A stretch of DNA of 61,820 nt, from positions 1-61,820 of IMG/VR virus record IMGVR_UViG_3300049218_000500. One strand, 5' to 3'. The translations under genes were made by a program, and so were the position numbers. The notes below the pieces were generated by a model. That model saw nothing but the letters and a program-made list of their open reading frames with translations. It did not search any database and had not been told where the DNA came from. Shown here piece by piece: positions 1-61,820 of this stretch. Numbering within the stretch: position 1 is the first letter of the stretch; each line of letters starts with the position of its first letter. Source of the stretch: a virus.

Positions 1-1110
1 TTAAGCCATCGCCTTGATCACCTGCCATTCTGAGCCCCGCGCATCACGATAGCGGTCGGTCATCGTAGCGGTCTTGTGACCCATCAGCGCTTGAGCAAAA
101 TCGCTGCCGTGAGTCTCTGAATAGAGTCTCGTGGACAACGACCGGATCTCGTGAAAAGATGTGGGCGTTTTACCCGCGGCCGGCTTGTATTTGAGGATGA
201 CCAACATCTTTCGCATGACATGCGAGTAGGCGTTCACGCCGGGTTGATCGCCGATCTTTTTATGGCGATACGAGCGAACGAAATGGAAGAGGCTCTTGCT
301 CAGCACTCGGTCATTGCACTCCAGTAAAACTTCGGCAATGGACATGTCGATATTTGGCATTCGCAGATCTACTGGTATTTTCAGCTTCACGCCTGTCTTG
401 CTCTGATGAATCCACAGATAGCCGTCTTTGATGTCCCGCCGCATCAAACGGCTAAGATCTCCGACGCGCTGCCCAGTGATCAGCGCCATATTCATTGCGT
501 TGACGAACCAGCGCAGATCCGGGTCCTTTTCTGCCTCTTTGCGGATCGACAGGAACAGGTCAAGTGTCATGCGCTCCCGCGTCACCTTTGACTCAGGTAG
601 GAACGTCGATTCCACAGGGCTCTGCCCAGGTTTAATGAAGCCTTGGTTGATCGCCTCACGAAATAGCGAACGCGCACGCGCACGCACTTTTGGCGGTAAC
701 GACTTGCCGCGTACCGCCGTTCCCTTGACCATCTCGACGATGTCACGCGGTTCTACGACTGAAATTTGCTTGTCGCCGATCGCTGCGGCGATGGCAGCGA
801 CTTCATATTCAATATTCACGAGCGTGCGTTTGCCGGCGTGCTTCTCCCGGATCGGAATCATGTATTCCTCGATCCATGCCGACACGGTTTTGCCGCCACC
901 ATCTATTCGATCAAGCAGCGTCGGCGTCGTAGCACGCAAGGCAAGCTGAGCGTTGACGGCTTTGGCTTGCTGGCAAGCCACCTTGAAATCCGTCCCAAGT
1001 CCGTACGTCTTCTTAGTCTCCGGGTGGCGGAACCAGTAATAGCCCTTGGCATTCTGATAAAGGTTCGCCGGCCAATTTCGGCGAATTGCCTCTCGGCGTC
1101 TAGCGGCCAC
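1..1110 (-). CDS. int: Tyrosine-family phage integrase
   Basis: Site-specific recombinase expected to integrate and excise the prophage. The 369-residue protein has an N-terminal DNA-binding and core-binding part (about 1-175) and a C-terminal catalytic domain with the full family set: R215 in ITGQR, K238 in QSKTG, H320 and R323 in FHEIR, H345 in MGHK and the nucleophile Y354 in TDRYR. The stop codon is the first three bases of the window, so the attachment site expected beside int lies just outside it. The gene reads away from the prophage and starts just inside the excisionase gene, the usual int/xis coupling. Target choice cannot be read from the protein; the right junction points to a response-regulator gene. 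Confidence 0.96.
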   Translation of the reverse strand: MAARRREAIRRNWPANLYQNAKGYYWFRHPETKKTYGLGTDFKVACQQAKAVNAQLALRATTPTLLDRIDGGGKTVSAWIEEYMIPIREKHAGKRTLVNIEYEVAAIAAAIGDKQISVVEPRDIVEMVKGTAVRGKSLPPKVRARARSLFREAINQGFIKPGQSPVESTFLPESKVTRERMTLDLFLSIRKEAEKDPDLRWFVNAMNMALITGQRVGDLSRLMRRDIKDGYLWIHQSKTGVKLKIPVDLRMPNIDMSIAEVLLECNDRVLSKSLFHFVRSYRHKKIGDQPGVNAYSHVMRKMLVILKYKPAAGKTPTSFHEIRSLSTRLYSETHGSDFAQALMGHKTATMTDRYRDARGSEWQVIKAMA

Positions 1111-1321
1111 TGATCATCCTTTCCAGGCGCTCGGCCTGAGCATCAACATAACGCGCATCTTCGCGAACGTAGAAGTTTTTCCCAACGCGAGTTGCCGGCG
1201 GACTGATCTTGCCGTCGTGCGCCCAGCGGCGCAGGGTATTGGGGTGCGGCGGTTTCCCGGTGTGGTTCGCGATTGTATTCGCGGCCCACACACCGATTGG
1301 AACTAATTTGGTCCGAGACAT
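1100..1321 (-). CDS. xis: Lambda Xis-like excisionase
   Basis: Small recombination directionality factor (73 residues from the chosen start) that would bend DNA at the attachment site and favour excision. It has the Xis layout: a short winged-helix with NTLRRWAHDGKISPP followed by a basic hairpin and a helix ending in DARYVDAQAERLERM. Three in-frame ATGs exist (1342, 1327, 1321). The last is preferred because a GGAG lies 7 bases upstream of it. The 3' end overlaps int by 11 bases, suggesting coupled translation. A MerR-like HTH of another role is the alternative, but its place beside int favours Xis. Confidence 0.82.
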   Translation of the reverse strand: MSRTKLVPIGVWAANTIANHTGKPPHPNTLRRWAHDGKISPPATRVGKNFYVREDARYVDAQAERLERMISGR

Positions 1322-1367
1322 ACTCATACTCCGATCCGCCATTCTTTAGCGGTAACTGAGATAACAA

Positions 1368-1553
1368 ATGACCCAAATAACGCGGACATGGAATAGGGGC
1401 TTTTCAGTGCTTGTTGACGGAAAGCACTACGACTTTCCCGATCTACTATGTGCCGACGCGTTTGTGCATGCGGTCCGGGACGGGGCGATCCCAAATCAGG
1501 CGGCGGAATTGTTGAACGACTCACGGTATTTTTTTCGGCAGGTAAACCACTGA
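1368..1553 (+). CDS. Small protein, paralogue A
   Basis: 61-residue protein of unknown function on the strand opposite to int, xis and the early operon. It is clearly related to the gene at 1834-2028: both have G-F/V-SV-I/L-V followed by YDF, then ADxFV, and end with LL-D-R-x-F-RQ. The start has only a weak GAG upstream. It overlaps the next small frame by one base (TGATG), suggesting a small rightward operon. Conservation between the two copies is the main evidence that it is translated. Confidence 0.7.
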   Translation: MTQITRTWNRGFSVLVDGKHYDFPDLLCADAFVHAVRDGAIPNQAAELLNDSRYFFRQVNH

Positions 1554-1741
1554 TGCCCTTTTTGTCGGTAAAAATGATAGGAAATCTGATAGAGATTAAA
1601 TTCCCATTTAAACGTCAGATTTCTGCGGAGTGCAAATTTTCTTACATTGACGGCAATAAACATTCCGGTGAGAATCCGCCTCGCACGCACGGTGATCGCA
1701 CTCTTGATGTGGAAATCAATTTGAAATCCATTTCTGCCTAG
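1553..1741 (+). CDS. Small hypothetical protein between two paralogues
   Basis: 62 residues; the ATG overlaps the stop of the preceding small gene (TGATG), which fits translational coupling. The sequence is noticeably richer in A and T than its surroundings and encodes a basic, beta-prone N-terminal part followed by a polar tail. No family is recognised. It could be a chance frame; the coupling to paralogue A is the only positive sign. Confidence 0.42.
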   Translation: MPFLSVKMIGNLIEIKFPFKRQISAECKFSYIDGNKHSGENPPRTHGDRTLDVEINLKSISA

Positions 1742-1833
1742 ATACATAAAATCCGCACTGTTCCTTCTGGATGGCATAGTCGCGGATTGACCCAATTGGT
1801 CTCGAAAGAGCCAATAAATGCTCGTGTGCGACT

Positions 1834-2028
1834 GTGACATATCGACGAATAACAATGCTGCCAAATGGTGTATCAGTGATCGTCGGTGACGAGCGATATG
1901 ATTTTTCGAATAGGTATTACGCTGATACCTTCGTGCGCATCGTAGAGCGCCGCGAGCATGAGGCTGCGTATGTGTATCGACTGCTGACCGATCCAAGGAT
2001 CTTCCGGCAAGATGACGCCGCAGATTAA
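1834..2028 (+). CDS. Small protein, paralogue B
   Basis: 64-residue protein homologous to the 1368-1553 product, with the same spacing of SVIVGDERYDF, ADTFV and the terminal IFRQ. The GTG start at 1834 is chosen because the N-terminus then begins Met-Thr and has nearly the same length as paralogue A; an ATG at 1855 is the alternative. It ends exactly where the leftward gene at 2029 ends, so the two converge with no gap. Function unknown. Confidence 0.68.
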   Translation: MTYRRITMLPNGVSVIVGDERYDFSNRYYADTFVRIVERREHEAAYVYRLLTDPRIFRQDDAAD

Positions 2029-2679
2029 TCACGCCGTCACTCGCTTGAACGACACAACCCAGACCCAGGGATTTGCATCCCAAGCCCCATTGCCATTGAT
2101 GCTGTCCCATAAACAGGCGTAAAGCTGTTTAGCGGTCAAGGTTTCGTCCGCATCCGGCACCTCGCGCAGGAAATTGACGCCTTCAACTTCGGCGTCTTCC
2201 TCGCTGCAATCGCTCAACCGTTCGACGCGAACATTCGTGACTTCCAGCAGGATCCGCGACGCCCATCGGGGCATGTGGATGGAGGGACGCCACCGGCACA
2301 CGAGATTGTCATCATCGTTGACGAATTCCGGCGGCGCACCACCATCCGCGGCATATCTGCAAAAGTCCGGCTTTTGATAAGCATCGCGGCGGCCATCACG
2401 GTATTCCTGATATTGATCCTCGGATAGCAGCGGCCCTTGCCACGTCTCCCGCACCCATAGCCGGTCGCCGGTCTGGCCGAACCGACTTCGCAGGCGCTCT
2501 ATCGGATCTTGCGCGCCCACGAAGAAATGGTACGGAACGCCGTCGATCTGGCGTACCTCGCGGCACTCCTGCTCGACCCAGGCGTTCATCGGCTTACAAA
2601 CGCGTCGCGTCTGCGTCTTGCGCCCGTCAAGAATGGCTTTTACCATCGGCGCGGAGAATAGGATTGGTTTCTCGTTCAC
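2029..2679 (-). CDS. ASCH/phage KTQTRR-type protein
   Basis: 216-residue protein whose N-terminus (KPILFSAPMVKAILDGRKTQTRR) is the hallmark of a widespread phage early protein often described as ASCH-like, a PUA-related fold. Conserved features include the G-R-K-T-Q-T-R-R stretch near residue 20, WVRETW near the middle and a tryptophan-rich C-terminus with NPWVW. An RNA- or nucleotide-binding role is usually guessed for ASCH folds but is not shown. Last gene of the leftward early operon; its start overlaps the upstream stop by 4 bases. Confidence 0.8.
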   Translation of the reverse strand: MNEKPILFSAPMVKAILDGRKTQTRRVCKPMNAWVEQECREVRQIDGVPYHFFVGAQDPIERLRSRFGQTGDRLWVRETWQGPLLSEDQYQEYRDGRRDAYQKPDFCRYAADGGAPPEFVNDDDNLVCRWRPSIHMPRWASRILLEVTNVRVERLSDCSEEDAEVEGVNFLREVPDADETLTAKQLYACLWDSINGNGAWDANPWVWVVSFKRVTA

Positions 2680-3029
2680 GATGCCTCCTTTCTCGCACGG
2701 GCGGCGTCGACACTGGTTTGAAGTGCTCGGATTACGACGTTCCGCTTTTCGTCGTGGCCGATTGATCCGAGATGGTCTAGTGCCATACTCGCCGCGTTGG
2801 CAAATCCGGTTACTTGAGCAGCAAGTGCATCGCGTTCTGCTTGCATTCCAAGGAAGCGTGAATCTGCATCATCGCGGTCGCGAGCGATATTTTTCGCTGT
2901 CATTTCGGCCAGCACAGCCCGTTGCTCAAGACTGGCGTAGTCACGGAATTGCACAAATGCACCCGCATCGTCGCGTATCCAAGTGCATTCCCCTCTCTCA
3001 GACCAAATCACATATCGATCAACCATCAC
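2676..3029 (-). CDS. Hypothetical early protein
   Basis: 117 residues, no recognised family. Two ATGs open the frame; the first overlaps the upstream stop as ATGA. The middle (about 35-75) is rich in Ala, Arg, Asp and Glu and looks helical, possibly coiled coil. Its place in the 4-base-overlap chain supports translation; the role is unknown. Confidence 0.68.
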   Translation of the reverse strand: MMVDRYVIWSERGECTWIRDDAGAFVQFRDYASLEQRAVLAEMTAKNIARDRDDADSRFLGMQAERDALAAQVTGFANAASMALDHLGSIGHDEKRNVVIRALQTSVDAARARKEAS

Positions 3030-3226
3030 ACCTCCTTATCTGCCAGATCCTCTCTTGAGTCGACGACCTCGAGTGAGATCCCGAGATCTGCGCAGACATC
3101 CATATGCCCTTGCCAGTAGTCGCTCAGACTCGGCGCATTCATGTTGCGATCCCGGTGCTTTTGGGCGCTCTGATATCTGCTCTTGAGCGCGGCTAGCAGC
3201 TCGTTGTTGCTCGTGTGCCCGTTCAC
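3026..3226 (-). CDS. Small hypothetical early protein
   Basis: 66 residues, mostly helical and polar, with no cysteine pairs or membrane segment. It overlaps both neighbours by 4 bases, the pattern of this whole operon, which is the best evidence that it is real. No family recognised. Confidence 0.65.
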   Translation of the reverse strand: MNGHTSNNELLAALKSRYQSAQKHRDRNMNAPSLSDYWQGHMDVCADLGISLEVVDSREDLADKEV

Positions 3227-4242
3227 GATGTCTCCTTCCCAGCCGACGGAAAGCCGTCATGTGTGGCACCGTCGAGTTGTCTCCCCGCACTCTTTTTGCC
3301 CATTCGTTCGACAATCGCCCGCGCACCGAAACTCGTGAATTGACGTGGGTACCGGTCGGTCCTGTGAAAGCGCGGCATCCGGTCATAGGCATCGTCATGC
3401 GTATAATCGCCATATGCAAAAGCGCCAGGCGTCTCACTCGGACGCGGCTGGGCCGGTGCCCATTCTCCCCATTGCTTAAACAGAAACGGGACGGCGGCAG
3501 CAGCGCACTGGTCTCGTAGTGAGCGGGTCCACTGAATACTCATGGGCCGTGCATTCGGTCCGCTCTCGCCGCCGACGATCACCCAATCCAGTGCCTTTCG
3601 CCGCGTCGTGAGTACGCCACCTTTTCCGTCGCGCTCGGCGCAATCCTCGTATTTCAGGAGATCCAGGTCTACCGGCCCCAACAACGGCTCCATCGAAAGG
3701 AACCGGACACGCGCCGGCACAGCCAGCAGCTTAGGGATGTCGCGATCGGCTTCAGCCTGATTGACGATCGTTGCGCCAAGCCAGACGTTGTCGAGTAGGC
3801 GAGGGTTCCACACTGTTTCAAGATCAAATCGGATTTGAGCCGTCTCCGTGATCATGCGCATGACATTACCGATGCGCTTGGTCAGTAGAAGCCAGTCGAG
3901 GTTTGGCGTCTTCTCGATCAAATCGAAGAGGTCGCATCGCCATTGAACGTCGACCCCGTTATCGAACACGTCGGCCAGACTGGCGCAAAACACGCGCTGC
4001 CGGCGCTGATGCTGGGCGTAGAAGACACCCGCGTTCCGGTTCCATGCCATCGGCTTGCGCCAGTTGGCGACGGACGTGCGTCGCCGTGGAGCACCTGGGC
4101 CCCAGTTCACGGCGGTGCCGCCACCGAAGCGGGCATTGCGCGTCTCGGCGTAGCAGTTATCACAGCCCGGGCCGACCTTCTGGCATCCTTCCCACGGGTT
4201 AAAGGTGTGGTCCGCCCATTCGATATTGGTGTTTTCGCTCAC
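3223..4242 (-). CDS. DUF5131 (phage Gp37/Gp68 family) protein
   Basis: 339-residue protein of the phage Gp37/Gp68 family. The N-terminus has NIEWADHTFNPWEGC and a cysteine cluster (GCQKVGPGCDNCYAE) that resembles the CxxxCxxC class of radical-SAM proteins; later come WLLLTKR, SMEPLLGP and VIVGGESGP, all typical of the family. Biochemical role unproven; Fe-S or metal binding is inferred from the cysteines. The start is the GTG at 4242, because it forms a GTGA overlap with the upstream stop and begins the conserved region; a longer reading to 4371 would run through the neighbouring gene. Confidence 0.88.
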   Translation of the reverse strand: MSENTNIEWADHTFNPWEGCQKVGPGCDNCYAETRNARFGGGTAVNWGPGAPRRRTSVANWRKPMAWNRNAGVFYAQHQRRQRVFCASLADVFDNGVDVQWRCDLFDLIEKTPNLDWLLLTKRIGNVMRMITETAQIRFDLETVWNPRLLDNVWLGATIVNQAEADRDIPKLLAVPARVRFLSMEPLLGPVDLDLLKYEDCAERDGKGGVLTTRRKALDWVIVGGESGPNARPMSIQWTRSLRDQCAAAAVPFLFKQWGEWAPAQPRPSETPGAFAYGDYTHDDAYDRMPRFHRTDRYPRQFTSFGARAIVERMGKKSAGRQLDGATHDGFPSAGKETS

Positions 4243-4826
4243 GCCACTACCTCCGTCCCTTGGGCCGACTCCGCAGCCACCTCTGCGCGTAGATGCGCGA
4301 TGAACGGATCCCAGACGTTCCGGCCAAGTCCAACGAGCGACGGCTTCATCCGTTCCTTCGTCCAGTGCCATGGCTCTACGTTAAGGAACGCACTCCGACA
4401 ACACATCATTCGCTGGATAAAACCGTCGCGGCTATCTGCCTCAGTTGGGATTTCGTCCCATATTTTTCGAGCGCGATCCGCCTCCATGAACTGACGGCGC
4501 CGCTCCTTCAGCAGCTCGCGCTTAACCGCCGCGACAGTCGCGTCAAAGTCGAATTCGTACATCGATGCCGGTTCGAGGCGATTCAGTATGTAATGCAGGT
4601 CAACGCCCAGTAGAAACTGCTTGAGCGGCTTACCCATGCTGCCGAAATACGTCGAGTAGGATCCGTATGCCGAGCTGATGATGATTTTCCCGTGCTCATG
4701 CGTATCGCCGCGAATTCCGACTTCGGTCCAACCGCGAATAGCGATGGTCGCCTCGAAGTCGCCGTGCTCGTTTTTGATCTCGTACCGCTCCATCGGCGGT
4801 TCTTTGGTTACGATGGATCTGCTCAT
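4239..4826 (-). CDS. Hypothetical early protein with conserved YGSYS segment
   Basis: 195 residues. The start at 4826 is chosen for its ATGA overlap with the methyltransferase stop and an AGGGAG 7 bases upstream; an ATG two codons earlier lies too close to that site. The protein contains SSAYGSYSTYFGSMG near residues 50-64, a basic helical middle and an aromatic C-terminal part. Similar short phage proteins sit beside methyltransferases, but I cannot assign a function. Confidence 0.7.
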   Translation of the reverse strand: MSRSIVTKEPPMERYEIKNEHGDFEATIAIRGWTEVGIRGDTHEHGKIIISSAYGSYSTYFGSMGKPLKQFLLGVDLHYILNRLEPASMYEFDFDATVAAVKRELLKERRRQFMEADRARKIWDEIPTEADSRDGFIQRMMCCRSAFLNVEPWHWTKERMKPSLVGLGRNVWDPFIAHLRAEVAAESAQGTEVVA

Positions 4827-6799
4827 TGCCATGCTCCCTGTGTATTCGGCAGCGTTAATGCCATAGCGATCGGCCGCACCCAGATCGCCTGCGAGCTCAA
4901 CATGAACGTCTCGCCCGACCAAGCCAGTAGAAGCGTCGTGCACATGGTCTCGCCGATCGCGCGGGCGGCGTAGCGGGGAACAGCGTTGCCGACACGCTCG
5001 CGCCAGTCCTGATCGGAGAGGCCGGACAGCTCAAGGTATTCCTCGGGCTCGACGAGACTTTGCAGGGCGGCCAGCTCAAGCGTCGTGAACGGGCGGTGCC
5101 ACGTGCCATCGCGCGCCGTGATGCGGCAGATCAGCTTGTCGCCGGCGGCAGGTAGCGTTGCAACGGCAGCTTGCGATTCGGTGCAAGTTTGCTGTTCTCG
5201 CGGATCCGCAACCGACCAACGGCCGTTATCGTGTCCAGCTGCCGCCGACACCGCGCCCGCCGACTCGTTCCAGTCGACGACGCCGTAATGGCCGGCCGTC
5301 AAATAGGAGTCACCACGTTCACGCGAAAAGCCCGGTCGGGGATCGGCGACGCTCGGCGCGCCACTACCGAAGCGGGCGCCCGTGACCGTCTTAGCCGACT
5401 CATCAAAGGAAGTCACAGCCATCTTGTTCCCGTGCGCCGAGTCCGGCCAACCTGTGCGCGGATCTGCAACTGAGAAAGCCCCGTTGGCATTCCCGGCGAT
5501 GACCGTGCGCGAGGCGTCATTCCACGGCGTGACGTGGTACTTCCCGTGCAGTTCAGCAGGATCCTTGCCTCCACGCGGATCCGCTACGCACTGTCCGGTA
5601 CCGTGCGCGCTGGTTATAGCCATTGCGGCTTCCGACCACGGAACGATTCGGTACTCGTTGCTATGTTTGGCGGGGCCGCTGTGGCGCGGGTCTGCGATGG
5701 TGAACTTGCCGCCGCCTGGCGCCGATTGTCCACTGACGGTGCCCATGGACTTCTCCCATGCCAAGACTCCGTATTGCGAGTACTCGGCCGCGTCGGCGGG
5801 ACCGCGCGGATCTGCGATCGCAAAAACACCGTTGGTCGGCATACTGCGCCCAGCTACGGTACCGGCTGGCTCGTCCCAATTCCCGACACCGCAATATCCG
5901 CGATGGTATTCATTACTTGGCACGATAGCGAAGTCCGTCAGCACGCCGTCAGCGACCCGCAGCGATTGGAGGGAGCGCCAGTCCTTGCCCGCTTCGACAA
6001 ACGCCAGGCGCACCCACGTCTTCCATTGCAACGACGGAACACGGTGCATCGGCCCTGCGGCCAAGTCTCCCGGCAGCGGCATCCGGCCGAGGACGGCACT
6101 GACCGGTTGCAAGCGCTTCTTCTCCGGCTCGTACAGGAACGGCGGGACCTTTGCCGTGTGGCGCGCCACTAGCAAAAATCGCTTGCGTGATTGCGCCAGG
6201 CCGCCCAGCTCGCCGCAGTCGTGCGTCGTCTCGCGGACCACATAACCGTAGCGCTCCAGCAGCGCAATGATCTGATCGAGCAGGTGCCGGCCGCGTGTCG
6301 CGATGCGAGGAACGTTTTCGAAGATCAGCAGCTCAGCCGGATCGTTGGAGAACGCCTCCAATGCCAACCAGATGCCGCGCAGCGTCAGCCGGTTGAGCGC
6401 CTGGTACTTATCGGTCTTGCTGCGCGTCTCCGATAGCAGCCCCGAAAACCCTTTGCACGGCGCCGACAGGAACCAGATGTGCGGCCGCTCGTTGCCGAGT
6501 CCGCGGCGGATGTCTTCGACGGTCGCTTCGCGCCAGTCTGTCGGCGGCTCTTTCCCGTGGAAAGCGATGTACTGCGATCGGTCCATCAGATCAATGACGG
6601 TACCGCGCGCGCCGGTAAGCTTGTCGAAGTCGGCGATTGCTCGCGTGTCGACGTCAAAGCCGCCGATGCAACGCGGTTTCGCCACCATTGCGCCGACGCG
6701 TGCATGCGCCTCGTTGAACCCCATGGCGCCGCCGCCCAAGCCGCAGAAAAGGTGGGCGTGGCGGATCTCCATGGGGATCGGGTTGATGTGTGCGGTCAT
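4823..6799 (-). CDS. C5-cytosine DNA methyltransferase with six internal repeats
   Basis: 658-residue 5-methylcytosine methyltransferase. Visible family motifs: motif I FCGLGGGAMGF (18-28), catalytic C115 in SAPCKGFSG (motif IV), FENV at 160-163 (motif VI), QSRKRF at 203-208 (motif VIII), TLELAALQ at about 573-580 and RVGNAVP at 602-608 (motifs IX/X). Between motifs VIII and IX, about residues 295-535, the target-recognition position is filled by six imperfect repeats of about 38-45 residues, each ending in ADPR and containing a W/F-(D/E)-E or W-N-D core. No restriction endonuclease lies beside it, so self-protection or host mimicry is likelier than a restriction system. Start overlaps the upstream stop as ATGA. 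Confidence 0.93.
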   Translation of the reverse strand: MTAHINPIPMEIRHAHLFCGLGGGAMGFNEAHARVGAMVAKPRCIGGFDVDTRAIADFDKLTGARGTVIDLMDRSQYIAFHGKEPPTDWREATVEDIRRGLGNERPHIWFLSAPCKGFSGLLSETRSKTDKYQALNRLTLRGIWLALEAFSNDPAELLIFENVPRIATRGRHLLDQIIALLERYGYVVRETTHDCGELGGLAQSRKRFLLVARHTAKVPPFLYEPEKKRLQPVSAVLGRMPLPGDLAAGPMHRVPSLQWKTWVRLAFVEAGKDWRSLQSLRVADGVLTDFAIVPSNEYHRGYCGVGNWDEPAGTVAGRSMPTNGVFAIADPRGPADAAEYSQYGVLAWEKSMGTVSGQSAPGGGKFTIADPRHSGPAKHSNEYRIVPWSEAAMAITSAHGTGQCVADPRGGKDPAELHGKYHVTPWNDASRTVIAGNANGAFSVADPRTGWPDSAHGNKMAVTSFDESAKTVTGARFGSGAPSVADPRPGFSRERGDSYLTAGHYGVVDWNESAGAVSAAAGHDNGRWSVADPREQQTCTESQAAVATLPAAGDKLICRITARDGTWHRPFTTLELAALQSLVEPEEYLELSGLSDQDWRERVGNAVPRYAARAIGETMCTTLLLAWSGETFMLSSQAIWVRPIAMALTLPNTQGAWQ

Positions 6800-7074
6800 A
6801 ATGCATCTCCGATCGGCGCGCAGCCGAGATCGCGTGGCGTTGCCAAGCGGGCAACCACCGAAAATTTGCTGCGTATGTTGGCGTTGTGCCGAGCCGTGCG
6901 TTCAGCGCCTTGGCGACTACGGGCGCGCACATAGATCGTCTTGATCAACGACTCTCGGCCAGTCGTCGTGCGGAGTTCAACGGTCCACTTTTTGAACTCA
7001 AATCGTGACCAGTAAGCGATCGCATCGAAGCCGCTATTGAGGGATATTGCGAGTTGGTTGCGAGTGGGCATCAT
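6796..7074 (-). CDS. Hypothetical early protein
   Basis: 92 residues starting at the first of two adjacent ATGs, which forms ATGA with the upstream stop. The first half reads as a beta-rich segment (AIAYWSRFEFKKWTVELR), the second is Arg/Ala-rich and could bind nucleic acid. No family recognised. A longer frame to 7305 is rejected because it would overlap the neighbouring gene completely. Confidence 0.62.
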   Translation of the reverse strand: MMPTRNQLAISLNSGFDAIAYWSRFEFKKWTVELRTTTGRESLIKTIYVRARSRQGAERTARHNANIRSKFSVVARLATPRDLGCAPIGDAL

Positions 7075-7286
7075 GCTTGGCCACCTTCGTGATAGTTGCC
7101 GTCCACGCGCGCCAAGTACTCGCGCATCATCGCGATCATGTCTTCGCGGCGGCCATTGCTGACGTAGTTCACCCGGCCGCCGTCGATCTCTCCAAAATTT
7201 GACGTCAACAGCACGAAGCCCACGTTCGGTCCCAATGTCGTCGAAAGCGCGTGGGCGAGTGCTTGCATCATCTGCTCTTGGCTCAT
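7071..7286 (-). CDS. Small hypothetical early protein
   Basis: 71 residues, starting MSQEQMMQALAHAL, with a predicted helix, a beta segment (GPNVGFVLLTSNFG) and a C-terminal helix. Overlaps both neighbours by 4 bases, supporting translation in the chain. Function unknown. Confidence 0.65.
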   Translation of the reverse strand: MSQEQMMQALAHALSTTLGPNVGFVLLTSNFGEIDGGRVNYVSNGRREDMIAMMREYLARVDGNYHEGGQA

Positions 7287-7951
7287 TCGGCACCTTGTTG
7301 GGCAATTAGGCGATAAAGGACGATGTCTGGGTCGCCCTCGAAATCGAGAAATCCTTCCTCGACCAAGATGGCAGTCTGCGTCTCAACATCTGTCTTCGCA
7401 GCGTCATCCAGATCCTTTGAATACAAGTTCGGAGCGAGCTTGACGGCAATGTCTGCTACGTCGAGGCACTCGTACGGCGTTGCGGTACCGTTGTCACGCA
7501 TAACGACCATCAGGTATTGAGGCTGCACGGGCGCTGCTACTTTTGGCATCGCGTGCGATTGCCCACCTTCCTCCCACATGCCGGTTTCTTGAAGCACGCA
7601 TTCTCGCTGCGCACGGCGAACTACCGTACTCCAGCCGACACCCACACCGAATTTCGTCTTGCCTACGATTGCGGGCCGCTCGAGTTTTCTCTCGAGAGGC
7701 AGTGCATCCCGCTCAGCCTGCATCCGCTTTATCGTTTCGTAGTTCTCGACGCGGAGGCGTTCGGCCGTCTCGTACAAGGCTTTGTAGTCGATCAAAGGCG
7801 TGGCCGGCGCAAGAGAAGCAACGAAGTCCCGCAGCGCGTCGCGCGCCGGCAGAATCTCGATGCAGCCTTCCTTGGCCGTCCAGCCAAGCATGACGTTTTC
7901 ATATGCTTCGAGCAGGGCGAAAAACTTGGTCATCGTGTCTTGGTTAGACAT
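7283..7951 (-). CDS. Hypothetical early protein with coiled-coil middle
   Basis: 222 residues. The ATG at 7951 has AAGGAG 7 bases upstream; an extension to 8173 would overlap the neighbour and lacks such a site. Residues about 1-50 are helical, a Glu/Arg-rich heptad-like stretch follows (about 55-90), then a region that looks beta-rich (about 140-222) ending in VLYRLIAQQ. No family recognised. Confidence 0.66.
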   Translation of the reverse strand: MSNQDTMTKFFALLEAYENVMLGWTAKEGCIEILPARDALRDFVASLAPATPLIDYKALYETAERLRVENYETIKRMQAERDALPLERKLERPAIVGKTKFGVGVGWSTVVRRAQRECVLQETGMWEEGGQSHAMPKVAAPVQPQYLMVVMRDNGTATPYECLDVADIAVKLAPNLYSKDLDDAAKTDVETQTAILVEEGFLDFEGDPDIVLYRLIAQQGAE

Positions 7952-8225
7952 GGTCTCGCTCCTTGGTGGGCCGACCACCGCAGCCGCGACCCTTGTAGTC
8001 AAATCCCGGGCAACCGTCGTGTTTGCACGGCATACCGCATTCGCTGCTGCACGGGATAACCGTGTGGCCCTTTGCTTTCTCGATAGCCAGATGTGCACGT
8101 GCTTCGGCCGCGGACAACGTAGTGCCGTCTCCGTCCCGCAGCATTCCCACGTAGTCGCGCGGATAGACCGCACTGTGTGTGAAGCCGTCTATGTCGAAGT
8201 TCAGGCTGAAAGTGCGCGAAGTCAC
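7944..8225 (-). CDS. Small Cys-rich early protein
   Basis: 93 residues. The N-terminal half is beta-like (TFSLNFDIDGFTHSAVYP). The C-terminal half has five cysteines within about 25 residues (CSSECGMPCKHDGC and GRGCGG), suggesting a small metal-binding unit. It overlaps the upstream gene by 4 and the downstream gene by 8 bases. Zinc binding is inferred only from cysteine spacing. Confidence 0.62.
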   Translation of the reverse strand: MTSRTFSLNFDIDGFTHSAVYPRDYVGMLRDGDGTTLSAAEARAHLAIEKAKGHTVIPCSSECGMPCKHDGCPGFDYKGRGCGGRPTKERDHV

Positions 8226-8638
8226 TTGGCACCTCCGATTGAGGCGGGCAGTTCGTCGGGCACCTCGTCGCCGTAGTGGCTGGCGACCTTCGCGCGCATC
8301 GCAGCAAGCAACGGTGTATCGCCACGGCCGCGCCCGACGCCGCCACCCGTTTTCAAGGCAATCTGCGTTTCGTTAGGCGGCAGCGTTCGTGTGCGAGCGG
8401 AGACGGTTGCGGACCAGTCGTCGTATCGCTTCCAGCCGTCGTTCGGGCCGCCGTAGTAGTGAACATTGCGGGGCGGGGACAGATAGATTTGGTCACGCTC
8501 GATGATTGGGCCGCCGTATTCCCACTCGCTCGAGAACGGCTTCACTTTGGCAGTGAACTCTGCAAAAGCTGCCGACTTCCCTTCGCATCGCGCAACCCAG
8601 TAGTCCAGCAGCGGGCCATTCAATTCAGAAACTTTCAT
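8222..8638 (-). CDS. DUF2591 (NinX-like) protein
   Basis: 138-residue protein of the DUF2591 group, recognised by its N-terminus MKVSELNGPLLDYWVARCEG and the later YGGPIIE and W-x8-TxxPxxA region. Members occur in nin-like regions and early operons of lambdoid phages and have no settled function. The ATG at 8638 shares one base with the upstream stop (TGATG) and begins the conserved motif; an earlier ATG at 8653 is less likely. Confidence 0.82.
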   Translation of the reverse strand: MKVSELNGPLLDYWVARCEGKSAAFAEFTAKVKPFSSEWEYGGPIIERDQIYLSPPRNVHYYGGPNDGWKRYDDWSATVSARTRTLPPNETQIALKTGGGVGRGRGDTPLLAAMRAKVASHYGDEVPDELPASIGGAK

Positions 8639-9336
8639 CAGAACCCACTCCATTCAGCGCCACGCTTCCATTTTCCGTACGGCACTAACACCAAGACGCT
8701 GTCTTCCTTGCCGGATTTGATCAGGGCCTTTGCGCGTTTCTGGGCGCTTTCCAGCGACGTGTGCCGGCGCGCGACAGATTCGCTCCCGAACGTGACGAAC
8801 AGCAGCGGGGCGGGGCCGTCGCCGGACAGCCTATCAATGTGCCGCTCTAGCTCGGCGTTGTTCGCTTGAAGCCGGTCGCGGCCTTCGACGAGGCGACACG
8901 CTGCTTCGAGGCAGTCGTCGATCGTGATCGGGCCCGGCGCGGTGTACCCGAGAATGGACATCAGCTGTACGAGTTGCTGCGTAACTTCGAGCTTTTGCGG
9001 TACGAGCTCGGCATCGACCGCATCGCCCATACGCTCGGGCGCCGAATTTGCACGCGTCGGCGCGGGATCTACCTCACGGAAGTCCGGATCGTCGTCGATC
9101 GACGGTGCCAACTCTGGCACTTTTTGCGCTTTTCTCGTGGTCAGCCAATAGACGTATTCATTGCCACCACCGGCCCGCTTCGCGCGCTCGACAACGCCGT
9201 CGGCGATCATGCGGTTCAGTTCGCGCGAGACATCGAGATCGGGCATGCCGATCGCCTTAGCGATGTTCTTCGCCGGCGACTCGTCGACCAGCATCAAGTG
9301 GGTTTCAATCAGTTCCTTCACAATACTGGGCTCCAA
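8638..9336 (-). CDS. Winged-helix early protein
   Basis: 232 residues. The first 70 form a winged-helix pattern: AKNIAKAIGMPDLDVSRELNRMIADG followed by a wing ending in EYVYWL, so DNA binding is likely. A linker (75-105) leads to a helical part (115-170) and a C-terminal beta segment. The ATG at 9336 is given; a GTG at 9321 with GGAG 9 bases upstream is an equally good start. Likely a regulator or single-strand DNA-associated factor; the function is not known. Confidence 0.68.
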   Translation of the reverse strand: MEPSIVKELIETHLMLVDESPAKNIAKAIGMPDLDVSRELNRMIADGVVERAKRAGGGNEYVYWLTTRKAQKVPELAPSIDDDPDFREVDPAPTRANSAPERMGDAVDAELVPQKLEVTQQLVQLMSILGYTAPGPITIDDCLEAACRLVEGRDRLQANNAELERHIDRLSGDGPAPLLFVTFGSESVARRHTSLESAQKRAKALIKSGKEDSVLVLVPYGKWKRGAEWSGF

Positions 9337-9372
9337 ATCTCGAAGGCGGTGCGGTGGTCGGGAAACGGCTGG

Positions 9373-9984
9373 TTACGCCGGGACGGCCAGGTGCGCTTGG
9401 ATGCCGCGATACACGGTTTTGCACGCAGCGAGATCTACGGCGGCGTTGTGTGCACCATCGAGAGCCATGCCGGTGAAATGCTTGTACGCCTCGCCGAGGT
9501 TTGGCGACTTCGCGTGGAAGCGCTTGGCAGCTTTCATCTTCTCGGTCGGCGGTAGGTTGATGATCTTGGTGGACTTCGACTGGGTACAAAACGCGGGGCC
9601 CGCCTTCCACACGTCCGCTGTGTTGCGCCGCCCGTCGCGGATCAGTTCGATCCGGACCATGCGCATGTCAAACGTTTCGTTGTGGCCACAGCGGAACGTC
9701 GAGCGTTGCCAAAGGTCCAGGAATTCCTCGAAGGCATCCGCGATCGGAATGCCTTCGGCTTCGGCGCGCTCGGTCGTGATGCCCGTGAGCGCTGCGACGT
9801 CGTCCGGAATCGTCCAGCCGTTCGGTTTGATGATCCGGTCCATAAAACCGAACACGGTGTCAGATGCTTCGTCCCACAGCTCTGCGGCTAATTGCGTGAT
9901 GTGTGGTTGACTCGGGTCTTCCGAAGGAAGCTTCCAATTTGGCAAGCCGGTCGTTTCGGTGTCGTAGAAGAGGATGATCGACAT
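9373..9984 (-). CDS. DEDDh (DnaQ-like) 3'-5' exonuclease
   Basis: 203-residue exonuclease of the DnaQ superfamily. The metal-binding set is complete: D8 and E10 in YDTETTGLP, D106 in HNETFDMRMV, and H179 and D184 in GAHNAAVD, the DEDDh order. It probably trims 3' ends in the phage recombination or replication pathway, since it lies between a winged-helix gene and the Rad50-like ATPase gene. Length is normal for a stand-alone phage exonuclease. Substrate unknown. Confidence 0.92.
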   Translation of the reverse strand: MSIILFYDTETTGLPNWKLPSEDPSQPHITQLAAELWDEASDTVFGFMDRIIKPNGWTIPDDVAALTGITTERAEAEGIPIADAFEEFLDLWQRSTFRCGHNETFDMRMVRIELIRDGRRNTADVWKAGPAFCTQSKSTKIINLPPTEKMKAAKRFHAKSPNLGEAYKHFTGMALDGAHNAAVDLAACKTVYRGIQAHLAVPA

Positions 9985-10004
9985 GATGGTTAGTGTCCTT
10001 GTAG

Positions 10005-11849
10005 TTAGGCGGTTGCTACGGTCTCGGCGTGCGCGATCACGCCTTCTTCAATCCAGTACCCGCTGATCTGAAGCCAACGATCACGGTCCGTGTCATTCAA
10101 TATCGCGGGTACGGCTTTGAGGGTTCCGCAGAGAATTGCGCACTCGATATCGTTGAACTCTGCCAGCTCGTCCAACCATTCCAAGAGGTCGCCGCGCGAT
10201 TCGAGATCGAGCACATCGACGCGATCGAGCGTAACCAGGCCGAGCTTTGAGAGGTGCGCGATTGCGACGGCGATCATTGCGTCTGCACGCCACTTCTCAG
10301 ATTCGGAGAGCAGGGCGAAGGGACGGTCTTCGGACGTGATGGCCATGTCCTTTTCGATCGTGACCGGCAGGAAGCCGCTCGACTTCGAATAAGAGCTCAG
10401 ATGCGCGTTGATGGGCTTCAGTGCCTGTTCAAGCATCTTTCCCGGAATGCCGTCTGGTGCGAGCTGTTCGGCGATGAGCAGCCACGCCGCAACGTCGTTA
10501 TGGTGCTTAGCGGCATCCTTCGTCTTCTGCTCTGCTGCATCGGACTTGACCTTGTCCTGGGCGAGCGCATCGACAGTAGTCTGCAAGTCGCTGCGCTGAC
10601 GGCGCGCGGCTTCCAGTGACTTCTTGATGGCGTCGATGTCGTCTTGAGTGACTTTCTCGACATCGCCTTGTAATTCGAGCGCGGCAACCGCCGCTTCCGC
10701 CGCCGCGAGGTCGCGCTTGGCGTTCGTGACTGCGCGCTGCATCAGGTCGCGCGCCTTGGTCAATTCCGGCAGCTGCTCCCGTGCGGCATCGTCGCCGGCC
10801 GCGCCCGGCTCGCCGAACTGCTTTACGTATGCAAGATAGGCTTCGTCGGCGGCCGTGATGCCGTCGATCTCGGTCCAGGACTCGACGTCACCTTCGCGGT
10901 GAAACCCAGCGACGCCGTCGCTGTTGTTGGACAGTGCCAGAAAGGTCAGCAGGCCTGCGGCCAGTTCGTGGACCAGGCCGACCCGCGGCGCGGTGCCGGC
11001 GCGCTGGGTCGCATCCGTGAGCGTGGCCTCGGCCTTCGACAGGTTCTGCTCGTCGGTTTCCAGCTTTGCACGGCAGCGCACGACGGTGGCTGCGGCTTCC
11101 GCACCGCCCGATGATTGCGCTTGCCACTTGGCATAGGCGGCCGCTTTCTGTTCCGACACGCCCAGTTCCCGACTCTTGGCAGCGATACGCTCGTCGCACT
11201 CGGTGAGTTGTGTCTTGGATGTCTCCAGCTTGCGAGCATCGAACAGTGGCGCTTCCGCTTCCCAACCGTCCGCTTTCTTCTCGCCCCACGTCTCGCCCGT
11301 TACCGTGCGCCACGACGTCTTAGACTCCTTGGCACGCTCCTTGGCGTGATCGCACGCGGCAGGGAACCCGGAGCGCAGCATCGGCAACACCGCTTCCACC
11401 AGTTGCGCGTCCGCCTTCGCGTCCAGTAGCTGCTTGCGCACGCCGTCGGCGGTTGCGGCCAAGCCGGTCAGGTTGAACAGGAACGTGCGGCGCGTCGCTG
11501 CATCGGCCCGCGAGAACGTCGATGCCTCAAGCACGTACGGCAGCGCGTCCATGTTGATCGCCAAACCTTCCCACTTCGTATCGGACGGCGTGATCACGAG
11601 CGATGCCTCGCCGTGGTCGGTGCCGAGCGTGACACTTGCACGCTTCTCGCCGTCAGCGATGAGGGCGCCATGCGTCTTCTTCGTGGTGACGCGCTCGACA
11701 TCGCCCGTGAGCGCCGCGCGGATCGCTTCCTGCAGACTGCTCTTGCCAGCGCCGTTGAGGCCAGCGAAGAGGGCGACCGGCGTATCGAACGCGAGATCGA
11801 TATCGCGCACGCCGACGAAATTCTTGATGCGAAGGTGCTGGATCTTCAT
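10005..11849 (-). CDS. SMC/Rad50/SbcC-like ATPase
   Basis: 614-residue AAA/ABC-type ATPase. Walker A is GLNGAGKSS at about residues 30-38, directly after IKNFVGVRDIDLAF, the typical start of SbcC/RecF-like proteins. The middle (about 210-490) is long and helical with Glu/Lys/Ala heptads, and no CxxC zinc hook is seen. The C-terminus has a signature-like LSESEKWRADAMIAVA and a Walker B-like LVTLDRVDVLD. It probably works with the DEDDh exonuclease, RecT-like protein and nuclease of this operon to process DNA ends. No separate SbcD/Mre11 gene is visible. Confidence 0.9.
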   Translation of the reverse strand: MKIQHLRIKNFVGVRDIDLAFDTPVALFAGLNGAGKSSLQEAIRAALTGDVERVTTKKTHGALIADGEKRASVTLGTDHGEASLVITPSDTKWEGLAINMDALPYVLEASTFSRADAATRRTFLFNLTGLAATADGVRKQLLDAKADAQLVEAVLPMLRSGFPAACDHAKERAKESKTSWRTVTGETWGEKKADGWEAEAPLFDARKLETSKTQLTECDERIAAKSRELGVSEQKAAAYAKWQAQSSGGAEAAATVVRCRAKLETDEQNLSKAEATLTDATQRAGTAPRVGLVHELAAGLLTFLALSNNSDGVAGFHREGDVESWTEIDGITAADEAYLAYVKQFGEPGAAGDDAAREQLPELTKARDLMQRAVTNAKRDLAAAEAAVAALELQGDVEKVTQDDIDAIKKSLEAARRQRSDLQTTVDALAQDKVKSDAAEQKTKDAAKHHNDVAAWLLIAEQLAPDGIPGKMLEQALKPINAHLSSYSKSSGFLPVTIEKDMAITSEDRPFALLSESEKWRADAMIAVAIAHLSKLGLVTLDRVDVLDLESRGDLLEWLDELAEFNDIECAILCGTLKAVPAILNDTDRDRWLQISGYWIEEGVIAHAETVATA

Positions 11850-11941
11850 GGCTTGGCTTATGTGGTGGGCACCGAACGACTGGTAGATTCACGCGCCGCA
11901 GCGCTTCATACCTGGGTGAGCCGGGGCGCCCGTTGAACTGG

Positions 11942-12544
11942 TTACTCGACGAGGTCCATCTGGCGCTTCTTGCGAGTACGCTTCGGCTTCTCCGGCTCGG
12001 ACGGTGCGTATCCGTCGTTGCTGTCGCCGCCGTTGTAGGACGCGTCGTCCGGATCTTCGGGATCGTCGCCTCCATCCGGATCGAGCGTCACGTAGACTTC
12101 CTCGCCGAGGAACGTCGCCAAGTGCGCCACTTGCTCTTCGGTCGGGTGGGTCTGAACCCGATATCCGACGACACACGTGCCGCCCTCTTTGGGTTCGATC
12201 TCAAATTTGCCGATCTTCGCGAGACCAAAGACGGTGTCGTTCCGGTCGTCGATGCCGTGGTGCACGACGTAGCGCGCCTGCGGATACTCGACTTCCCACT
12301 TCACCTTTTTGATCTGCGGATTCTTAATCTGCGTCAGGTGGTCAGGCGTATCGACGATTTCCCGCTGCGCGTCGTCACGCTGATACAGTGACGACTTCAG
12401 CGTCGGCGAGAATTCAGCCAGTTCGTCGTTGCTGATCTCGACGGTGAACTTCAGATCGCAGGCCAGGACGAGCTCGTCGCCGTGGTTTTCCTTACGAGCG
12501 TTGAAGCCAGCCATTTTTGCGCGACGACGTTGCAGTGAGAACAT
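11942..12544 (-). CDS. Acidic-linker protein beside RecT, possible ssDNA-binding partner
   Basis: 200 residues. A beta-rich domain (about 20-145) is followed by a very acidic linker (DPDGGDDPEDPDDASYNGGD) and a basic end (KRTRKKR) that closes with QMDLVE. The layout of a compact domain plus acidic tail, beside recT and an exonuclease, resembles phage single-strand binding proteins, but no OB-fold motif can be confirmed by eye. Start at 12544 has a strong GGAGG 8 bases upstream. The role is inference from context. Confidence 0.72.
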   Translation of the reverse strand: MFSLQRRRAKMAGFNARKENHGDELVLACDLKFTVEISNDELAEFSPTLKSSLYQRDDAQREIVDTPDHLTQIKNPQIKKVKWEVEYPQARYVVHHGIDDRNDTVFGLAKIGKFEIEPKEGGTCVVGYRVQTHPTEEQVAHLATFLGEEVYVTLDPDGGDDPEDPDDASYNGGDSNDGYAPSEPEKPKRTRKKRQMDLVE

Positions 12545-12574
12545 GCGTAGATCCTCCAGGACAGTGGGTGACGG

Positions 12575-13801
12575 TTACTCGACGGCGGGGCGGGGGCCGC
12601 GTGCCGCCCGGCGCGGCGCAGGTGTGGCCGGCTGCTGCGTTGGCGGATTCTCGATGTCGTATTTGCAGTTGTCGGCCAGGCGGTACAGCGTTTCCTGATC
12701 GTCCTCGTGGAAGTTGACGACGTACGCGACCACAGCATCCAACTCAGCAACGGTCTTAGCCGCGCGCAGTGCCCCGTCAATTTCCTCGTAAGTCGAGTCC
12801 ACCGTGATTGCAGGGCCGACGTCTGCGGCACCCTGAGCCGGACCACTACCGGCCTCGGCTTGCACCGTTCCGCGGGATGTATCTTCGGTTGCCTCAGGCT
12901 TCTGCTTCCCGCCCTGGGCGACGGACTGCGAGTCGACGTCGGTGGCGTCGGCCGGCGCTCGACGACGCTGACGCGGTTGCGCATCGGGCTGTTCGTTGGA
13001 CTCGCGCAGCTTGTCGATGTCGACAGCGTGCGTGCCGTCCGGACGCTCCTCGAGGTCGATGATGTCCGTGGTTTCTTCGGCCGTCTGAAGACCCATCAGC
13101 AGCTCGGGCGCATAGATCTTTCCGAAAAAAGCCGCTGCGCGGTACCGAAGCATTACTTCGGGCATCGTTTGCCACTTGCTGCCGTTCTTGGTAAGCCAGC
13201 CCTCGTCGATCGCCATCTGGATGCTGATGGTCGGCGACTGCAGACGCTCGCCGGTTTCCTTCTCGATCGCCCATGCGTAGCACTCTTGATGGCGCACACG
13301 GACCTTCTTTTCGACGCTGACTTTCTTAGCCTTGCCGCCGTTCGGTTGGTCTTGCCATTCCGTCGCGGTGTAGACGACTTCCTTTGGAGCATCCGGATCC
13401 GACAGTGCGAAGCGCAATGGCGAGTACTTTCCGCACGAGTTGATCGCCGCGATGATGAACTGCGAGGACCACGACGGACGGCCCTCCACGATGTAGAGGT
13501 TTTGCATCACCATCAACGGGTCTGCGCCCATGCGCTGCGCCATATTCAAGGCGACGACACAGTTCGGCAGACCGTTAGGGTTGTCCTCCATGGCGACGAC
13601 CTTGCCGTATTCCTTGATCTCTTTCTGCGCGCGATACGCAACAGGGACTAGTGTCGAGTGCGACAACATCTTCGCAGCCCGCTGCATCAGTTCGAACGAT
13701 TGCAGGCTGCCGAAGCCTGGGGCTACAGCGGGCAAGCTATCGCCGCGCACGGGCGCTTGTGCGACGTCTTGGAGGGTGCGTGTTTGAGCGGGGGCGTTCA
13801 T
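12575..13801 (-). CDS. RecT-like single-strand annealing protein
   Basis: 408-residue recombinase of the RecT-like annealing type. The core (about 30-265) has conserved VALNMAQRMGADPLMVMQN, a WSSQF/IAAINS region and later LRYRAAAFFGKIYAPELL. A long low-complexity Ala/Pro/Gln linker follows, then a short helical domain (about 335-385) and a Pro/Arg-rich end. The start at 13801 lies 4 bases after the upstream stop; a longer reading to 13894 would enter the neighbouring gene. It would anneal processed strands during phage recombination with the nearby nuclease and ATPase. Confidence 0.84.
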   Translation of the reverse strand: MNAPAQTRTLQDVAQAPVRGDSLPAVAPGFGSLQSFELMQRAAKMLSHSTLVPVAYRAQKEIKEYGKVVAMEDNPNGLPNCVVALNMAQRMGADPLMVMQNLYIVEGRPSWSSQFIIAAINSCGKYSPLRFALSDPDAPKEVVYTATEWQDQPNGGKAKKVSVEKKVRVRHQECYAWAIEKETGERLQSPTISIQMAIDEGWLTKNGSKWQTMPEVMLRYRAAAFFGKIYAPELLMGLQTAEETTDIIDLEERPDGTHAVDIDKLRESNEQPDAQPRQRRRAPADATDVDSQSVAQGGKQKPEATEDTSRGTVQAEAGSGPAQGAADVGPAITVDSTYEEIDGALRAAKTVAELDAVVAYVVNFHEDDQETLYRLADNCKYDIENPPTQQPATPAPRRAARGPRPAVE

Positions 13802-13805
13802 AGTT

Positions 13806-14606
13806 TTATGAATGAAAGAGGCAAGTGGACCAACGGCTGCAGTACTTCGGGCTGCACAGCGGGCTAGACGGATTCGGCGGGAACATCCCGGCACGGAACA
13901 TTTCGGCGGCGTACTGAATCAAGCCGCGTTGCTCGCCGTCGCCGAGCATCACTTTTCGCGCGTCAAAGACGTGGCTGACGCCAACTGGTGCGGCCGACGT
14001 GGTGCCGAGCCCGATAATCTGCGAACCAACGGTCGGTTCCTTTGCCGTGTTCTCGTACATCAGCTGGTAAGTACCGAGCTGCGGCGCGCGGGCCTTGGTG
14101 CTGACGCCATCCTTGTTCACGACAGCGCGGCCGGTCTTGACGTCCGGAATCACGAGGCCGTCATCGGTTGCAGCCACGCGTGCCCGGTCCATCGTTCCGG
14201 TGAGCGTCACGGTCGTGCCGCCGCCGCAGTCGATGACCAACGGTTCGAGCGTCATTTCCACGGCGATAAAATCGAACTGCGGCGCGATGGTCGAGCAGTA
14301 GCGTGCGACCAACGTCAGGCCGATGCGCTCGGCTTCCTGCAACTTCAAGTCGTCTTGCTTGAAGTCCACTTCGTAATCCGGCGTGCGCAGTGACTCCACG
14401 AAAGCGTCAGCCGCGTCGTCTGGAAGAATCGGCGCCTGTTGCAGGCGCGCCAGATCGAACGCAGCGGTGCCAGCGTGGACGGCAGTGCCCAGCAGGGCGC
14501 GCAGACCCGCTGCCTTGCGATGCTTGAGCAGGTGCTCCCATTCGAACTTATGCGCGCAGTCGAAGAATCCGCCCCAGGCAGACGCGCGAATCGTGATGTT
14601 GCTCAT
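13806..14606 (-). CDS. PD-(D/E)XK exonuclease with four cysteines (Cas4/RecB-like)
   Basis: 266-residue nuclease. H44 in GTAVHAG, D140 in TGTMDRA, the D155-V-K157 signature in IPDVKTG and a Q176-xxx-Y180 motif match the RecB/Cas4-like PD-(D/E)XK family. C17 near the start and C251, C256 and C262 at the end are placed as in family members that hold a 4Fe-4S cluster. It lies upstream of the RecT-like gene, the usual exonuclease/annealase pair. The Fe-S cluster is inferred from cysteine placement. Confidence 0.88.
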   Translation of the reverse strand: MSNITIRASAWGGFFDCAHKFEWEHLLKHRKAAGLRALLGTAVHAGTAAFDLARLQQAPILPDDAADAFVESLRTPDYEVDFKQDDLKLQEAERIGLTLVARYCSTIAPQFDFIAVEMTLEPLVIDCGGGTTVTLTGTMDRARVAATDDGLVIPDVKTGRAVVNKDGVSTKARAPQLGTYQLMYENTAKEPTVGSQIIGLGTTSAAPVGVSHVFDARKVMLGDGEQRGLIQYAAEMFRAGMFPPNPSSPLCSPKYCSRWSTCLFHS

Positions 14607-14791
14607 CAGGCATTGCCTCCCGTCGTTGAGACGTGGCGCGCGGCGTCAGCTGCTGCACGCTCCATCAACACAGGGATGCCGAGGCCGAGGATCGTGCCGA
14701 GGGCGCCAATGGCGATGCCGACCAAGACGGCAGCTGCAATCGTCTTGCGGCGGGTGCACGCGGCGCGGCCGAGGATGTTGATCGTGCTCAT
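14606..14791 (-). CDS. Small single-pass membrane protein
   Basis: 61 residues: a short basic N-terminus (RAACTRRK), one strong hydrophobic segment (about 17-41, IAAAVLVGIAIGALGTILGLG) and a short tail. The start forms ATGA with the upstream stop and the end overlaps the nuclease start. Function unknown; a role in membrane-linked replication or exclusion would be speculation. Confidence 0.62.
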   Translation of the reverse strand: MSTINILGRAACTRRKTIAAAVLVGIAIGALGTILGLGIPVLMERAAADAARHVSTTGGNA

Positions 14792-15021
14792 GACTGCACC
14801 TCGCGGGCGCGCAGCATTGCGTCGGCATATTCGTAGGCCCATGCCGCCAGTTTTGGCACGCCTATCGCTCCGCAGTTGCTGTAATCCTTGCCTTCATGGC
14901 CGATCATTGCCGCGAGAGCCTTCGCCGCGAAGTAGTCGCGCAGGGACATTCCCGCTTCGAAACCGTGCATCTCGGTGGCAGGAAGAGGGAATGCAGTGCC
15001 ACCGTCTTTGATCGTGCTCAT
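14788..15021 (-). CDS. Small phage protein with DGGTAFP and GMSLRDYFAAKAL
   Basis: 77 residues of a common phage group with a DGG-x-AFP N-terminus and the GMSLRDYFAAKAL block in the middle, followed by a helix (AWAYEYADAMLRAR). Function unknown in all members I recall. It overlaps both neighbours by 4 bases. Confidence 0.75.
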   Translation of the reverse strand: MSTIKDGGTAFPLPATEMHGFEAGMSLRDYFAAKALAAMIGHEGKDYSNCGAIGVPKLAAWAYEYADAMLRAREVQS

Positions 15022-15488
15022 GCCATCACCGCCTTGCGTTCGGAGAGCACCTTGACGACGCGCTCACACATCGGGATATCGAACCAAGCCACGTGACAAT
15101 GCCCAACCGGCGTAATACCCAACGCATCTGCCAGCCATGCATACGCCTCGTCCTGCGTCATCTCACCGGACTCCCACAGCACCATGAACAGCGTCTTTGC
15201 CCGCTTCCGCGCGGCGCGCGTCGCCTTGTTTCCGAGCGTTCCAAGCGGAATATCTGTGCGCGGGTGAATGCCGACGTAGCTGTCGCATTCACGATTTGTG
15301 CAGAGATACGCATACGGCCAGCGCCCGTACGGCTTGCCGTAGATCGCGCGGTTCTCGACTAGTTCGACGCGGCCGGCGCAGTTTGGGCACTTCGTCGGTA
15401 TCGGCAGCGGATCCTTTACGCGGGCGATCGCCTTCGGGCACGGATTGCTCGGCGTGATCTTCTGGCGCTTGGATGGGTTCGGACGCAT
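15018..15488 (-). CDS. DUF3268 zinc-finger protein
   Basis: 156-residue protein with a zinc ribbon (CPNC at about 34-37 and CTNREC at about 63-68) followed by the YVGIHPRTDIPLGTLGN block and a helical C-terminal half, the pattern of DUF3268 phage proteins. Nucleic-acid binding is likely from the ribbon. It shares one base with the upstream gene and 4 with the downstream gene. Confidence 0.8.
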   Translation of the reverse strand: MRPNPSKRQKITPSNPCPKAIARVKDPLPIPTKCPNCAGRVELVENRAIYGKPYGRWPYAYLCTNRECDSYVGIHPRTDIPLGTLGNKATRAARKRAKTLFMVLWESGEMTQDEAYAWLADALGITPVGHCHVAWFDIPMCERVVKVLSERKAVMA

Positions 15489-15724
15489 TACTGGATGCTC
15501 CCGATCGACACGTACGAGAAGGCACCACGGACAATGCGCGGCACGTAGAAGCGGCCGATTTGCACGCGCGGCGTCTTGCCGTCGGCGTAGCGACGAGCCT
15601 TGACGAGCTCTGCTTTGTTGCGCGATGCCGTGTGGTGCATCTCGGCGGCAATGCGTTCAGCGGGCGGCAACTTCACGCCGGTGACGACGTGGCGCAGATC
15701 CATGTTTCTCGACGGTGTTTGCAT
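15488..15724 (-). CDS. Small hypothetical early protein
   Basis: 78 residues, basic, with an Arg/Lys-rich centre and a beta-like end (VQIGRFYVPRIVRGAFSYVS). No family recognised. Lies tightly upstream of the DUF3268 gene in the same operon. Confidence 0.62.
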   Translation of the reverse strand: MQTPSRNMDLRHVVTGVKLPPAERIAAEMHHTASRNKAELVKARRYADGKTPRVQIGRFYVPRIVRGAFSYVSIGSIQ

Positions 15725-15734
15725 GGCGTACTCC

Positions 15735-15821
15735 TCAGATGAAAAGGGCGATGAGTCCGACGAACACGGTCACAGCACTCCCGCACATCGTCTGGAAAAG
15801 AAGGAAATCGACGCGATCCAT
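15735..15821 (-). CDS. 28-residue membrane microprotein
   Basis: A 29-codon frame between two early genes encodes a short N-terminus (MDRVDFLLFQ) and one hydrophobic segment (SAVTVFVGLIALFI) ending at the stop. It fills an otherwise empty gap, starts 5 bases after the upstream stop and ends 10 bases before the next start, as expected for an operon member. The ribosome-binding site is only a weak GAG. It could be chance; the clean hydrophobic profile argues for a real microprotein. Confidence 0.5.
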   Translation of the reverse strand: MDRVDFLLFQTMCGSAVTVFVGLIALFI

Positions 15822-15826
15822 GGTGC

Positions 15827-16114
15827 TCAGTGGTCGCTCGCGAAATCGGAATCGGGAACGATCACTACGTCGCCGACGATGTCGTGTTCGACGCCGGGGA
15901 AGCGTTCTTCATAGAGACGCGTGGCAGCGGCGTTGACCGGGAGACCTTTGAGGTGCCCTACGTCATCGACCAACATCACGTGAGTGCGATCGCGCAGCAT
16001 GACGGAGTCGAGCGTGTCGGCGCCAATCAGGCGCTTTACGTCGGCGATGCTTACGGGGCTGGGCAATGCGACTTCTTCGCCGGACGCCCTGATCAACTTG
16101 CGGATGGGGTTCAT
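15827..16114 (-). CDS. First gene of the leftward early operon (hypothetical)
   Basis: 95 residues, related in pattern to a common phage family with MLVDD-xG-LKGLPVN, ATRLYEERFPG and IVGDVVIVPD-x-DFAS (DUF3846-like). It is the first gene downstream of the leftward promoter at 16161-16189, with a leader of about 40 bases and a GGA upstream of the ATG. As the promoter-proximal gene it could hold an antiterminator-like function, as N does in lambda, but no arginine-rich motif is present. Confidence 0.74.
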   Translation of the reverse strand: MNPIRKLIRASGEEVALPSPVSIADVKRLIGADTLDSVMLRDRTHVMLVDDVGHLKGLPVNAAATRLYEERFPGVEHDIVGDVVIVPDSDFASDH

Positions 16115-16160
16115 GTCGTTCCACTCAGTGCAGCGCTGGAGTGCGTCTGCGTTGAAATGG

Positions 16161-16189
16161 ATAGTAGCAAACGCTACTTATACATGCAA
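16161..16189 (-). promoter_or_regulatory. pL-like early leftward promoter
   Basis: On the minus strand a -35 TTGCAT (16184-16189) and a -10 TACTAT (16161-16166) are separated by 17 bases. Transcription would begin near 16154 and read into the gene at 16114. The -10 overlaps operator L1, and operator L2 covers the -35 and the bases just upstream, so repressor binding would block it. Confidence 0.7.
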
Positions 16190-16203
16190 GTAGCAAATGC
16201 TAC
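16163..16203. promoter_or_regulatory. Left operator cluster (two sites)
   Basis: Two inverted repeats with the same half-sites: L1 AGTAGC-AAAC-GCTACT (16163-16178) and L2 GTAGC-AAAT-GCTAC (16190-16203), centres 26 bases apart. The same motif occurs three times between the repressor and the cro-like gene at 19098-19150, so both clusters should bind the same repressor. Confidence 0.85.
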
Positions 16204-16394
16204 GTTTTCGAAATTCTTGTGGCATGCCATTTCGCCTCGCCCCTGAGCCGCAACGTCAGGGGTGCGGATCATGCGCAACAGCGACGTCAACTGTTTTCGA
16301 AAAGGGGGCGAAGTGCTGACGGAAAGGTATGATTGCTGTCGTAATCGCCTATATAAAGGCGGGGCACCACATCGATCATGCAAACGGGGAAAGC

Positions 16395-17132
16395 ATGGCT
16401 TTGATCAAATGCAGTGAATGCGGGACAGAAATCAGCGACAGCGCGGGGGCGTGCTTGAAGTGCGGGGCGCCAATGGACGTGGCGCGACGGGGCGCGGCAG
16501 TGTCGGTAACAGCGCCGCCGGGGGCAGTGAATAATCCAAAGAAGAAAGGGGCGGGATTGGCCCTCGGGATCTGCATTTTGGCCTTGGGTGTCGTCGTTCT
16601 CGTTATTGAGATGTCGGGGAGCCACGAAACCACCGCGGCCCAGACCTCTCCGCAGGCCGCATTGGCCGCATCGGGCATGTCGGGCTCAGACTTCTCAGAA
16701 AAGGCGCCGGGGCCGACTATCGCCGCAGCGTCGGAAGCTGCGGCGAAGGCGGCCGCCGACGCCGCGGAGGCATCCGAAGTCGCCGCTGAGATGGCGCTGA
16801 TGCACAACTACACGACAGAGCAGGAAGGCGAGTACGGCTATCAAGCTGCAATAGGCAACGATGACCGTAACAGCGGAATCGCTGCTAAGCCGTTGATGAT
16901 GATTCGATATCGTGGCGTGATTGCTGGGAGAACTACCATTGACGAGCAATCGTCGGAGGGTGGCGTCATGCGCTTGGATTGCAAAGATCCATGCGACTTT
17001 ATTCGCCTGCGTCTGATGGTAGACGGGCAAACCGTTCACACCGAGACGCTTCCTAATCACCCGAGCACCCTCGGCGGGGAGATGATGGACGATGCCCGCA
17101 ATGGAAAGCTGAAAGTTTACGCGGCGAAGTAA
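16395..17132 (+). CDS. Zinc-ribbon membrane protein in the immunity region
   Basis: 245 residues. An N-terminal zinc ribbon (CSEC and CLKC, residues about 6-27) is followed by a linker, one membrane segment (about 53-71, ALGICILALGVVVLVIE), an Ala-rich helical stalk (about 103-135) and a beta-like domain with CKDPC near 197-201. The start at 16395 has GGGGAAAG just upstream. It sits between pL and the repressor, where lambda carries rex. A membrane-anchored sensor or exclusion role is possible but only inferred. Confidence 0.78.
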   Translation: MALIKCSECGTEISDSAGACLKCGAPMDVARRGAAVSVTAPPGAVNNPKKKGAGLALGICILALGVVVLVIEMSGSHETTAAQTSPQAALAASGMSGSDFSEKAPGPTIAAASEAAAKAAADAAEASEVAAEMALMHNYTTEQEGEYGYQAAIGNDDRNSGIAAKPLMMIRYRGVIAGRTTIDEQSSEGGVMRLDCKDPCDFIRLRLMVDGQTVHTETLPNHPSTLGGEMMDDARNGKLKVYAAK

Positions 17133-17289
17133 CAGATGCCGAAAAAAATGCTCGCAACTGAGGCAACAGCATACGTATCGCCTTTCTATGTTCTTGCATT
17201 GGCAGATACAATATTCGGTTAAACGACTTACATTTCGATGTTATTCGTCTCAAGCGGCCCTGATAAGGTGGTGTCAAAAGGAGAAAAAA

Positions 17290-17508
17290 ATGACACCACA
17301 GGACATCGCTATGCTTTTCGAAAAAGCATCTACGGTTGCTGACCTGCAGGGTGTAGTTACAGCAGAACTGTTCGCAACCTGGGTCTCTAAACGCATTGAA
17401 ATTCTAAGTCAGGACGATATCGCGTTGCTTGTGCATGTCGGCGGCGCACTTGCGCGCTGGGAACGTGAGGACGACTGGGCCGCCGGCCGTCCTCATCGAA
17501 TGCCCTAG
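17290..17508 (+). CDS. Small protein related to the 59133-59390 product
   Basis: 72 residues with a strong AGGAG 7 bases upstream of the ATG. It resembles the gene at the right end of the prophage: both begin MTP-x4-LFE and share an (I/V)L-(S/T)-x2-D-x2-LLV-x-(V/I)G block. Function unknown. It is the only gene in this stretch with a good ribosome-binding site, and its end overlaps a possible leftward frame by 4 bases. Confidence 0.68.
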   Translation: MTPQDIAMLFEKASTVADLQGVVTAELFATWVSKRIEILSQDDIALLVHVGGALARWEREDDWAAGRPHRMP

Positions 17509-17714
17509 GCGATTGGCCTGTGTGCCGCGTCAGTCGGCGCGTACGAGCCATCCGATGCCACATCGCTTGAAGGAACACGCCGACGCGTTCCCGGCAGTAT
17601 CCGTCCCGTAAGCCTTGCGACGGTAAAACTGTCGGGAGTTCCTGATCTAATTCGACTTTCGCCGGTGGTGAGGTTGTACGTCTCGAAGTCAACTATCTCG
17701 ATCTGATCTTCCAT
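17505..17714 (-). CDS. Possible small leftward protein
   Basis: 69 residues beginning MEDQIEIVDFETYNLTTGES, which reads like a real acidic N-terminus, then becoming Arg/Ser-rich. No ribosome-binding site is visible and the second half is low in structure. Listed as a possibility only. Confidence 0.35.
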   Translation of the reverse strand: MEDQIEIVDFETYNLTTGESRIRSGTPDSFTVARLTGRILPGTRRRVPSSDVASDGSYAPTDAAHRPIA

Positions 17715-17865
17715 CGCACGTGTGAAAAGTAGCAGAGTGTAAGCGCACCGCCTGTCAGCGGACCCGAACCGCTTTAAATCGGAAACATGCTTATGTCGCC
17801 GACACTTTCTTATACGTTTCAGTGTGTAAAAAAGATCACCGCAGTCTAATGGCGTAATACGTGGT

Positions 17866-18171
17866 TCACCGCGGCAAGCCTGCTGCGTGATGCCCCCCGG
17901 CTAAATGGAGTGCCATGATCGGATTTGGCCCCGGGCGGGGATCGACGGCGAGGATTGTGCCCGCGCCGGCTATCGCCAGACAGACGACGAGAATAAACCG
18001 GTGAATGCGGCCGCGGTTGTCGCCCGCGTACGGCAGGTCGGGGTCTAGCGGCTGCAAAGGCTCATGCTCTCGGCCGGGGACTGGCTCGGGCACGAGTGGT
18101 TCGTCGGGGTCAGGCGCCGTCGGCGTGGCGTGGGCGTTCAGGGAAAATCGGGTGGAAGCAGAGTAGCGCAC
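17866..18171 (-). CDS. Possible Pro-rich single-pass membrane protein
   Basis: 101 residues: a Pro/Glu/Asp-rich N-terminal half (DPDEPLVPEPVPGREHE), one hydrophobic segment (RFILVVCLAIAGAGTILAV, about 58-76) and a short tail. It is divergent from the 18366 gene, with the LexA box between them. There is no clear ribosome-binding site. The membrane segment makes it more than a random frame. Confidence 0.42.
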   Translation of the reverse strand: MRYSASTRFSLNAHATPTAPDPDEPLVPEPVPGREHEPLQPLDPDLPYAGDNRGRIHRFILVVCLAIAGAGTILAVDPRPGPNPIMALHLAGGHHAAGLPR

Positions 18172-18313
18172 GATTGAATCGGGTGGATTGAACTGCGATC
18201 GTGACGCAAACTCCGTGCCGCGGGTGATAGGACACTGTTTAGAAGATGTATACGGTATTTTTTACATAATTGACCAGTCAAATTTACCGCTAGAAAACGC
18301 TCATCATTCCTGT

Positions 18314-18333
18314 TACTGTACATGCATACAGTA
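18314..18333. promoter_or_regulatory. LexA/SOS box
   Basis: CTGT-ACATGCAT-ACAG at 18316-18331, extended on both sides to TACTGT...ACAGTA. This matches the gammaproteobacterial and betaproteobacterial LexA consensus CTGT-N8-ACAG with perfect outer halves. Its centre lies 42 bases before the ATG of the 18366 gene and between divergent frames. No clean -35/-10 pair could be set around it by eye. Confidence 0.78.
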
Positions 18334-18365
18334 AATGATTCGCCAAAAAGCCACGGGGAGGGGCC

Positions 18366-18665
18366 ATGGCGCAGGAAATTGAAAATCAGAGGGGGCGTAG
18401 GTTCCAGCCAGGGGATATGGCTAGGATCGTCCATTCGCTGGACAAGACCCTCATAGGGCGCATTGTCGTGGTCGAGGAATGGCTTCCCGAGTGCGGACGG
18501 TGGGGGCTGTTGCTTATGACCGGACGCGCCGTAGGAAAATGCCTAGAGACCGGCCGTCGCGTGAATTCCCGGCGCTGCGCCTTTCTCGACAGTTCGCTTG
18601 AGCCTTTGACGCCCCAGGCTGCGAACTTGGATCTCGTGTGGACTCAGTCGTTCCCGATAACGTGA
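18366..18665 (+). CDS. SOS-box-linked small SH3/KOW-like protein
   Basis: 99 residues with GGGAGGGG just before the ATG and a LexA box 42 bases upstream. The body (RFQPGDMARIV...LIGRIVVVEEW...FLDSSLEPL) matches the product of 26777-27091, and both look like small SH3/KOW-type barrels. The gene converges on the repressor gene and overlaps its 3' end by 22 bases, so strong transcription would also make antisense RNA to the repressor. An antirepressor role, as for SOS-controlled Tum of phage 186 or Ant of Gifsy phages, is a hypothesis; no family evidence supports it directly. Confidence 0.8.
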   Translation: MAQEIENQRGRRFQPGDMARIVHSLDKTLIGRIVVVEEWLPECGRWGLLLMTGRAVGKCLETGRRVNSRRCAFLDSSLEPLTPQAANLDLVWTQSFPIT

Positions 18666-19087
18666 GTTCGATCATCGTCAGCAAGGCCGCCGCCGTCCTT
18701 GACGGCCCGGAGTAATGCCCCCATCGCTTCGAAAACGTCTTTTCGAATTCCAAGACTGTCGACTTCCCGGATATCGTCGACCAGCTTTTTGGCAGCTATA
18801 GATAAGTCGGCATCAAGGTCAGTCGGCTCATGGGTAGCAACAGCAAATCCAGGGTGTGCGTGCTGCTCAGTTCCTTCGGAAAACCATCCACGCATTCCCG
18901 GCAGCGCTTCGATCGCGCTTATTGTTTTCTCACGGATAGGCCGGTCTCCGCTCAGCATTTGGCGAATGAACGCACCATCCTTGTAGCCAAGACGACGACC
19001 GAATTCGGACTTATTCCCGGCCGAGAATTTGTCTATTGCTGCCCCAAGGCGGGCAGCACGCCATCGCTGAAGTTCTAGTTCGTTCAT
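18644..19087 (-). CDS. CI-like repressor without peptidase domain
   Basis: 147 residues. An N-terminal HTH (about 20-60, with KSEFGRRLGYKDGAFIRQMLSGDRPI) would bind the GTAGC-N4-GCTAC operators; a short helical C-terminal part (about 95-135) may dimerise. There is no S24/LexA-type peptidase domain and no Ser/Lys pair, so RecA-driven self-cleavage is not expected. The ATG at 19087 falls at the predicted transcription start of the promoter at 19095, giving a leaderless message. It is divergent from the cro-like gene. Confidence 0.85.
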   Translation of the reverse strand: MNELELQRWRAARLGAAIDKFSAGNKSEFGRRLGYKDGAFIRQMLSGDRPIREKTISAIEALPGMRGWFSEGTEQHAHPGFAVATHEPTDLDADLSIAAKKLVDDIREVDSLGIRKDVFEAMGALLRAVKDGGGLADDDRTHVIGND

Positions 19088-19094
19088 AACCTGG

Positions 19095-19100
19095 ATAGTA
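19095..19100 (-). promoter_or_regulatory. -10 element of a repressor-maintenance promoter
   Basis: TACTAT on the minus strand, part of the same GCTACTATCC block seen at pL. A start about 7 bases on would be near 19088, next to the repressor ATG at 19087. No good -35 lies 17 bases upstream, which would fit a weak promoter activated by its own repressor bound at R2/R3. Confidence 0.5.
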
Positions 19101-19150
19101 GCGCGCGCTACGGTAGCATTTGCTGCTTGCAAGCAGTAGCAAACGCTACT
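19098..19150. promoter_or_regulatory. Right operator cluster (three sites)
   Basis: R1 GTAGC-GCGC-GCTAC (19098-19111), R2 GTAGC-ATTT-GCTGC (19113-19126, one mismatch) and R3 AGTAGC-AAAC-GCTACT (19135-19150, identical to L1). Centres are 15 and 23 bases apart. A perfect 14-base palindrome CTGCTTGCAAGCAG (19123-19136) lies between R2 and R3 and may be an extra site. The cluster fills the space between the divergent repressor and cro-like genes. Confidence 0.87.
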
Positions 19151-19152
19151 AT
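19147..19152 (+). promoter_or_regulatory. -10 element of the early rightward promoter pR
   Basis: TACTAT overlapping the right half of operator R3. The predicted start, about 19159-19160, lies 2-3 bases before the ATG of the cro-like gene, so its message would be leaderless. The -35 is not clear: the hexamer 17 bases upstream is TGCTTG. Confidence 0.5.
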
Positions 19153-19161
19153 CATCCAAGC

Positions 19162-19449
19162 ATGAACCTCGACACATATCTCTCATCGCCCGGCGCCCTC
19201 AGCGTTTCCCAGCTGCGCATTCGAATGAATAGGCTGGGGTACGACGTCAAAAGTGACGCGCAGATTCGCCAGTGGCGCCACTCGTACGGTGGCCGAAAGC
19301 CTGATGCCGAAAACGCTGTCGGACTTGAGCTCGCGACCGATGGCCAAGTGTCGAGAAAGACGTTTTATCCGGATGATTGGCATCTGAAGTGGCCCGAGCT
19401 CGCTGCCCATGACTCGTTGGCGGTCTCCTCTGGCGGCGAGGTTGCGTGA
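19162..19449 (+). CDS. YdaS/Cro-like regulator
   Basis: 95 residues. The first 70 follow the YdaS/Cro pattern: SVSQLRIRMNRLG, then SDAQIRQWRHSYGGRKPDAENAVGLELATDGQVSR, then YPDDW. It faces the repressor across three shared operators, as cro does in lambda, and probably shuts down the repressor promoter early in lytic growth. No Shine-Dalgarno sequence precedes the ATG; see the leaderless promoter at 19147. Confidence 0.84.
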   Translation: MNLDTYLSSPGALSVSQLRIRMNRLGYDVKSDAQIRQWRHSYGGRKPDAENAVGLELATDGQVSRKTFYPDDWHLKWPELAAHDSLAVSSGGEVA

Positions 19450-19457
19450 TGAATATC

Positions 19458-19904
19458 TCAACACCGCTTTATCACTTGGGCATACGCGGTGGCAGAGGTG
19501 TGCGCCGCCCGCTGGTCGAACCGACGCCAGTTCGCCGGGAATCGATCCATTTCGAGGAATTGACTGTGCCAAAGCATGTTCTCCACGACGAAAGTCGTTT
19601 GTGTGTAGTCCTCGAACTGATCAGCGGTGATGTCGACGATCGTTCCACCCAGTTCCAGCCACGCGTGGGAGTACTCGCCTCGGTAGCCAAGTACGTAGTC
19701 CGCTCGGCCATGGCCGTGTTGGTCAAGATACTCAGCCAGCAAAAGCGCCGCGTCGCCGCAAGCCCCGTTGGGGAAGTGCTGCAGTCCGATCGGAAGGTAA
19801 CGCGGCTCACACTGTTCAATCGCGCGCCGAAACGTCCGGGCGAGCCGCTCTATCTCTTGACGCTGATCGTTTGTGAGGTGAGTGGTTCGGTCTTTATGCA
19901 TCAC
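19458..19904 (-). CDS. Cysteine-protease/transglutaminase-like protein
   Basis: 148 residues with an apparent Cys-His-Asp triad: C49 in NGACGDAALLLAEYL, the His in EYSHAWLEL about 30 residues later and the Asp in TIVDITADQF. That order and spacing resembles small transglutaminase-like or papain-like folds. It is leftward, antisense to the early right operon and next to cro, so it may be expressed in the lysogen. Function unknown: peptide processing, protein modification or defence are possible. The second ATG may be the true start; no strong ribosome-binding site is seen. Confidence 0.75.
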   Translation of the reverse strand: MMHKDRTTHLTNDQRQEIERLARTFRRAIEQCEPRYLPIGLQHFPNGACGDAALLLAEYLDQHGHGRADYVLGYRGEYSHAWLELGGTIVDITADQFEDYTQTTFVVENMLWHSQFLEMDRFPANWRRFDQRAAHTSATAYAQVIKRC

Positions 19905-19976
19905 GGTTACGTAGAGCAGTCCAGTGGTTTTCAGTCAGAGCAGCCCGCGGAAGGTGCTTGATGTTTTGTGCACATA

Positions 19977-20474
19977 TCAAACCGTGTGCACGTGTTGAAG
20001 AATCCAGTGCAGTGCGTCGGGTCCATGGGTAAGGCCGTATTCAACAGCCTTGGTCGATATTTGCTCGAAGGTTTTTGCAGGGAGATTGCGAATCGCTTCC
20101 TTCAGCTTGGACTTTTCTGCTTCGGCCAGCTTCGGGTCGTTTGCGATGCGCGCTTCGATCAGGTCGCGAATTGTGTCGCTGTGCAGCTTAACGGTCACAA
20201 CGCCGAGGATCGCGGATAAACCGCCGTCGTCGGCCAAAAAGTCCATGCCGGCAGCCGTGGCAGCGGGACAGTAAAGGGAAATGTGGCCATCAGCGCCAAC
20301 TGCGACGGCTTTGGTGAGTAGGCCGTGCTGATGAAGGTAAAGCAAGTTTGCTCCAAGGAGCTGTTGGTCAAGCGGTTTGATCAGAGGATTGAAGTTATTC
20401 GGGTGTATCGGCGCGGGGTATGCCGCAGCGGCCATAGTCAGTATCTGGTGCTGCAGGTCGCGATCAAGTTTCAT
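19977..20474 (-). CDS. Leftward phage protein with winged-helix-like N-terminus
   Basis: 165 residues starting MKLDRDLQHQILTMAAAAYP, a phrase seen in a group of phage and bacterial proteins of unknown function. Residues 1-75 look like a winged helix (helix, helix, then GLLTKAVAVGADGHISLY), and 85-165 are mostly helical. The start is supported by GGGG a few bases upstream; a reading to 20561 is less likely. It precedes the Cys-His-Asp gene in the same direction, so the two may be co-transcribed towards the repressor. Confidence 0.74.
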   Translation of the reverse strand: MKLDRDLQHQILTMAAAAYPAPIHPNNFNPLIKPLDQQLLGANLLYLHQHGLLTKAVAVGADGHISLYCPAATAAGMDFLADDGGLSAILGVVTVKLHSDTIRDLIEARIANDPKLAEAEKSKLKEAIRNLPAKTFEQISTKAVEYGLTHGPDALHWILQHVHTV

Positions 20475-20572
20475 GGGAACCCCAATGCAAGTGGTTTCGG
20501 ACGGTGTGGTGCCACCGATTCTACGTGCGGAGTGGGTTCCCGCCAATTTTGAGATGTGCACGGTTGGTTTCT

Positions 20573-20597
20573 AAGGGGTTTGGCGTTTGCCGACCCC
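20573..20597. terminator. Terminator-like hairpin before the rightward operon
   Basis: AGGGGT pairs with ACCCCT, with an inner GGC/GCC around GTTT, followed by CTTATTTG. The U-run is poor, so it may act as a weak or two-way terminator between the leftward gene pair and the genes starting at 20669. Confidence 0.5.
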
Positions 20598-20616
20598 TCT
20601 TATTTGATCTGAATTC

Positions 20617-20639
20617 CAGTTGTAATTGCAGTTGTAATT
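20617..20639 (+). repeat. 11-base direct repeat upstream of the HTH gene
   Basis: CAGTTGTAATT occurs at 20617-20627 and again at 20629-20639, a 12-base period that places both copies on nearly the same face of the helix. It lies 30-50 bases before the regulator gene at 20669 and could be an activator or autoregulatory site, comparable in layout to the paired CII sites of lambda. Confidence 0.62.
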
Positions 20640-20668
20640 CGATTGATTTTTTCTAAGAAGGGGTGGGT

Positions 20669-21058
20669 ATGCAAGTAGGGGAGCTGCTGCGCGAACGGGC
20701 GGATCATGCGCGACGCGAAGAGGAGGGCATTGCGCTAAAAAGCGCTCGCTTCCTTCCGGAGGGGGTCATCGCGCAGTGCAGTACGTTCCGTGAGGCGGTT
20801 TGGCTTGCCTGGGAAAATCGCGCCTCCCGAGCCGTGACGAAGCAGCGCTTAGCAGAAGCGTGCGATGTCTACCCGTCCCGTCTGACCCAGTACGTCAATT
20901 CGATTGCCGTCGATGCGAATGGCAAACCTCGGCCTGACTTGCCGGCCGAGAAGATACCAGCGTTTGAAGCAGCGGTTGGAAATCGTGCGCTGAGCCAGTG
21001 GCTCAACCGGCGCGCGCGCCTGACCATCATGGAAGAAATGATCGCCGCGAGGTCTTGA
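20669..21058 (+). CDS. HTH regulator at the start of the replication operon (CII position)
   Basis: 129 residues with AAGGGG upstream of the ATG. A helical N-terminus is followed by a probable HTH (VTKQRLAEACDVYPSRLTQYVNS, about 58-80) and a conserved end (EAAVGNRALSQWLNRRARLTIMEE). It occupies the place of cII in lambdoid phages. It could control a leftward establishment promoter or its own operon; the direct repeat at 20617-20639 is a candidate site. Confidence 0.76.
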   Translation: MQVGELLRERADHARREEEGIALKSARFLPEGVIAQCSTFREAVWLAWENRASRAVTKQRLAEACDVYPSRLTQYVNSIAVDANGKPRPDLPAEKIPAFEAAVGNRALSQWLNRRARLTIMEEMIAARS

Positions 21059-21062
21059 GTCT

Positions 21063-21272
21063 ATGGATCAAGCCGAAGTATTCGAGGGCCTGCTCGAGGC
21101 AACGCGGATCGCTACCGAAGCGATGGCTCAGGCCCTGCTCGAGTCTAAAAACGACGAACGCAAAGCGAATGAAATTCTGCTTCGTCGCCAGGTGTTGGAG
21201 CCTCGAATCGATTGGGCCTTCACCGTATACGGGCTGGAACTATTGAAGCGCGACCAAGCGGAGAAGCATTGA
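21063..21272 (+). CDS. Small helical early protein
   Basis: 69 residues, almost entirely helical and rich in Ala, Glu and Leu (EGLLEATRIATEAMAQALLES). Follows the HTH gene by 4 bases. No family recognised. Confidence 0.65.
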   Translation: MDQAEVFEGLLEATRIATEAMAQALLESKNDERKANEILLRRQVLEPRIDWAFTVYGLELLKRDQAEKH

Positions 21273-21283
21273 TGGCACCAAGC

Positions 21284-21928
21284 TCAAGAGGTCTTTCGTG
21301 CCGAAGTGACTGTTCCTTCTCCGCGCTTTCGGCTGATCATGCCAGGAAGTGTAAAGAGGTAGGTCAGAAGCATCTCTGTGAATTTTTCGAGTTGCTGTGC
21401 CGCTTGGAAGTCAAAGTCCTCGAGTCCGTGCATCGCCTCGTTTCCATCGAGTTTGACTTCATGCGCCCATTCCGCCAAGTCTTTACTCAGCCGGCCATCG
21501 TTGGCAAGGGCATCAATCCGATGGGCCATGACCTTAGTGGTGAGATCTGGCGCCATTACTTTGAGTCCGATATCGATCGCCCGTCGGAACATCGCAACGG
21601 CAGCGTTCGGGCTGGCATTCCGGAGGCTTCTGGCGCCCTCCTCGTAGGCAGAAGCAACATTCTTCGGCACGTAATCTGGTGCGGCTGGGTCTTCTCCCTG
21701 TGGCCACCACATAACTACATGGAAATCTGGAGACAGGTTTCCATTGATCTGCATCGGATTTACGTGAGGGTGACCCCCAATCATCAGCGCCGTGCCGCGC
21801 GAGCAGATTTGGCAAATCGTAAAGCCGTTCCAATGTGGGAGGTGGCCCGCCCTCGAGGCGTATGCCAATTGGAACGCCAGTTTTTTGGTCCCGCAATGAG
21901 GACAGTCAAACATGAAAGTCGCAGCCAT
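21284..21928 (-). CDS. DUF4145-domain zinc-ribbon protein
   Basis: 214 residues starting MAATFMFDCPHCGTK, with CPHC and CQIC forming a zinc ribbon (about 9-45). A helical DUF4145 domain follows (about 115-185), recognised by YEEGARSLRNASPNAAVAMFRRAIDIGL split over its first two helices and by AHEVKLDGNEAMHG. DUF4145 often accompanies defence and restriction-type genes. It lies on the opposite strand inside the rightward early operon and overlaps the next rightward gene by up to 17 bases, the mark of an inserted accessory gene. A longer reading to 22201 is rejected because it would cover that neighbour. Confidence 0.84.
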   Translation of the reverse strand: MAATFMFDCPHCGTKKLAFQLAYASRAGHLPHWNGFTICQICSRGTALMIGGHPHVNPMQINGNLSPDFHVVMWWPQGEDPAAPDYVPKNVASAYEEGARSLRNASPNAAVAMFRRAIDIGLKVMAPDLTTKVMAHRIDALANDGRLSKDLAEWAHEVKLDGNEAMHGLEDFDFQAAQQLEKFTEMLLTYLFTLPGMISRKRGEGTVTSARKTS

Positions 21929-22103
21929 GACACCCCAATCCGAAATTGTATTTTTTGACGAAAAAATCCGAGCGGGATTGGTTTTGCCGGCTTCCCAAGC
22001 GGCGCTCCTTTTGTTTGAAGAATACCAGAGCACCGACCGGAAAGACTCGTTCGTCTTGGCGCTGATCGGCCGTCTGTTGCTGGACGAGGCCCGGAAGCCA
22101 TGA
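21912..22103 (+). CDS. Small early protein before the methyltransferase
   Basis: 63 residues (58 if the ATG at 21927 is used). GAGGA lies 9 bases before the first ATG. The protein is mainly helical with FFDEKIRAGLVLPASQAALLLFEEY. It overlaps the methyltransferase start by 4 bases, supporting translation, and starts head-to-head with the DUF4145 gene. Confidence 0.62.
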   Translation: MKVAAMTPQSEIVFFDEKIRAGLVLPASQAALLLFEEYQSTDRKDSFVLALIGRLLLDEARKP

Positions 22104-23197
22104 CAGCCGCGATTTCGGGGTCCCAATGGGTGGACCGATGCCACTTTGGCGACTGCCGCGACACCATGCGTGCCATGATCGCTAATGACGTGAAGGTGCA
22201 AACCATCGTGACAAGCCCTCCTTACTGGGGGCTGCGCGACTATGGCGTCGACGGCCAGATTGGGCTGGAGCAGTCGTTGGGCGAATTCATCAGCACGTTG
22301 GTTGACGTGTTCGATTTATGCCGACAGCTGCTCGCCGACGACGGTACCGCATGGATCAATATGGGCGACAGCTACTCAGGCACGCGCGGCGCGCCCTGGG
22401 GGCCGTCGGAATCTTCGAAGGAGGCTCGCGCGATGACGGCGTCACGCCGTCGCGATGACGCGCCAATTCCTAGATCAGACTTTCGGGTGCCGGGTCTGAA
22501 GCCTAAAGATCTCGTCGGCCAACCGTGGCAACTGGCATTCGCGCTCCAAGACGCGGGCTGGTACCTGCGCCAAGACATCATCTGGCACAAGCCAAATCCC
22601 ATGCCTGAGTCGGTGCGCGACCGTTGCACGAAGGCCCACGAGTATGTCTTCCTGCTGTCGAAAAGCGAGAGGTACTTCTACGACTTCGACGCCATGCAAG
22701 AGCCGGTGACAGGGAATGCCCACCGGCGTGGCTGCGGTGTAAATCCGAAGGCGTCGTCGGGTTGGGATATGCGTCCCGGTAGCCATACGAAACTGGACGG
22801 CCGCTACCCCGGAACAGGCGTCGGCTTTGGCCGGGGCTACGACGCCGTAAGCAAGCCGCGAGTTAAGTCGAAACAGAACGAGTCGTTCAGTGCCGCTGTC
22901 GCTGATCTGGTTGATACTCGCAACCGTCGCAGCGTCTGGACCATCCCGACTCAGTCGTTCGACGGGGCGCACTTTGCAACCTTTCCCGAAGCACTGGTTG
23001 AGCCCTGCGTGCTCGCCGGCAGCCGGCCCGGCGACATCGTGTTCGATCCTTTCTTCGGCAGCGGAACGACGGGCCAGGTCGCGCAGCGTCTCGGCCGTCG
23101 TTTCATTGGTTGCGAGCTGAATCCTGCTTATGAATCACTACAGCGTGACCGTCTACGGCAATCCGCGCTGCAACTCGAACAGGTGGCGTCGCTATGA
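22100..23197 (+). CDS. DNA methyltransferase, N4-cytosine or N6-adenine type
   Basis: 365-residue amino-methyltransferase of the beta order: catalytic TSPPYW at 38-43 comes first and the AdoMet-binding motif FDPFFGSGTTG comes near the C-terminus, followed by RRFIGCELNPAY. SPPY is more usual for N4-cytosine enzymes, DPPY for adenine enzymes, so N4C is favoured but not certain. No restriction enzyme is adjacent. As an early gene it probably protects phage DNA from host restriction or marks it for regulation. Confidence 0.93.
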   Translation: MTAAISGSQWVDRCHFGDCRDTMRAMIANDVKVQTIVTSPPYWGLRDYGVDGQIGLEQSLGEFISTLVDVFDLCRQLLADDGTAWINMGDSYSGTRGAPWGPSESSKEARAMTASRRRDDAPIPRSDFRVPGLKPKDLVGQPWQLAFALQDAGWYLRQDIIWHKPNPMPESVRDRCTKAHEYVFLLSKSERYFYDFDAMQEPVTGNAHRRGCGVNPKASSGWDMRPGSHTKLDGRYPGTGVGFGRGYDAVSKPRVKSKQNESFSAAVADLVDTRNRRSVWTIPTQSFDGAHFATFPEALVEPCVLAGSRPGDIVFDPFFGSGTTGQVAQRLGRRFIGCELNPAYESLQRDRLRQSALQLEQVASL

Positions 23198-23427
23198 GCA
23201 ACGGGTCATCAATGGTCATGGGAGATCTGTTCCCCTGTCCATCCACTTTCAAGCGTGCGGGCTATTCGAGTTCGCGGCCGCGCCACCCTGATTGGCGTCT
23301 CTCGGAGATCACGGAGCATGTGGCACGTATGCGATGCGTGCACAGCGTCGATCTTCACGTGGCCATGGCCAAGGAAATCCGTGAACACATCGACGGTTAC
23401 CTGAAAGCGTTGGGAGCGTCGGACTGA
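23194..23427 (+). CDS. Small hypothetical early protein
   Basis: 77 residues, starting inside the methyltransferase stop (4-base overlap) and ending at the first base of the next ATG. It has a Cys/Pro-containing N-terminus and a helical C-terminal half (AMAKEIREHIDGYLKALG). No family recognised. Confidence 0.65.
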   Translation: MSNGSSMVMGDLFPCPSTFKRAGYSSSRPRHPDWRLSEITEHVARMRCVHSVDLHVAMAKEIREHIDGYLKALGASD

Positions 23428-24416
23428 TGGGAATGCGTGAATACGGGAAGATCGGTCCGAAGTTTTGGATCGGTGAGACCGGCAAGAAACTGAAGGCAGC
23501 AGGCCCCATCGCGCAAGTCACCGCGATGTATCTGCTTACGTCTCCGCACGCCAACATGCTCGGCCTGTTCTATCAGCCTGTTCTGTATTTGGCGCACGAG
23601 ACAGGATTGGGCATGGAAGGGGCTTCGGAGGGGCTTCGAAGCTGCATCGAAGCCGGATTTTGCGACTACGACCCCGCCACCGAGATGGTTTGGGTCTACG
23701 AGATGGCGAAGTATCAAGTCGGCGAGTCGTTGACGGCTGCCGACAAGCGGTCCGTCGGCGTTCAAAACGAATACAACGCGCTACCCGTAAATCCTTTTCT
23801 ATCAGGGTTTTACGATCGATATGGTGCAGTCTTCCATATGTCGAAAAAGCGTGTTTCTGACGTTCCGTCATCTTCGAAAACGGAAGGGGCTACGAAGGCC
23901 CTTCCAAGCCCCTTGGAAGCCAGTAGCAGTTACAGCAGCAGTAACAGTAACAAAGATGAGGCTAACGCCTCTGTCGACTCCGCCGCTGAAGCGACGGGTG
24001 CCGACCTGCTTGGCAACGTGCATAGGATCGGGAAGGTAACGCCACCGAGCGGGGAGTCCGACCAGCACGCATTGCCAGCCTGTCCGTTCAACGAGATCGT
24101 CGCGGCGTACCACGAACTCATGCCGGAGAACCCAAGGGTCAAGACGCTGAGCGAAGCGCGCAAGCGAACGATATCGGCCCGATGGCGCGAAGCTGCTCGG
24201 TTGACCTGCCAGCCGTTCGGCTACACGACTCGTGCTGATGGCATTGCGTCTTGGCGGAAGTTTTTCGAGGTTTGCGCGCGCTCCGATTTCTTGACCGGAA
24301 AGGGTGAGCCGCGCCCGAACATGCCACCGTTCTTTGCTGACATCGATTTTTTAACGTCGCCTAGCGGTTTCACGAACTGCCTGGAGAACAAGTACCACCG
24401 TGAGGTAGCTGCATGA
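23427..24416 (+). CDS. Replication initiator (lambda O / DnaT-like position)
   Basis: 329 residues placed directly upstream of the helicase gene. The N-terminal domain (about 1-115) looks like a winged-helix DNA-binding unit with KIGPKFWIGETGKKLK. A Ser/Asn/Thr-rich linker (about 145-200, poly-Ser near 165) joins it to a C-terminal helical domain with ARKRTISARWREAAR and W-RKFFEVCARSDFLTGK, typical of phage initiators that hand DnaB to the origin. The origin could lie in the linker-coding DNA, as in lambda O; short AGCAGTaacAGCAG-like iterations are visible there (about 23926-23950). Confidence 0.84.
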   Translation: MGMREYGKIGPKFWIGETGKKLKAAGPIAQVTAMYLLTSPHANMLGLFYQPVLYLAHETGLGMEGASEGLRSCIEAGFCDYDPATEMVWVYEMAKYQVGESLTAADKRSVGVQNEYNALPVNPFLSGFYDRYGAVFHMSKKRVSDVPSSSKTEGATKALPSPLEASSSYSSSNSNKDEANASVDSAAEATGADLLGNVHRIGKVTPPSGESDQHALPACPFNEIVAAYHELMPENPRVKTLSEARKRTISARWREAARLTCQPFGYTTRADGIASWRKFFEVCARSDFLTGKGEPRPNMPPFFADIDFLTSPSGFTNCLENKYHREVAA

Positions 24417-25810
24417 CCACCATCGACACCGAAGACCTCAAGGCACCCCCGCATAGCTTGGAGTCGGAGCAGTCCGTCATCGGCGCGTTGTTGACCGACA
24501 ACCGGGCCTACGACGTGATCGGCGACAAGCTGCGTCCGGAGCACTTTTTCCGCGCCGACCACCAAGCACTGTACCGCTGCATTGAACGCTTGATCACTGC
24601 CGACCGCGGCGTAGATCCGACGACGTTGTTCGAAGCGCTACAGCACGCAGGCAAAGCCCAGGAAGCGGGTGGCTTGCCGTACATCATGGACTTGGCGCTT
24701 AACACGCCGGGAGCGGCGAACATCGCCCGGTACGCGGAGATCGTGATTGATCGGGCGAAACTTCGCGGCGTGATCGCCGTGGCGCGCGAGCTGATCGATG
24801 ATGCGTCCAGCCCGCGCGGCAAGCCGGCTGCTGACGTCCTCGACTCCGCTTCCGAGAAGCTCGAGAAGCTTGCCGAGACCGGCGACGCAGATGCAGGCCC
24901 TGTGCTCATTCGCGACCAGTTGGCAGGCGTCATCGACCAACTCGACCAGCAGTATCACGGCAGCGTCGCAGCGGCCGAACCGACCGGTTTCATCGACCTC
25001 GACGCGAAGCTCAATGGCGGCTTGCGCGCTGGTGAGCTCGTGATCATCGCAGGACGCCCTGCTATGGCGAAAACAACCCTGGCCATGGCGATCGCGGACC
25101 GCTTCGCGCAGCGTAGGCCGGTGGCGGTGTTTTCGCTGGAAATGCCAAGCGAGCAACTGCATAAGCGCGGCATTGCCCGCGAGGGTGGCATCCCGCTGCC
25201 TCGCGTGATGGATGGCAAGAAGATGCACGACGAAGACTGGCCGCGCCTGACGCACGCCGTTCAGGTGTTGAGTGAGCGGCAGTTGTGGGTGGACGATCAG
25301 CCGGCCTTGACGCTGCTGCAGATCCGCAATCGCAGCCGTAAGGTCAAACGCATGGCGGGCGACCTGGGGCTGATCGTCGTCGATTACATCGGGCTGATGG
25401 AGGGTGGCGAGCGCACCGATAACCGCACGCAACGAATCGGCTCGTATTCGCGCGGTCTGAAGGAGCTCGCCAAGCAGCTCGGCGTCCCAGTGATCGCTTT
25501 GTCGCAGCTATCTCGGAAGGTTGAGGAGCGTCCCAACAAGCGCCCATTGGTCTCCGACCTACGCGATAGCGGCGAAATCGAGCAGGACGCCGACATCATC
25601 CTGATGCTCTACCGCGACGAGATCTACAACCCGGACACGATGGACAAGGGCATCGCAGAGGTGATTATCGGCAAGCAGCGCAACGGGGAAACCGGACGTG
25701 TGGCGCTGTGCTTTGCCGGCGAGTATTCGCGGTTTTCCGATATGGCCCCAGGCGCGTCGTACGGGCGGCAAGTGAATGCATCGAGACAACCAAAGGGCTT
25801 CGACGAATGA
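24413..25810 (+). CDS. dnaB: Replicative DNA helicase, DnaB family
   Basis: 465-residue hexameric helicase. The N-terminal domain (about 10-120, HSLESEQSVIGALL) is followed by the RecA-like motor: Walker A at 214-222, VFSLEMP at about 239-245, Walker B LIVVDYIGLM and the Arg-finger region DSGEIEQDADIILMLYR. The Walker A reads GRPAMAKTT, with Ala where most DnaB proteins have Gly (GRPxMGKT). It begins inside the initiator's stop (4-base overlap) and would drive phage fork movement. Confidence 0.95.
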   Translation: MTTIDTEDLKAPPHSLESEQSVIGALLTDNRAYDVIGDKLRPEHFFRADHQALYRCIERLITADRGVDPTTLFEALQHAGKAQEAGGLPYIMDLALNTPGAANIARYAEIVIDRAKLRGVIAVARELIDDASSPRGKPAADVLDSASEKLEKLAETGDADAGPVLIRDQLAGVIDQLDQQYHGSVAAAEPTGFIDLDAKLNGGLRAGELVIIAGRPAMAKTTLAMAIADRFAQRRPVAVFSLEMPSEQLHKRGIAREGGIPLPRVMDGKKMHDEDWPRLTHAVQVLSERQLWVDDQPALTLLQIRNRSRKVKRMAGDLGLIVVDYIGLMEGGERTDNRTQRIGSYSRGLKELAKQLGVPVIALSQLSRKVEERPNKRPLVSDLRDSGEIEQDADIILMLYRDEIYNPDTMDKGIAEVIIGKQRNGETGRVALCFAGEYSRFSDMAPGASYGRQVNASRQPKGFDE

Positions 25811-26328
25811 ACGACATGGCAATCGAATTTGACGAGCCGCACGTCGCGGTGCCTGCAGGCGGCGCGCGCACGATCCTGGCGCTTGACCTTGGCACGAAAT
25901 GCGGCTGGGCGCTGCAGGACGGCAATGGTTTTATCACGGGCGGTACCGCGAACTTCTCCGCGTCGTCGACGGACCGCAGCGGCCAGCGATGGTTGAAGTT
26001 CGCCGCGCACCTTTCGCGGATCAAGCAGCAAGCTGGCGAGATCCACGCAGTGTATTACGAGGACGTGAAGCGACACGTCGGTACGCAGGCGAGCCACGCC
26101 TATGGGGCATTTGAGTCTCATCTTCAGGTCTTCTGCGACATCAACCGGATCCGGCTGTACGGCGTCGGCGTAGGCACGGTCAAAAAACACTTCACCGGCA
26201 AGGGCAACGCGAAGAAAGAAGAGATGGTCATTGCCGCGCGTGCCAAGGGATTCCGCCCGGTAGACGACAACCATGCCGATGCGCTTGCCATCCTCGATTA
26301 CGCCATCACCAAGGAGCGAAATTCGTGA
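25807..26328 (+). CDS. RuvC-like Holliday-junction resolvase
   Basis: 173-residue RNase-H-fold nuclease. Acidic residues fit the RuvC pattern: D27 in LALDLGTKCGWA, E85 in YYEDVKRH, and D154/D158 with H156 in DDNHADALA. It would resolve branched DNA before packaging. It overlaps the helicase gene by 4 bases and is followed by a GTGA overlap with the next gene. Confidence 0.88.
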   Translation: MNDMAIEFDEPHVAVPAGGARTILALDLGTKCGWALQDGNGFITGGTANFSASSTDRSGQRWLKFAAHLSRIKQQAGEIHAVYYEDVKRHVGTQASHAYGAFESHLQVFCDINRIRLYGVGVGTVKKHFTGKGNAKKEEMVIAARAKGFRPVDDNHADALAILDYAITKERNS

Positions 26329-26780
26329 GCAGACGCCGACTATCTTCCCGTTCGCCCGCGCGAGGCATGAGCGGCATCGAGGCGCTGGCTCGCAAGCGCG
26401 CCCTCGCAACCCAACTCGATGACGCCGCCGTCGACGAACAGGATTTACCCGTGCTCGCCGCGGTCGAGATGATCGCCCTCGGCATGGGAACCACCGAGCA
26501 CTGGGACGTGATGTGCCGCGCGATCAATCAAGCATGGACACTCGCGTGCAATGACATCGGCAGCGGAGCCAAGCCGACGATCCAGGCCGCGAGCTATTCG
26601 CTAGGCGCAATGGCCGAGCGGTTTCATCGAACTGGCCGTTTGGTATTCGACGGCAACACGCTGCGCTTGGTGCGGGAGACGTTGGCCGTTCGTGCCGGGC
26701 AGTTGCGCCTAGCAACGGTTAGCGAGGTTGTTGAAGCGTCTCGAATGGTCGAGCGCTTTTACGGGGAGGTCAGAGCATGA
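26325..26780 (+). CDS. Hypothetical early protein
   Basis: 151 residues, GTG start overlapping the resolvase stop. A basic N-terminus (RRRLSSRSPAR) is followed by a helical body with VLAAVEMIALGMGTTEHWDVMCRAIN and a long C-terminal helix. No family recognised; common neighbours in phage nin-like regions are of unknown role. Confidence 0.68.
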   Translation: MSRRRLSSRSPARGMSGIEALARKRALATQLDDAAVDEQDLPVLAAVEMIALGMGTTEHWDVMCRAINQAWTLACNDIGSGAKPTIQAASYSLGAMAERFHRTGRLVFDGNTLRLVRETLAVRAGQLRLATVSEVVEASRMVERFYGEVRA

Positions 26781-27091
26781 GCTTGAAATGCAAACCCGGT
26801 GAAATGGCGATCGTCACGAAGAATCCGGCGACTCCGGGTTGTACCTGTATGGATTGTGCGGTCTCCCGCGCAATGGTGGGGAAGATCGTGACGGTCAAAT
26901 CTCTGGTCGAGTCAACCGTGTGGCTTCTCGCGGAAAAGCTAAGTGTCGACGCGATGATGACGCCGCAATTTGGCGCTCGCGTCAAGGTAGACGCGATCGA
27001 CGATGATCTGCTCACGCCGCTCCGAGGCGACCCCGAAGGCGAGAACACCGACACGCCAATCGGCCACCGCATACCGGACCTCGTTCACTGA
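26777..27091 (+). CDS. Small SH3/KOW-like early protein
   Basis: 104 residues. Has CKPGEMAIV, three cysteines in PGCTCMDC, MVGKIVTV and a closing IDDDLLTPL, the same scaffold as the LexA-box gene at 18366-18665 (PGDMARIV, LIGRIVVV, LDSSLEPL). It is part of the early operon with 4-base and 1-base overlaps. Function unknown. Confidence 0.72.
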   Translation: MSLKCKPGEMAIVTKNPATPGCTCMDCAVSRAMVGKIVTVKSLVESTVWLLAEKLSVDAMMTPQFGARVKVDAIDDDLLTPLRGDPEGENTDTPIGHRIPDLVH

Positions 27092-27507
27092 TGGCGATAC
27101 ACCGCGAGTTCACGCTAACTGGCCCGGACGTCTGGGCCAGGGTCATTGACACCGTCCGCCCTAACGCTGCGCCGGCGATCGAGCGCGGCAAGCCGCTGCA
27201 TGTGATCGTCACTTCCTACGACGCCGATCGCCACGACAGCCAGATAGGGCTGTACTGGGGCGTCATCCTCAAGCGCATCGCCGAAGACATTCCCGATGAC
27301 GACGGCGAGTTCCGGCCAGCGCAGTACTGGCACGAGCGTCTGGCGCTGGAATTTCTAGGCATGATCGAGTGGGTCAACCCGCGTACCAACCGCATTAACC
27401 GTCGACGTCGTTCCACCGCGCGCGGCGAAATCTCGGTCGGTGACATGGCGAAGTACCTGACTCAGCTCCAGGCGTGGGGTGCCGAGCGAGGGATCGTATG
27501 GGATTGA
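27091..27507 (+). CDS. ninB: NinB-like recombination protein
   Basis: 138 residues related to lambda NinB (Orf), a recombination mediator that binds single-stranded DNA. Matching blocks are KPLHVIVTSYDADRHDSQ, a WHERLA region and the C-terminal VGDMAKYLTQLQAWGAERGI, very like the GEFAELLELIQAFGTERGV end of NinB. Its location after the replication genes is also that of ninB. Start shares one base with the upstream stop. Confidence 0.82.
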   Translation: MAIHREFTLTGPDVWARVIDTVRPNAAPAIERGKPLHVIVTSYDADRHDSQIGLYWGVILKRIAEDIPDDDGEFRPAQYWHERLALEFLGMIEWVNPRTNRINRRRRSTARGEISVGDMAKYLTQLQAWGAERGIVWD

Positions 27508-27722
27508 ACGGCGACGACGATGGTGAACGTCTATGGGAAAAAGGCGACCCGGTGGTGATCTTGATCCGGCGCGAGGAACGAACCTGCGCAGGATGTGTGT
27601 CGTTAGTGACCACTCGGTTGTTTGGAGAGAACGCGGCGGCGTGCCGGCGCCGTCGCCGCAAGGCGCAGATGAGCGTCAAGAAGACCCGGCGATGCGACAG
27701 TTATATAGAGGAGAAGCGATAG
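27498..27722 (+). CDS. Small Cys/Arg-rich early protein
   Basis: 74 residues overlapping the NinB 3' end by 10 bases. It has CAGC near residue 30, a basic run (ACRRRRRKAQ) and a last cysteine before the C-terminus, hinting at a small metal- and nucleic-acid-binding unit. It ends one base before the next gene begins. Confidence 0.6.
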   Translation: MGLNGDDDGERLWEKGDPVVILIRREERTCAGCVSLVTTRLFGENAAACRRRRRKAQMSVKKTRRCDSYIEEKR

Positions 27723-28391
27723 ATGGATGCGATTTTCGAGAGCGTGGAGCAGGCGCTGCATGTGAGCTTCATGGTCATATCGCTGCCGTCGCGTCAGAAG
27801 AACACGTTTCGCTTGGCCCTGATCCAGGCGCTAGAGCAGGTGGGCGACCTGACCAATCGGCAACAGGCGACGCTCGAGTATCTGCGCGGGACCCGCACCG
27901 AGAGCACGATCAATTTCGAGGGGCTGAACGGCGATGAGGTGCGGGCCCAGTGTGCGATGGTTGTGGCGGCCGTGCGCGATCGACTATCAACTGACGAGCG
28001 CAATGCCATCTGGTTGCGATACGCACGCGGGATTCCGGCGCGCCCGCGCGGCGCTGGCCTTGCTGCGGACGCGGGCGTGCCGCCGTCGAAGGAATGGAAA
28101 CAGGCGATATTCGAGGTCGCGAACAGGTTCCGTAAAGAGGAAGGGGTGCTAAGTCGCGAGGCCATCATGGCAGTCATCGCCGGGCACGCGTTCCCGCATC
28201 AGCGCGAAACGGATTTCTCGTACGTGAACATCGCACGGGCGACGGGTGCCAACGAGCGCACCTTGCGGCGGACGGCAATGACTGTTCGCAAGTGGCTGCG
28301 TTTGTACGAGTCCAGCGCTGTATGTACACTGGAGCCGATCTTCAGCGCGCATGGTGTTGTAGTTTCAGGAGAAACCGCAGAAATCGATTAG
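27723..28391 (+). CDS. Q-position late regulator (probable antiterminator)
   Basis: 222 residues, helical, with an HTH-like segment near residue 170 (SYVNIARATGANERTLRRTAMTVRKWL). It is the last early gene and is followed at once by a promoter and terminator pair (28399-28488), just as Q is in lambda. It has no zinc-finger cysteines of lambda Q. The call rests on position plus the DNA-binding motif; sequence kinship to a named Q family is not visible. Confidence 0.65.
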   Translation: MDAIFESVEQALHVSFMVISLPSRQKNTFRLALIQALEQVGDLTNRQQATLEYLRGTRTESTINFEGLNGDEVRAQCAMVVAAVRDRLSTDERNAIWLRYARGIPARPRGAGLAADAGVPPSKEWKQAIFEVANRFRKEEGVLSREAIMAVIAGHAFPHQRETDFSYVNIARATGANERTLRRTAMTVRKWLRLYESSAVCTLEPIFSAHGVVVSGETAEID

Positions 28392-28398
28392 AAAGTAG

Positions 28399-28427
28399 TT
28401 GTAAACGTGGCCGGTTTGGTGCAGAAT
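28399..28427 (+). promoter_or_regulatory. pR'-like late promoter
   Basis: -35 TTGTAA (28399-28404) and -10 CAGAAT (28422-28427) with exactly 17 bases between. It begins 8 bases after the stop of the Q-position gene and would start RNA near 28434, about 25 bases before a strong terminator. No other promoter of similar quality is seen before the late genes. Confidence 0.66.
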
Positions 28428-28457
28428 TTCTCCAGATTCGAGAAATGCCCTCACGAG

Positions 28458-28488
28458 AGCCCCGCTGACAAACGTCGCGGGGCTTTTT
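28458..28488 (+). terminator. Intrinsic terminator tR'-like
   Basis: AGCCCCGC (28458-28465) pairs with GCGGGGCT (28477-28484), an 8-base GC-rich stem followed by five T. It ends the short transcript from the promoter at 28399, the layout of lambda pR'-tR', where Q lets polymerase pass. Confidence 0.85.
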
Positions 28489-28542
28489 GCATTTTGATTT
28501 GTTTCTGGTTTGCGATATCGTAGTGTTTTAAATTACGAGATC

Positions 28543-28710
28543 ATGGTTATGCAAATTGGCGACGTGGTGATACTGAAGAGCGGCGGTCCGAGAATGACGG
28601 TAGTTTATATCGACACGGATTACACCCCTCCCAGGCTCGGGTGCGAGTGGTTTTTAAATGGAAAAGTCGAGAGTGGCGCTTTTCCGGAACAAGCAGTTGA
28701 AATAGCCTGA
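28543..28710 (+). CDS. YodC/DUF2158-like small protein
   Basis: 55 residues matching the DUF2158 pattern: IGDVVILKSGGPRMTV, CEWF near the middle and FPEQAVEI at the end, a small SH3-like barrel. Function unknown. ATG at 28543 is used; an ATG two codons later is possible. First gene after the late terminator. Confidence 0.8.
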   Translation: MVMQIGDVVILKSGGPRMTVVYIDTDYTPPRLGCEWFLNGKVESGAFPEQAVEIA

Positions 28711-28715
28711 ATTTA

Positions 28716-28928
28716 ATGCGTTTTTTTGGTGGTCCTGCGGACGGCAAGGAACTTTTGGTTCCGGATGGTGCGATCTTGTTTCGCGTCGAGACGAACGACG
28801 GATTCGGCGACTCGCCTGAATACACGACGTATCGGATTCACCGGCACGAGCGTGCCGATGGCTCGCTGGTAGACGCCATGATCGTCGGCGATGTGTCAGA
28901 CGATCGTATCCGCAGGACGATGGGTTAA
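28716..28928 (+). CDS. Small phage protein with FGGPADGKEL
   Basis: 70 residues. The opening FFGGPADGKELLVPDG and the later Y-x-YRIHRH pattern occur in many small phage proteins of unknown function. It begins 5 bases after the previous stop with no clear ribosome-binding site, so coupling is likely. Confidence 0.7.
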   Translation: MRFFGGPADGKELLVPDGAILFRVETNDGFGDSPEYTTYRIHRHERADGSLVDAMIVGDVSDDRIRRTMG

Positions 28929-29149
28929 TACAGAGCAAATTCGAAGAAGGAAGAACACCACCTTCATCGACGTGAAAGCGAAACGACATTCGCAAGGGTT
29001 CAGACTTGCCCGATGGTTGCGGAGTACCCTCCCGCGCGAACCAGGTGACGGCTATATCGAAAGCAAAGTCGCAACACACTGCCGGGACTGACAACCCGGA
29101 TGCAGCACCCACAGCGTGCCGCTCGCTCTGCGTTAAGAGCACTAATTCC

Positions 29150-29179
29150 AAGCCCCGCCGAAAAACCGAGTGGGGCTTT
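29150..29179 (+). terminator. Terminator-like hairpin
   Basis: AAGCCCC pairs with GGGGCTT around a 15-base loop and is followed by TCTATTTCT. It lies in a 270-base stretch (28929-29198) with no convincing gene and resembles the tR' hairpin at 28458. Confidence 0.62.
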
Positions 29180-29198
29180 CTATTTCTGGGTCGGTTAT

Positions 29199-29387
29199 AT
29201 GGGCGCGCGGATACTTCTGACAACGGCGGTTCTTTGTGAGCGAGTCCTCGTAGCAGAGAGGGCTGGCGAAGATGTTCGGCTTACACCGGATGAATGTCGC
29301 GGCGTTGCCGAACAGTGGTGGGATTGCCAGGAGAAGGTCCGTTACTTGGAGGCCCTCATCGTACGGATGGCGCGCGGTCGCGATTGA
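29199..29387 (+). CDS. Small helical late-region protein
   Basis: 62 residues starting MGARILLTTAVL, then acidic and helical (LTPDECRGVAEQWWDCQEKVRYLEALI). Its ribosome-binding site is weak. It ends exactly where the convergent brnA gene ends. No family recognised. Confidence 0.58.
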   Translation: MGARILLTTAVLCERVLVAERAGEDVRLTPDECRGVAEQWWDCQEKVRYLEALIVRMARGRD

Positions 29388-29663
29388 CTACGCCTTGTGT
29401 GTCTGTAACCATTCCCGCAGTGCGCCGTTCATGCGCGTCTGCCAGCCATCGCCACCGGCCTTGAACGCCTCAACAATGTCCGCGTCATAGCGAACGCTCA
29501 GCAGAACCTTGGTGACGTCGGACTTCGGCCGACCGCCGCGTCGCTTCATGCTTGCAAACTGTTCATCGCTGGGCACGAACGTGTCCGGATCCGCCGCGAT
29601 GCCGCGGTTGATTTCCGCGTCTTCTTCCTCGGTGGGCATGTAGAGCTTAGGTTTCGTCGTCAT
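29388..29663 (-). CDS. brnA: BrnA-type antitoxin
   Basis: 91 residues ending in a ribbon-helix-helix-like domain (VTKVLLSVRYDADIVEAFKAGGDGWQTRMNGALREWL split over two helices), the mark of BrnA antitoxins, preceded by the typical EEEDAEINRGIAADPDT segment. It would neutralise BrnT and repress the pair's promoter through the inverted sites at 29925-29969. It overlaps brnT by 17 bases. Confidence 0.92.
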   Translation of the reverse strand: MTTKPKLYMPTEEEDAEINRGIAADPDTFVPSDEQFASMKRRGGRPKSDVTKVLLSVRYDADIVEAFKAGGDGWQTRMNGALREWLQTHKA

Positions 29664-29916
29664 AGCGTTTGACCTCCCGACGGTTAGCCTTGCGCAGGCT
29701 GATGATGTGCATCGTGCGGCCGCGCTGCGTGTACACCACGCAGTAGAGGCGGCCATTAATAATCGAGTATCCGATTTCGCGTAGTTCGAGGTAATCGGTC
29801 CGGTCGTCGACTTCGAACCACACTTCCGACCACTCGATTGATTCAGCCAACGCCAGCGAAACGCCGTGCTTAGCTTGGTTGATCAGGTCTTTGGCGGGGT
29901 CGAATGTGATGTCCAT
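29647..29916 (-). CDS. brnT: BrnT-type ribonuclease toxin
   Basis: 89 residues of the BrnT family (RelE-like fold): FDPAKDLINQAKHGVSL at the start, EIGYSIINGRLYCVVYTQRG in the middle, then IISLRKANRREVKRY. Acts as an mRNA-cutting toxin in known pairs. The ATG at 29916 falls at the predicted transcription start of its own promoter, so the message may be leaderless; an ATG at 29937 would lie inside the -10 and is unlikely. Oriented against the late genes. Confidence 0.92.
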   Translation of the reverse strand: MDITFDPAKDLINQAKHGVSLALAESIEWSEVWFEVDDRTDYLELREIGYSIINGRLYCVVYTQRGRTMHIISLRKANRREVKRYDDET

Positions 29917-29922
29917 GTAATT

Positions 29923-29969
29923 ATTGTAGTTACACAAACCTATTCGGTCAATCTGTTTTTGTAACTACA
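29923..29969 (-). promoter_or_regulatory. brnTA promoter and inverted operator sites
   Basis: On the minus strand -35 TTGACC (29946-29951) and -10 TACAAT (29923-29928) are 17 bases apart. TGTAGTTACA (29925-29934) overlaps the -10 and its inverted copy TGTAACTACA (29960-29969) lies just upstream of the -35, as expected for BrnA autorepression. Confidence 0.74.
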
Positions 29970-29990
29970 TTAACCAAGTTTCCAAGGCTC

Positions 29991-30012
29991 GGCCCGTTCA
30001 TCGGTCCGGGCC
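29991..30012 (+). terminator. Weak hairpin upstream of rha
   Basis: GGCCCG (29991-29996) pairs with CGGGCC (30007-30012), followed by TTCTTGCTTT. The T-run is interrupted, so termination would be weak. Confidence 0.45.
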
Positions 30013-30112
30013 TTCTTGCTTTGTGCTGCGGATAGGCTGGCCGGCCGACAAACGCGTTTCCCTGGACGCGCTTCCGTGGCATTTATTCCAGGCTCCTTCA
30101 GGGAGAAGCCGC

Positions 30113-30496
30113 ATGTTGAAAGAAATCGAAGCGTTGCAGTCTTTCGTGGTGGTTGATGGTGAAAAGCCAGTGACGGATTCCCGGCGCGTGGCGGAGTACT
30201 TCGGAAGGCGACACGCCGATGTCCTACGTTCCGTCGCAGCTGCATTCGGAAGCACAAACAGAGAGATCGTCGCCTTTGCAGAAAAACACTTTGAGATTTG
30301 CTTCGAAAAAAGCGAGTCACAAAACGGTAAGCCGCTGAAATTCTATCGAATGACGAGAGGTGGATTTCTCGAACTGGCTATGAGCTTCACGGGCGACGAG
30401 GCACGCCGCCGCCGTATTCGTCTCCTGGCCGCCTACAGTGCTATGGACGAGGCGTTGCGGTCGGGGCTGCCTATGGCAACGTCTCCTGGCCGCTGA
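30113..30496 (+). CDS. Rha-family phage regulatory protein (apparently truncated)
   Basis: 127 residues with the Rha N-terminal domain: VTDSRRVAEYFGRRHADVLRSV, then RGGFLELAMSFTGDEARRRRI near 85-110. Rha proteins affect lytic growth in hosts lacking IHF and often carry a second domain. GGGAG precedes the ATG. The last eight codons (after SGL) look out of character, and the reading frame one base on continues with convincing protein (see 30474-30641), so a one-base change probably cut this gene short. Confidence 0.85.
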   Translation: MLKEIEALQSFVVVDGEKPVTDSRRVAEYFGRRHADVLRSVAAAFGSTNREIVAFAEKHFEICFEKSESQNGKPLKFYRMTRGGFLELAMSFTGDEARRRRIRLLAAYSAMDEALRSGLPMATSPGR

Positions 30497-30641
30497 AGCA
30501 GCATTTGAGATCGGACGAGGGAGAGTCAGTGATGACGTTCGCGGACTGCGCCGCCGGCGCGACGAGAAACCTATTCGGTTGCGCGCAATTGTTGAGCTGG
30601 ATCAGCAGATGCAGCTTCGACTGCCTTTGGTAGCACCGTGA
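30474..30641 (+). pseudogene. Out-of-frame C-terminal part of the Rha-like gene
   Basis: In the +1 frame relative to rha, 55 codons run open to a TGA at 30639. They read WQRLLAAEAAFEIGRG, RRRRDEKPIRLRAIVELD and QQMQLRLPLVAP, regular helical and protein-like, and they have no good start of their own. Joined to the Rha frame near 30470 they give ...DEALRSGL-WQRLLAAEAAFE.... No slippery sequence is visible, so a recent indel is likelier than programmed shifting; a sequencing error cannot be excluded. Confidence 0.6.
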
Positions 30642-30659
30642 TTTCTGTACCGCCCCCTT

Positions 30660-30696
30660 GAACGCCCGCGTCCCCCGTACAGCGGGCGTTCTTTTT
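30660..30696 (+). terminator. Strong terminator before the head genes
   Basis: GAACGCCCGC (30660-30669) pairs perfectly with GCGGGCGTTC (30682-30691) around a 12-base loop and is followed by TTTTTA. Late transcription must pass it. Confidence 0.85.
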
Positions 30697-30717
30697 ATTC
30701 CCCCTCTGGAGAAGAGC

Positions 30718-31065
30718 ATGACCTGGAAAGTCGCTTTGATTGCTGCGCTGGCCGTCGCCGGCGCCGATGGTGTTGTCCCGACCGACACGCTGCCGGATGG
30801 CGTGACGCAAGGTAAGACGCGCTTCACGATTCTGGACTCGACCGGCACCGTGGTGCAGACGCAGGACGTCGACGGCCTGGAAGCCGATTTCACGGGCGTG
30901 TCCGATGGCACGTTCGACGCGACGGCTCAGTTCCTGGACTCGACCGGTGCTTTGTTGGGCGATGCCGTGAAGACGTCGTTCGTCGACGGCCAACCGGTCA
31001 CGCCGCCTGCCGCCGCCACCTACACGCCGCTGGCCAGCCTGACGGCCACCGTCACCGCGGAGTAA
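30718..31065 (+). CDS. Hypothetical late protein, Ig-like
   Basis: 115 residues, GGAG upstream of the ATG. After a hydrophobic N-terminus (KVALIAALAVAGADG) the chain alternates short strands and turns (TRFTILDSTGTVVQTQDVD), suggesting an Ig-like beta sandwich, and ends in a Pro/Thr/Ala tail. It could be a virion surface or decoration protein. No family recognised. Confidence 0.66.
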   Translation: MTWKVALIAALAVAGADGVVPTDTLPDGVTQGKTRFTILDSTGTVVQTQDVDGLEADFTGVSDGTFDATAQFLDSTGALLGDAVKTSFVDGQPVTPPAAATYTPLASLTATVTAE

Positions 31066-31071
31066 GCGACG

Positions 31072-31257
31072 ATGTCCGCGCGCAGCTATGTGCCGCTCGC
31101 CGCACTCAATGCCGTCGTCACTCGGCAGCCCCATCACTCCCACGAAGATGAGCGGGAGCAGTGGGAACTGAAGTTTCGGATTCTGGAGTCTGGCGAGCGG
31201 CGCGCTGCGCTTGGGGCGTTTCGGCTAATCGAGATCGATATCGAGCTGGACGAGTAG
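31072..31257 (+). CDS. Small late protein
   Basis: 61 residues: starts SARSYVPLAALNAVVTR, echoing the TYTPLASLTATVT end of the preceding protein, then a charged helical tail ending IEIDIELDE. No family recognised. Confidence 0.58.
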   Translation: MSARSYVPLAALNAVVTRQPHHSHEDEREQWELKFRILESGERRAALGAFRLIEIDIELDE

Positions 31258-31275
31258 GTCGGCATCGCGCTTTAC

Positions 31276-31320
31276 CCTTCGTCGGTCGCACGTCGATTGA
31301 CTGACTAATTCCGACGAAGG
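31276..31320. repeat. 10-base inverted repeat before the terminase genes
   Basis: CCTTCGTCGG (31276-31285) and CCGACGAAGG (31311-31320) are perfect complements with a 25-base loop, 13 bases before the small-terminase ATG. It could be an RNA structure or part of the packaging (cos/pac) recognition region, which often lies near terS. Confidence 0.6.
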
Positions 31321-31332
31321 TTCGTCGCAAGC

Positions 31333-31854
31333 ATGCGTACATTTTCTCAACCCGAATTAGAGGCGATCGAGCTCGATTACCGCGCTGGTATCAAGTCGGT
31401 GAACGCGATCGCCAAGCTGCATAAGGTTCCCGAGCCGACGCTGCGCCGACTTGCTAAGAAATACGCCTGGGTGCGGGGTGCGGCAGACATCAAGCGGCAG
31501 GTCGTTGCGGATCACTTCGCCGGTGTGACGAAGGGCGTGGCGAATGACGAAGTTCGTCACAACCAGCAGGAAGCGGCGAACGAAGACATCGCCGACATGG
31601 AGCGCGGCTTGCGGGTGCACCGGGCCTGCCTGATCCAGTTGGAAGCCGCCGTTACAGGCGAGTCGGGAGCGACTGCTCCCAAGGACATCAAAATCATCAC
31701 CGAAGCGGCAGCGCTGGCCATTGCCGGTATCCGCAAGATTCGCGGCCTAGACGCGCCCATTTCCGCCGAAGCGAAAGACATCGATGCAGCAATCGAGGCC
31801 GAACTGGCGAAATTGGACGGCGACCGACAAGCTGGCCCTGCTGCAAACGCTTAA
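31333..31854 (+). CDS. terS: Terminase small subunit
   Basis: 173 residues. The N-terminal HTH (about 5-45, IELDYRAGIKSVNAIAKLHKVPEPTLRRLAKKY in two helices) would bind the packaging site. The helical centre and C-terminus (about 70-165) would oligomerise and contact the large subunit. It precedes terL and overlaps it by 71 bases. Confidence 0.82.
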   Translation: MRTFSQPELEAIELDYRAGIKSVNAIAKLHKVPEPTLRRLAKKYAWVRGAADIKRQVVADHFAGVTKGVANDEVRHNQQEAANEDIADMERGLRVHRACLIQLEAAVTGESGATAPKDIKIITEAAALAIAGIRKIRGLDAPISAEAKDIDAAIEAELAKLDGDRQAGPAANA

Positions 31855-33319
31855 AGCGCGTAATCGCCTGACGTGGAAGCCGCTGCCGGGCCCGCAGACG
31901 CAGGCGTATGCGTGTCGCGCTGACGTCATTCTGTATGGCGGCGCAGCGGGTGGTGGGAAGACGGATTTGGCGCTCGGCACGGCGCTCACACAGCATCAAC
32001 GTTCGCTGATACTGCGGCGTGAATATCCGCAGTTGTCCGGGATCATTGACCGCGCCAACGATCTATATAGCGAATACGGAGTTTTCAACTCCAGCAAGGG
32101 AGTGTGGCGCTGTGATTTCGCTGGGAAGCGTCGACTGGTGGAGTTTGGCTCTGTCCAGCACGACCAGGACAAGCAAAAGTTTCAGGGGCGCCCGCACGAC
32201 CTGAAGGTGTTTGACGAGGCGGCAAATTTCCTCGAATCGCAGGTCGAGTTCATTGCCGGTTGGAACCGGAGCGAGGATCCGTCGCAGCACTGCCAGGTCT
32301 TGTTGTGCTCGAACCCGCCGACTGATGCGACCGGTGACTGGCTGATAGCCTGGTTTGCCGCGTGGCTGGACCCGAATCATCCGAAGCCGGCTGCACCTGG
32401 CGAGCTGCGCTGGTACGCGTCAGTGGCGGGGCGGCAAGTCGAGTGCTTTGATGGACGGCAGTTCGTCATCGTCGATGGAGCGCCGGAGTACGACTTCGAC
32501 CCGTCTAAGTTTGACGCGATCGAGATCGTCAAGCCACAGACGCGCACCTTCATACCCGCGCGGGTGACCGACAACCCGTTTTATATGGCATCCGGCTACA
32601 TCGCCAAGCTGCAGGCGTTGCCGGAGCCGCTGCGCTCCAAGATGTTGAAGGGCGACTTTGCAGCCGGCCGTGAGGACGACGCCTATCAAGTCATCCCGTC
32701 CGAGTGGGTGCGTCTCGCGCAAGCGCGTTGGACCGCGCGGCCTAAGCCGGATATGCCGATGTCTGCGCTCGGCGTCGACGTGGCGCGGGGTGGTAAGGAT
32801 TGGACGATCCACACGCCGCGCTACGGCTCTTGGTTTGACGAGCAGATTTGTTATCCGGGCCTTGAGACACCTGACGGCCATGTGATTGCGAATCAGATAT
32901 TTAACCTGAGAGACGCGACGACCATCGTCAATATCGACGTGGTGGGCGTGGGCGCGTCGCCCTACGACTTGGTGCGCGCTGCCCTTGGCGACAAGATTTG
33001 GGGCATCAGCGGTGCGGCAGCAGCTACTGACGAGCTGGATATTTCCGGCGTCTTCGGTTTCTTCAACATCCGCGCAATGCTTTGGTGGCGGATGCGTGAG
33101 GCGCTTGATCCAGTCAATGGATATGAGCTGGCGTTGCCGCCCGATCGAGAGCTGGCAGCCGATCTTACGGCGCCCCGGTTCAAGCGCACACCACGGGGCA
33201 TTCAGGTTGAGACGAAAGACGAAATCAAGGCCCGCATAGGTCGCAGTCCGGACAAGGGCGATAGCGCGGTGTATGCGCTGCCTGAGCCCCGCAGCACGCT
33301 TGTGTTCGGCTCAATCTAA
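31784..33319 (+). CDS. terL: Terminase large subunit
   Basis: 511-residue packaging ATPase and nuclease. Walker A GGAAGGGKT at 52-60, Walker B KVFDEA at 141-146 and coupling SNPPT near 176-180 mark the motor; D332 in LGVDVARGG, VVGVGASPYDL and the late RIGRSPDKGDS fit the RNase-H-like nuclease. The ATG at 31784 lies well inside terS; a later start is possible because residues 1-15 are not conserved in character. Confidence 0.93.
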   Translation: MQQSRPNWRNWTATDKLALLQTLKARNRLTWKPLPGPQTQAYACRADVILYGGAAGGGKTDLALGTALTQHQRSLILRREYPQLSGIIDRANDLYSEYGVFNSSKGVWRCDFAGKRRLVEFGSVQHDQDKQKFQGRPHDLKVFDEAANFLESQVEFIAGWNRSEDPSQHCQVLLCSNPPTDATGDWLIAWFAAWLDPNHPKPAAPGELRWYASVAGRQVECFDGRQFVIVDGAPEYDFDPSKFDAIEIVKPQTRTFIPARVTDNPFYMASGYIAKLQALPEPLRSKMLKGDFAAGREDDAYQVIPSEWVRLAQARWTARPKPDMPMSALGVDVARGGKDWTIHTPRYGSWFDEQICYPGLETPDGHVIANQIFNLRDATTIVNIDVVGVGASPYDLVRAALGDKIWGISGAAAATDELDISGVFGFFNIRAMLWWRMREALDPVNGYELALPPDRELAADLTAPRFKRTPRGIQVETKDEIKARIGRSPDKGDSAVYALPEPRSTLVFGSI

Positions 33320-33329
33320 CGGACTTTTC

Positions 33330-34679
33330 ATGGATCACACGAAACTGCATCAGCGACCGCCGCAGTCGCGCTGGACGCGTGCGAAGCGCTGGATGGGTGG
33401 CGCGGTGCAGCGGCTCACTGCGGGCCGACCCCGACACGAGCCCGATCGCGTGACGGCGCAGTACGCGCGAATGCAGCAGATAGGATCGTGGAATCTGCGT
33501 GACTCGCGGCCCATGATCAAACCCGCGCCCGCGAACCTGCGGTACTTCTCGCGTACGCCGTATGCCACGCGAGCGATTCAGTTTTACACACGGTCCATCT
33601 GCTCGCTGGATTGGGAGGTGAAGGTAAAGAACGGCGTCACGGAGAACAGCGAGATCCGCCGTCAAATCGATGTGACGTCGGCTTGCATGTTCAGCCCGAA
33701 CAACGACGACTCGTTCCAGTCGTTGCTGCAGCAGGTTATCGAGGATCTGCTCGTGTGCGGTGCCGGTGCGATCGAGCAGCAAATGGGCGGCGACAAACTG
33801 CGCCCACTCTGGATGTGGCCAGTCGACGCGATGTCGATTCAAATCTATGCCGATTGGGATGGCAGCAGCACCAAGCCGCGGTATTGCCAAACGCTTGGGT
33901 TCGGCAATGTTGGCGTCGCGCAAGGGCGTGATCTGCTCAATGGCGAACTCGTGTACATCCGCGATCGCATATCGACGGACTCGCCGTTCTCGTTCGGCGC
34001 GCTCGAAGTCGCGTTTGAGTCGATCAACCGCCTGTTAGGGGTCTCATCCTTTGCCGGCGACGTTGCTGCCAACGCGGATCCGCAGAACCTGATCTTCCTT
34101 GAGAAGGCCGACCAGTCGACGATCGAAGCGTTTCGCGGCTATTGGCGCAACGACATCGAAGGGCAGGGGCAAACGCCTATCGTCGGCGGGAGCGACGCGA
34201 AGGTACTCAACCTGCGTGGCACGACCGATGAGGCGCTTTTCCTGAAGTATCAGGAATTTGTCATCCGCGAGATTGCCGTCGCGTTCGGTATTAGCCCTCA
34301 GAACCTAGGCGTCGAGCACAACATCAACCGTAATAACGGTGAGGTGTCGGAGGACCGTGACTGGGACCTGTCGATCAAGCCCGTGACGAAGACGATTGCG
34401 GCGTATCTGAACCGAGAGGTCATCTGGGGAAAGCTTGGCTACTCCCAGATCATGCTCACGCCGGGCGGTCTGGATCGTGAAGACGAGAAGGCGACAGCAG
34501 ACATCTTCAAGATCGAATACGACGCCAACGCCATCACGCCGAACGAGTACCGCGCACGCCGCAACATGCCGCCAATGGAAAGTGATTGGGGCGACTTAAC
34601 GAGCGCCGACGTGCAAATCGCCATCAAGGGCGCGCAGGGCGCGAAAGCCATCAATCCGGACTTGCTGACAAAGGAATAA
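33330..34679 (+). CDS. Portal protein (HK97 type)
   Basis: 449 residues. Features of HK97-type portals: a stretch with YATRAIQFYTRSICSLDWEV, LLVCGAGAIEQQ, then a loop-rich middle, FGISPQNLGVEHNINRNNG and ITPNEYRARRNMPPM near the end. It would form the dodecameric vertex through which DNA enters. ATG at 33330 lies 10 bases after the terL stop. Confidence 0.9.
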   Translation: MDHTKLHQRPPQSRWTRAKRWMGGAVQRLTAGRPRHEPDRVTAQYARMQQIGSWNLRDSRPMIKPAPANLRYFSRTPYATRAIQFYTRSICSLDWEVKVKNGVTENSEIRRQIDVTSACMFSPNNDDSFQSLLQQVIEDLLVCGAGAIEQQMGGDKLRPLWMWPVDAMSIQIYADWDGSSTKPRYCQTLGFGNVGVAQGRDLLNGELVYIRDRISTDSPFSFGALEVAFESINRLLGVSSFAGDVAANADPQNLIFLEKADQSTIEAFRGYWRNDIEGQGQTPIVGGSDAKVLNLRGTTDEALFLKYQEFVIREIAVAFGISPQNLGVEHNINRNNGEVSEDRDWDLSIKPVTKTIAAYLNREVIWGKLGYSQIMLTPGGLDREDEKATADIFKIEYDANAITPNEYRARRNMPPMESDWGDLTSADVQIAIKGAQGAKAINPDLLTKE

Positions 34680-34746
34680 CAGGCCGAACGCCTGTCAACC
34701 GCCGAAAGGCACATTTTTGGGCGTTCGCCCGATACAGGAGCCGTTC

Positions 34747-35052
34747 ATGGGAATGCCGATTCACACCGTTGAGGTGCCGGACAAGTTCACAACGTATCAA
34801 CCGGACCGCATCTTGATTGGCAACCTGCCGAACCAAGCGACGTCAGCGGGCAGCGCTGCTGGCGCATCGGTTACCACCGTTTTCACCGGTTTAAAGCTGC
34901 CGTCCAGTTACACGGTTCAGGTGACACCGAATCAAGATGCGACGTCGTATGTGACGGGGAAGACGCAGACCGGATTCAGCGTGGTGACCAGTCCGCGCTT
35001 GGCAGCTAACACCTTGGTGGCCGGCACCATCGATCTGACGATCATCGCCTGA
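34747..35052 (+). CDS. Hypothetical head-region protein
   Basis: 101 residues with AGGAG upstream. Beta-rich (ILIGNLPNQ, TTVFTGLKLPSSYTVQVTP), Ser/Thr-rich, in the position where decoration or head-fibre genes occur. A small hairpin GGGCG-TT-CGCCC (34719-34730) lies in its leader. Function not known. Confidence 0.68.
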   Translation: MGMPIHTVEVPDKFTTYQPDRILIGNLPNQATSAGSAAGASVTTVFTGLKLPSSYTVQVTPNQDATSYVTGKTQTGFSVVTSPRLAANTLVAGTIDLTIIA

Positions 35053-35102
35053 AGGCCGATCGATCTTCCGCAGTAAGACCCCTTTCTATCTAGGAGAACG
35101 CC

Positions 35103-35312
35103 ATGGGCGTCCGTACCTCGCTGCTCGCTATTACGCCGCTCGCGGCCGAAACCGCATCGACCGCTGCTGTCGGGCAGGATCTTCCCGGCATGTTGAATTT
35201 CGCCGCAGAGAAGGTCGCTGATGCGATCCAAGTCCTGACCGTCATCAACAACGCGTTGCCGGCCGGGGCGAACAAGACGGCGATCGCAGCACAAATCACC
35301 GCGTTGACGTAA
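35103..35312 (+). CDS. Small hypothetical head-region protein
   Basis: 69 residues preceded by AGGAGAACGCC. Ala/Thr-rich with helices (NFAAEKVADAIQVLTVINNALPAG). No family recognised; one of three small genes between portal and protease. Confidence 0.66.
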   Translation: MGVRTSLLAITPLAAETASTAAVGQDLPGMLNFAAEKVADAIQVLTVINNALPAGANKTAIAAQITALT

Positions 35313-35361
35313 GCCGCACGCGATAACGATCACCAGAAACCACTGGTAAAAAGGAGTGGCG

Positions 35362-35601
35362 ATGGCCAACAAACCCGCAAACGAGTCCGCGAAGACGCTG
35401 AACACCAAGGTGGCAAGCCTTTGCAGCGAACTTGAAGATGTCTCCGAAGATGCGCTTGCCGCCGGCGAAGCGTCCGTGTATGCGGCGCTGCATCCCGTTC
35501 TCGTGGCGTTGTCGAGCGCCAAAGTCGCGGCCGCGCAAGCGTTGTTAACGGTCTCGGCGGGCGATTCGGTGAAGCTCCTCGAACGAATCAAGGCTTTGTG
35601 A
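35362..35601 (+). CDS. Small Ala-rich helical head-region protein
   Basis: 79 residues; ATG at 35362 with AGGAG 5 bases upstream, preferred over a GTG two codons earlier. Highly helical and Ala-rich (LEDVSEDALAAGEASVYAALHPVLVAL over two helices). Function unknown. Confidence 0.66.
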   Translation: MANKPANESAKTLNTKVASLCSELEDVSEDALAAGEASVYAALHPVLVALSSAKVAAAQALLTVSAGDSVKLLERIKAL

Positions 35602-35611
35602 GGAGCAGACA

Positions 35612-37030
35612 ATGCCGTTGTCCAAAGAGGAACGCGACGCGCTACCGGCTGCTCACTTTGCCGTGCCAGCCAAGCGGAAGCTGCCGATCAATGACGCGAC
35701 GCACACGCGTCTCGCATGGGATCAGCTAGACCGTACGCAAGGGCTGTCTGATACCGAGCGTTCCGCCGCAAGGCTTCAGATCACGCGGCGCGCCAACGAA
35801 TTGGGCATCGACACGTCTGCGTGGCTGAAGGTCGTGAGCGCTTCCACGGCGCTTGTGCTCTGGGGTATGTCGCTGCAGGTCCCCGAGGTAGCAGACCACC
35901 CGAACCGCATGCCGTTCTCCGGCGTGCTCACGTTCGTCAATCAGCCGTCTGATCTGCCCCCAGGCGGCTCTGGCGGCAAACGCACGTATCTGCCAAAGGA
36001 TGTTGCTGAAAAGGCCCTCGCAAGCCTGCTCGGCATGGCAATTGATTTTTCGCCGAATCTCGACGCACACGACGTCACCCGCAAGATTGGGGTGATCACG
36101 GGTGCCGAGATCCTCGGCGACGAAGTACGCATCGAAGGCTTTTTCTACGCCGCAGACTTTCCGCAGGAATGCGCCCGTATCCAGGAAGAGAAAGAGGACC
36201 TTGGCTTCAGCTACGAAGTCAGGGCTCAAACTCGGCCGATGGGCGACCTGCTTCAGATTGTGAGCTGCGTGTTCACCGGCGCTGCCGTTCTCTACAAGGA
36301 CAAGGCTGCCTACCAGTCAACATCATTGGCCGCACAGGCTGAACAGGATATCGAGATGACCAAAGAAGAAATGGAAGCGCTGCTGGCAAATGCGCTAACG
36401 CCGGTGGTGACGCAGATTAACGCGCTCAACAAGGACGTGACCGCGATCAAAGCCGCCGGCGAGACCGCATTGCAGGCGAATAAGGAAACGCGTGACCGTG
36501 TGGCGCCGCATGCTGCTGCGCTGCGTAGTTGCGCGGCTGGGATGGAAACTGCTGGCATGGGTCTGGACAGCGCGCGCGGACATGTGAAGGTCTTGCATCA
36601 CATGGCGGCAGCGATGGAAGCCGACGCCGCATCGGGCAAGGTCCCGCACGTTTTCCGCGATCACGATTGGGGCTTCAGTGCCGCCGCTCAACCGGGTGCG
36701 CCAGCAACTCCTGCAGCGCCGGCAGCCGCGCCGGCGATCGACGCGGAAAACCCGGCGATCAAGGCATTGACCGATCAGATTGCTGGGCTGGGCACGCAGT
36801 TGACCGACCTGAAAGCAGCCGCTTTCAAGGGCGCCGAACAGCCGGGCCGCAAGACGATCCCATCGGACGTCATGACGCTGCTGGCAAAGGGCGGCATCAA
36901 GGAAGCGCCAGCAGAAGGTATGACCGAAGGCCAAATCGACACGATGCTGGAGGCCGCAGGCGTCACGGGCATCAGTGCCCGGATTGCCGCGAAGCAACAG
37001 ATCGCTGCCGCCGGTCTCCTGCGCAAGTAA
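35612..37030 (+). CDS. Capsid maturation protease fused to scaffold
   Basis: 472 residues in three parts. 1-75: DUF6582-like segment (HFAVPAKRKLPINDATHTRL). 95-235: protease-like domain with H153 in NLDAHDVTRKIGVI and S200 in DLGFSYEVRA, the His and Ser positions of HK97-type prohead proteases. 250-472: scaffold-like part with a helical region, an Ala/Pro linker and a C-terminal helical domain. Lies just upstream of the capsid gene. The exact catalytic set is inferred from context. Confidence 0.78.
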   Translation: MPLSKEERDALPAAHFAVPAKRKLPINDATHTRLAWDQLDRTQGLSDTERSAARLQITRRANELGIDTSAWLKVVSASTALVLWGMSLQVPEVADHPNRMPFSGVLTFVNQPSDLPPGGSGGKRTYLPKDVAEKALASLLGMAIDFSPNLDAHDVTRKIGVITGAEILGDEVRIEGFFYAADFPQECARIQEEKEDLGFSYEVRAQTRPMGDLLQIVSCVFTGAAVLYKDKAAYQSTSLAAQAEQDIEMTKEEMEALLANALTPVVTQINALNKDVTAIKAAGETALQANKETRDRVAPHAAALRSCAAGMETAGMGLDSARGHVKVLHHMAAAMEADAASGKVPHVFRDHDWGFSAAAQPGAPATPAAPAAAPAIDAENPAIKALTDQIAGLGTQLTDLKAAAFKGAEQPGRKTIPSDVMTLLAKGGIKEAPAEGMTEGQIDTMLEAAGVTGISARIAAKQQIAAAGLLRK

Positions 37031-37072
37031 GCCGCGCGCGTTCCCACAACCCCAGATCACACAGGTAAAGAT

Positions 37073-38125
37073 ATGACCATCATCGCTCGCGCGGCCGACG
37101 CGTCCTCGGACCCCGCGCTGATTGCGCTCGGCAATACCATGGGCGGCGGAGGGAGCGTTCAAGCGCTCTCGGCTGCCGCAGACTACAGCGGTCCCGGCGC
37201 TCTGGAAGTGCCGGTGTTCGAACGCGAGATCGTGGACTTGATTCGACGCACGTCCGTTGCGTTGGAGCGCACCGCCCACGTACCGGCCACGGGTCACCCG
37301 CACCGTTACTTCGAACAGATCGCGATTGCGGCCGCTTCGTCGAACGATCCGCGCAATCTGGCGCCGACGCCGTCGGGTCCGACCCGCGTCGAGCGCGCAG
37401 CCTTCATCAAGGCTAGCGTCGCACAGTCCAATCTGTCGCTGTTCGATCGCGATGTGACCGAGCAGCAGGGCCAGTTCGCCGCGCTACAGGCAAAGGACGT
37501 CGAGGACATCCTGACCGCCATCATCGTGCTGCGCGCGAACATGTTTTGGAGCGGCACGGACACATCCTTGCTGGTCCCGACGACGTTGCAGTGGGTTGGT
37601 GCGTTGGATCAAATCACGCAGCAAGCCACGATCCCGTTTGGCTCGTCGATCATCGATGGCCTTAAGACGATGGTCGCGTCGATGATGGCGAACAAGACCT
37701 TCAAGCCAAAGCCGACGGCGATCTACATGAATCCGCTCCTGATCGACAAGATCGAAAAGGAAGCGAAGGCATCGCACATCGAGCTTAAGACGAAGGAAGT
37801 AACGGTCGGCATCTCGGTGAAGTATCTCGCCACCCAGGCGGGCGATCTGCCGTTGATCCCGGATCCGTACATGCCGACGGATTCGGTGGCGAACTACGGT
37901 TTCGCCGCACCGGGCGCCGGATACAACAACTACTACGCCGCTATCGTTACGGAGCCGTTGCTGGAGATCGCATATATCGGTAAGGGAACCGACGGCAAGC
38001 CGCGTATCTTCCAACTCGGCCTGACGGGTAACCTGGCCGGTCAGTTCGTGGGCGTGCAGTTCGATGCTCTGATCGTAAAGGGCTACAGCTATGCCCACGC
38101 GACAGTTGCGGTCGTTGGAACGTAA
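37073..38125 (+). CDS. Major capsid protein (HK97 fold)
   Basis: 350 residues. N-terminal arm (1-45), then the long spine-helix region and beta segments; PRVERAAFIKASVAQSNLSLFD-like blocks, a T-rich loop region, KPTAIYMNPLLIDKIEKEA and AIVTEPLLEIAYIGKG near the end resemble Gp5-like capsid proteins. It follows the protease/scaffold gene, has its own leader and is the expected abundant head protein. Confidence 0.85.
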   Translation: MTIIARAADASSDPALIALGNTMGGGGSVQALSAAADYSGPGALEVPVFEREIVDLIRRTSVALERTAHVPATGHPHRYFEQIAIAAASSNDPRNLAPTPSGPTRVERAAFIKASVAQSNLSLFDRDVTEQQGQFAALQAKDVEDILTAIIVLRANMFWSGTDTSLLVPTTLQWVGALDQITQQATIPFGSSIIDGLKTMVASMMANKTFKPKPTAIYMNPLLIDKIEKEAKASHIELKTKEVTVGISVKYLATQAGDLPLIPDPYMPTDSVANYGFAAPGAGYNNYYAAIVTEPLLEIAYIGKGTDGKPRIFQLGLTGNLAGQFVGVQFDALIVKGYSYAHATVAVVGT

Positions 38126-38210
38126 GCGCTGTCCGTTGGCTTAGGACCACCGTCGCGGTGGCCGTAATGGGCGTTCGAGCAATCGAGCGTCCGCATTGAA
38201 AGGATAGGGC

Positions 38211-38495
38211 ATGCGCTTGTTCCTCAAAACCGGGAAGCGGGATCACAAAATCATTGTGCAGCCCGGCAAAGAATTCTCCACCTCGAATTTCGTCTCCGAA
38301 GACGGAACGCCGATCACGTTTGTGGTCGACTTCATCCACGGTGAAGCGAAGAATGTGCGGAGTGACGTGGGCCAATATCTGCTGGATAAGGACATGGTCC
38401 AGCGCTCTCCGATCATCACTGACCTTGCGATGGCACGACGTCTGGACGTTATGGACGAGCGTGTTCGCACCCACCGGATGCTTACCTCGCAATGA
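38211..38495 (+). CDS. Hypothetical head-region protein
   Basis: 94 residues, beta then helical: FLKTGKRDHKIIVQPGKEF, then DVGQYLLDKDMVQRS. AAGGA precedes the ATG. It sits between capsid and connector genes in a late operon. No family recognised. Confidence 0.66.
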   Translation: MRLFLKTGKRDHKIIVQPGKEFSTSNFVSEDGTPITFVVDFIHGEAKNVRSDVGQYLLDKDMVQRSPIITDLAMARRLDVMDERVRTHRMLTSQ

Positions 38496-38887
38496 CGGCA
38501 CGAACAGACAACTTTGGAGTCGGCGGCGAGCTGGGGCCAGCGTTGCAGTGCTCGTTGACGGCAGCGCGCCTGGGCCTGACAGCGCAGGTTCCAGCGTCCG
38601 GTCAGCTTGCGTCGCCAGTCATCTTGTCAAACGGATGGAAGCTCTTCGCGCTCGGGCTGACGTCGACACAGGCGGGGACGGTCTCGGTTCAACGCTTCCT
38701 TGACACTGCCGGCACCGTTCCGATCGGTGCGGGCGTATCTGCGGCACTGACAGCGGCGACCGCACAGTCTTTGTCGATCGGCACGGCCGATACAATCCCA
38801 TTCCAGTCGTTCCAGGTGACTGTAACGAATTCATCGGCGACGGCCGCGACGTTATCGAACGTTGCGGGCCTTTTGCAGGCGACCTGA
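38492..38887 (+). CDS. Hypothetical Ser/Thr/Ala-rich virion protein
   Basis: 131 residues, beta-rich and rich in Ala, Ser and Thr (TAATAQSLSIGTADTIPFQS), overlapping the previous gene by 4 bases. Composition resembles a decoration or stabilising protein, but there is no family match by eye. Confidence 0.64.
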   Translation: MTARTDNFGVGGELGPALQCSLTAARLGLTAQVPASGQLASPVILSNGWKLFALGLTSTQAGTVSVQRFLDTAGTVPIGAGVSAALTAATAQSLSIGTADTIPFQSFQVTVTNSSATAATLSNVAGLLQAT

Positions 38888-38888
38888 T

Positions 38889-39794
38889 ATGCCTTCTTCG
38901 TACCTGAGCGCGGGCGACTACGAGACGTTCGGCTTGCCATCCACCACGACGGCCGGATCGGTCAATGCTGCGTCGACGCTGATTGATATGTACCTGAAGC
39001 GTCCGGAGGGGTTGGCCTGGTCGCCCGATGGCAGTGGCGCGCCTGCTTGGATGACGGGGTTGTCACCGATGCAAACCTTGACGTGCGCAGCAGCGATCGA
39101 GCCAGGCGAGAACGTGCGAGTAACGCTGGCAGGAGGGGTAGCCTCCCTTTCTGTCGGCGAGGTTCTGATTATGGACCGAGCGTCGCCAAGTGCTGCGGAA
39201 GCTGTCGCGATCGTGTCGATCGCCGGTCAGCAGGTGATTTTGAAATCGGTCATGTTCGAGCACGCCGCGCAGTGCACGTTCGACAAGGGCATGACGATCA
39301 AGCAGCACAAATTCGTGCCGGACGGGCGTCCGGTGACAAATCTGGCATTCACGCCGGTCGCACGCCTGTTGTCCGGGCAAGGCCGCTACGGTTACGGCCG
39401 ACGCGGTGACTCGTCGCGGTATCAGGTCGATGAGTTCAACCTGCTGGCGTCCCTGTCGCACTTTGGCGGCCCGCCCGTGTGGGAGTTCTTCCCCATGGAA
39501 AACACGGGCGTGGACTTTGAAACCGGGATGTTGTGGGTGCCAGCCGGTGTAATGCTCGCGTATTACAGCGAGGTCAACCTTTGGTATGTGGCAGGGTATC
39601 CGGCGACAGGGATTCCAGCGGCGATCAAGATGGCCTGCGCCAACATCATTCAGGCGCAGGCGAACCGACCTCAATTGGGGGCGGCGAGGTCTTACAAGGC
39701 GGGCGACACGGCGATCGAGAGTTTTGCTGCGACCGTCATCGATGACGACACGAAGGCAGCGCTGGCTCCCTTCAAGGCGAAATTGTTTGTATGA
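38889..39794 (+). CDS. Head-tail connector region protein
   Basis: 301 residues, ATG one base after the previous stop. A beta-rich centre (ENVRVTLAGGVASLSVGEVLIM) is followed by FTPVARLLSGQGRYGYGRRG and a C-terminal helix-rich part with IPAAIKMACANIIQAQA. Resembles adaptor proteins in size and place; assignment by context. Confidence 0.62.
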   Translation: MPSSYLSAGDYETFGLPSTTTAGSVNAASTLIDMYLKRPEGLAWSPDGSGAPAWMTGLSPMQTLTCAAAIEPGENVRVTLAGGVASLSVGEVLIMDRASPSAAEAVAIVSIAGQQVILKSVMFEHAAQCTFDKGMTIKQHKFVPDGRPVTNLAFTPVARLLSGQGRYGYGRRGDSSRYQVDEFNLLASLSHFGGPPVWEFFPMENTGVDFETGMLWVPAGVMLAYYSEVNLWYVAGYPATGIPAAIKMACANIIQAQANRPQLGAARSYKAGDTAIESFAATVIDDDTKAALAPFKAKLFV

Positions 39795-40132
39795 GTTTTA
39801 TCTATCCGCGGACAATCAAGATCACGCGTCCGGCAACAGATCCGGAGCCGACGCTTACGCCGACATATCGGTCTCTCGATCCTGGGGCTGAAACGCCGAT
39901 CGCTTCAGACATACCGGCAAGCATCCAGGCGTCGCGCCAAGGTGGTGCCAACAAATCGGGTTTGCCGAGTAGCGTGAACTCGACGTTGTGGCGTATATTT
40001 TTCCGTGGCGAGCCCGGGTTACTGCAAGACCGCGACATCATCACGGACGATCTGGGTAATCGCTACAAGGTGATTGGAGCGTATTGGAATTCGCTCGGTT
40101 ACAGCCCAATGTGCGAGCAACTGGATGTGTGA
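39791..40132 (+). CDS. Head-closure or tail-completion candidate
   Basis: 113 residues, beta-rich with W-RIFFRGEPGLLQDRDIITDDLGNRY, a pattern found in small head-closure (stopper) proteins. Overlaps both neighbours by 4 and 1 bases. Role inferred from size, fold pattern and position. Confidence 0.66.
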   Translation: MSFIYPRTIKITRPATDPEPTLTPTYRSLDPGAETPIASDIPASIQASRQGGANKSGLPSSVNSTLWRIFFRGEPGLLQDRDIITDDLGNRYKVIGAYWNSLGYSPMCEQLDV

Positions 40133-40989
40133 TGGCTGATCTTGAAGACGTGATGACGGCGGTCTCGGCGGCGAGCGCTGTCGCGGTCTATCCAAATGGC
40201 TTGGATTCCCCCTCGGTCGCTGGCATCCCGGTGTTGGTCGTGCAGGGGTGGCCGGATTCATCGGGGCTAAATGCTGACTTGAAAGCTGGTAAAGCGCAGG
40301 TAAGCGTCTTTCCGCTCGATATGGAACGCAACACCACGCGGTTTCAGCGCGTCTGGCAGCCTGTCAGCATCGCGAAACCGACGATCACGCTGACGGCGGT
40401 TGATGACGTGATCACGGTGGGCGGTGCAATGCCCAGTCCGTTCGCCTTGCACAACTTGGCGGCCTTGATCCAAGGAAAAGCGTATCTGTACTCTGTGCAG
40501 GCGACGGACACGCTGACATCGATCACAACAGCACTAGCGGCATTGATTGCGGTCGATTTCCCCCTGACGACGGTCTCAGGAGAGACGATCCTCGTCGGTG
40601 GCGTAACTGTGGTTGGTCGTGATGGCACGCCGATCACTTGCCGCGTTGGTACGATTGGAACGTCAGTGCGAGAGGTGCGGCGGCAAAAGCGCCTTTTCCA
40701 GATCACGATTTGGGCGCCAACGCCGGACTCTCGCAGAAAGCTGCTCGCCGCTATGGATGCGGCTTTGCAAAAAACTGCATTCATTACGATGCCCGATGGG
40801 CTTGATGCGCGCGTCGAGTACTTCGACAGCCCGATGACCGACGGCATAGAGAAATCCCAGCTCTACCGGCGCGATCTGCGGTACTTCATTGAATATGCGA
40901 CGACTGAGACAGTCGATGCCGCGACGGTTGTTGTTGGCCGCGTCACGTCTACCGACAGCAACGACAACGATTCAACCACCGATTATTGA
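40132..40989 (+). CDS. Tail-terminator-position protein, unusually long
   Basis: 285 residues starting at TGATG with the previous gene. N-terminal part (AVSAASAVAVYPNGL) and late FQITIWAPTPDSRRKLLAAMDAAL plus LYRRDLRYFIEYATTE resemble the gpU/neck group that caps the tail. It is longer than typical members, with an inserted middle (about 95-160) carrying TLTSITTALAALIAVDFP, a repeat-like adhesive segment. Confidence 0.62.
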   Translation: MADLEDVMTAVSAASAVAVYPNGLDSPSVAGIPVLVVQGWPDSSGLNADLKAGKAQVSVFPLDMERNTTRFQRVWQPVSIAKPTITLTAVDDVITVGGAMPSPFALHNLAALIQGKAYLYSVQATDTLTSITTALAALIAVDFPLTTVSGETILVGGVTVVGRDGTPITCRVGTIGTSVREVRRQKRLFQITIWAPTPDSRRKLLAAMDAALQKTAFITMPDGLDARVEYFDSPMTDGIEKSQLYRRDLRYFIEYATTETVDAATVVVGRVTSTDSNDNDSTTDY

Positions 40990-40997
40990 GGCCATTC

Positions 40998-41186
40998 ATG
41001 GCAGATAGCACTTCGTCGTCGAACGACGCCAGCACGGGCGCGGTCTCCGCACCCCAATACACGCTTGTCGTAAAAGAGCCGTTCGGTGATTACAGCCGCG
41101 GCGATGCGATCACGGATTCCGGGATCGCCGCCGCAGTCCTGGCAGGCGAAAACAGCCGACACGTGAACAAGATCGCGAATAGCTGA
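40998..41186 (+). CDS. Small late protein before the sheath gene
   Basis: 62 residues with GAGG upstream of the ATG: a Ser/Asn-rich head, then YTLVVKEPFGDYSRGDAITD and a helical end (NSRHVNKIAN). It resembles the short proteins that precede sheath genes in Mu-like phages. Function unknown. Confidence 0.64.
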   Translation: MADSTSSSNDASTGAVSAPQYTLVVKEPFGDYSRGDAITDSGIAAAVLAGENSRHVNKIANS

Positions 41187-41210
41187 TTTATCCTTTTTTT
41201 CATCCCGACG

Positions 41211-41234
41211 AGGCCGCCATTGAGCGGCCTTTTT
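41211..41234 (+). terminator. Intrinsic terminator before the sheath gene
   Basis: AGGCCGC (41211-41217) and GCGGCCT (41224-41230) form a 7-base stem with a 6-base loop and a T5 run. It is nearly identical in stem to the one at 51375-51397. The late transcript must read through it to reach the tail genes. Confidence 0.8.
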
Positions 41235-41250
41235 GTTTGGAGCGTCGACA

Positions 41251-42801
41251 ATGACGATTTACCAAGACGGTTCCCTGAACGCGAGCGCGCTTTACGCTCC
41301 AGGTGTCTATACGCAAATTATTGCGCCCACGACCCTAACGATTGCAGGCGTTCAGGCGAATATCCTGGGCTATGTCGGCGTCGGTTCCTGGGGCCCTGTC
41401 AATTCGCCGGTAGTGATTGGATCGCCGGCTGAAATCAAGCAAAACGTTGGTGCGGTCACCGTGCGAAAGCGCGACCTCGCTACGGCGCTGACGATTGCGT
41501 TGTCGCTCGGCGCCAGCCAATTGCGCAGCGTGCGTGTTACGGACGGTACAGACCTAGCTGCTCGTGCTCTGCTGGTCGATACAGCCAGCACGCCGGTTAC
41601 GGGTGCCACGCTTACGGGTCTCTACACTGGCTCGGTGGGCAATGGTTTCACGGGAAGCATCACGACGGGGACCAAGGCAAGCACGTTCAAGCTGACGTTG
41701 AACCGGCCCGGCTTCACCTCGGAGGTGTACGACAACATCGCGGGATCGGGCGCTACGTTTTGGGCGAATCTGGTCACGGCGGTCAATAGCGGGATATCGG
41801 ATCAGCGCGGCCCTTCGAATCTGGTGATTGCCACCATCGGCACATCAAGCGCTGCGCCGGCTGTCGGCACGACCGTAACGTTCTCCGGCGGAACGGACGG
41901 CGCGACAGGCGTAACCGACGCGATGCTGGTTGGCGTGGACGGTGCTACAAATGCGCGGACCGGTATGTATGCGCTACGTGGTAGCGGCGCCATGACGGGC
42001 ATCCTAGTGGATCATACGGATACGACCGCATGGAGCGGGATCGGCGCTTTCGGATTGAGCGAGGGCATTTTCTTCGGTGGCGCTGGCCCGATCGGCGCTT
42101 CCTATGCGACCGTCGGCGCAGCGCTCTCGACCTCCGGGACCGATAGCTACGGATTCAAGGCGCTGATCGGCGATTGGGTCTATTGGCAGGATCAGGTCAA
42201 CGGTGTACAGCGGCTGTTGTCACCCGCGACGTTCTGGGGGGCAATGCGCGCTTCGGTGAACCCGAATCAATCGACCCTGAACAAGCAAGTGAACGGCATC
42301 ATCGGCACGCAAATGTCTGTTGCTCAGACCCAGTACAGCAACGCGGATTTGGCGGCGATCGCTCAGTTGCGCCTGGACTTCATCGCGAACCCGTCGGCCG
42401 GTGGCAATTACTTCAGTTTTCAGACGGACCGGAACTCGTCGAGCGATACGAATCGGAATTCCGAGGCGTATACGACGATGATCAACTACCTAGCGCTGTC
42501 GTTGCAGAACGCCATGGGGTTCGCGATCGGTCGTACGCAAGACCCTGGCATCCGCGGCACCGTCAAGGACATGACGACGACGTTCCTGACGACGCAATGG
42601 AAGACCAACGGCTTCATTGGCGACGTCAACAACCCGGAAACGGTGCCGTTTGTGGTCACGCTGGATGCATCGAATAATCCCGACGACTTGGTCGCGCAAG
42701 GCGTCATGCAGATGTACGTCAAGGTGAAATTTCTGTCGATCATCCGGGAATTCATCGTGTCGCTCGAAGGCGGCCAGTCCGTCTCGGTCACCGTCAAGTA
42801 A
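41251..42801 (+). CDS. Contractile tail sheath protein
   Basis: 516 residues. N-terminus ALYAPGVYTQIIAPTTLTIAG and GYVGVGSWGPVNSP, a variable middle and the conserved C-terminal half with MINYLALSLQNAMGFAIGRTQDP, then EFIVSLEGGQSVSVTV, match Mu/P2-type sheaths. This is the proof that the particle is a myovirus. GGAG lies upstream of the ATG. Confidence 0.94.
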   Translation: MTIYQDGSLNASALYAPGVYTQIIAPTTLTIAGVQANILGYVGVGSWGPVNSPVVIGSPAEIKQNVGAVTVRKRDLATALTIALSLGASQLRSVRVTDGTDLAARALLVDTASTPVTGATLTGLYTGSVGNGFTGSITTGTKASTFKLTLNRPGFTSEVYDNIAGSGATFWANLVTAVNSGISDQRGPSNLVIATIGTSSAAPAVGTTVTFSGGTDGATGVTDAMLVGVDGATNARTGMYALRGSGAMTGILVDHTDTTAWSGIGAFGLSEGIFFGGAGPIGASYATVGAALSTSGTDSYGFKALIGDWVYWQDQVNGVQRLLSPATFWGAMRASVNPNQSTLNKQVNGIIGTQMSVAQTQYSNADLAAIAQLRLDFIANPSAGGNYFSFQTDRNSSSDTNRNSEAYTTMINYLALSLQNAMGFAIGRTQDPGIRGTVKDMTTTFLTTQWKTNGFIGDVNNPETVPFVVTLDASNNPDDLVAQGVMQMYVKVKFLSIIREFIVSLEGGQSVSVTVK

Positions 42802-42813
42802 AGGAGCGTCAAT

Positions 42814-43245
42814 ATGCCGAATCAAGGCTTTACAGTCGGTCGCGACATTACGACGACGATCGCGATTAGCAGTGGGACGCTGCAGCCCGCAGGCATCACC
42901 AGCTTCACAAAAAAGCAGGACGTCACGCAGAAGAAGGTCAAGCTGATCAACGGCATCACCAAGAATCTGACGTTTCCAGATGGTTGGTCAGGGCAGTTCG
43001 TGATGAGCCGGATGGATAGTTCCATCGACGATTACATCGCGGCGTCCGAGGCTAGCTACTTCGCAGGCGCCGATTCGGATTCGATCACGATCACCGAAAC
43101 GATTGTCGAGGCCAGCGGCGCTGTCTCCCAATACCAATACACCGGCGTGACCGTGAACCTGGAAAATGGCGGTAACGCTGCGGGTGACACGGAAATCGAA
43201 CAAACGCTGTCCTGGGTGGCGGAACGCCGCATCAAATTGAGCTGA
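42814..43245 (+). CDS. Tail tube protein
   Basis: 143 residues with AAGGAG upstream, directly after the sheath gene as in Mu and P2. Beta-rich (GRDITTTIAISSGTLQPAG, LTFPDGWSGQFVMSRM, YTGVTVNLENGGNAA). Would polymerise into the inner tube. Confidence 0.86.
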   Translation: MPNQGFTVGRDITTTIAISSGTLQPAGITSFTKKQDVTQKKVKLINGITKNLTFPDGWSGQFVMSRMDSSIDDYIAASEASYFAGADSDSITITETIVEASGAVSQYQYTGVTVNLENGGNAAGDTEIEQTLSWVAERRIKLS

Positions 43246-43246
43246 T

Positions 43247-43657
43247 ATGAACGCGAAAGTACAAATCAACAAGCAGGCGCGCGATACGGCGGCGGAAACG
43301 AGCGGGGGCGAATCGGCGCTCAAGCAGTTCGCGCGCCAAGCGAATGATTCACTGGACGTCACGGACGCTCGCGGCCGCATCATTCGCTTGAAGAAGCCCA
43401 ATGCGATCGCTCGATTGGGTTTCATCGAAGCCATGGGTGAATCGTCCAGTAATAAGCTTTGGGCGGCCACCGTTTTTCCGGTCATGTACGTGGTCAGCCT
43501 GGAAGGCGTAGCGAATACAGTGCCCATCTCGAAGAACGAGATCAAGGCGCTGTACGCTCGCCTGGACGAGGACGGAATGTCCGCTGTGACGTTAGGTCTT
43601 GAAGATCTCCTGCAGGAGGGTGACGACGAAGTCGACGCGGCGGCGGCAAAAAAGTAG
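43247..43657 (+). CDS. Tail assembly chaperone, short form
   Basis: 136 residues: a charged N-terminus, then IRLKKPNAIARLGFIEAMG and a helical C-terminus ending EGDDEVDAAAAKK. It follows the tube gene and precedes the -1 frameshift site, as the gpG/gpE-type chaperone does in lambda, P2 and Mu-like phages. It helps tube protein assemble on the tape measure. Confidence 0.86.
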   Translation: MNAKVQINKQARDTAAETSGGESALKQFARQANDSLDVTDARGRIIRLKKPNAIARLGFIEAMGESSSNKLWAATVFPVMYVVSLEGVANTVPISKNEIKALYARLDEDGMSAVTLGLEDLLQEGDDEVDAAAAKK

Positions 43658-43833
43658 CAAAAAATCAGGATATCCGTACCGCGTGCTGGCTTGCGCGGCA
43701 TGGAATTCCTTTCGACGCAGCGCTGGAGATGTCACCCACGCGTCGCTTTGCTCTTTCGGTGATAGTTTCCGAACAAGGCGGGAGGGAATTCAACTGGTCG
43801 TCGATGATGTTTAAAGAGCCTCCGAAGCCATGA
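43247..43833 (+). CDS. Tail assembly chaperone, -1 frameshifted long form
   Basis: At A-AAA-AAG (43648-43654), in the correct phase at the last codons of the short form, a -1 shift reads on for 59 codons to a TGA at 43831. The added part (VAKNQDIRTACWLARHGIP, ALEMSPTRRFALSVIVSEQ, WSSMMFKEPPKP) looks like genuine protein with no start of its own, and its stop overlaps the next ATG as ATGA. Total 195 residues. This is the conserved overlapping chaperone pair of long-tailed phages. Confidence 0.88.
43648..43654 (+). promoter_or_regulatory. -1 ribosomal frameshift heptamer
   Basis: AAAAAAG read as A-AAA-AAG in the zero frame, one of the most efficient bacterial -1 slippery sites, immediately before the TAG of the short chaperone. 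A second A-run (CAAAAAAT, 43658-43665) lies just after. Confidence 0.85.
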
Positions 43834-44309
43834 AGAAATTCAATAGTTTCGGCGCGTTCGCTAACCATCTTCGGCATTTGGCTACTGAAATGCCAGTGGT
43901 CACCGCTTTTATCGCTGAGTTGATCGGTCAACATGTCGAGAAACGCGCTAAAGACTCAATCGGGCACTATCAGACTGCCGCCGGAGAGTACTCCGCATGG
44001 GCCCCCTTGAAACCTGCGACTGAAGCGCGAAAGGCGGTAATGGGCTATCCCGCCAATGCACCTTTGCTGGCGTCGGGGGCTATGCGCGACAGCATAAGCC
44101 ACGTCGTAGCGCGCCGTATGCTCGGTGCGACGGTAACCGTCGGTAGCCCGGACCAGCTTTTGGTTTATCACGAGTTTGGTACGCGGAAGATGCCACCACG
44201 GCCAGTGCTCGGTCCCGCGATGTTCCGCTCCAAAGCTGAAATTGAACTCATTGGTGCCGCTACGCTGTTCGCATTTCTGGCTGGCAGGACGTGGAGATTG
44301 AAACAATAG
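43830..44309 (+). CDS. Virion morphogenesis protein (Mu gpG / HK97 gp10-like)
   Basis: 159 residues. Contains SAWAPLKPATEARK, LLASGAMRDSI and VYHEFGTRKMPPRPVLGPAM, the pattern of HK97 gp10 / Mu gpG-type proteins used in tail completion. Its position between chaperone and tape measure is unusual; these genes more often lie with the neck genes. ATGA overlap with the long chaperone. Confidence 0.82.
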   Translation: MKKFNSFGAFANHLRHLATEMPVVTAFIAELIGQHVEKRAKDSIGHYQTAAGEYSAWAPLKPATEARKAVMGYPANAPLLASGAMRDSISHVVARRMLGATVTVGSPDQLLVYHEFGTRKMPPRPVLGPAMFRSKAEIELIGAATLFAFLAGRTWRLKQ

Positions 44310-44318
44310 GAGGTTCAG

Positions 44319-46379
44319 ATGGAAGCCTATAAGGTCTCGACAACGCTTGAGCTGAAGGACCTAGTAGGCGCTCGTCTTGCAACGCTGATCGAAGATATGG
44401 ATTTGCTGGAGAAGTCCACTGTCAGGGCACGGCGGAGGTTGCGCGAGTTCGGTGCTGAAACCTCGGGCATTCGCAATGCAGGGCGAGCGGTGCGCGCGAT
44501 GCAAAAGGATATGGATCTCGCCGAGAGGAATATCGGCCGTATGGGAACGGCTTTTAAGTCGTTCAATGCCAGCAGCATGACAGGTGGCATCAAGGGCATT
44601 CATGGCGAACTCCAGCGGGCGACAGCGGCCTCAACTGCTTTCAATGCCGAACTTTTGGGAATTGGAGTCGCCATCCCAGAGATGCGCACGGCGGTGAAGA
44701 TCATTCGGCGCATGGAAACGGGCCTAGCGGGCGCATCACGCAATGCGAGTATGTTGGTAGCGCAGCTGCATGGCGTAGCAAACGCGATGCGGGGTATGCC
44801 AGCAGGGCCGAGTATTCCTCGCATCGGGCGCGGTGGTTTTGGTGTAGGTGGTGCGGGCCACGCCGGCGGCATCCACGGTGGCAATGTGCATGTCGGGTCG
44901 CACGGTGTTGGCGTCGGTTCTCTTGGCTTCGGTGTTGGTGCCCTGGGTGGCGGCGCGTTGATCGCAGGCTATGCGGGCGTTCACGAGGTTATTTCCGCTG
45001 CGCAACATGCGGGTGACTTCAGCCGCGAGCAGGCGCAGTTCTCGATGTTTGGGATGTCGGACGCCCAAAATGCTACGGCTAAGAAAATCGCGCAGACCAT
45101 GAACGTGCCAGGCACGAGCATGATCGACGCGATGAAGTACGTCACTGAAGCGCAGGGTATTTTCCGCGAGTCGGGCTTCGAGGGGGATAAGGCTCTGGAT
45201 GCAGCTAGGGAGGTTGCGCCAGTGCTGGCCAAGCTGCATTACGCAAGCGGCCTGCTTGGAAAAGAGTTTTCGGACTCACAAGCTCTGGACTTCACACGAT
45301 CCGTCGAAATGATGGGCGGTCTGTCATCACCCAAAAGAATGCAGGAACTTGCTGACTCGGCTTTCAAGTTGATGATCACGTCCGGCGGAGCAGTGGATCC
45401 CTCCCAGTTGCGGCAGGCTATTCGAACAGGTGGAACTTCGGTTAAAGGGCTTTCTGGCGAAGCGCTCTTTGGATACGCCGAGCCGTTGATGGGGGAGTTG
45501 AAAGGCGGCTCTTTCGGGACCGCTATGGCGACGGCTTATAGCCGTGTCAATGGGTTGGTGAAGCTGCCAAACCAGGCGCTGCACGAGATGATGCGCCTCG
45601 GTCTGTGGGATAAAAACGCAATCGTCCTAAACAAGAATGGTGGTTTGGACCATGTAAAAGAGGGCAAGAACCCGCTTTTTAATTCCGGCGAGTATGCGAC
45701 GAATCCTTTCGAGTTTTACGATAAACACGTGAAGTCGCAATACGACAAGATGGGGTTCGACGAGCAGCAGCGGCAACGCGAGAACGTGCTTCTTTTCGGC
45801 AGAACGGGAGGAAACCTATTCAATCTCGTTGACCAGCAAATGGAAAAATTAAGGGATTCTGCCAAAGCGATGAAAATTGCCGCGCCACTCCAAAAAGGGG
45901 TAGACGAGGAAAATAAGCAGTTGTCGGGTCAGATGAAGAATTTCGAGGCGGCTTGGTCCGATTTTCAGACGGTTTTCGGCGAGACGATTTTGCCGCAAGT
46001 CACAGAGATGATTAAGGGCGCCACATCGCTTCTGAAACTCGCAACCGGGGTCGCCGCCGGTGTCGGCGATCGCGACGCGAAGTTGACTGGACAGATCAAC
46101 GGTCCGTCAGCATCTGATACTCCTGGGAAATGGGGGGCGCTCGGCGATTTATGGCGTAACCACTTTGGAGGCGATAAGGACGAGGCTTCCTCTGGGGCGG
46201 CACCGAACCCCGTCGCAGCGCCGTCGGCAAGGCCCATTGACTTGCATACGCATTTCTCGATGGACGGCCGCAGTGTGGCGGATATTGTTACGCGGCACCA
46301 GGCGGACAACATCAGTGCGAACAAGGGTGTCGGGCCATATGATATTGGGCTTGGCATGCCCTCTTTCGGAATGAAATAA
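44319..46379 (+). CDS. Tape measure protein
   Basis: 686 residues with a perfect AGGAGG upstream. A coiled-coil N-terminus (about 10-165, many Met/Ala/Arg helices), a Gly/His-rich segment (about 165-215, GHAGGIHGGNVHVGSHGVGV) and a long helical body. It would set tail length; by the usual rule of about 0.15 nm per residue the tail would be about 100 nm. Confidence 0.88.
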   Translation: MEAYKVSTTLELKDLVGARLATLIEDMDLLEKSTVRARRRLREFGAETSGIRNAGRAVRAMQKDMDLAERNIGRMGTAFKSFNASSMTGGIKGIHGELQRATAASTAFNAELLGIGVAIPEMRTAVKIIRRMETGLAGASRNASMLVAQLHGVANAMRGMPAGPSIPRIGRGGFGVGGAGHAGGIHGGNVHVGSHGVGVGSLGFGVGALGGGALIAGYAGVHEVISAAQHAGDFSREQAQFSMFGMSDAQNATAKKIAQTMNVPGTSMIDAMKYVTEAQGIFRESGFEGDKALDAAREVAPVLAKLHYASGLLGKEFSDSQALDFTRSVEMMGGLSSPKRMQELADSAFKLMITSGGAVDPSQLRQAIRTGGTSVKGLSGEALFGYAEPLMGELKGGSFGTAMATAYSRVNGLVKLPNQALHEMMRLGLWDKNAIVLNKNGGLDHVKEGKNPLFNSGEYATNPFEFYDKHVKSQYDKMGFDEQQRQRENVLLFGRTGGNLFNLVDQQMEKLRDSAKAMKIAAPLQKGVDEENKQLSGQMKNFEAAWSDFQTVFGETILPQVTEMIKGATSLLKLATGVAAGVGDRDAKLTGQINGPSASDTPGKWGALGDLWRNHFGGDKDEASSGAAPNPVAAPSARPIDLHTHFSMDGRSVADIVTRHQADNISANKGVGPYDIGLGMPSFGMK

Positions 46380-46382
46380 GCC

Positions 46383-47330
46383 ATGGCCGACATCACATTG
46401 CAACTAGGCGAATTCGTGTTTAGCGGATTCGAGATGCCGGAGCAGATTGCTTTTGGTGGCGAGCAGATGCTTGCGATCTACCGGATGGTTGGCGGCGCTC
46501 GGATCATCCAAGCGCTGGGTGATGATGACGCTCCTATCGCGTGGTCTGGTATTTTCCTGGGACAAACAGCGAGCGATCGAGTCGATGACCTGCTTGCGAT
46601 GCGCTACGACGGGTTGCCGCAAACGCTGACATGGGGCGACCGCCGATACACGGTGGTACTTCAGACGTTCACGCCGGTCTACGAGACGCCGTACCGCATT
46701 AGTTACTCGCTGGTGTGTGTGGTCCAGAAGGATCGGACCTTCAACGATGATGAGACCGATGTTGATGCGACGATCATCGGTGATTGCACTGCGGCGAATT
46801 CGCTTTCCGCGACTGTGAACGATAGCAAGCTTACGGGGCTAATGGCGACGCTTTCGACAGCCGTTAAAAATGTCTCCAGCTTCGCAAAAGCAGCGCAGAG
46901 CACGATCTCGTCTGTGTTGACGCCGCTGAACGCAGCTCGATCTCAGGTGCAAACCCTGATCGCGTCGACCGAAAACACACTACACAACATCGCGACGGTT
47001 GGCGGCATTTTGCCGAATAACCCGCTGGCCAAGAACATCGCTTCGTTAACCAGCCAGATCAACTCGCATGTAACGGGAAGTGCGCTCTACAGCCTTGACT
47101 CGGTACTTGGGCGTGTTGCGGTAAATCTCGGGCAGGTAAATTCGAGTGTCCGGACGGTGACCGTCGGTGGCGGGAACTTATTTGATTTAGCGTCGAAGTA
47201 TTACGGCGATGCCACGGCATGGACGTCAATCGCCCGGGCGAACAACCTCACTGACCCGCAATTGACCGGTGTCAACACGCTGGTGATACCGCAAAACACG
47301 TCGGACTCCACGGGGGTACTGACCGCTTAA
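46383..47330 (+). CDS. Baseplate/tail protein with C-terminal LysM-like domain
   Basis: 315 residues. The N-terminal domain (1-125, GGARIIQALGDDDAPIAWSG, RYTVVLQTF) resembles baseplate proteins that follow the tape measure in Mu-like phages. A helical middle leads to a LysM-like end (about 265-305, NLFDLASKYYGDATAWTSIA, then GVNTLVIP), as in P2 gpX. Probably binds the hub. Confidence 0.8.
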   Translation: MADITLQLGEFVFSGFEMPEQIAFGGEQMLAIYRMVGGARIIQALGDDDAPIAWSGIFLGQTASDRVDDLLAMRYDGLPQTLTWGDRRYTVVLQTFTPVYETPYRISYSLVCVVQKDRTFNDDETDVDATIIGDCTAANSLSATVNDSKLTGLMATLSTAVKNVSSFAKAAQSTISSVLTPLNAARSQVQTLIASTENTLHNIATVGGILPNNPLAKNIASLTSQINSHVTGSALYSLDSVLGRVAVNLGQVNSSVRTVTVGGGNLFDLASKYYGDATAWTSIARANNLTDPQLTGVNTLVIPQNTSDSTGVLTA

Positions 47331-47339
47331 GGAATCGCG

Positions 47340-48494
47340 ATGGGCTTTTTTGTCGGAGAATCGGCGGTGCAGCAGCCGCGCGGCGCCGTAAAGCTCAACG
47401 GCACTGCGATTACGGGGTGGACACGGTGGACAGTAAATAACAACGCTTTTGCATACGCGGATGAGTTCACCGTGCAATTTGTCGTGCAAGGACTGCCGGC
47501 TGATCGCGATGCGAATTGGTTTTCGACGGTAGGAGGCACGCTTAGTGACGCTGATACCAATATGTATGTCGAGCTTTTTGCTGGCTTCCCTGATGACGTC
47601 GACTCGTATTCGGCAAGTGATTTAGAAAGCGTGATATACGGCCGAGCTGACGATATCGACTTCGACCCAGAGCGTGGCGTTATCGAGGTGCGCGGGCGTG
47701 ATCTCACGGGCGTCTTTATCGATACAAAGACAACGGACAAGTGGACGAACTTGACTGCGTCCCAGATAGCCACGCAACTCGCGCAGAAGCATGGCTTGAC
47801 GCCGGTCGTGACGAAAACGACGACGAAGGCTGGCAAGTTTTACCAAATCGATTACGTGAATCTGACCGATGAGCGCACAGAGTGGGACATCCTTTGTTAT
47901 CTGGCGCAGTCCGAGAATTTCCGTGTGTATGTAAAGGGGCAGTCGCTTTATTTTGAGCCGTACCCCAACCAAGACACGGCCGACACGTTCGTGCCACCTT
48001 GGCCGATCAACTGGGCGCCTGCAGACACAGCAGGTGCTTCGGCCGCAGCGAATGTCATGGCCCCCAAATTTAGACGCTCCCTGACCGTGTCGCGAGGTGT
48101 TCAAGTGGTCGTGCGTTCATGGAACGCGAAACAGGGCAGAGGATTTACTGCGACATACCCGACGAGCAAGGCTGTAACGCTGAAGCCCGGGCAGTCGTCG
48201 ACATCGGCGCAGATTTACCGCCTGACTCGCCCGAATCTGACGCAAGAGCAGGCGATTAGGTTGGCGCAAACGTACTACGAGCAGTTGATTAAGCACGAGA
48301 TGCGAATGTCGTTCACGTCGCCCGGCGACAACGACTTAGACATGACTCGCTACCTCCAGGTATCGGGCACCGGGACCGCATTCGACCAGATTTACTACCC
48401 CGAAAGCATTCAGCGGACGATGTCCTTCAGTGGTGGATATTCGATGTCTGTAAACGCGAAGAATAGCTCTCCGGAATCACAGGCGACAGCATGA
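47340..48494 (+). CDS. Baseplate hub protein (gpD/gp27-like)
   Basis: 384 residues. Domains of gpD-type hubs: TVNNNAFAYADEFTVQFVVQ, DDIDFDPERGVIEVRGRDLTG, a DILCYLAQSENFRVYVKG segment and a C-terminal beta domain. It forms the trimeric base on which the spike sits. Follows the LysM-type gene and overlaps the spike gene by 4 bases. Confidence 0.86.
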   Translation: MGFFVGESAVQQPRGAVKLNGTAITGWTRWTVNNNAFAYADEFTVQFVVQGLPADRDANWFSTVGGTLSDADTNMYVELFAGFPDDVDSYSASDLESVIYGRADDIDFDPERGVIEVRGRDLTGVFIDTKTTDKWTNLTASQIATQLAQKHGLTPVVTKTTTKAGKFYQIDYVNLTDERTEWDILCYLAQSENFRVYVKGQSLYFEPYPNQDTADTFVPPWPINWAPADTAGASAAANVMAPKFRRSLTVSRGVQVVVRSWNAKQGRGFTATYPTSKAVTLKPGQSSTSAQIYRLTRPNLTQEQAIRLAQTYYEQLIKHEMRMSFTSPGDNDLDMTRYLQVSGTGTAFDQIYYPESIQRTMSFSGGYSMSVNAKNSSPESQATA

Positions 48495-49135
48495 GCGATT
48501 ACGCCAGACTGGCGAACCAGATGCGAGAGCAGGCATTGGCGGCGGGCAACGCAAGCGCCGAGCCACGTCACGCGACGATTAGCAGCTATGACCCTAGCGC
48601 GCATGCAGTAAAGGTGTTGGTGCAGCCGGAAAACGAGGAGTCGGGCTGGATGCCGCTGCCTGCTGTTGCTATCGGCAATGGGTTTGGGTTCGCAGTCGGT
48701 CCGAATATCGGCGATCAGGTACTTGTGAACTTCCCGCACGGGAGTTTTGAGGCGGGTGTCATCGTCGGCCGTTACTTCGATGCAGTGAATCAAGCGATCG
48801 CGGTGCCGTCCGGGGAGATTTGGGCGGTGCACAAGTCAGGTAGTTCGCTCAAGTTCCTGACGAACGGCGACGTGCAGATGGTCGTCAAGGGCAACTACAC
48901 CGAGACAGTGACCGGCACCACGACGCGCACTGCTACAGCGCACCAGATCATGGGGCCTGTCGTGACGGACAAGACGATTTATGCCGGTGGCGACATCACG
49001 GATAACGCAGCGAGTGGCAACCAGCAGACGATGTACGGCATGAGACAGGCGTACGACATCCACTATCACCAAGTCGTCAAGGTGCAAACGGGTGACACCA
49101 CGATCAACAGTGAAGTGCCAACTCCGCAGGTATAG
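48491..49135 (+). CDS. Baseplate spike protein (gpV/gp45-like)
   Basis: 214 residues. An OB-like domain (about 30-100, VKVLVQPENEESGWMPL, GDQVLVNFPHGSFEAGVIVGR) is followed by a beta-helix spike and a tip with IHYHQV. Two His in an HxH arrangement bind iron at the tip of P2 gpV-type spikes. This is the membrane-piercing point. Confidence 0.9.
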   Translation: MSDYARLANQMREQALAAGNASAEPRHATISSYDPSAHAVKVLVQPENEESGWMPLPAVAIGNGFGFAVGPNIGDQVLVNFPHGSFEAGVIVGRYFDAVNQAIAVPSGEIWAVHKSGSSLKFLTNGDVQMVVKGNYTETVTGTTTRTATAHQIMGPVVTDKTIYAGGDITDNAASGNQQTMYGMRQAYDIHYHQVVKVQTGDTTINSEVPTPQV

Positions 49136-49137
49136 CC

Positions 49138-49539
49138 ATGTTCGACCTTGACCACTATTACGGGGGCGACCTCAGCGTCGATTCTACGGGCGACTTGGCC
49201 GTTGCGGATGCCACGACGACGGGTGAGCAGCGCATTTATCGACGCTTGCTTACGAACCCGGCCCTGGTGAACCAAGCGGGCGAGACGCTGGCGAGCGGAG
49301 ATTACATCTTCCACCCGGAATACGGCGCGGGTGTAGGCCGTTATGTTGGCGAGCCGACCCGCCTGGACGAATGCCGCTCGAATATCAAAGAGCAGATCGG
49401 ACTAGAAGCGGCGGTGGCCACCACGCCGCGCCCGGTTATCACACTCACCGCCGACGGGAACCAGCTTGCCGCAGTCGTGCAGTACAACGACGCGCAGACG
49501 ACGACGCCAGTAACTGTATCTTTTGACGTGAACAAATGA
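49138..49539 (+). CDS. Baseplate wedge protein (gpW/gp25-like)
   Basis: 133 residues of the gp25/gpW lysozyme-like wedge group: GEQRIYRRLLTNPALVNQAG, GDYIFHPEYGAGVGRYVGEP, then a C-terminal strand region. Two bases after the spike gene and overlapping gpJ by 4 bases. Confidence 0.86.
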   Translation: MFDLDHYYGGDLSVDSTGDLAVADATTTGEQRIYRRLLTNPALVNQAGETLASGDYIFHPEYGAGVGRYVGEPTRLDECRSNIKEQIGLEAAVATTPRPVITLTADGNQLAAVVQYNDAQTTTPVTVSFDVNK

Positions 49540-50666
49540 GCGTATCCACGAAATCCTTTGCGACGATGGTGTCGGACTTTGCCGTCGCGGTGCAGGGTAG
49601 CTCAAGCAAGCTGATCAATTTTACGAAGGGCGCGGTATTACGCGCGACGGCTGAGGCCACGGCAAGTGTGTCGCTGTGGCTTCAAGGCACGATCTTGCAA
49701 GTGCTCGCGCTGACTCGGGCCGCCTCGTCGAATGGTTCGGATCTCGATACTTGGTTCGCCCAATTCAATTTCACGCGCTTGCCGGCCGACGCTGCAACGA
49801 CGCAAGAAACGTTTTCTCGATACACGCCAACGAACTCGGCACTGGTGCAGGTCGGCGCACTGGTGCAGACAGCTGACGGAACGGTGCAGTTCACGGTTGT
49901 GGCCGACACGACCAATCCCGCTTACAGCGCTTCTCAGGGCGGTTATGTGATCCCGGCGGGGCAAGCGAGCGTAACCGCCGCAGTGCAATGCACAGTCGCC
50001 GGAGCTGCAGGCAACGTTGCGGCCGGCGCACTGAATTCGCTGGGTACCGGTATCAACGGAGTCGACTATGTGTCGAATGCTTCGGCGGTAGTGAATGGCA
50101 GTGATGCCGAGACCGACACTGCCGCGCGCACAAGGTTCGTGCTGTTCATTGCCAGCCTTGAAGCTGCGACGCTTCTTGCCGTAAAAAATGCCGTCGCGGC
50201 GGTACAGTCTGGGATGACGGCGATCATTGCAGAAAACACGCAATATAACGGCCAGACCCAGGCTGGTTATTTCACTGCGATCGTCAATGATGGGTCCGGT
50301 GCAGCGACATCGACTGAAATAGCAAATGCCTCGACAGCGATCGAGGCTGTGCGCCCACTCACGGTCACGTACGGGGTCCATGCGCCTACACCGGTGCAGG
50401 TGATCATCTCGATGTCCATCACAGTCGACACGGGCTACACGAAGTCCGCAGTGGCCGCGTTGGTGCAGGCGGCGGTCAATGCCTATGTCGCGTCCATCGC
50501 CACTACCGAGGCCGGTGCAACGTTGCCGTACACGAATGTTGCGACGCAGGCGTATGGCGTCGATGGCGTGACGAACGTGTCGAATGTCTTGGTCAACGGC
50601 GGCACCGCCGACTTGACGATCGGTTATCAAGGCGCGTTCCAAGCGTCAACTGTGACGGTGAATTGA
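49536..50666 (+). CDS. Baseplate wedge protein J
   Basis: 376 residues of the gpJ/gp47-like family: FTKGAVLRATAEATASVSLWLQ, LDTWFAQFNFTRLPA, a repeated Ala-rich centre and DAETDTAARTRF followed by VQSGMTAIIAENTQY. Links wedge components around the hub. Confidence 0.9.
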   Translation: MSVSTKSFATMVSDFAVAVQGSSSKLINFTKGAVLRATAEATASVSLWLQGTILQVLALTRAASSNGSDLDTWFAQFNFTRLPADAATTQETFSRYTPTNSALVQVGALVQTADGTVQFTVVADTTNPAYSASQGGYVIPAGQASVTAAVQCTVAGAAGNVAAGALNSLGTGINGVDYVSNASAVVNGSDAETDTAARTRFVLFIASLEAATLLAVKNAVAAVQSGMTAIIAENTQYNGQTQAGYFTAIVNDGSGAATSTEIANASTAIEAVRPLTVTYGVHAPTPVQVIISMSITVDTGYTKSAVAALVQAAVNAYVASIATTEAGATLPYTNVATQAYGVDGVTNVSNVLVNGGTADLTIGYQGAFQASTVTVN

Positions 50667-51352
50667 TGGCGACCGGCGATTCTGATGACATTCTTGCTCG
50701 GCTGAAGACGGTCAAGCCGCGAAATTGGTTCGGTGATTGGGCGCTCGCGCCGGTCATCAGCGCCGTGCTCACTGGTGTTGCCACCGTTTTATCGGCAATC
50801 TACCTGCTTGTGGTGTTTGCTAAGGCGCAGACCCGGCTCGACACCTCATCCGGTGGTTGGATCGATATATGGGCTGCAGATTTCCTTGGGACCTACCTCC
50901 CACGCAAGCCGAACGAGACTGATGCCAGTTATATCGCGCGCATCAAGATCGCGATTTTTCAAGGGAAGGGCACGCGCCCGGCGATGATCACGGCTCTCAC
51001 GCAGCTGACGGGCCGCGCGCCGATCATCTTCGAGCCAAATCGACCGCTCGATACCGGATGCATGGGCGCAAATACAGGGCCTGCCAGCTTCTGCGGTGTC
51101 TCGCGTATGGGCTCGCTGGCCGTGCCGTACTCGGCGCTGATCACCGTATATCGGCCACTAGTGTCAGGGGGCTCGGCCGGGGCGGCGTACGCAAATGCGC
51201 CGGCCTGGTCCGCTCTGTCGACGCCGCTGTCTCAGGGCTATACAGGATCGCTCGCGGACCAGACGAGCTCGGCCAGCGACGCCGACATATACGCGGCGAT
51301 CAATCAGGTGCGGCCGATTGGAACAAGAATCGGTGTAGCAATCACGAATTAA
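50666..51352 (+). CDS. Tail protein I-like baseplate component
   Basis: 228 residues starting at TGATG with gpJ. YQxP-like N-terminal features are weak; instead a hydrophobic segment (APVISAVLTGVATVLSAIYL) is followed by WIDIWAADFLGTYLPRKPNE and the P-rich end with QVRPIGTRIGVAIT. Position and the final motif match Mu gp48/P2 gpI, which links the baseplate to tail fibres. Confidence 0.8.
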   Translation: MATGDSDDILARLKTVKPRNWFGDWALAPVISAVLTGVATVLSAIYLLVVFAKAQTRLDTSSGGWIDIWAADFLGTYLPRKPNETDASYIARIKIAIFQGKGTRPAMITALTQLTGRAPIIFEPNRPLDTGCMGANTGPASFCGVSRMGSLAVPYSALITVYRPLVSGGSAGAAYANAPAWSALSTPLSQGYTGSLADQTSSASDADIYAAINQVRPIGTRIGVAITN

Positions 51353-51374
51353 GCAGAACCAGACGAACCCAGGA

Positions 51375-51397
51375 AGGCCGCCGAGAGCGGCCTTTTT
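51375..51397 (+). terminator. Intrinsic terminator before the tail fibre gene
   Basis: AGGCCGC (51375-51381) pairs with GCGGCCT (51387-51393) around CGAGA and is followed by TTTTT. Separates the baseplate genes from the fibre gene. Confidence 0.82.
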
Positions 51398-51415
51398 CTA
51401 TTTGAGAAGCGAACG

Positions 51416-53536
51416 ATGAAACGACCGTCGACGTATGTAGGGCAAACCGTTTACGAATGGAGCTTGTCTGCTCCATCGCAATATGCGATGACGGCGCTCG
51501 CGAAAGTCTGTCAGACGCTTTTTGGCACGACGACGACTGTCAACGGGCTCGCCTGTACGCCGACGTCGCCCGCAGGCATGACTGTACTTGTCGGGCCTGG
51601 CGAGATTTATCAAATGGCCTCACTGGAGGCGACGGCGTGCGGCACGCTCCCGGCAGACACAGCGCACCAGATCCTGAAGCAGGGTATTCAGCTCGACACC
51701 TTCACGTCGTCGGCGTTTGCCACCCCCGGTACGTCTGGTCAGTCGATTGCTTACCTGATCCAGGCCCAATACGCCGATCAAGACATCAGCGTGGATCCGA
51801 CCACAGGCAACACGCCTGTCGTCCTCCAATACTACAATTCGACCACGCCAAGTTCGCCGTGGTCAGGCCCGAACAATTCTGGTTCGACCAGCAACACGTT
51901 CCGCGATGGCGTTGTCTCGATCAGCGTCAAGGCGGGAGCAGCAGCGACCACCGGGAGCCAAGTCACGCCGTCTCCGGATAGCGGTTATGTCGGCCTGTCG
52001 GTGGTGACAGTGGCGTATGGGCAGACGACGATCACGGCCGCAAACATTGCAGCGTATGCGAACGCTCCGCGGTTGTCGGATTCTTTGCTGAATCAAATCG
52101 CCGCGCGCGCGTTGCTCAACGGCTCCCCCTCGAGCATCTTCAATGCTGCCGCTGCTGCGGCTGGCTCGAATGTCCCGCCGATACAGCAAATTCAATCCGG
52201 CGCAGCCGAGACCGCAGTAGCGACAAATCCTGTAAGCGTCAACGCGATCGTTCTGACTCGCGCTATTCCAGTCACTGCGCTTACGGATCAGATGAAGGTG
52301 CGGTTCAAGGCGGTTGCCGCGAATACGGGCGCAGTCACGCTTAATGATTCGACGCTGGGCGCAAAAGCGCTGAATGGCCAAGGGAATGCGGCTCTCGTGG
52401 GCGGGGAGATTGTTGCCGGTGGCGAGTACGAAGCGATCTACAACGCGACTGCCGGCGTGTATCAGCTTGTGGCGCAATCTGGCGGGGCGATGCAGGTGGG
52501 TGCGGCGGTAAGCGCGTTGCATGCCCCACAGCTACAGCAAGTGCAGAATCTCATTGCCGGCGTCGGCCAGTGCCGCCTGAGTGTCGCAAGTTCGACTTCG
52601 CTTTTGTTGAGCCCATATAACGGCAACAACATCACGGTAAATGGCGCAATCGTACAGCTACCGGCATCCGGCTTGACTCTGGCTAATACCGGGCTACAAA
52701 GCTCCGTTGCGAGCGCATCGTACGCTGTGACGGGCAATGTCGTTACCTATACGACTGCGACAACCCACGGGTTGGCCGTGGGCTCGCGAGTTTATATAGA
52801 GGGCAGTGCAATCGGAGCGAATGGCTCGTACGTCGTTACGGCCGTACCAAGCACAACGCAATTCAGCTTTGCGTTCACTTACGCCACGACATCTAGCACG
52901 ACGGACACGGGCGCGACAATGCAACCTGTTTACTATGCCTATGTCGGCTACGTAAGCAGCACGCTTACTCTGCTCGCGAGTCAGACGGGTTACACCGTTC
53001 AGTCGAACGGCATTGCCACGATGACCGGAGATACGACGAAGACGCTAGTTGGCATGTTTATGGTGAATTCGTCCGGGTTCATCGACAGCCTTGCGTATCG
53101 TTGGTGCTTGAACTGGTTTAACCGGCGTCCCCGTCGGGCTGCAAAAAATGGCGGCTCGATCAGTATCACGCAGCAATCGAACGGAATCATAAGTTCGACG
53201 CTACACACACGTTTCTTGATGTGGGCCGATGATGCGCCTCTGTTGAACTATGCCGGCTCGATAACTTATCCTGGGAGTTCGCCCTCAGCGACTCAACTCT
53301 CTTTCGGTGTTGCCCTAGACGCAACTGCGAATGCGATTGTTCCCGTTGTCGCGGCGACCATTGCGAGTACTGCATCATCCCCTTTTGGTGGGTGCGGAAC
53401 GATTGACGCCGCACTAGCGGGGACGCTTACGCCGAACGAAGGCGCTCATGTGGCGTTGCTTACCGGTTACGTTGGGACTAACGGGGGCACGATAACGCTG
53501 GCCACGTATCAATGCGATATTTCCATTTGGGGCTAA
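51416..53536 (+). CDS. Tail fibre protein
   Basis: 706 residues, Thr/Ser/Ala/Gly-rich. The N-terminus (about 1-220) is the baseplate-binding part with YVGQTVYEW, TVLVGPGEIYQM and YQYADQDISV-like strands. The middle has repeats, then an E1-FCCH-like domain (about 435-500, THGLAVGSRVYIEG, GSYVVTAVP) and a C-terminal domain (about 560-706) that probably contacts the host. No invertase or second fibre gene is visible. Confidence 0.86.
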   Translation: MKRPSTYVGQTVYEWSLSAPSQYAMTALAKVCQTLFGTTTTVNGLACTPTSPAGMTVLVGPGEIYQMASLEATACGTLPADTAHQILKQGIQLDTFTSSAFATPGTSGQSIAYLIQAQYADQDISVDPTTGNTPVVLQYYNSTTPSSPWSGPNNSGSTSNTFRDGVVSISVKAGAAATTGSQVTPSPDSGYVGLSVVTVAYGQTTITAANIAAYANAPRLSDSLLNQIAARALLNGSPSSIFNAAAAAAGSNVPPIQQIQSGAAETAVATNPVSVNAIVLTRAIPVTALTDQMKVRFKAVAANTGAVTLNDSTLGAKALNGQGNAALVGGEIVAGGEYEAIYNATAGVYQLVAQSGGAMQVGAAVSALHAPQLQQVQNLIAGVGQCRLSVASSTSLLLSPYNGNNITVNGAIVQLPASGLTLANTGLQSSVASASYAVTGNVVTYTTATTHGLAVGSRVYIEGSAIGANGSYVVTAVPSTTQFSFAFTYATTSSTTDTGATMQPVYYAYVGYVSSTLTLLASQTGYTVQSNGIATMTGDTTKTLVGMFMVNSSGFIDSLAYRWCLNWFNRRPRRAAKNGGSISITQQSNGIISSTLHTRFLMWADDAPLLNYAGSITYPGSSPSATQLSFGVALDATANAIVPVVAATIASTASSPFGGCGTIDAALAGTLTPNEGAHVALLTGYVGTNGGTITLATYQCDISIWG

Positions 53537-53539
53537 GTT

Positions 53540-53917
53540 ATGACGCAAAAGGTAATCGGTCCGTCTTTTTTCGATGAGTTGACCGCTCATGGCGGGCTAA
53601 TCGGGCAGCACTTTGCGTGGCAGTCAGATGGCACGTTGGAATTCTTTTCCGATACCCCCGAGTCGGTAGTCACCGGCGTCGAGGCGGTATATGAGGCGCA
53701 CGACCCGACGAAACCATCATGGACCGCACGCAAGGCTGCGGCGCAAGCTTTGCTGGACGCGTCCGACATCACGATAAGTCGGTGTTACGAAAATGCAGTG
53801 GCCGCTCCCGCAACGTGGGTTGCATACAGAAGTGCGCTCAGGGCAATCATAAGCGCATCAACTGGCGATGCTACGGCGGCATTGCCAACGAAGCCTGCTT
53901 ATCCTGAGGGCACGTAG
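53540..53917 (+). CDS. Tail-fibre-linked small protein
   Basis: 125 residues three bases after the fibre gene. The C-terminal half (KAAAQALLDASDITISRCYE, WVAYRSALRAIIS, PAYPEGT) is common in short phage proteins encoded after tail fibres and could be a fibre assembly factor. No family confirmed. Confidence 0.7.
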   Translation: MTQKVIGPSFFDELTAHGGLIGQHFAWQSDGTLEFFSDTPESVVTGVEAVYEAHDPTKPSWTARKAAAQALLDASDITISRCYENAVAAPATWVAYRSALRAIISASTGDATAALPTKPAYPEGT

Positions 53918-53941
53918 TCGGATCGGAGTTCGCGAACCTTA

Positions 53942-55171
53942 TTACCGAAGGACTCGCGCTAACGCCATTTCTATGGCGCTCATGATGCGGCGCTCTACAA
54001 TTGAGAGTAGATAGCCAAGAATAATCGTGGCCGCTACGCTTGCTAGCGCTATTGCAACGCAAGCTTTTGCGTTGGTGACATAAGACGCGAATTGCGTAAC
54101 TAAATATGAAAATAGTGTAGTTAGAACGATGACTTGCAAGAGATAAATCGAGAAAGAGATAGTTCCTAAAAACTTCGATATGCCGCTCCTAAAGAATCGG
54201 CATAAATCGATGCTCATATACGATCCGCTAACAAAAAGTATCGACATTACGAATTTTTCGTTTTCTTGCGTCAACAATAGGATCCACTCCCCAAAATTTG
54301 CTGGATTGCTGATCGGCGCATGACTTCGCAAGTAGTACTCGATCAGATAAGCACAGGCCACTAAGATAGGGCCACAAACGCGTGCTGCTACGGTAAGGCC
54401 GATTTTTTTTAACCCACCAGTTGATCTGATGTGACTGAGTAGCACGCCAAAGAAGAAAAGGGCGTAGTAATCCACGCAGTGCAGTGAAATGGCTATAAGC
54501 AGTCCGAGGACTAACTTCGGGTATCTAAGTCTTTCATGAATATAGAGATACAGAAAGACAAAAATTGAGCCGCGCAACTCGGTCGCCATTGTCCAAAGAA
54601 ATGGATTGAAGCCTTTGGGGTTTCCTCCAACGGCAAACACCGTAAAGAAGGGGTACATCAATGCGTCGATGGCATCGAAATCGGATGGAAGCAAAGTGCC
54701 TATCCAATCCTCGCGATGCAGAATTTTGGCGGCTGCGACATTGTTGACTATGCCTAGCCATATCGCTGCAACTGTAATAAGCGTGATTACAAAGATAGGT
54801 GCGGCGAGGCGAAAATATCTTTTTAAAACCATTCTGTCCAAAACGATTTTTTGGGTTCCAGCAAAGAATGGAGTTGAAAGTGCATCGCCGGAAAGAATGA
54901 AAAATATGTAAACAGCTAAAGGCCCGTCGAAAAAAAAGGCCAGTGCAGGCTGCCTGAAATTTGGATGTAGGGTGCCAAAAGATTCATTCCAGAAATGGAA
55001 TACTACGACGGCGAGCGCGGCCCATCCTCGAATGCCGTCGATCTCTTCGACTCGCATCGACTTAGGCAGCGCCATGGTAGGGGTGCCACCATGAACTGAG
55101 GTGTTAGTGCTCGCTTTGACCATTTGATGTGAATGATTCATTTGTGAGGGCGGCAGCATATCAGAAGACAC
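53942..55171 (-). CDS. Membrane acyltransferase (OafA/YrhL-like)
   Basis: Up to 409 residues, about ten hydrophobic segments. EIDGIRGWAALAVVVFHFWNE near residues 43-63 is the acyltransferase-3 signature (R-G-x-A-x2-V-V-x-F-H). Such prophage enzymes acetylate O-antigen or other glycans and change phage receptors. The DNA is much richer in A and T than the late genes, pointing to separate acquisition, and it is read against them. The start is uncertain: the GTG at 55171 is used, but ATGs at 55159, 55141, 55123, 55075 and 55057 are possible and none has a good ribosome-binding site. Confidence 0.9.
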   Translation of the reverse strand: MSSDMLPPSQMNHSHQMVKASTNTSVHGGTPTMALPKSMRVEEIDGIRGWAALAVVVFHFWNESFGTLHPNFRQPALAFFFDGPLAVYIFFILSGDALSTPFFAGTQKIVLDRMVLKRYFRLAAPIFVITLITVAAIWLGIVNNVAAAKILHREDWIGTLLPSDFDAIDALMYPFFTVFAVGGNPKGFNPFLWTMATELRGSIFVFLYLYIHERLRYPKLVLGLLIAISLHCVDYYALFFFGVLLSHIRSTGGLKKIGLTVAARVCGPILVACAYLIEYYLRSHAPISNPANFGEWILLLTQENEKFVMSILFVSGSYMSIDLCRFFRSGISKFLGTISFSIYLLQVIVLTTLFSYLVTQFASYVTNAKACVAIALASVAATIILGYLLSIVERRIMSAIEMALARVLR

Positions 55172-55244
55172 TTGCGGATTAGATTTCGCAATCGATTAAT
55201 GCGTTGAAGAGCAAATTTGCCTTCCTGTGGGTTTTATTGATGCC

Positions 55245-55544
55245 CTATGCGGCCGCATGCTCTCTGATTGCGCGCAGTACATCTTCCCCGATCTTTTCTT
55301 TGGCGATTTCGGTGTCGTAGTGCGTTTGCAGATTCATCCAGCTTTGCGGGTCGACATTGAAAAAAACGCCTAGCCGCACCGCGGTATCGGCGGTGATTGC
55401 GCGCTGGCCTTTGACTATTTCGTTGATGCGTCGCGCAGGAACACCGATCGTCTTTGCAAGGGCGTACTGGCTGATGCCCATTGGCTCCAGCCATTCTTGC
55501 GCCAGGATTTCCCCTGGCGTTGAAAGTGGTACTTCGCGTGCCAT
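55245..55544 (-). CDS. higA: HigA-type antitoxin
   Basis: 99 residues with the HigA HTH (LEPMGISQYALAKTIGVPARRINEIVKG over two helices, about 20-47, then RAITADTAVRLGVFF). It binds HigB and represses the pair's promoter. AAAGGAG precedes the ATG. Downstream of the toxin gene, the usual higBA order. Confidence 0.94.
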   Translation of the reverse strand: MAREVPLSTPGEILAQEWLEPMGISQYALAKTIGVPARRINEIVKGQRAITADTAVRLGVFFNVDPQSWMNLQTHYDTEIAKEKIGEDVLRAIREHAAA

Positions 55545-55556
55545 AGTTTTCTCCTT

Positions 55557-55835
55557 TTAGTGGTAGTCGACGATCTCGACGTCTTGTGCATTGCCGCCTT
55601 CGAATCTGAAGCAAAGACGCCATTGATCATTGATGCGAATACTGTATTGCCCTGCTCGATCTCCCTTCAGTAGCTCCAAGCGGTTGTTCGGCGGTATCCG
55701 TAAGAAATCCAGCGTTGTCGCCGCATGGAGTTGTTGCAGTTTGCGCATGGCCACGCGCTCAATGTTGGCGAAGCGGGCAATCCGCTTACCGGAGAAGAGC
55801 GCTGCCGTATCGCGGCATGTGAAGGAAGAGATCAT
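55557..55835 (-). CDS. higB: HigB-type toxin
   Basis: 92 residues of the RelE-like HigB family, a ribosome-dependent mRNA nuclease: SGKRIARFANIERVAMRKL, LKGDRAGQYSIRINDQWRLC and VEIVDYH at the end. The ATG at 55835 lies just inside an AT-rich operator region. A longer frame to 55871 would begin inside that operator. Confidence 0.93.
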   Translation of the reverse strand: MISSFTCRDTAALFSGKRIARFANIERVAMRKLQQLHAATTLDFLRIPPNNRLELLKGDRAGQYSIRINDQWRLCFRFEGGNAQDVEIVDYH

Positions 55836-55846
55836 GAGAGAAATAA

Positions 55847-55878
55847 TAACGCTTAGTGTTATTAACGTCAAGCGTTAA
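55847..55878. promoter_or_regulatory. higBA operator region
   Basis: Two related palindromes: TAACGCTTAGTGTTA (55847-55861, imperfect) and TTAACG-TCAAG-CGTTAA (55862-55878, perfect halves). They lie just upstream of higB in AT-rich DNA and are the likely HigA sites. Confidence 0.7.
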
Positions 55879-55891
55879 TAGTCTTTTTAGG

Positions 55892-55913
55892 CCCGCCTCG
55901 TGCGGGTTTTTTT
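55892..55913 (+). terminator. Intrinsic terminator before the lysis genes
   Basis: CCCGC (55892-55896) pairs with GCGGG (55902-55906) around CTCGT and is followed by seven T. Short but with a strong U-run; lies just before the lysis cassette. Confidence 0.75.
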
Positions 55914-55932
55914 ACGTCTAAAGGAGACGGAA

Positions 55933-56427
55933 ATGCCCGACAGAGAGGATGGGGGGCCGTATAGCCCTCCAGTTACGCAACGGCTTGCAGCGCGCCACAC
56001 GCTGCTCGCGGAAGTCTATATGGGCTACCAGATGGTCTCAATGGCGTACAGCGGGCAGGTAGGCGGTGACGGTAGTGGGGTCATGCACCAAATGCTTGAG
56101 CGCATGGGCATTGATGACATATGGGGCTGGACCTTCTTGCTGACTGGCGTGGGGATGCTGTTCTTCTCGCTGAGTGAGTTCATCGCGGGTCGCCGCTGGA
56201 ACAGTTCGGCTATCGCTTGGTTTGCTGGATGGCGAAAGTGCTGCGCCGGATGCGCGGCGATTCTCTGGTTGATCGTGGGTTACCTGCTTTTCACGACATC
56301 ACTGAGCGCATTCAAGACATTGACTCTGACAGTGCCGCTGCATCTCGCGATGGCTTGTTATTTCGTTTGGGAGAACAGCCGTGTCCGGTTCTATATGTGG
56401 CATCCCCGTGTTGCGCGTGCTCGCTAG
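55933..56427 (+). CDS. Membrane protein of the lysis region
   Basis: 164 residues with AAGGAG upstream. After a soluble N-terminus (about 1-65) there are hydrophobic segments at about 68-84 (WTFLLTGVGMLFFSLSEFI), 96-125 and 132-148. It may be a holin or a holin regulator. Its 3' end overlaps the next gene by 47 bases. Confidence 0.72.
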   Translation: MPDREDGGPYSPPVTQRLAARHTLLAEVYMGYQMVSMAYSGQVGGDGSGVMHQMLERMGIDDIWGWTFLLTGVGMLFFSLSEFIAGRRWNSSAIAWFAGWRKCCAGCAAILWLIVGYLLFTTSLSAFKTLTLTVPLHLAMACYFVWENSRVRFYMWHPRVARAR

Positions 56428-56812
56428 TCTGCTTGCTGCGTGCGTGGCTTATATGTCTGCGGCTTATGCGGCCAACGTCGTCGCGATTCCAGTCGAGTCG
56501 TCGAGTGATCTGTTGGTCAAGTACGCCTGGGTTGCGTTCATCTCTCTCGCCGGGTGGGCTGTGAATTCTCTGCCCGTCATTGCGGATTGGGGAGAAGGCA
56601 CAACGCGGCGAAAGCTCGTGATCGTGCAAGGCGTAATCCAAGCGCTGTTCTTTGGCGTCATGGCTTTCTGGGGCGCTGCCGGCGCTAATCAAAACATCAT
56701 GGCCTGTTATCTCGCGGCTGCATCTGCTGCGTGGGCAGGAGATCGTTATTTCACATTCGGCAGGAAGGATCCGAACACGCCGGCCGGGCCGGGTACGGAA
56801 GGGGCAAAGTGA
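56381..56812 (+). CDS. Holin candidate
   Basis: 143 residues, GTG start with GGGAGAAC upstream. Three to four hydrophobic segments (about 9-30, 46-64, 80-100 and a weaker 105-120) and a polar C-terminus (GRKDPNTPAGPGTEGAK) fit a class I-like holin that forms lesions in the inner membrane for the endolysin. Confidence 0.74.
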   Translation: MSGSICGIPVLRVLASLLAACVAYMSAAYAANVVAIPVESSSDLLVKYAWVAFISLAGWAVNSLPVIADWGEGTTRRKLVIVQGVIQALFFGVMAFWGAAGANQNIMACYLAAASAAWAGDRYFTFGRKDPNTPAGPGTEGAK

Positions 56813-57136
56813 GTGAACAAGATCGAAGTGAAACTGGTGGCGGACGCCCGTCATTTCTACAAGTGGTCCTCGGTGCGCTGGCAAATCTTTTTGGTCGCGA
56901 TCGTGGCAGCGGCGGGGCACTTGCCGGAGCTACTCAATCACCTGCCGGTAGTGCTGGACTGGCTCAATCAGAACTGGCCACAACTACAGCCGTTTCTGGC
57001 GCGAGTATTCCCATCGGTCAGCGCATCCAATTGGGTAGCGACCGCGCAAGTGCTGGCGATTCTGTTGCGGGTGACGTCGATCGAACGAGTGGCGACAGCT
57101 CCGCCGGAGCAAACCACGCCTGGGGCGCAGCCGTGA
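56813..57136 (+). CDS. Second holin/antiholin candidate
   Basis: 107 residues, GTG start one base after the holin gene. N-terminus KIEVKLVADARHFYKWSSVRWQ is followed by a hydrophobic stretch (IFLVAIVAAAGHLPELL) and an amphipathic C-terminal half. Proteins of this shape (DUF7940-like) commonly precede phage lysozymes. It overlaps the endolysin as GTGA. Confidence 0.74.
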   Translation: MNKIEVKLVADARHFYKWSSVRWQIFLVAIVAAAGHLPELLNHLPVVLDWLNQNWPQLQPFLARVFPSVSASNWVATAQVLAILLRVTSIERVATAPPEQTTPGAQP

Positions 57137-57597
57137 GCGAACCCGCATGGTTGACGCTCTGTCGCCCGCTGACGCAATCCTTTGAGCGTTGTCGCTTGGC
57201 GGCTTACCCAGACCCGGCGACGGGCGGTGCGCCCTGGACGATCGGGTGGGGTGCGACCGGAACGGGCATCGTGCCTGGGACCGTATGGACGCAGGCGCAG
57301 GCCGATGCGCGGCTTGAAAGCGACTTGCGGGATCGCGGCCGCACGGTCGACCGCCTGGTAGTTGTGCCGTTGACTGACGCGCAGAAAGCCGCGCTTGTCG
57401 ATTTTGTCTACAACGTCGGCGCTGGCAATTTCCTCGGTTCGACGCTGCTGCGACGCCTCAATGCTCGGACCTACGCACTCGCAGCTGCCGAGTTTCCGAA
57501 GTGGAACATGGCGGCCGGCAAGGTGGTGGGCGGCTTGGTACGTCGCCGTGCCGCAGAGCAATCTCTTTTCAACACTGGCACCTGGAGCGACGCATGA
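57133..57597 (+). CDS. Endolysin, GH24 (T4-type) lysozyme
   Basis: 154 residues. Catalytic pattern E18 (SFERCRLAAY), D27 (PDPATGG) and T36 (PWTIGWGAT) fits the Glu-Asp-Thr set of GH24, with a six-residue insertion between Asp and Thr compared with P1 Lyz. ALVDFVYNVGAGNF and WNMAAGKVVGGLVRRRAAEQ complete the fold. No signal or SAR segment is seen, so it needs the holin for release. GTG start in the GTGA overlap. Confidence 0.93.
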   Translation: MSEPAWLTLCRPLTQSFERCRLAAYPDPATGGAPWTIGWGATGTGIVPGTVWTQAQADARLESDLRDRGRTVDRLVVVPLTDAQKAALVDFVYNVGAGNFLGSTLLRRLNARTYALAAAEFPKWNMAAGKVVGGLVRRRAAEQSLFNTGTWSDA

Positions 57598-57893
57598 CGT
57601 TACTCGGAACCATATGCAGCGCAATCATCGCCGGGATTTTCAGTCTTTTCGGTAAGAAGGCGGCGTCGAGCGAGAACACCCAGGCCGTCGAAGTCGCCAA
57701 CAAAGCCGGCGCGCTGTCTGCCGATGAATCCCGCGCCACGCGCGCTAACACCGATAAGGAACTCGCCGCAAATGATGCTCAGACCGATGCTGATCTTGCT
57801 CGCGTGCGCAGCGCTAACAGCTTGCCCGATGGTCAAGCAGCCGTCGCTGACGCAATCGCTCGCTCCCGTTCACACGCTAGTGCCGACAGTTGA
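57594..57893 (+). CDS. Inner-membrane spanin (Rz-like)
   Basis: 99 residues: one N-terminal membrane segment (about 1-19, MTLLGTICSAIIAGIFSLFG) and a charged, Ala-rich coiled-coil periplasmic part (ANTDKELAANDAQTDADLAR). Overlaps the endolysin by 4 bases and contains, in another frame, the start of the outer spanin. Would bridge the envelope at the last lysis step. Confidence 0.8.
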   Translation: MTLLGTICSAIIAGIFSLFGKKAASSENTQAVEVANKAGALSADESRATRANTDKELAANDAQTDADLARVRSANSLPDGQAAVADAIARSRSHASADS

Positions 57894-58098
57894 CTGCGAC
57901 GAGGACAAACCCGATGCCGAACTACCTGATTACCCTCTGGCGCCGTCTGTTGAGTCGATCGACAGTCTCCACGCCTACTCCATTGCCCAGCAATCCTGGG
58001 CCGTCAGCGCCGCCGGCGTCGTCACTGACGAGCATACCTTACGTCGAAATACCCTCAAGTGCCTCGACGGCCTCCGCGCCCGTGGCCTCATCAACTGA
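57772..58098 (+). CDS. Outer-membrane spanin lipoprotein (Rz1-like)
   Basis: 108 residues in the +1 frame relative to the inner spanin and overlapping its last 122 bases. It begins MMLRPMLILLACAALTAC, a signal peptide with an LTAC lipobox, so Cys18 would be lipidated; the rest is Pro-rich (DKPDAELPDYPLAP) with three more cysteines. AAGGA lies 11 bases upstream. The nested Rz/Rz1-like architecture supports both calls. Confidence 0.86.
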   Translation: MMLRPMLILLACAALTACPMVKQPSLTQSLAPVHTLVPTVDCDEDKPDAELPDYPLAPSVESIDSLHAYSIAQQSWAVSAAGVVTDEHTLRRNTLKCLDGLRARGLIN

Positions 58099-58111
58099 AA
58101 AAGGAATCAAC

Positions 58112-58522
58112 ATGTTCACACTTACCGCAGTCGCAGCCGCAATTACCAAAGGCGAGACGGTCATCGAAAACGCAGTCGCCGCGATCGGCACCGCAGTAAC
58201 CGCCGTTACTGCCGTCGTGGCAGGCGTCAAGAAGTTGATCGGTTATATCCCGACGCTGATGCAGACGTTCGAAAATGCATACGCCGCGGTCGGCGACTCG
58301 ACCAATGGCGCGGGCAAGTTGGCCGGCGTGCTCGCCGCACTGGAAGCGACCGCCGCGAAGATCGGCGTCGACTGGAACGACTCGATCAAGGCCGTGATCG
58401 CGAACATCATCGCGCAGGCAAAGGCCGCATTCAACGCTGTGGCTGGTATCGGCTCGTCGTCGACCACGACCGCGCCGGCAACCACGACGGGCGCAGCAGA
58501 AACCGCCGCCACGGTAGGCTAA
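58112..58522 (+). CDS. Ala/Thr-rich helical protein after the spanins
   Basis: 136 residues with AAAGGA upstream. Mostly Ala/Val/Thr helices (AAIGTAVTAVTAVVAGVKKLIG looks like one amphipathic or membrane helix, split here) and a Ser/Thr/Pro-rich tail. No family recognised. Could be membrane-active, given its neighbours. Confidence 0.68.
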   Translation: MFTLTAVAAAITKGETVIENAVAAIGTAVTAVTAVVAGVKKLIGYIPTLMQTFENAYAAVGDSTNGAGKLAGVLAALEATAAKIGVDWNDSIKAVIANIIAQAKAAFNAVAGIGSSSTTTAPATTTGAAETAATVG

Positions 58523-58526
58523 CGAC

Positions 58527-58934
58527 ATGAGCGCGTTCCTTTCGAAACTGGAAATGGAAAACGCGGACGGGAAGGACGACGGCGAGTGGCTGCTCGTTGC
58601 GCCGCTCGTCTATCAGTCGGACGTCGCCAGCATGACGCTGACGGCACCCGTCGGATTTTCGACCGATCTTGCGTCTGTTCCGCGACTGCCTGTAGTTTTC
58701 TGGCTGTGCGGCAGTACGTCGAACGAGGCGGCCGTAGTGCACGACTACCTCTATCGATCGAAGATCTTGCCGCGCGCGAAAGCCGATGCAGTCCTGCGCG
58801 AGGCGAGCGCGGTCACCGGCGTGGCCGCCTGGCGCCGCGGCTTGATGTGGGCCGGCGTGAGGCTTTTTGGTTGGCATGCTTGGCGAGCGGATTCCGCGAC
58901 ACCGGTCACTGCACCAGCATCTCCATTGAAGTAA
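58527..58934 (+). CDS. DUF1353 protein
   Basis: 135 residues of DUF1353, a common phage family of unknown function: VGFSTDLASVPR near 43-54, AAVVHDYLYRS near 68-78 and a C-terminal helix (GLMWAGVRLFGWHAW). Usually found at the ends of structural or lysis operons, as here. Confidence 0.87.
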   Translation: MSAFLSKLEMENADGKDDGEWLLVAPLVYQSDVASMTLTAPVGFSTDLASVPRLPVVFWLCGSTSNEAAVVHDYLYRSKILPRAKADAVLREASAVTGVAAWRRGLMWAGVRLFGWHAWRADSATPVTAPASPLK

Positions 58935-59132
58935 TCCCCGATCACTGCTCGGGACCGGTGTACTGTTCTCGCCGTCGGCCTCGCTGAGCAGGGCGTGCGC
59001 GACCGCGTACAACTCAGTGCGCACGGCTCAGCGGCACTAAAGCGGCGGGCTGATCTGGAAGAAAAGGGGGAACTGGTCGGTTGTTGGTCGATGCTTACGC
59101 CATCGGCTCGCCGCCCACACTTTTTCTGACCG

Positions 59133-59390
59133 TCATGTCTTCTTGCGCAGCGCGTCAAGGAGCAACTCCATTGCGCGGCCAGCAGGGCCGTCTCTTTCCA
59201 TGCGCGCCTCCATGCCCTTCTCAAAAAGGGTCATGCCTATGTTGACGAGAAGCTGCCAGTCAAATGGCGTAAGCACGTCCTTATTATCGGAAAGCCATTG
59301 CGCGAGAGCAGCAGTTGCATCGTCGATCTTCGGCGCATGGTCATCGACATATCCATCTTCAAAAAGTTTCAAGACCTCGTATGGCGTCAT
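59133..59390 (-). CDS. Small protein related to the 17290-17508 product
   Basis: 85 residues, GGAG 6 bases before the ATG. Begins MTPYEVLKLFEDG and has VLTPFDWQLLVNIGMTLFEKG, which match the immunity-region gene at 17290 (MTPQDIAMLFEKA, ILSQDDIALLVHVGGAL). It is the last phage-like gene before the right junction and is leftward. The 198 bases before it (58935-59132) hold nothing recognisable. Confidence 0.72.
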   Translation of the reverse strand: MTPYEVLKLFEDGYVDDHAPKIDDATAALAQWLSDNKDVLTPFDWQLLVNIGMTLFEKGMEARMERDGPAGRAMELLLDALRKKT

Positions 59391-59442
59391 GGCGCACTCC
59401 GATGTGTTTCGCGAGAGTAGGATGGCTGAATACACCTCTTTA

Positions 59443-59495
59443 ACGCACCCCCGAAATTCCCTACGTCAGAGTTACTCTTGGGACAGTGGGTGCGT
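59443..59495. repeat. Inverted repeat near the right end, possible attachment-arm region
   Basis: ACGCACCC (59443-59450) and GGGTGCGT (59488-59495) are exact complements 37 bases apart, in an AT-rich intergenic stretch (59391-59565) between the last phage gene and the truncated host gene. They could be integrase or accessory-factor sites of attR, or a loose hairpin. The core crossover cannot be set without the left end. Confidence 0.4.
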
Positions 59496-59565
59496 CAAAA
59501 ATGGTGCTGTAAGTCATTGTTTACTATGGTTGCATGCGGTGCTATTTGATGGGCTCTTTCTTAGC

Positions 59566-59898
59566 TTAACATACAGCGTAAGTATAAGATAAATAACGAA
59601 AAACCCTGTATTTGTAGCCTATTGTGAGAACGATGATGCGCATGCTTGGCAGCAAGCGACGCAGTGTCGACAGCAAACGGAGACCGTCTTGTTGACGACT
59701 GCCCGGCATCGAGAAGTCCGTTACGAGCACATCGCACGGTGGCTGATGGGTATCTTCCTGGCTTTTCAGGCACGCCATCAATTCGTCGCAACTGGAAGCA
59801 GTCCCGACGATGTCGATGTTCGGCATCGTGGCGCAGACGTGCTCCACGCCCCTGAGAAAGAATGGGTGGTCGTCAGCTACTATCACTCGACAAGTCAT
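59566..59898 (-). pseudogene. Host response regulator cut by the prophage junction
   Basis: The first 92 residues are a clear receiver domain of the NarL/FixJ-LuxR type: acidic pair in VADDHPFF, phosphoacceptor D61 in VLVTDFSMPG, and switch T92 in RIIVLT. After that the frame reads IGYKYRVFRYLSYTYAVC, unrelated AT-rich sequence, and the conserved Lys and the LuxR HTH are missing. The break at about 59620-59626 marks the phage-host junction; the missing 3' part is expected left of position 1, outside the window. Confidence 0.8.
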
Positions 59899-60247
59899 GA
59901 CTGCTCCATTATCGAAAAGGCGCTCTAAGAGCGCGGAGAACCCTAAACAACGGGCTTAGGTCGGTCGCTACGACCGCGGGCATGGCCATGCTGAAAACAG
60001 ACAATCCCCTTCAAGGACGGTGCACATCGTGCGGCTTTGACGAACCAAGATTGGGGTATGTCTCAATCACGGCTATGGTGCCCACTTTGCGAGGGTGACG
60101 AAACGTGACTGGTCTCAATCCCCGCGCCTTCCCAACGGTTACGGTGGGGTGTGATAGGGTGATACAGCAACAAGAAAAAGAGGCGGAACGGCATCCTTCG
60201 GGTGCCGGATAACCGCGGCACCTGTCGCGTCTTACAAGGCTTTTTTC
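59899..60247. other. Intergenic region between divergent host genes
   Basis: 349 bases without a credible gene. It would hold the promoters of the leftward response regulator and the rightward DUF1345 gene. One hairpin is seen (CGGCATCC-TTC-GGGTGCCG, about 60189-60207) and a run of six T just before the DUF1345 ATG. No tRNA or repeat was recognised. Confidence 0.6.
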
Positions 60248-60961
60248 ATGCAGACCTACGTTCGTAGCTTGATACGCTTCCACCATCGTCTCTATGGCGC
60301 GCTGGCCGTGGGCGTCGTCGCGGCGGCCGTCGCACCATCGAAGTGGCACGTTTTCGAGCGTGTCCTGTTTGGTTGGAATGTGGGTCTGTGGCTGTACCTG
60401 ATTCTGTTGTGGGCGATGATGTATCGCGCCGAGTCTGCCAGCCGGCGCGTCGCGCTCGACAGTGAAGACGAAAGTGCTTCAACCGTGCTGGTCACCACCT
60501 GTGTTGCCGCATTGGCCAGCATCGCCGCCATTGTGTTCGAACTCGGAACCGCCCATACGGCAGGAAGTGGTGGGCAGAAGGCATTGCATCTCGCCCTCTC
60601 GGGCTTCGCCCTGATAGGTGCGTGGACGTTGTTGCCGACCGCCTTTACCGTGTACTACGCTCGCTTGTTCTACATGCATCATAGTTGGAGCGATGCAGCC
60701 ATGCCAAGATCCGGGGACGGTGTCGCTTCGCCTGCGAAATCGACCTTGCCCTTGCGTTTTCCGGATGACAAAACCCATCCCGATTATGTCGATTTTGCCT
60801 ACTTCGCTTTTACGATCGCTGTTGCCGCACAGACGTCGGATGTGGCGGTTGCAGACTCCGCCACACGGCGCTTTACGCTGATCCAATCGCTTTTGGCGTT
60901 CTTTTTTAATTTGGTGATCCTGGGCGTTTCAGTGAACGTGGCGGCCAGTTTATTGAGTTGA
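60248..60961 (+). CDS. DUF1345 membrane protein (host)
   Basis: 237 residues with about five membrane segments. Conserved family features: AFTVYYARLFYMHH, LRFPDDKTHPDYVDFAYFAF and QTSDVAVAD followed by an Arg, all in the usual order. Function unknown. Typical chromosomal gene of proteobacteria, placing this part outside the prophage. Confidence 0.88.
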   Translation: MQTYVRSLIRFHHRLYGALAVGVVAAAVAPSKWHVFERVLFGWNVGLWLYLILLWAMMYRAESASRRVALDSEDESASTVLVTTCVAALASIAAIVFELGTAHTAGSGGQKALHLALSGFALIGAWTLLPTAFTVYYARLFYMHHSWSDAAMPRSGDGVASPAKSTLPLRFPDDKTHPDYVDFAYFAFTIAVAAQTSDVAVADSATRRFTLIQSLLAFFFNLVILGVSVNVAASLLS

Positions 60962-61202
60962 TGTCGCTGTTAAGGTGCCGACGCAACGACCGTAAAATGC
61001 CCATTCGTGGCTGCATCAGAAACATTTTTGCCGGTCACACACGCTGTTTCGATTGGCCTGTCCGACGTGTTGCTTCGGCGATGGCACGCTAACTTCGGGC
61101 AATCGCCTTGCCATGGCCGGCCAGGCGATGGACACCTGCCGTGGCGTCCACGGGGACAGCGGTTAGAATGCGAACTGTTCTCCCATTTTTACGCTGATTG
61201 CA

Positions 61203-61820
61203 ATGGTCGCCTCCGGTACGCCCCCCCAAGATTTATCCCGTCCAACCCCTGGTCATGCTGTCGAGACGCATCCGATCGATGCCGCTGACACGCATGCGCT
61301 GCCGCTGCGATTGCAGGCCGTCGATCTCCGTAATGATCCGCTTGCCGCCGTCTTCGTAAAGGACGAAGTCGTCGACGTCGTCTTTGCGAAATCGCCGGGC
61401 GCGCTGCTGAGTTTGGAAGGGCCGAACGCTTATGCCGTCAACGACGCCTTGGTGCAAGCCGCCAGCGGCGAGCGATGGGTCGTCTCCCGTGCGCGCTTCG
61501 ATCCTAAATACCTGCCTGCGGATGCCGGGTTACGCCATGGCGACGACGGTGCGTACCGTAACCGCCCCGTGCCGGTATTGGCCAAGCGCATGGACCGATC
61601 GTTCACGATCGCGCGAAGTGCCGGGGGCGATTTCTTGCAAGGCGTCGCGGGCGATTGGCTACTGCAATATGCCCCGGAGGATTACGGCGTGGTGCAGCAG
61701 GCGCGATTCGCGCGCGTCTATCAAGCGCGCCCCGAGCAGGGCGATCGATCGTCATCCGTCGATGCGGCAGGGCAAGCGAGCGCGCGAGAAGGGGATAAGG
61801 ACAGCGAGTTGGACGCATGA
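61203..61820 (+). CDS. PGDYG-like host protein
   Basis: 205 residues. The middle has LQAVDLRNDPLAAVFVKDE, and near residues 140-170 comes GGDFLQGVAGDWLLQY followed by APEDYGVVQQARFARVY, resembling the PGDYG-type domain. The C-terminus is polar. The 241 bases before it (60962-61202) hold no recognisable gene. Function unknown. Confidence 0.72.
   Translation: MVASGTPPQDLSRPTPGHAVETHPIDAADTHALPLRLQAVDLRNDPLAAVFVKDEVVDVVFAKSPGALLSLEGPNAYAVNDALVQAASGERWVVSRARFDPKYLPADAGLRHGDDGAYRNRPVPVLAKRMDRSFTIARSAGGDFLQGVAGDWLLQYAPEDYGVVQQARFARVYQARPEQGDRSSSVDAAGQASAREGDKDSELDA

Follow-up and report, generated by a model that had tools for sequence, protein, structure and literature searches.

The stretch of DNA analysed here (the window) comprises the 61,820 bases of an IMG/VR virus record. 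An integrase gene stands at its start and is followed on the same strand by exonuclease, RecT-like and SbcC-like genes, and the opposite strand carries the terminase and tail genes. Integrase, recombination, terminase and tail genes together therefore mark the record as a temperate tailed phage. The gene under study, which encodes a putative orphan C5 cytosine DNA methyltransferase of 658 residues, sits in the early region of this phage, beside the integrase end (Table 1). No restriction enzyme was recognised among the neighbouring proteins scanned, which comprised part of the window's open reading frames and included many of unknown function; nor is a restriction gene annotated beside the relatives in phages LKA5, PBC5 and CF418P1 and plasmid pND6-2. 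Downstream of the methyltransferase lies a gene of the Gp37/Gp68 family (DUF5131, phrog_2045), whose product also matches the PADLOC candidate-defence models PDC-M41B/M30B and, below the cut-off, a radical-SAM mobile pair model. The SbcC-like SMC/AAA ATPase shows weak matches to many defence ATPases (PtuA, GajA) and, together with the RecT-like and PD-(D/E)XK genes after it, probably forms a recombination set.

Table 1. Features of the methyltransferase gene and its surroundings in the window.
Feature	Position	Residues	Strand	Evidence
Integrase	1-1110
DUF5131 / phrog_2045 gene	3223-4371		-	PF07505 E 1e-90
C5 cytosine DNA methyltransferase, 658 aa, putative orphan	4823..6799		-	Pfam and PHROG profile matches, motifs read in sequence
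Motif X, GNAVP, Asn605 present	4976..4990	604-608	-	sequence
Motif IX, RPFTTLELAALQS	5057..5095	569-581	-	sequence
Unit 6, class B (usual last type), adjoins motif IX	5198..5314	496-534	-	HMM E 4e-18
Unit 5, class K, HGNKMAVTSF...TVTGARFGSGAPSVADPR	5336..5449	451-488	-	HMM E 8e-12
Unit 4, class J, LHGKYHVTPW...TVIAGNANGAFSVADPR	5456..5566	412-448	-	HMM E 2e-15
Unit 3, class D, HSNEYRIVPW...AITSAHGTGQCVADPR	5573..5680	374-409	-	HMM E 4e-14
Unit 2, class L	5684..5800	334-372	-	HMM E 1e-16
Unit 1, class A (usual first type)	5804..5920	294-332	-	HMM E 6e-16
Antisense open frame, 287 aa	5382-6245		+	repeated 'RGSA' pattern
Motif VIII, QSRKR	6179..6193	203-207	-	sequence
Motif VI, ENVPR	6305..6319	161-165	-	sequence
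Motif IV, PCKG, catalytic Cys115	6449..6460	114-117	-	sequence
Motif I, FCGLGGG, AdoMet binding	6728..6748	18-24	-	sequence
SbcC-like SMC/AAA ATPase	10005-11849		-	weak matches to defence ATPases

The 658-residue protein matches the Pfam family of C5 cytosine methyltransferases (PF00145, E 6.8e-12, 45.9 bits, above the curated gathering cut-off of 22) and two PHROG families, the DNA methyltransferase phrog_116 (E 3.9e-46) and phrog_32684 (E 1e-101). With the NCBIfam model TIGR00675 (dcm), it scores 33 bits, below the curated cut-off of 100.65. Motifs I, IV, VI, VIII, IX and X can be read in canonical order, motif IV with its cysteine, and nine residues of the motifs (C115, K116, E161, N162, V163, P164, G604, N605 and P608) are unchanged across 51 homologues; the enzyme looks intact. 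The PCKG of motif IV is invariant, with K116 in place of the Q of most C5 methyltransferases. Past motif X, residues 609-658 form a C-terminal extension that is kept in relatives (LLLAWSGETFxLSxxPIWVRP).

Between motifs VIII and IX, a profile HMM built from homologues alone, with the window protein excluded from training, matches exactly six units (residues 294-534, window 5920-5198), each with E < 1e-11. The preliminary description had placed six copies ending in ADPR between these motifs at 5195-5923; the independent profile confirms both the description and the coordinates. The units are 36-39 residues long, with end-to-end distances of 37-46 residues, and follow roughly the pattern Y-x-V-x-x-W-(D/E)-x-x-A-x-T-V-(T/S)-G ... 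G-x-(F/Y)-S-V-A-D-P-R. Pairwise identity among the six is 23-44%, and 14 of the 15 unit pairs outscore all 1500 shuffles, the exception being the pair of units 3 and 1. Tandem Repeats Finder returned zero rows in the array at the DNA level, which indicates that the unit copies are old rather than products of recent slippage. The only non-unit stretch between motifs VIII and IX that could count as a possible recognition region consists of about 85 residues before unit 1. Antisense to the units runs a 287-residue open frame that looks like an artefact of high GC content and repeats, because its recurring 'RGSA' corresponds to the ADPR codons read in reverse.

The identity of the units emerges from comparison with ordinary C5 methyltransferases. 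Set against an alignment of such enzymes from bacterial genomes together with two phi3T enzymes, the unit profile had its best match, of unit columns 6-39, directly before motif IX (E 5.7e-4), in the C-terminal part of the target-recognition domain (TRD), and the next match was chance-like (0.52). The hhalign score was 24.3, against a null of 9.3±1.6 and a maximum of 15.9 in 150 column shuffles. Used by itself, the unit HMM also hits this spot before motif IX in several ordinary enzymes, among them L204 (YGRMSWDDPSPTITT, E 7e-4) and L189 (RVRGWNEPSFTIQAGGRH, E 0.008), the latter being an orthologue of M.HaeIII (E 7e-60 to 1DCT). Through the L189 alignment, unit columns 11, 13 and 27 align with R227, R229 and R243 of 1DCT; in the M.HaeIII-DNA structure, R225, R227 and R243 reportedly contact guanines. 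Columns conserved within the classes of units described below but distinguishing one class from another cluster in two blocks, 2-9 and 23-33. These blocks flank the conserved strand and T-V pair and align with the DNA-reading loops of M.HaeIII, as the pair of reading loops in a C5 TRD should. In a class-free test on middle units from proteins with core identity below 75%, units sharing loop 1 were 86% identical in loop 2 and 58% identical in the scaffold between. The two loops thus go together and are more constrained than the strand between them. Because the unit profile aligns with the TRD core before motif IX, the six units are best read as six tandem TRDs. TALE-like, propeller and scaffold readings were also considered and are disfavoured by the same homology.

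Structure prediction was informative for the catalytic core. AlphaFold models made with the 51 homologues, and of a four-unit homologue (L142) with Firmicutes relatives, were good in the core and of low confidence in the units (pLDDT about 25-57 in both runs). The L142 model superimposes on 1DCT with Z 25.8 and an rmsd of 2.9 over 276 residues. Foldseek and VIA matches were dominated by the catalytic core and are not evidence on the units. PDB sequences yielded no match to the full-length profile or to the protein itself, and the structural link was therefore made through the unit profile and the M.HaeIII orthologue. Repeat arrays often bind proteins, and AlphaFold leaves this one unfolded, so the units might instead bind another protein, such as a replication, packaging or host factor, without setting the methylated sequence. 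We consider this very improbable in view of the TRD homology, the position before motif IX, the class-specific residues in the predicted DNA loops and the want of any recognition region other than the units and the short stretch preceding them. The protein-binding scaffold offered as an alternative in the preliminary description thus found no support.

The same architecture is seen in relatives on phages, plasmids and Firmicutes elements. The tblastn matches come from 36 records of phages and 168 of plasmids; more than 500 stretches matched in viral scans and 177 in a scan of GTDB genomes. Most belong to Proteobacteria, and a Firmicutes branch is found on phages and plasmids; a Bacillus licheniformis plasmid protein used as query in a viral scan gave no match. 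A unit number fixed in all homologues would have spoken against the preliminary description. The number instead varies from 3 to 9 among 182 distinct proteins: five units in 89, six in 73, seven in 8, four in 7, eight in 3, and nine and three in one each. The methyltransferase of Sinorhizobium phage PBC5 has eight units, and the longest array seen, of nine, is encoded on a plasmid of Sphingopyxis sp. 113P3 (L290, 2974-5367). On the Roseomonas mucosa plasmid NZ_CP025190.1 the match is split in two, an IS3-family transposase is annotated at that place, and the copy is apparently interrupted. The methyltransferase on plasmid CP065422.1, whose label names Priestia aryabhattai, belongs to the Pseudomonas-plasmid type and agrees with it in identity and coverage values; contamination or mislabelling is possible. 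A search of the open-access literature found no paper on this repeat family, although absence there is not proof.

Clustered at 50% identity, a threshold that is a matter of choice, 1003 units fall into about 30 main classes and a number of single-member classes. Class A comes first in 169 of the 182 proteins and class B last in 179, and Firmicutes members have characteristic first and last units of their own. The middle positions are drawn from the remaining classes, giving 90 arrangements in the 182 proteins; that of the window protein is A-L-D-J-K-B. Arrangement differs in 43% of the protein pairs whose cores are at least 95% identical, and 112 changes of arrangement map onto the core tree, on which single classes change as many as 32 times (class C 32, class D 30, class E 30). 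Near-identical genes, with N- and C-core DNA 86-96% identical, differ by replacement, insertion or deletion of a single cassette. Between L231 and L248, for example, unit 4 is replaced and one unit is missing, and DNA identity falls from 95.5% in the N-core to 61.5% in unit 1 but stands at 99.2% for unit 2 and 96.4% for unit 6; the main difference between L222 and L248 is the absence of one 40-residue unit. In L092, L236, L090 and L224, units 2-3 include half-cassette chimaeras, in which one second loop (K-S-P-G-Q-G-T-F) is combined with different first loops, which suggests that the two loops of a unit can also recombine separately. Judged from these gene comparisons, variation of the array is recombinational shuffling of old cassettes. 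The proposal that unit number could change by recombination therefore holds in the form of exchange, insertion and deletion of pre-existing, diverged cassettes, and not in that of expansion of a DNA tandem repeat.

These patterns bear on two further explanations. Variable unit number is what old, drifting repeats with little function beyond spacing might display, yet class D loops are 86% identical where core identity averages 71%, loops being conserved within classes in distant proteins, and the classes recur in many backgrounds; such drift is barely credible. Units that are tandem, similar in length and variable in number could also read one long or degenerate site jointly, as a TALE/PUF-like composite. 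This we regard as improbable, because the homologue of each unit is an entire TRD core, both loops included, rather than a one-base reader, and because the order-preserving single-unit insertions and deletions in near-identical genes would alter a composite site every time.

Cassette class was compared with the depletion or enrichment of palindromes of 4, 5 and 6 bases in 76 related phages, and no robust link was found in 960 tests on 16-20 kb per phage, a comparison confounded by lineage and small groups. Nominal results were obtained for class H with CGCG (p 1.9e-5) and for class L, which has few members. Three words are rarer than expected across the same 76 stretches (within L341-L417): CTAG, strongly so (mean log2 observed/expected -1.5), AAGCTT and AGATCT.

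We consider it quite likely that the gene encodes an orphan C5 methyltransferase of a temperate phage with an array of six TRDs, exchangeable as cassettes, which would make the enzyme multispecific and protective. In the proposed mechanism, a single catalytic domain would flip and methylate the cytosine, and each unit of about 38 residues would supply a TRD core whose two loops, the first preceding the Y-x-V-x-x-W strand and the second following the conserved T-V pair, read the DNA. The units may dock one after another beside motif IX, so that several different short sequences are methylated. Recombination between mobile elements would swap, add or drop cassettes and thereby alter which sites are protected, and the phage or plasmid carrying the gene could withstand several restriction enzymes of its host. 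We infer from these comparisons that each class has one target, that the units dock in turn and that the enzyme counters restriction; the last point is supported by analogy, because MtbP of SPbeta protects phage DNA from host defences (PMC8270828). As a reading, the modular or multi-target recognition first suggested for the array is well supported by the TRD-core homology, the 3-9 units and the cassette swaps, with multi-target activity predicted.

Not every unit need read DNA. In a variant to which we give somewhat less than even credence, only the middle units (here 2-5) would do so, with the first (A) and last (B) serving as structural caps against the catalytic core; the enzyme would still be multispecific, with fewer targets than units. 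The near-constant placement of A and B and the distinctive end units of Firmicutes members speak for such caps. Against them, units A and B both carry the full two-loop TRD core, no class is more diverse than A (mean pairwise loop identity 0.53), and unit 1 was swapped between L231 and L248 as a recognition cassette would be. A DNA-reading role for unit 1 is favoured because it varies so sharply between close relatives, whereas the good conservation of unit 6 is compatible with a cap as well as with a constant target.

For the family at large, we lean slightly towards a pool of some 30 or more portable recognition cassettes, each reading one short sequence, from which mobile elements of Proteobacteria and Firmicutes assemble 3-9 per enzyme. 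Such an array would let a single gene specify a list of protected sites, open-ended and exchangeable, in a combinatorial code that can be read from sequence. One cassette, one motif is a prediction directly testable by methylome sequencing. If each class has a single target, a cassette-to-sequence dictionary would emerge from the methylomes of relatively few members, and many members already reside in cultured Pseudomonas, Burkholderia and Roseomonas, on plasmids and prophages. Genome sequence would then suffice to give the methylation patterns of hundreds of phages and plasmids, the passage of mobile elements through several restriction barriers by means of a single gene would become clear, and a natural set of compact TRDs would be available for building 5mC methyltransferases of chosen specificity. 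The old question of how several TRDs share one active site is also made testable with very large natural variation.

Several known systems invite comparison. The cytosine carboxymethyltransferase CmoX, a homologue of phage C5 methyltransferases, has an active-site Arg and needs a CmoA gene (PMC12783734); this Arg stands where ordinary C5 methyltransferases and the window protein have the Asn of GNAVP, and a Cx-SAM carboxymethyltransferase was rejected on motif X, in which N605 is invariant. Type I HsdS TRDs, and TRD 'domain movement' in H. pylori and S. aureus, change specificity by exchange of recognition domains (PMC3983042, PMC3077401), but HsdS is a separate specificity subunit of an unrelated fold, serving adenine methylation, and its likeness to the window enzyme lies in evolution only. 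M.HaeIII and M.HhaI (1DCT, 10MH) share the catalytic fold, and their TRD core segment is homologous to each unit, but they carry one TRD where the window protein carries a tandem array.

A close likeness is also to the phage-borne orphan C5 methyltransferases M.SPRI, M.Phi3TI, M.Rho11sI, M.H2I and M.phiBssHII, which also have tandem TRDs in the variable region ahead of motif IX. The multispecific enzymes of Bacillus phages carry only a few TRDs each, whose sizes and details were worked out by Trautner and colleagues and which reportedly measure about 40 residues. The six window units match the arrangement of two or more tandem TRDs between motifs VIII and IX found in multispecific C5 methyltransferases. 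In the Bacillus phage enzymes of SPR, phi3T and H2, the tandem TRDs give several recognition sequences (PMC8936443), and the earlier premise that classical TRDs are single domains is to that extent incomplete. M.Phi3TI has no blastp similarity to the 658-residue protein (best E 2.1), and the likeness to methyltransferases of the SPbeta group would be one of organisation and way of working, not of descent. The present family differs from these enzymes in its 3-9 units of about 30 main classes, its fixed end units, its conserved VADPR signature, its largely proteobacterial range including plasmids, and its evident cassette exchange. What is new here relative to the Bacillus precedents is the scale and modularity of the array.

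Follow-up and report, generated by a model that had tools for sequence, protein, structure and literature searches.

Putative operators of a lambda-like switch in a temperate phage and their constancy in a family of related immunity regions

The DNA analysed here, the window, is the whole IMG/VR virus record IMGVR_UViG_3300049218_000500 of 61,820 bases, without an attached host genome. Its left end encodes an integrase, and it also has genes for terminase, portal, tail and replication functions; the record is thus a temperate tailed phage. In brief, the region of interest (Table 1) comprises a leftward operon behind a predicted promoter pL, a repressor gene, a divergent cro gene of YdaS type, and a rightward operon in which DnaD- and DnaB-like replication genes come after the gene in the CII position. 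The intergenic region between repressor and cro is 74 bp long and holds three sites sharing one motif; two more lie at pL. Genes on the + strand are found between pL and the repressor gene (16329-17508), one of which starts like a zinc-ribbon protein with a hydrophobic stretch. These are possibly lysogenic-conversion genes.

Table 1. Genes, predicted promoters and putative operators of the immunity region, in window positions
Feature	Position	Strand	Remarks
pL operon, RecT-like annealing protein	12575..13801	-	
pL operon, PD-(D/E)XK exonuclease	13806..14606	-	
pL operon, first gene, DUF3846	15827..16114	-	
Predicted pL	16161..16189	-	-35 TTGCAT (16189-16184), 17-nt spacer, -10 TACTAT (16166-16161)
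Putative operator OL, promoter-proximal	16164..16177	-	GTAGCGTTTGCTAC on the - strand; last three bases TAC begin the pL -10 TACTAT
Putative operator OL, promoter-distal	16190..16203	-	GTAGCATTTGCTAC on the - strand; pL -35 TTGCAT adjoins
Repressor, 147 aa	18644..19087	-	Helix-turn-helix N-terminal domain, recognition helix GAFIRQML
Predicted pRM -10	19095..19100	-	TACTAT; 7 nt to the repressor ATG at 19087
Putative operator R1 (OR3-like)	19098..19111	-	Centre GCGC; its TAC begins the predicted pRM -10
Putative operator R2 (OR2-like)	19113..19126	unassigned	One mismatch; pR -35 adjoins
Predicted pR	19127..19155	+	-35 TTGCAA (19127-19132), 17-nt spacer, -10 TATCAT (19150-19155); 6 nt to the cro ATG
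Putative operator R3 (OR1-like)	19136..19149	unassigned	Wholly within the pR spacer
Cro of YdaS type, 95 aa	19162..19449	+	Pfam YdaS_toxin below cut-off; phrog_35 transcriptional repressor
Gene in CII position, pR operon	20663..21058	+	Beside the switch in four relatives, 42-55% identity

Exact copies of GTAGCN4GCTAC occur four times in the 61,820 bases, as both OL sites, R1 and R3. The fifth site, R2, is GTAGCATTTGCTGC, with one mismatch. A search of the entire record allowing up to one mismatch gave these five sites only, all in the OL and OR clusters named in the sequence-only reading of this DNA. That reading had also noted an identity of 16 bases between the promoter-proximal OL site and R3, which we confirm (AGTAGCAAACGCTACT at 16163-16178 and 19135-19150). 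Its statement that only the central four bases vary does not hold, since R2 has the imperfect half-site GCTGC; variation is therefore not confined to the centre. The base composition of the centre is in turn non-random, because it depends on which site is considered.

A chance origin of the sites was rejected: a first-order Markov model of the window predicts 0.0375 exact sites per window, against the four exact and one near site found, and gave no pair of sites less than 60 bp apart in 400 trials. We likewise rejected the possibility that the motif is a common genomic word or the target of a host regulator. Counts of the exact motif in ten genomes that encode a repressor relative were 1-5 per 2.7-5.6 Mb, compared with 13-53 for a reversed control pattern, indicating that it is rare outside prophages. 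The sequence-only reading had proposed such a count for the host genome, and the count, run on the host genomes of these ten relatives, leaves the proposed circuit standing. The DNA of the immunity region gave no direct DNA match in a phage collection, and none of the papers searched contains the four operator sequences that were looked for.

Relatives of the repressor were found by search both in viral contigs and in genomes of Burkholderiales, and nearly all of them carry sites at equal distances from the repressor ATG. R1 recurs at -23/-24, R2 at -38/-39 and R3 at about -61 to -63, and in phage loci the OL pair, 25-26 bp apart, is found further on. This layout of three plus two operators is kept nearly to the base in dozens of related phages. 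With a profile search the set grew to 64 distinct N-terminal domains, or 49 distinct intergenic regions after clustering of the intergenic DNA at 80% (the clustered set), over which the half-sites are nearly constant. Several relatives have a weak R2, and in some loci no R1, R3 or OL pair is detectable; some of those loci reach the edge of their stretch or lie outside phages. Two loci, L013 and L051, have an additional near-site at -83, and their cro ATG lies farther from pR than usual.

Searching for the operator pair only gave 19 viral records, of which 13, some already known from the protein search, encode the repressor; the reversed control pattern gave 5 records in all. Operator pairs without a repressor were left out of the family. 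These are a tandem repeat array (L030), pairs 27 bp apart in other contexts (L028 and L041) and pairs beside other genes (L032, L035, L036 and L037). In the latter four loci the GTAGCN4GCTAC pairs are spaced 22-23 bp, and another regulator may use this word.

The transcription starts discussed here are predictions from sequence. The register chosen for pL is common to most relatives; a consensus scan of the window alone scored another, overlapping pair slightly above it. The predicted pRM of the window has a weak -10 and no recognisable -35. The predicted promoters interlock with the sites: the -35 of pL and that of pR each adjoin an operator, and the -10 of pL and that of pRM are partly built from one. 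Within the clustered set, the TTG of pR adjoins R2 or shares one base with it in 36 of 40 cases, the pL spacer is 17 nt in 32 of 37, and the predicted pRM -10, a hexamer that begins in R1, has T as its last base in 42 of 42. The spacing of the OL pair and the last operator base change together (20/22 versus 2/15, P = 3e-6; this and the other P values given here treat related phages as independent and thus overstate the evidence). Where the pair is 25 rather than 26 bp apart, the last C of the distal operator has usually become the first T of the TTG, so that the spacer stays at 17 nt.

The predicted pRM -10 is separated from the repressor ATG by 6-7 nt in 40 of the 42 cases of the clustered set. 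Among the first 22 loci, where an ATG was found in range, cro starts 5-8 nt after its -10, most commonly 6. These similar distances indicate that both mRNAs are probably leaderless.

An inverted repeat is located near the start of the pL transcript in relatives (e.g. L054, L025 and L023) and in the window (16113-16160). Its 3' arm often holds the Shine-Dalgarno sequence of the first gene, and part of its 5' arm may sit upstream of the transcript start. A conserved RNA hairpin at the pL start was considered and rejected, as folding compared with shuffles gave a mean z of -0.64, which is not significant.

The repressor of the window has a short tail, predicted to be helical with low model confidence. 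It lacks the C-terminal S24 peptidase domain that is present in 10 of 22 aligned members, and lambda-type, RecA-stimulated cleavage is thus not expected. The presence of S24 changes about seven times on a tree of the N-terminal domain, in four rows of which it was called by sequence motif and not by Pfam; at least three of the changes are forced by strongly supported branches. A fold search with the repressor gave no match below E = 0.001. The best match was to helix-turn-helix controller proteins of restriction-modification systems (E 0.19, probability 0.99), and homology to RacR was not found (hhalign probability 0.1). Among the relatives, R42G in the recognition helix is associated with a more frequent absence of the outer G.C pair from the operator (P = 3e-8), as expected if Arg42 reads this pair; the R42G members may be one clade, and the association may then be a single evolutionary event.

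The best match of Cro is YdaS of prophage CP-933P, both by sequence (PDB profile E 1e-7) and by fold (Foldseek probability 1.00). YdaS of the Rac prophage in K-12 is matched with a profile E of 2.5e-6.

As in lambda, the repressor and cro genes are divergent with operators overlapping the predicted pR and pRM, and further copies of the operator lie at the early leftward promoter, the predicted pL. Together with the pL operon, the YdaS-type Cro, the gene in the CII position, the replication genes and the conserved layout, this supports the lambda-like immunity circuit put forward in the sequence-only reading. Based on sequence comparison, which gives the sites, their positions, the interlock with the promoters and the difference between centres, we suggest with a probability of roughly 0.87 that the five sites serve as operators in a lambda-like lysis-lysogeny switch.

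For its working we infer binding by both repressor and Cro, an order of filling, leaderless starts and competition between promoters. The repressor, probably a dimer, would bind GTAGC-N4-GCTAC and at low concentration fill R3 and both OL sites. With R3 lying within the pR spacer and the OL pair next to the pL -35 and over part of the pL -10, this would turn off the cro, replication and recombination genes. As pR and pRM stand back to back within 74 bp, where polymerase footprints would overlap, blocking pR should free pRM from a competing polymerase. At higher concentration R2 and R1 would also be filled and pRM shut, and the repressor would thereby limit itself. The YdaS-type Cro may read the same half-sites, presumably R1 first, which would block the repressor gene and lead to lysis.

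Several known systems are similar in parts. Lambda CI/Cro has the same OL/OR layout, divergent repressor and Cro, and a leaderless repressor mRNA, as predicted for the window, but its repressor belongs to another family and its Cro is not of YdaS type. The PaaR2/YdaS system of CP-933P, a prophage of E. coli O157:H7, has a YdaS-type Cro, a small repressor, a short intergenic region whose operators cover pR and pRM, further operators (OL) at pL and a leaderless repressor mRNA (PMC8630535). The footprints of PaaR2 and YdaS cover both promoters (PMC8630535). It differs in having 18-bp inverted repeats with the consensus GTTTAGTAA, four of them in an intergenic region of 97 bp, and three OL operators. 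In the immB regions of N15, phiKO2 and PY54, the operators are other ones of 16-18 bp, and PY54 Cro binds only OR3; the cI and cro mRNAs of PY54 were found by RACE to be leaderless, as we predict for the window (PMC4488713). RacR/YdaS of the Rac prophage shares the YdaS-type Cro and three repeats between divergent genes, but the repeats are GCCTAA and the repressor is not detectably related to that of the window (PMC5700373). In Variovorax phage VarioGold, the repressor and Cro are 47% and 46% identical to those of the window over the matched parts and similar sites are in place, whereas an S24 domain is part of its repressor; operators are not mentioned in the paper on this phage (PMC9658991). 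We assign the putative switch of the window to the lambda/N15/CP-933P kind, with an unusually constant operator.

Lambda CI forms octamers through its S24-type domain, which the repressor of the window lacks, and the spacing between the clusters varies widely in the family, with about 0.6 to 2.9 kb from the repressor start to OL. A repressor-mediated DNA loop that bridges the OL and OR clusters as in lambda and is essential to the switch is therefore conceivable but on balance unlikely, even though the two clusters match and are separated by about 3 kb. The authors of the CP-933P study raised the idea for PaaR2, which is an octamer in solution (PMC8630535).

The weak -10 and missing -35 of the predicted pRM are as expected of a promoter needing help, for instance activation by repressor at R2 through direct contact with the polymerase, like that by lambda CI from OR2. 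Lambda OR2 is centred near -42, whereas R2 would be centred near -32 if transcription starts at the ATG. Repressor there would cover the -35 region and should block rather than activate, which is at odds with activation of the lambda type from R2; activation from R3, at about -55, would be possible, though the position is an unusual one for it. We regard such activation as quite unlikely here, although PaaR2 at low concentration activates pRM in CP-933P (PMC8630535).

In the clustered set, the two middle bases of the operator are G or C in 38 of 42 copies of R1, compared with 12 of 148 other sites (P = 7e-25). The operator site of phage 434 is 14 bp long, as is that of the window. In 434 and P22, repressor affinity is higher with A-tract centres, through indirect readout (PMC3317979). 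The centre bases thus tune affinity in those phages, which differ from the window in their half-sites and in that the window's repressor has no S24 domain; the window has site-specific centres. The GC centre at R1 against A/T elsewhere suggests a graded affinity code as in 434, and R1 is best read as a weak, OR3-like site that would limit repressor synthesis. R1 overlaps the predicted pRM -10 and spacer, and its GC centre might instead reflect a need of the promoter and not a lower affinity for repressor. This is improbable: the proximal OL site is placed in the same way relative to its -10, but in most phages its centre remains A/T. Overlap with a promoter is thus not enough to account for the difference.

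The recognition helices of Cro and repressor have A-x-[IV]-R-Q in common, so that Cro alone could account for the half-sites while the repressor binds something else, but this is very improbable, as the sites are kept upstream of the repressor in L010, with a different Cro (27% identity), and in L014-L016, L019 and L021, where no Cro relative was found (in L014-L016 as one mismatched site), and every operator-pair locus that encodes Cro encodes the repressor too. The sites thus track the repressor, which is their constant partner. In L014, L015, L016, L019 and L021, which are Alcaligenaceae and Burkholderiaceae contigs, the one site lies upstream of a 146-aa relative of the repressor, followed in L016 and L021 by a short predicted DNA-binding gene.

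In lambdoid phages, the specificity of immunity regions usually changes rapidly. In contrast, the half-sites described here are nearly constant over 49 intergenic regions, while S24 was gained or lost about seven times. Based on these observations, we tentatively suggest that the family is a widespread immunity group, of Burkholderiales where the host is known, in which the operator is frozen and the C-terminal domain of the repressor repeatedly exchanged. The operator would be frozen because it doubles as a promoter part and is read by two proteins, and the rank of the sites would lie partly in the uncontacted centre, with GC at R1. In that case phages from different hosts would share immunity yet answer different induction signals; cross-immunity is predicted between them. 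The family is also a ready natural set for studying the parts played by operator centre, spacing and promoter overlap in setting a genetic switch. Elsewhere in the window, an N6/N4 DNA methylase is encoded in the early right region (22100-23197), and an O-acetyltransferase gene (53942-55171) possibly alters surface polysaccharide.

Follow-up and report, generated by a model that had tools for sequence, protein, structure and literature searches.

A small gene behind a LexA box, convergent on a phage repressor gene without a peptidase domain: a candidate SOS-controlled antirepressor of Burkholderiaceae prophages

Introduction

How can a prophage respond to DNA damage when its repressor carries no domain for cutting itself? 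The question is raised by a 61,820-bp stretch of DNA, IMG/VR virus record IMGVR_UViG_3300049218_000500, referred to here as the window. An integrase-like open reading frame (ORF) marks one end, the structural genes span roughly 31 to 53 kb, and host-like genes (response-regulator domain) occupy the right end, so we regard it as a prophage. In its immunity region, a gene for a 99-aa protein (P99) follows a LexA box and runs tail to tail into the gene for a short lysogeny repressor (Table 1). Reading from sequence, we propose that P99 is probably an SOS-controlled antirepressor that binds the repressor's tail and whose gene forms a portable cassette with that of its target.

Table 1 Features of the switch region in the window
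Feature	Position	Strand	Evidence
LexA (SOS) box TACTGTACATGCATACAGTA	18314..18333	+	Exact match; precedes P99 gene
P99, 99 aa, SH3/KOW-like, proposed SOS-induced antirepressor	18366..18665	+	tblastn, alignments A1/A3, AF2 model, purifying selection
P99/repressor tail-to-tail overlap, 22 bp	18644..18665		Coordinates; overlap kept (14-110 bp) in relatives
Lysogeny repressor, 147 aa, without S24 peptidase domain	18644..19087	-	HTH compared with VarioGold CI; KS9 gp41 in equivalent position
Repressor HTH domain, residues 3-60	18908..19081	-	AF2 helices, pLDDT about 92; BLASTP to VarioGold
Repressor C-terminal two-helix hairpin, residues 97-131; proposed P99 target	18695..18799	-	AF2; conserved with Bcep176 gp20
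Right operators GTAGCN4GCTAC at 19098, 19113 (one mismatch), and 19136	19098..19149		Repressor/cro gap
Left operators, two perfect GTAGCN4GCTAC	16164..16203		Palindrome scan
Cro/YdaS-like regulator, divergent from repressor	19162..19449	+	YdaS_toxin, E=7e-4 (below Pfam cut-off); phrog_35 transcriptional repressor, E=2e-8

Results

The repressor lacks a peptidase domain

By position and by descent, as judged from its sequence, the 147-aa protein is the repressor. Residues 1 to 79 are 47% identical to the N terminus of CI from Variovorax phage VarioGold; CI of VarioGold continues into an S24 domain, and the match ends where the S24 part would start. The 147-aa protein had no Pfam match, and Pfam detected no S24 domain in it or in 25 related repressors (26 in all). 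The AF2 model consists of an HTH, a low-confidence linker (residues 75 to 85), and a hairpin of two helices (residues 97 to 111 and 116 to 131; pLDDT about 90). Pfam and the model agree with the initial annotation, which had described a 147-residue HTH protein with no S24/LexA-like peptidase; cleavable repressors of the Lambda/P22 type carry that domain at the C terminus, and this one does not. Weak fold matches of the model (E>0.1) included a SinR/SinI entry (1b0n) and, from a temperate phage of Salmonella, a Rep-Ant complex (5d50). A longer repressor ORF, from 19186, can also be read, but the ATG at 19087 was preferred, because the longer reading would extend across the operators and the cro side.

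The palindrome GTAGCN4GCTAC has five sites in the window (four perfect and one mismatched), compared with 1.29 expected. They are confined to two clusters and look like the right and left operators. Just right of cro, at 19458 to 19904 on the minus strand, lies a gene for a transglutaminase-like/YunG-like small protein (below cut-off). Farther along, after the tail genes, an acyltransferase-like ORF judged by eye (DGIRGWAALAVVVFHF; 53942 to 55171, minus strand) is a possible lysogenic-conversion gene.

The P99 gene follows a perfect LexA box core

The box matches the E. coli LexA consensus at 17 of 20 positions, whereas across 60 Markov-simulated versions of the window no 20-mer exceeded 14 of 20, and its CTGT-N8-ACAG core (18316 to 18331) is perfect. 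Most beta-proteobacteria have this core as their LexA motif (PMC3323433); the box upstream of the P99 gene thus matches the host-type motif. The window holds only two exact cores, and the other, at 51995, was set aside as lying inside an ORF of the structural region. From the end of the box to the ATG of P99 is 32 bp; the distance of 42 bases first given for this perfect box is correct only from the box center. The same 20-mer occurs in phages KS9 and Magia, which encode relatives of P99. The inner box bases ACATGCAT are identical in many distant members (the window, KS9, Magia, and others), beyond what CTGT-N8-ACAG demands; a second binding site may overlap.

The two IMG/VR searches and the genome scan described below yielded 87 box-bearing records; these sets include near-identical prophages and reduce to 67 distinct promoter regions. 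In most of the 67, a sigma-70-like TTGAAA-N18-TAAACT abuts or runs into the box, so that LexA would block the promoter. The relatives' -35/-10 pattern was unrecognizable in the window, where a promoter scan found no sigma-70 promoter ahead of P99 and found terminators at chance level only. A scan of the window for GTAGCN4GCTAC found no operator at the P99 promoter; P99 therefore seems to be under the control of LexA rather than of the phage repressor.

P99 belongs to a family of Burkholderiaceae phage proteins

No named family for P99 was found in Pfam, PHROG, or NCBIfam, the PDB gave no convincing match, and a DNA-level search of phages gave no match. With tblastn, relatives were identified in four phages, namely, KS9 gp40, Bcep176 gp21, Magia gp60, and BgManors32 UEW68573. 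Homology over the barrel core places the window protein in this KS9 gp40-like family; it is not an orphan. Its match to the P99 profile has an E value of 5e-30, the protein itself being part of that profile. Residues R12, P15, G16, D17, A19, L29, V34, W46, D75, L78, and P80 are invariant in the alignment, and the codons are under purifying selection (median dN/dS about 0.13; pairs 70 to 97% identical). The phage records annotate gp40 and its relatives only as "hypothetical protein," and no induction role for any of them was found in the accessible literature.

AF2 models P99, with moderate confidence (pLDDT 73.8), as an SH3/KOW-like barrel of seven strands plus a C-terminal helix. The nearest PDB structures were ribosomal L24 and the KOW domains of NusG/Spt5, all weak matches (E>1e-3; TM about 0.45), and closer than these were uncharacterized phage proteins. 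That the fold is nearer to RNA- or RNA polymerase-binding KOW domains than to known antirepressors, weak as the matches are, weighs against an antirepressor. A PemK/MazF-family entry among the weak viral fold matches brings up another reading, in which an SOS-induced toxin (P99) and its antitoxin (the repressor tail) form a toxin-antitoxin-like pair that has been added to immunity control. A small SH3-like barrel next to an HTH head that bears a C-terminal segment does recall antitoxin/toxin pairs, and some of the repressors have HipB/HigA-like HTH matches. However, such antitoxin-type HTH matches are generic, the genes converge and form no operon, and relief of repression is a simpler need where S24 is missing; we consider this reading highly improbable.

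A second P99-like gene lies in the replication region of the window (26777 to 27091, plus strand; MSLKCKPGEMAIVTKNPA...; profile E about 1e-4). The window scan found no LexA-like core near it, and it belongs to a box-less branch of the family.

Box, orientation, and overlap recur in relatives

The four phage loci are organized like that of the window. In each, the P99 homologue has a perfect LexA box just upstream and converges on a short, S24-less HTH protein (114 to 155 aa; gp41 in KS9, gp20 in Bcep176, and gp61 in Magia), with a 33- to 74-bp overlap. KS9, BgManors32, and Magia also have a divergent cro, as in the window. The window repressor has an HTH unrelated to those of the KS9 group and a tail of type B, common to it and Bcep176. 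KS9 gp41, whose gene overlaps that of gp40, was identified experimentally as the KS9 repressor, by insertional inactivation (Lynch et al. 2010, J Virol 84:1276, cited in PMC8310193).

A scan of IMG/VR with the window P99 as a single protein returned nothing, because that protein is too divergent; an alignment of five proteins (window plus four phages) used as the query succeeded and gave 49 further loci. Across the window, the four phages, and IMG/VR, 53 of 54 loci had a perfect box core (15 to 19 of 20 matches to the consensus) directly upstream and a convergent overlapping ORF, and the core was perfect for all 53 repressor-adjacent relatives in the IMG/VR and phage records. The 54th locus (L020) consists of three P99-like genes in tandem and has no repressor. 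Tandem P99-like genes in phage operons, without a LexA box or an adjoining repressor, were seen there (positions 2490 to 3300) and at L128/L151 and L136/L153. A profile search of genome contigs with alignment A6 gave only 4 loci.

We then turn to a sample of 399 genomes from the family of B. dolosa (Burkholderiaceae), one per species, of which 58 carried P99-family genes. Among the 72 distinct loci examined, 48 had a perfect box core and 24 did not. All 48 box-bearing loci overlapped a convergent short ORF (122 to 200 aa, HTH plus tail), 43 of these neighbors being recognized by the tail pattern and the other five being read by eye as HTH-plus-tail proteins. Such a repressor was found at 1 of the 24 box-less loci (P=5e-13 by Fisher's exact test with the five unrecognized neighbors counted against the link and with a tail pattern composed after some of the surveyed sequences had been seen). 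An HMM built earlier pointed in the same direction: 26 of its tail loci had a box, and the only other one had a 14/20 box that fell below the threshold of 15/20. The box-less relatives provide an internal control, in which the box goes with a neighboring repressor and not with the fold. The window P99, with its convergent overlap with a short HTH-plus-tail repressor, fits the SOS branch of the family. In Burkholderia sp. TSV86 (L114, which is also L117), a P99-like gene overlaps a tail-type repressor gene with no recognizable LexA box, the sole exception to this pattern and a point against the antirepressor reading. Samples of 399 genomes each from the order and from the phylum held no member beyond two Burkholderiaceae genomes already found. 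It is this recurrence that gives the window locus its significance, since 53 of 53 and 48 of 48 kin loci keep box, orientation, and overlap.

Action by a protein is favored, and the overlap may contribute

The coordinates put the end of the P99 gene 22 bases inside the repressor gene, exactly as first described, and a tail-to-tail overlap (14 to 110 bp) is present in every box-bearing locus, steadier than compact packing explains. The initial annotation had left open whether P99 works by protein contact or by antisense/convergent transcription. If the switch were one of RNA, SOS transcription from the box would enter the repressor gene, interference or antisense RNA would lower repressor synthesis, and the P99 protein would be secondary. 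The constancy of the overlap speaks for this, as does the absence of anything between the genes, from which read-through is expected. Yet the length of the overlap varies widely, reduced synthesis alone would be slow against repressor already present, and the link to tail type, not to orientation alone, suggests protein specificity. Purifying selection on P99 as a protein makes action by RNA only unlikely, and so we judge this alternative. A protein is favored both by the dN/dS value and by the way P99 tracks the tail; antisense or convergent interference may act in addition, because every box-bearing locus keeps the 3' overlap. The overlap may prevent recombination from separating the cognate pair, or repressor loss may be increased by convergent transcription.

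P99 and the box accompany a particular repressor tail and probably replace S24

We compared repressors with the same DNA-binding head by searching IMG/VR with the HTH of KS9 gp41 and its relatives, which yielded 51 repressors. A type-A tail (P-x-GW-x2-L-x4-RAxVE-x-FI-x2-LL) was present in 32 of the 51, and all 32 had a convergent P99 gene and a perfect box, 284 to 296 bp past the repressor stop. P99 or a box accompanied none of the nine S24-bearing repressors (eight called by similarity and one, L088, judged from its sequence) and none of the 10 repressors with other short tails. KS9-type heads with other short, S24-less tails and no P99 were seen in Pseudomonas phages CF63a and Atpa001 (L009 and L011) and at L084 to L087, L089 to L091, L093, L109, and L110; these may hide yet other induction mechanisms.

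The dependence on S24 status bears on the possibility that P99, under SOS control, merely adjoins the repressor and is a KOW-type factor whose target is RNA polymerase, RNA, or the ribosome (as it might be in antitermination of early operons). Its best PDB matches are of that kind, and box-less paralogs do occur in tandem phage operons away from repressors. Even so, the barrel is promiscuous and the matches are weak, and a general transcription factor would not explain why P99 is present or absent according to the S24 status of the repressor. We think it very unlikely that P99 is such a factor.

Head and tail of the repressor have had separate histories. At E<1e-5, 56 distinct loci fell into 10 HTH clusters, three tail clusters, and one P99 cluster, and the tails merged into one cluster at E<1e-3. 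P99 pairs that are 80 to 90% identical sit beside repressors with unrelated HTHs. The Mantel correlation was 0.55 between P99 and tail (maximum of 1,000 permutations, 0.16) versus 0.36 between P99 and HTH, although tail and P99 genes are linked and overlapping, so that co-inheritance need not mean contact; nearly identical P99s also occur with tails only 35 to 38% identical over 55 aa. The sharing of P99 and tail across unrelated heads indicates that recombination falls between head and tail, keeping tail and P99 together. Taken with the S24/tail pattern, this shuffling suggests that tail, P99, and LexA box behave as a portable SOS-induction cassette that replaces S24 self-cleavage. We put at even odds the reading in which a single P99 family reads a single hairpin tail grafted on about ten or more unrelated heads, any of which could be made SOS inducible through the cassette instead of S24.

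Discussion

A proposed switch

In the antirepressor model that we favor, host LexA on its box would silence P99 in the lysogen, while the 147-aa repressor would occupy both operator clusters. DNA damage would lead to RecA-stimulated self-cleavage of LexA, and P99 would be made. The P99 barrel would then bind the C-terminal hairpin, which probably dimerizes the repressor, and pull the repressor off its operators so that cro and the lytic operons fire; convergent interference may add to the switch. Hairpin tail, convergent P99, and LexA box together would fill the place of S24 on repressors with an equal DNA-binding head.

If true, the model would account for a DNA damage response in a large set of Burkholderia prophages, including KS9, that have repressors unable to self-cleave, and it would assign a role to proteins that are hypothetical in every annotation. 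The shuffling of heads and tails suggests that the inducibility of a prophage resides in an exchangeable cassette, independent of its immunity specificity. By recognizing the tail instead of the head, an antirepressor could act in trans on heteroimmune prophages in one cell, inducing them and so synchronizing polylysogens; the model thus predicts cross-induction of heteroimmune prophages and also transplantable inducibility. This is of relevance to temperate Burkholderia phages and to antibiotic-triggered induction in the cepacia complex.

Comparison with known systems

VarioGold CI and the CI of Bordetella phage IFTN9, of the Lambda type with a LexA-like S24 domain, have heads like those of P99-system repressors (HTH 47 to 68% identical). 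They carry S24 and have neither a P99 gene nor a LexA box; in the window the situation is the opposite. An HTH head with a small C-terminal helical module that is bound by a small antagonist is found in SinR/SinI of Bacillus and in Rep/Ant of SPC32H. The antagonists in these two systems are not known to be SH3/KOW barrels, and in a profile search against every chain in the PDB, P99 had no relevant match to SPC32H Ant (5d50) or SinI.

Tum of coliphage 186 differs from P99 in gene position and is probably a different protein. It is an SOS-regulated antirepressor of a non-cleavable repressor (cited in PMC10432266). Gifsy phages encode small LexA-controlled antirepressors that release repressors lacking a cleavage domain; one of them can act on two heteroimmune repressors, and their genes map outside the immunity region, adjacent to a dinI homologue (PMC3121763). 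GfoA, GfhA, and GftA of Gifsy have their logic, a non-cleavable repressor and a LexA-controlled small protein, in common with the window; the published layout of GfoA/GftA sets them apart from it, since the P99 gene overlaps the repressor gene. The initial annotation had suggested a new type of SOS-to-lysis switch. Comparative genomics strongly supports a switch on a non-self-cleaving repressor, one that extends well past a single prophage, but SOS-controlled antirepressors (Tum and those of Gifsy) were already known; it is the P99 family and its architecture that appear to be undescribed. The Burkholderia P99 system is the Gifsy logic with a different protein, with a site that overlaps the repressor gene in place of a distant operon, and with a visible module structure.
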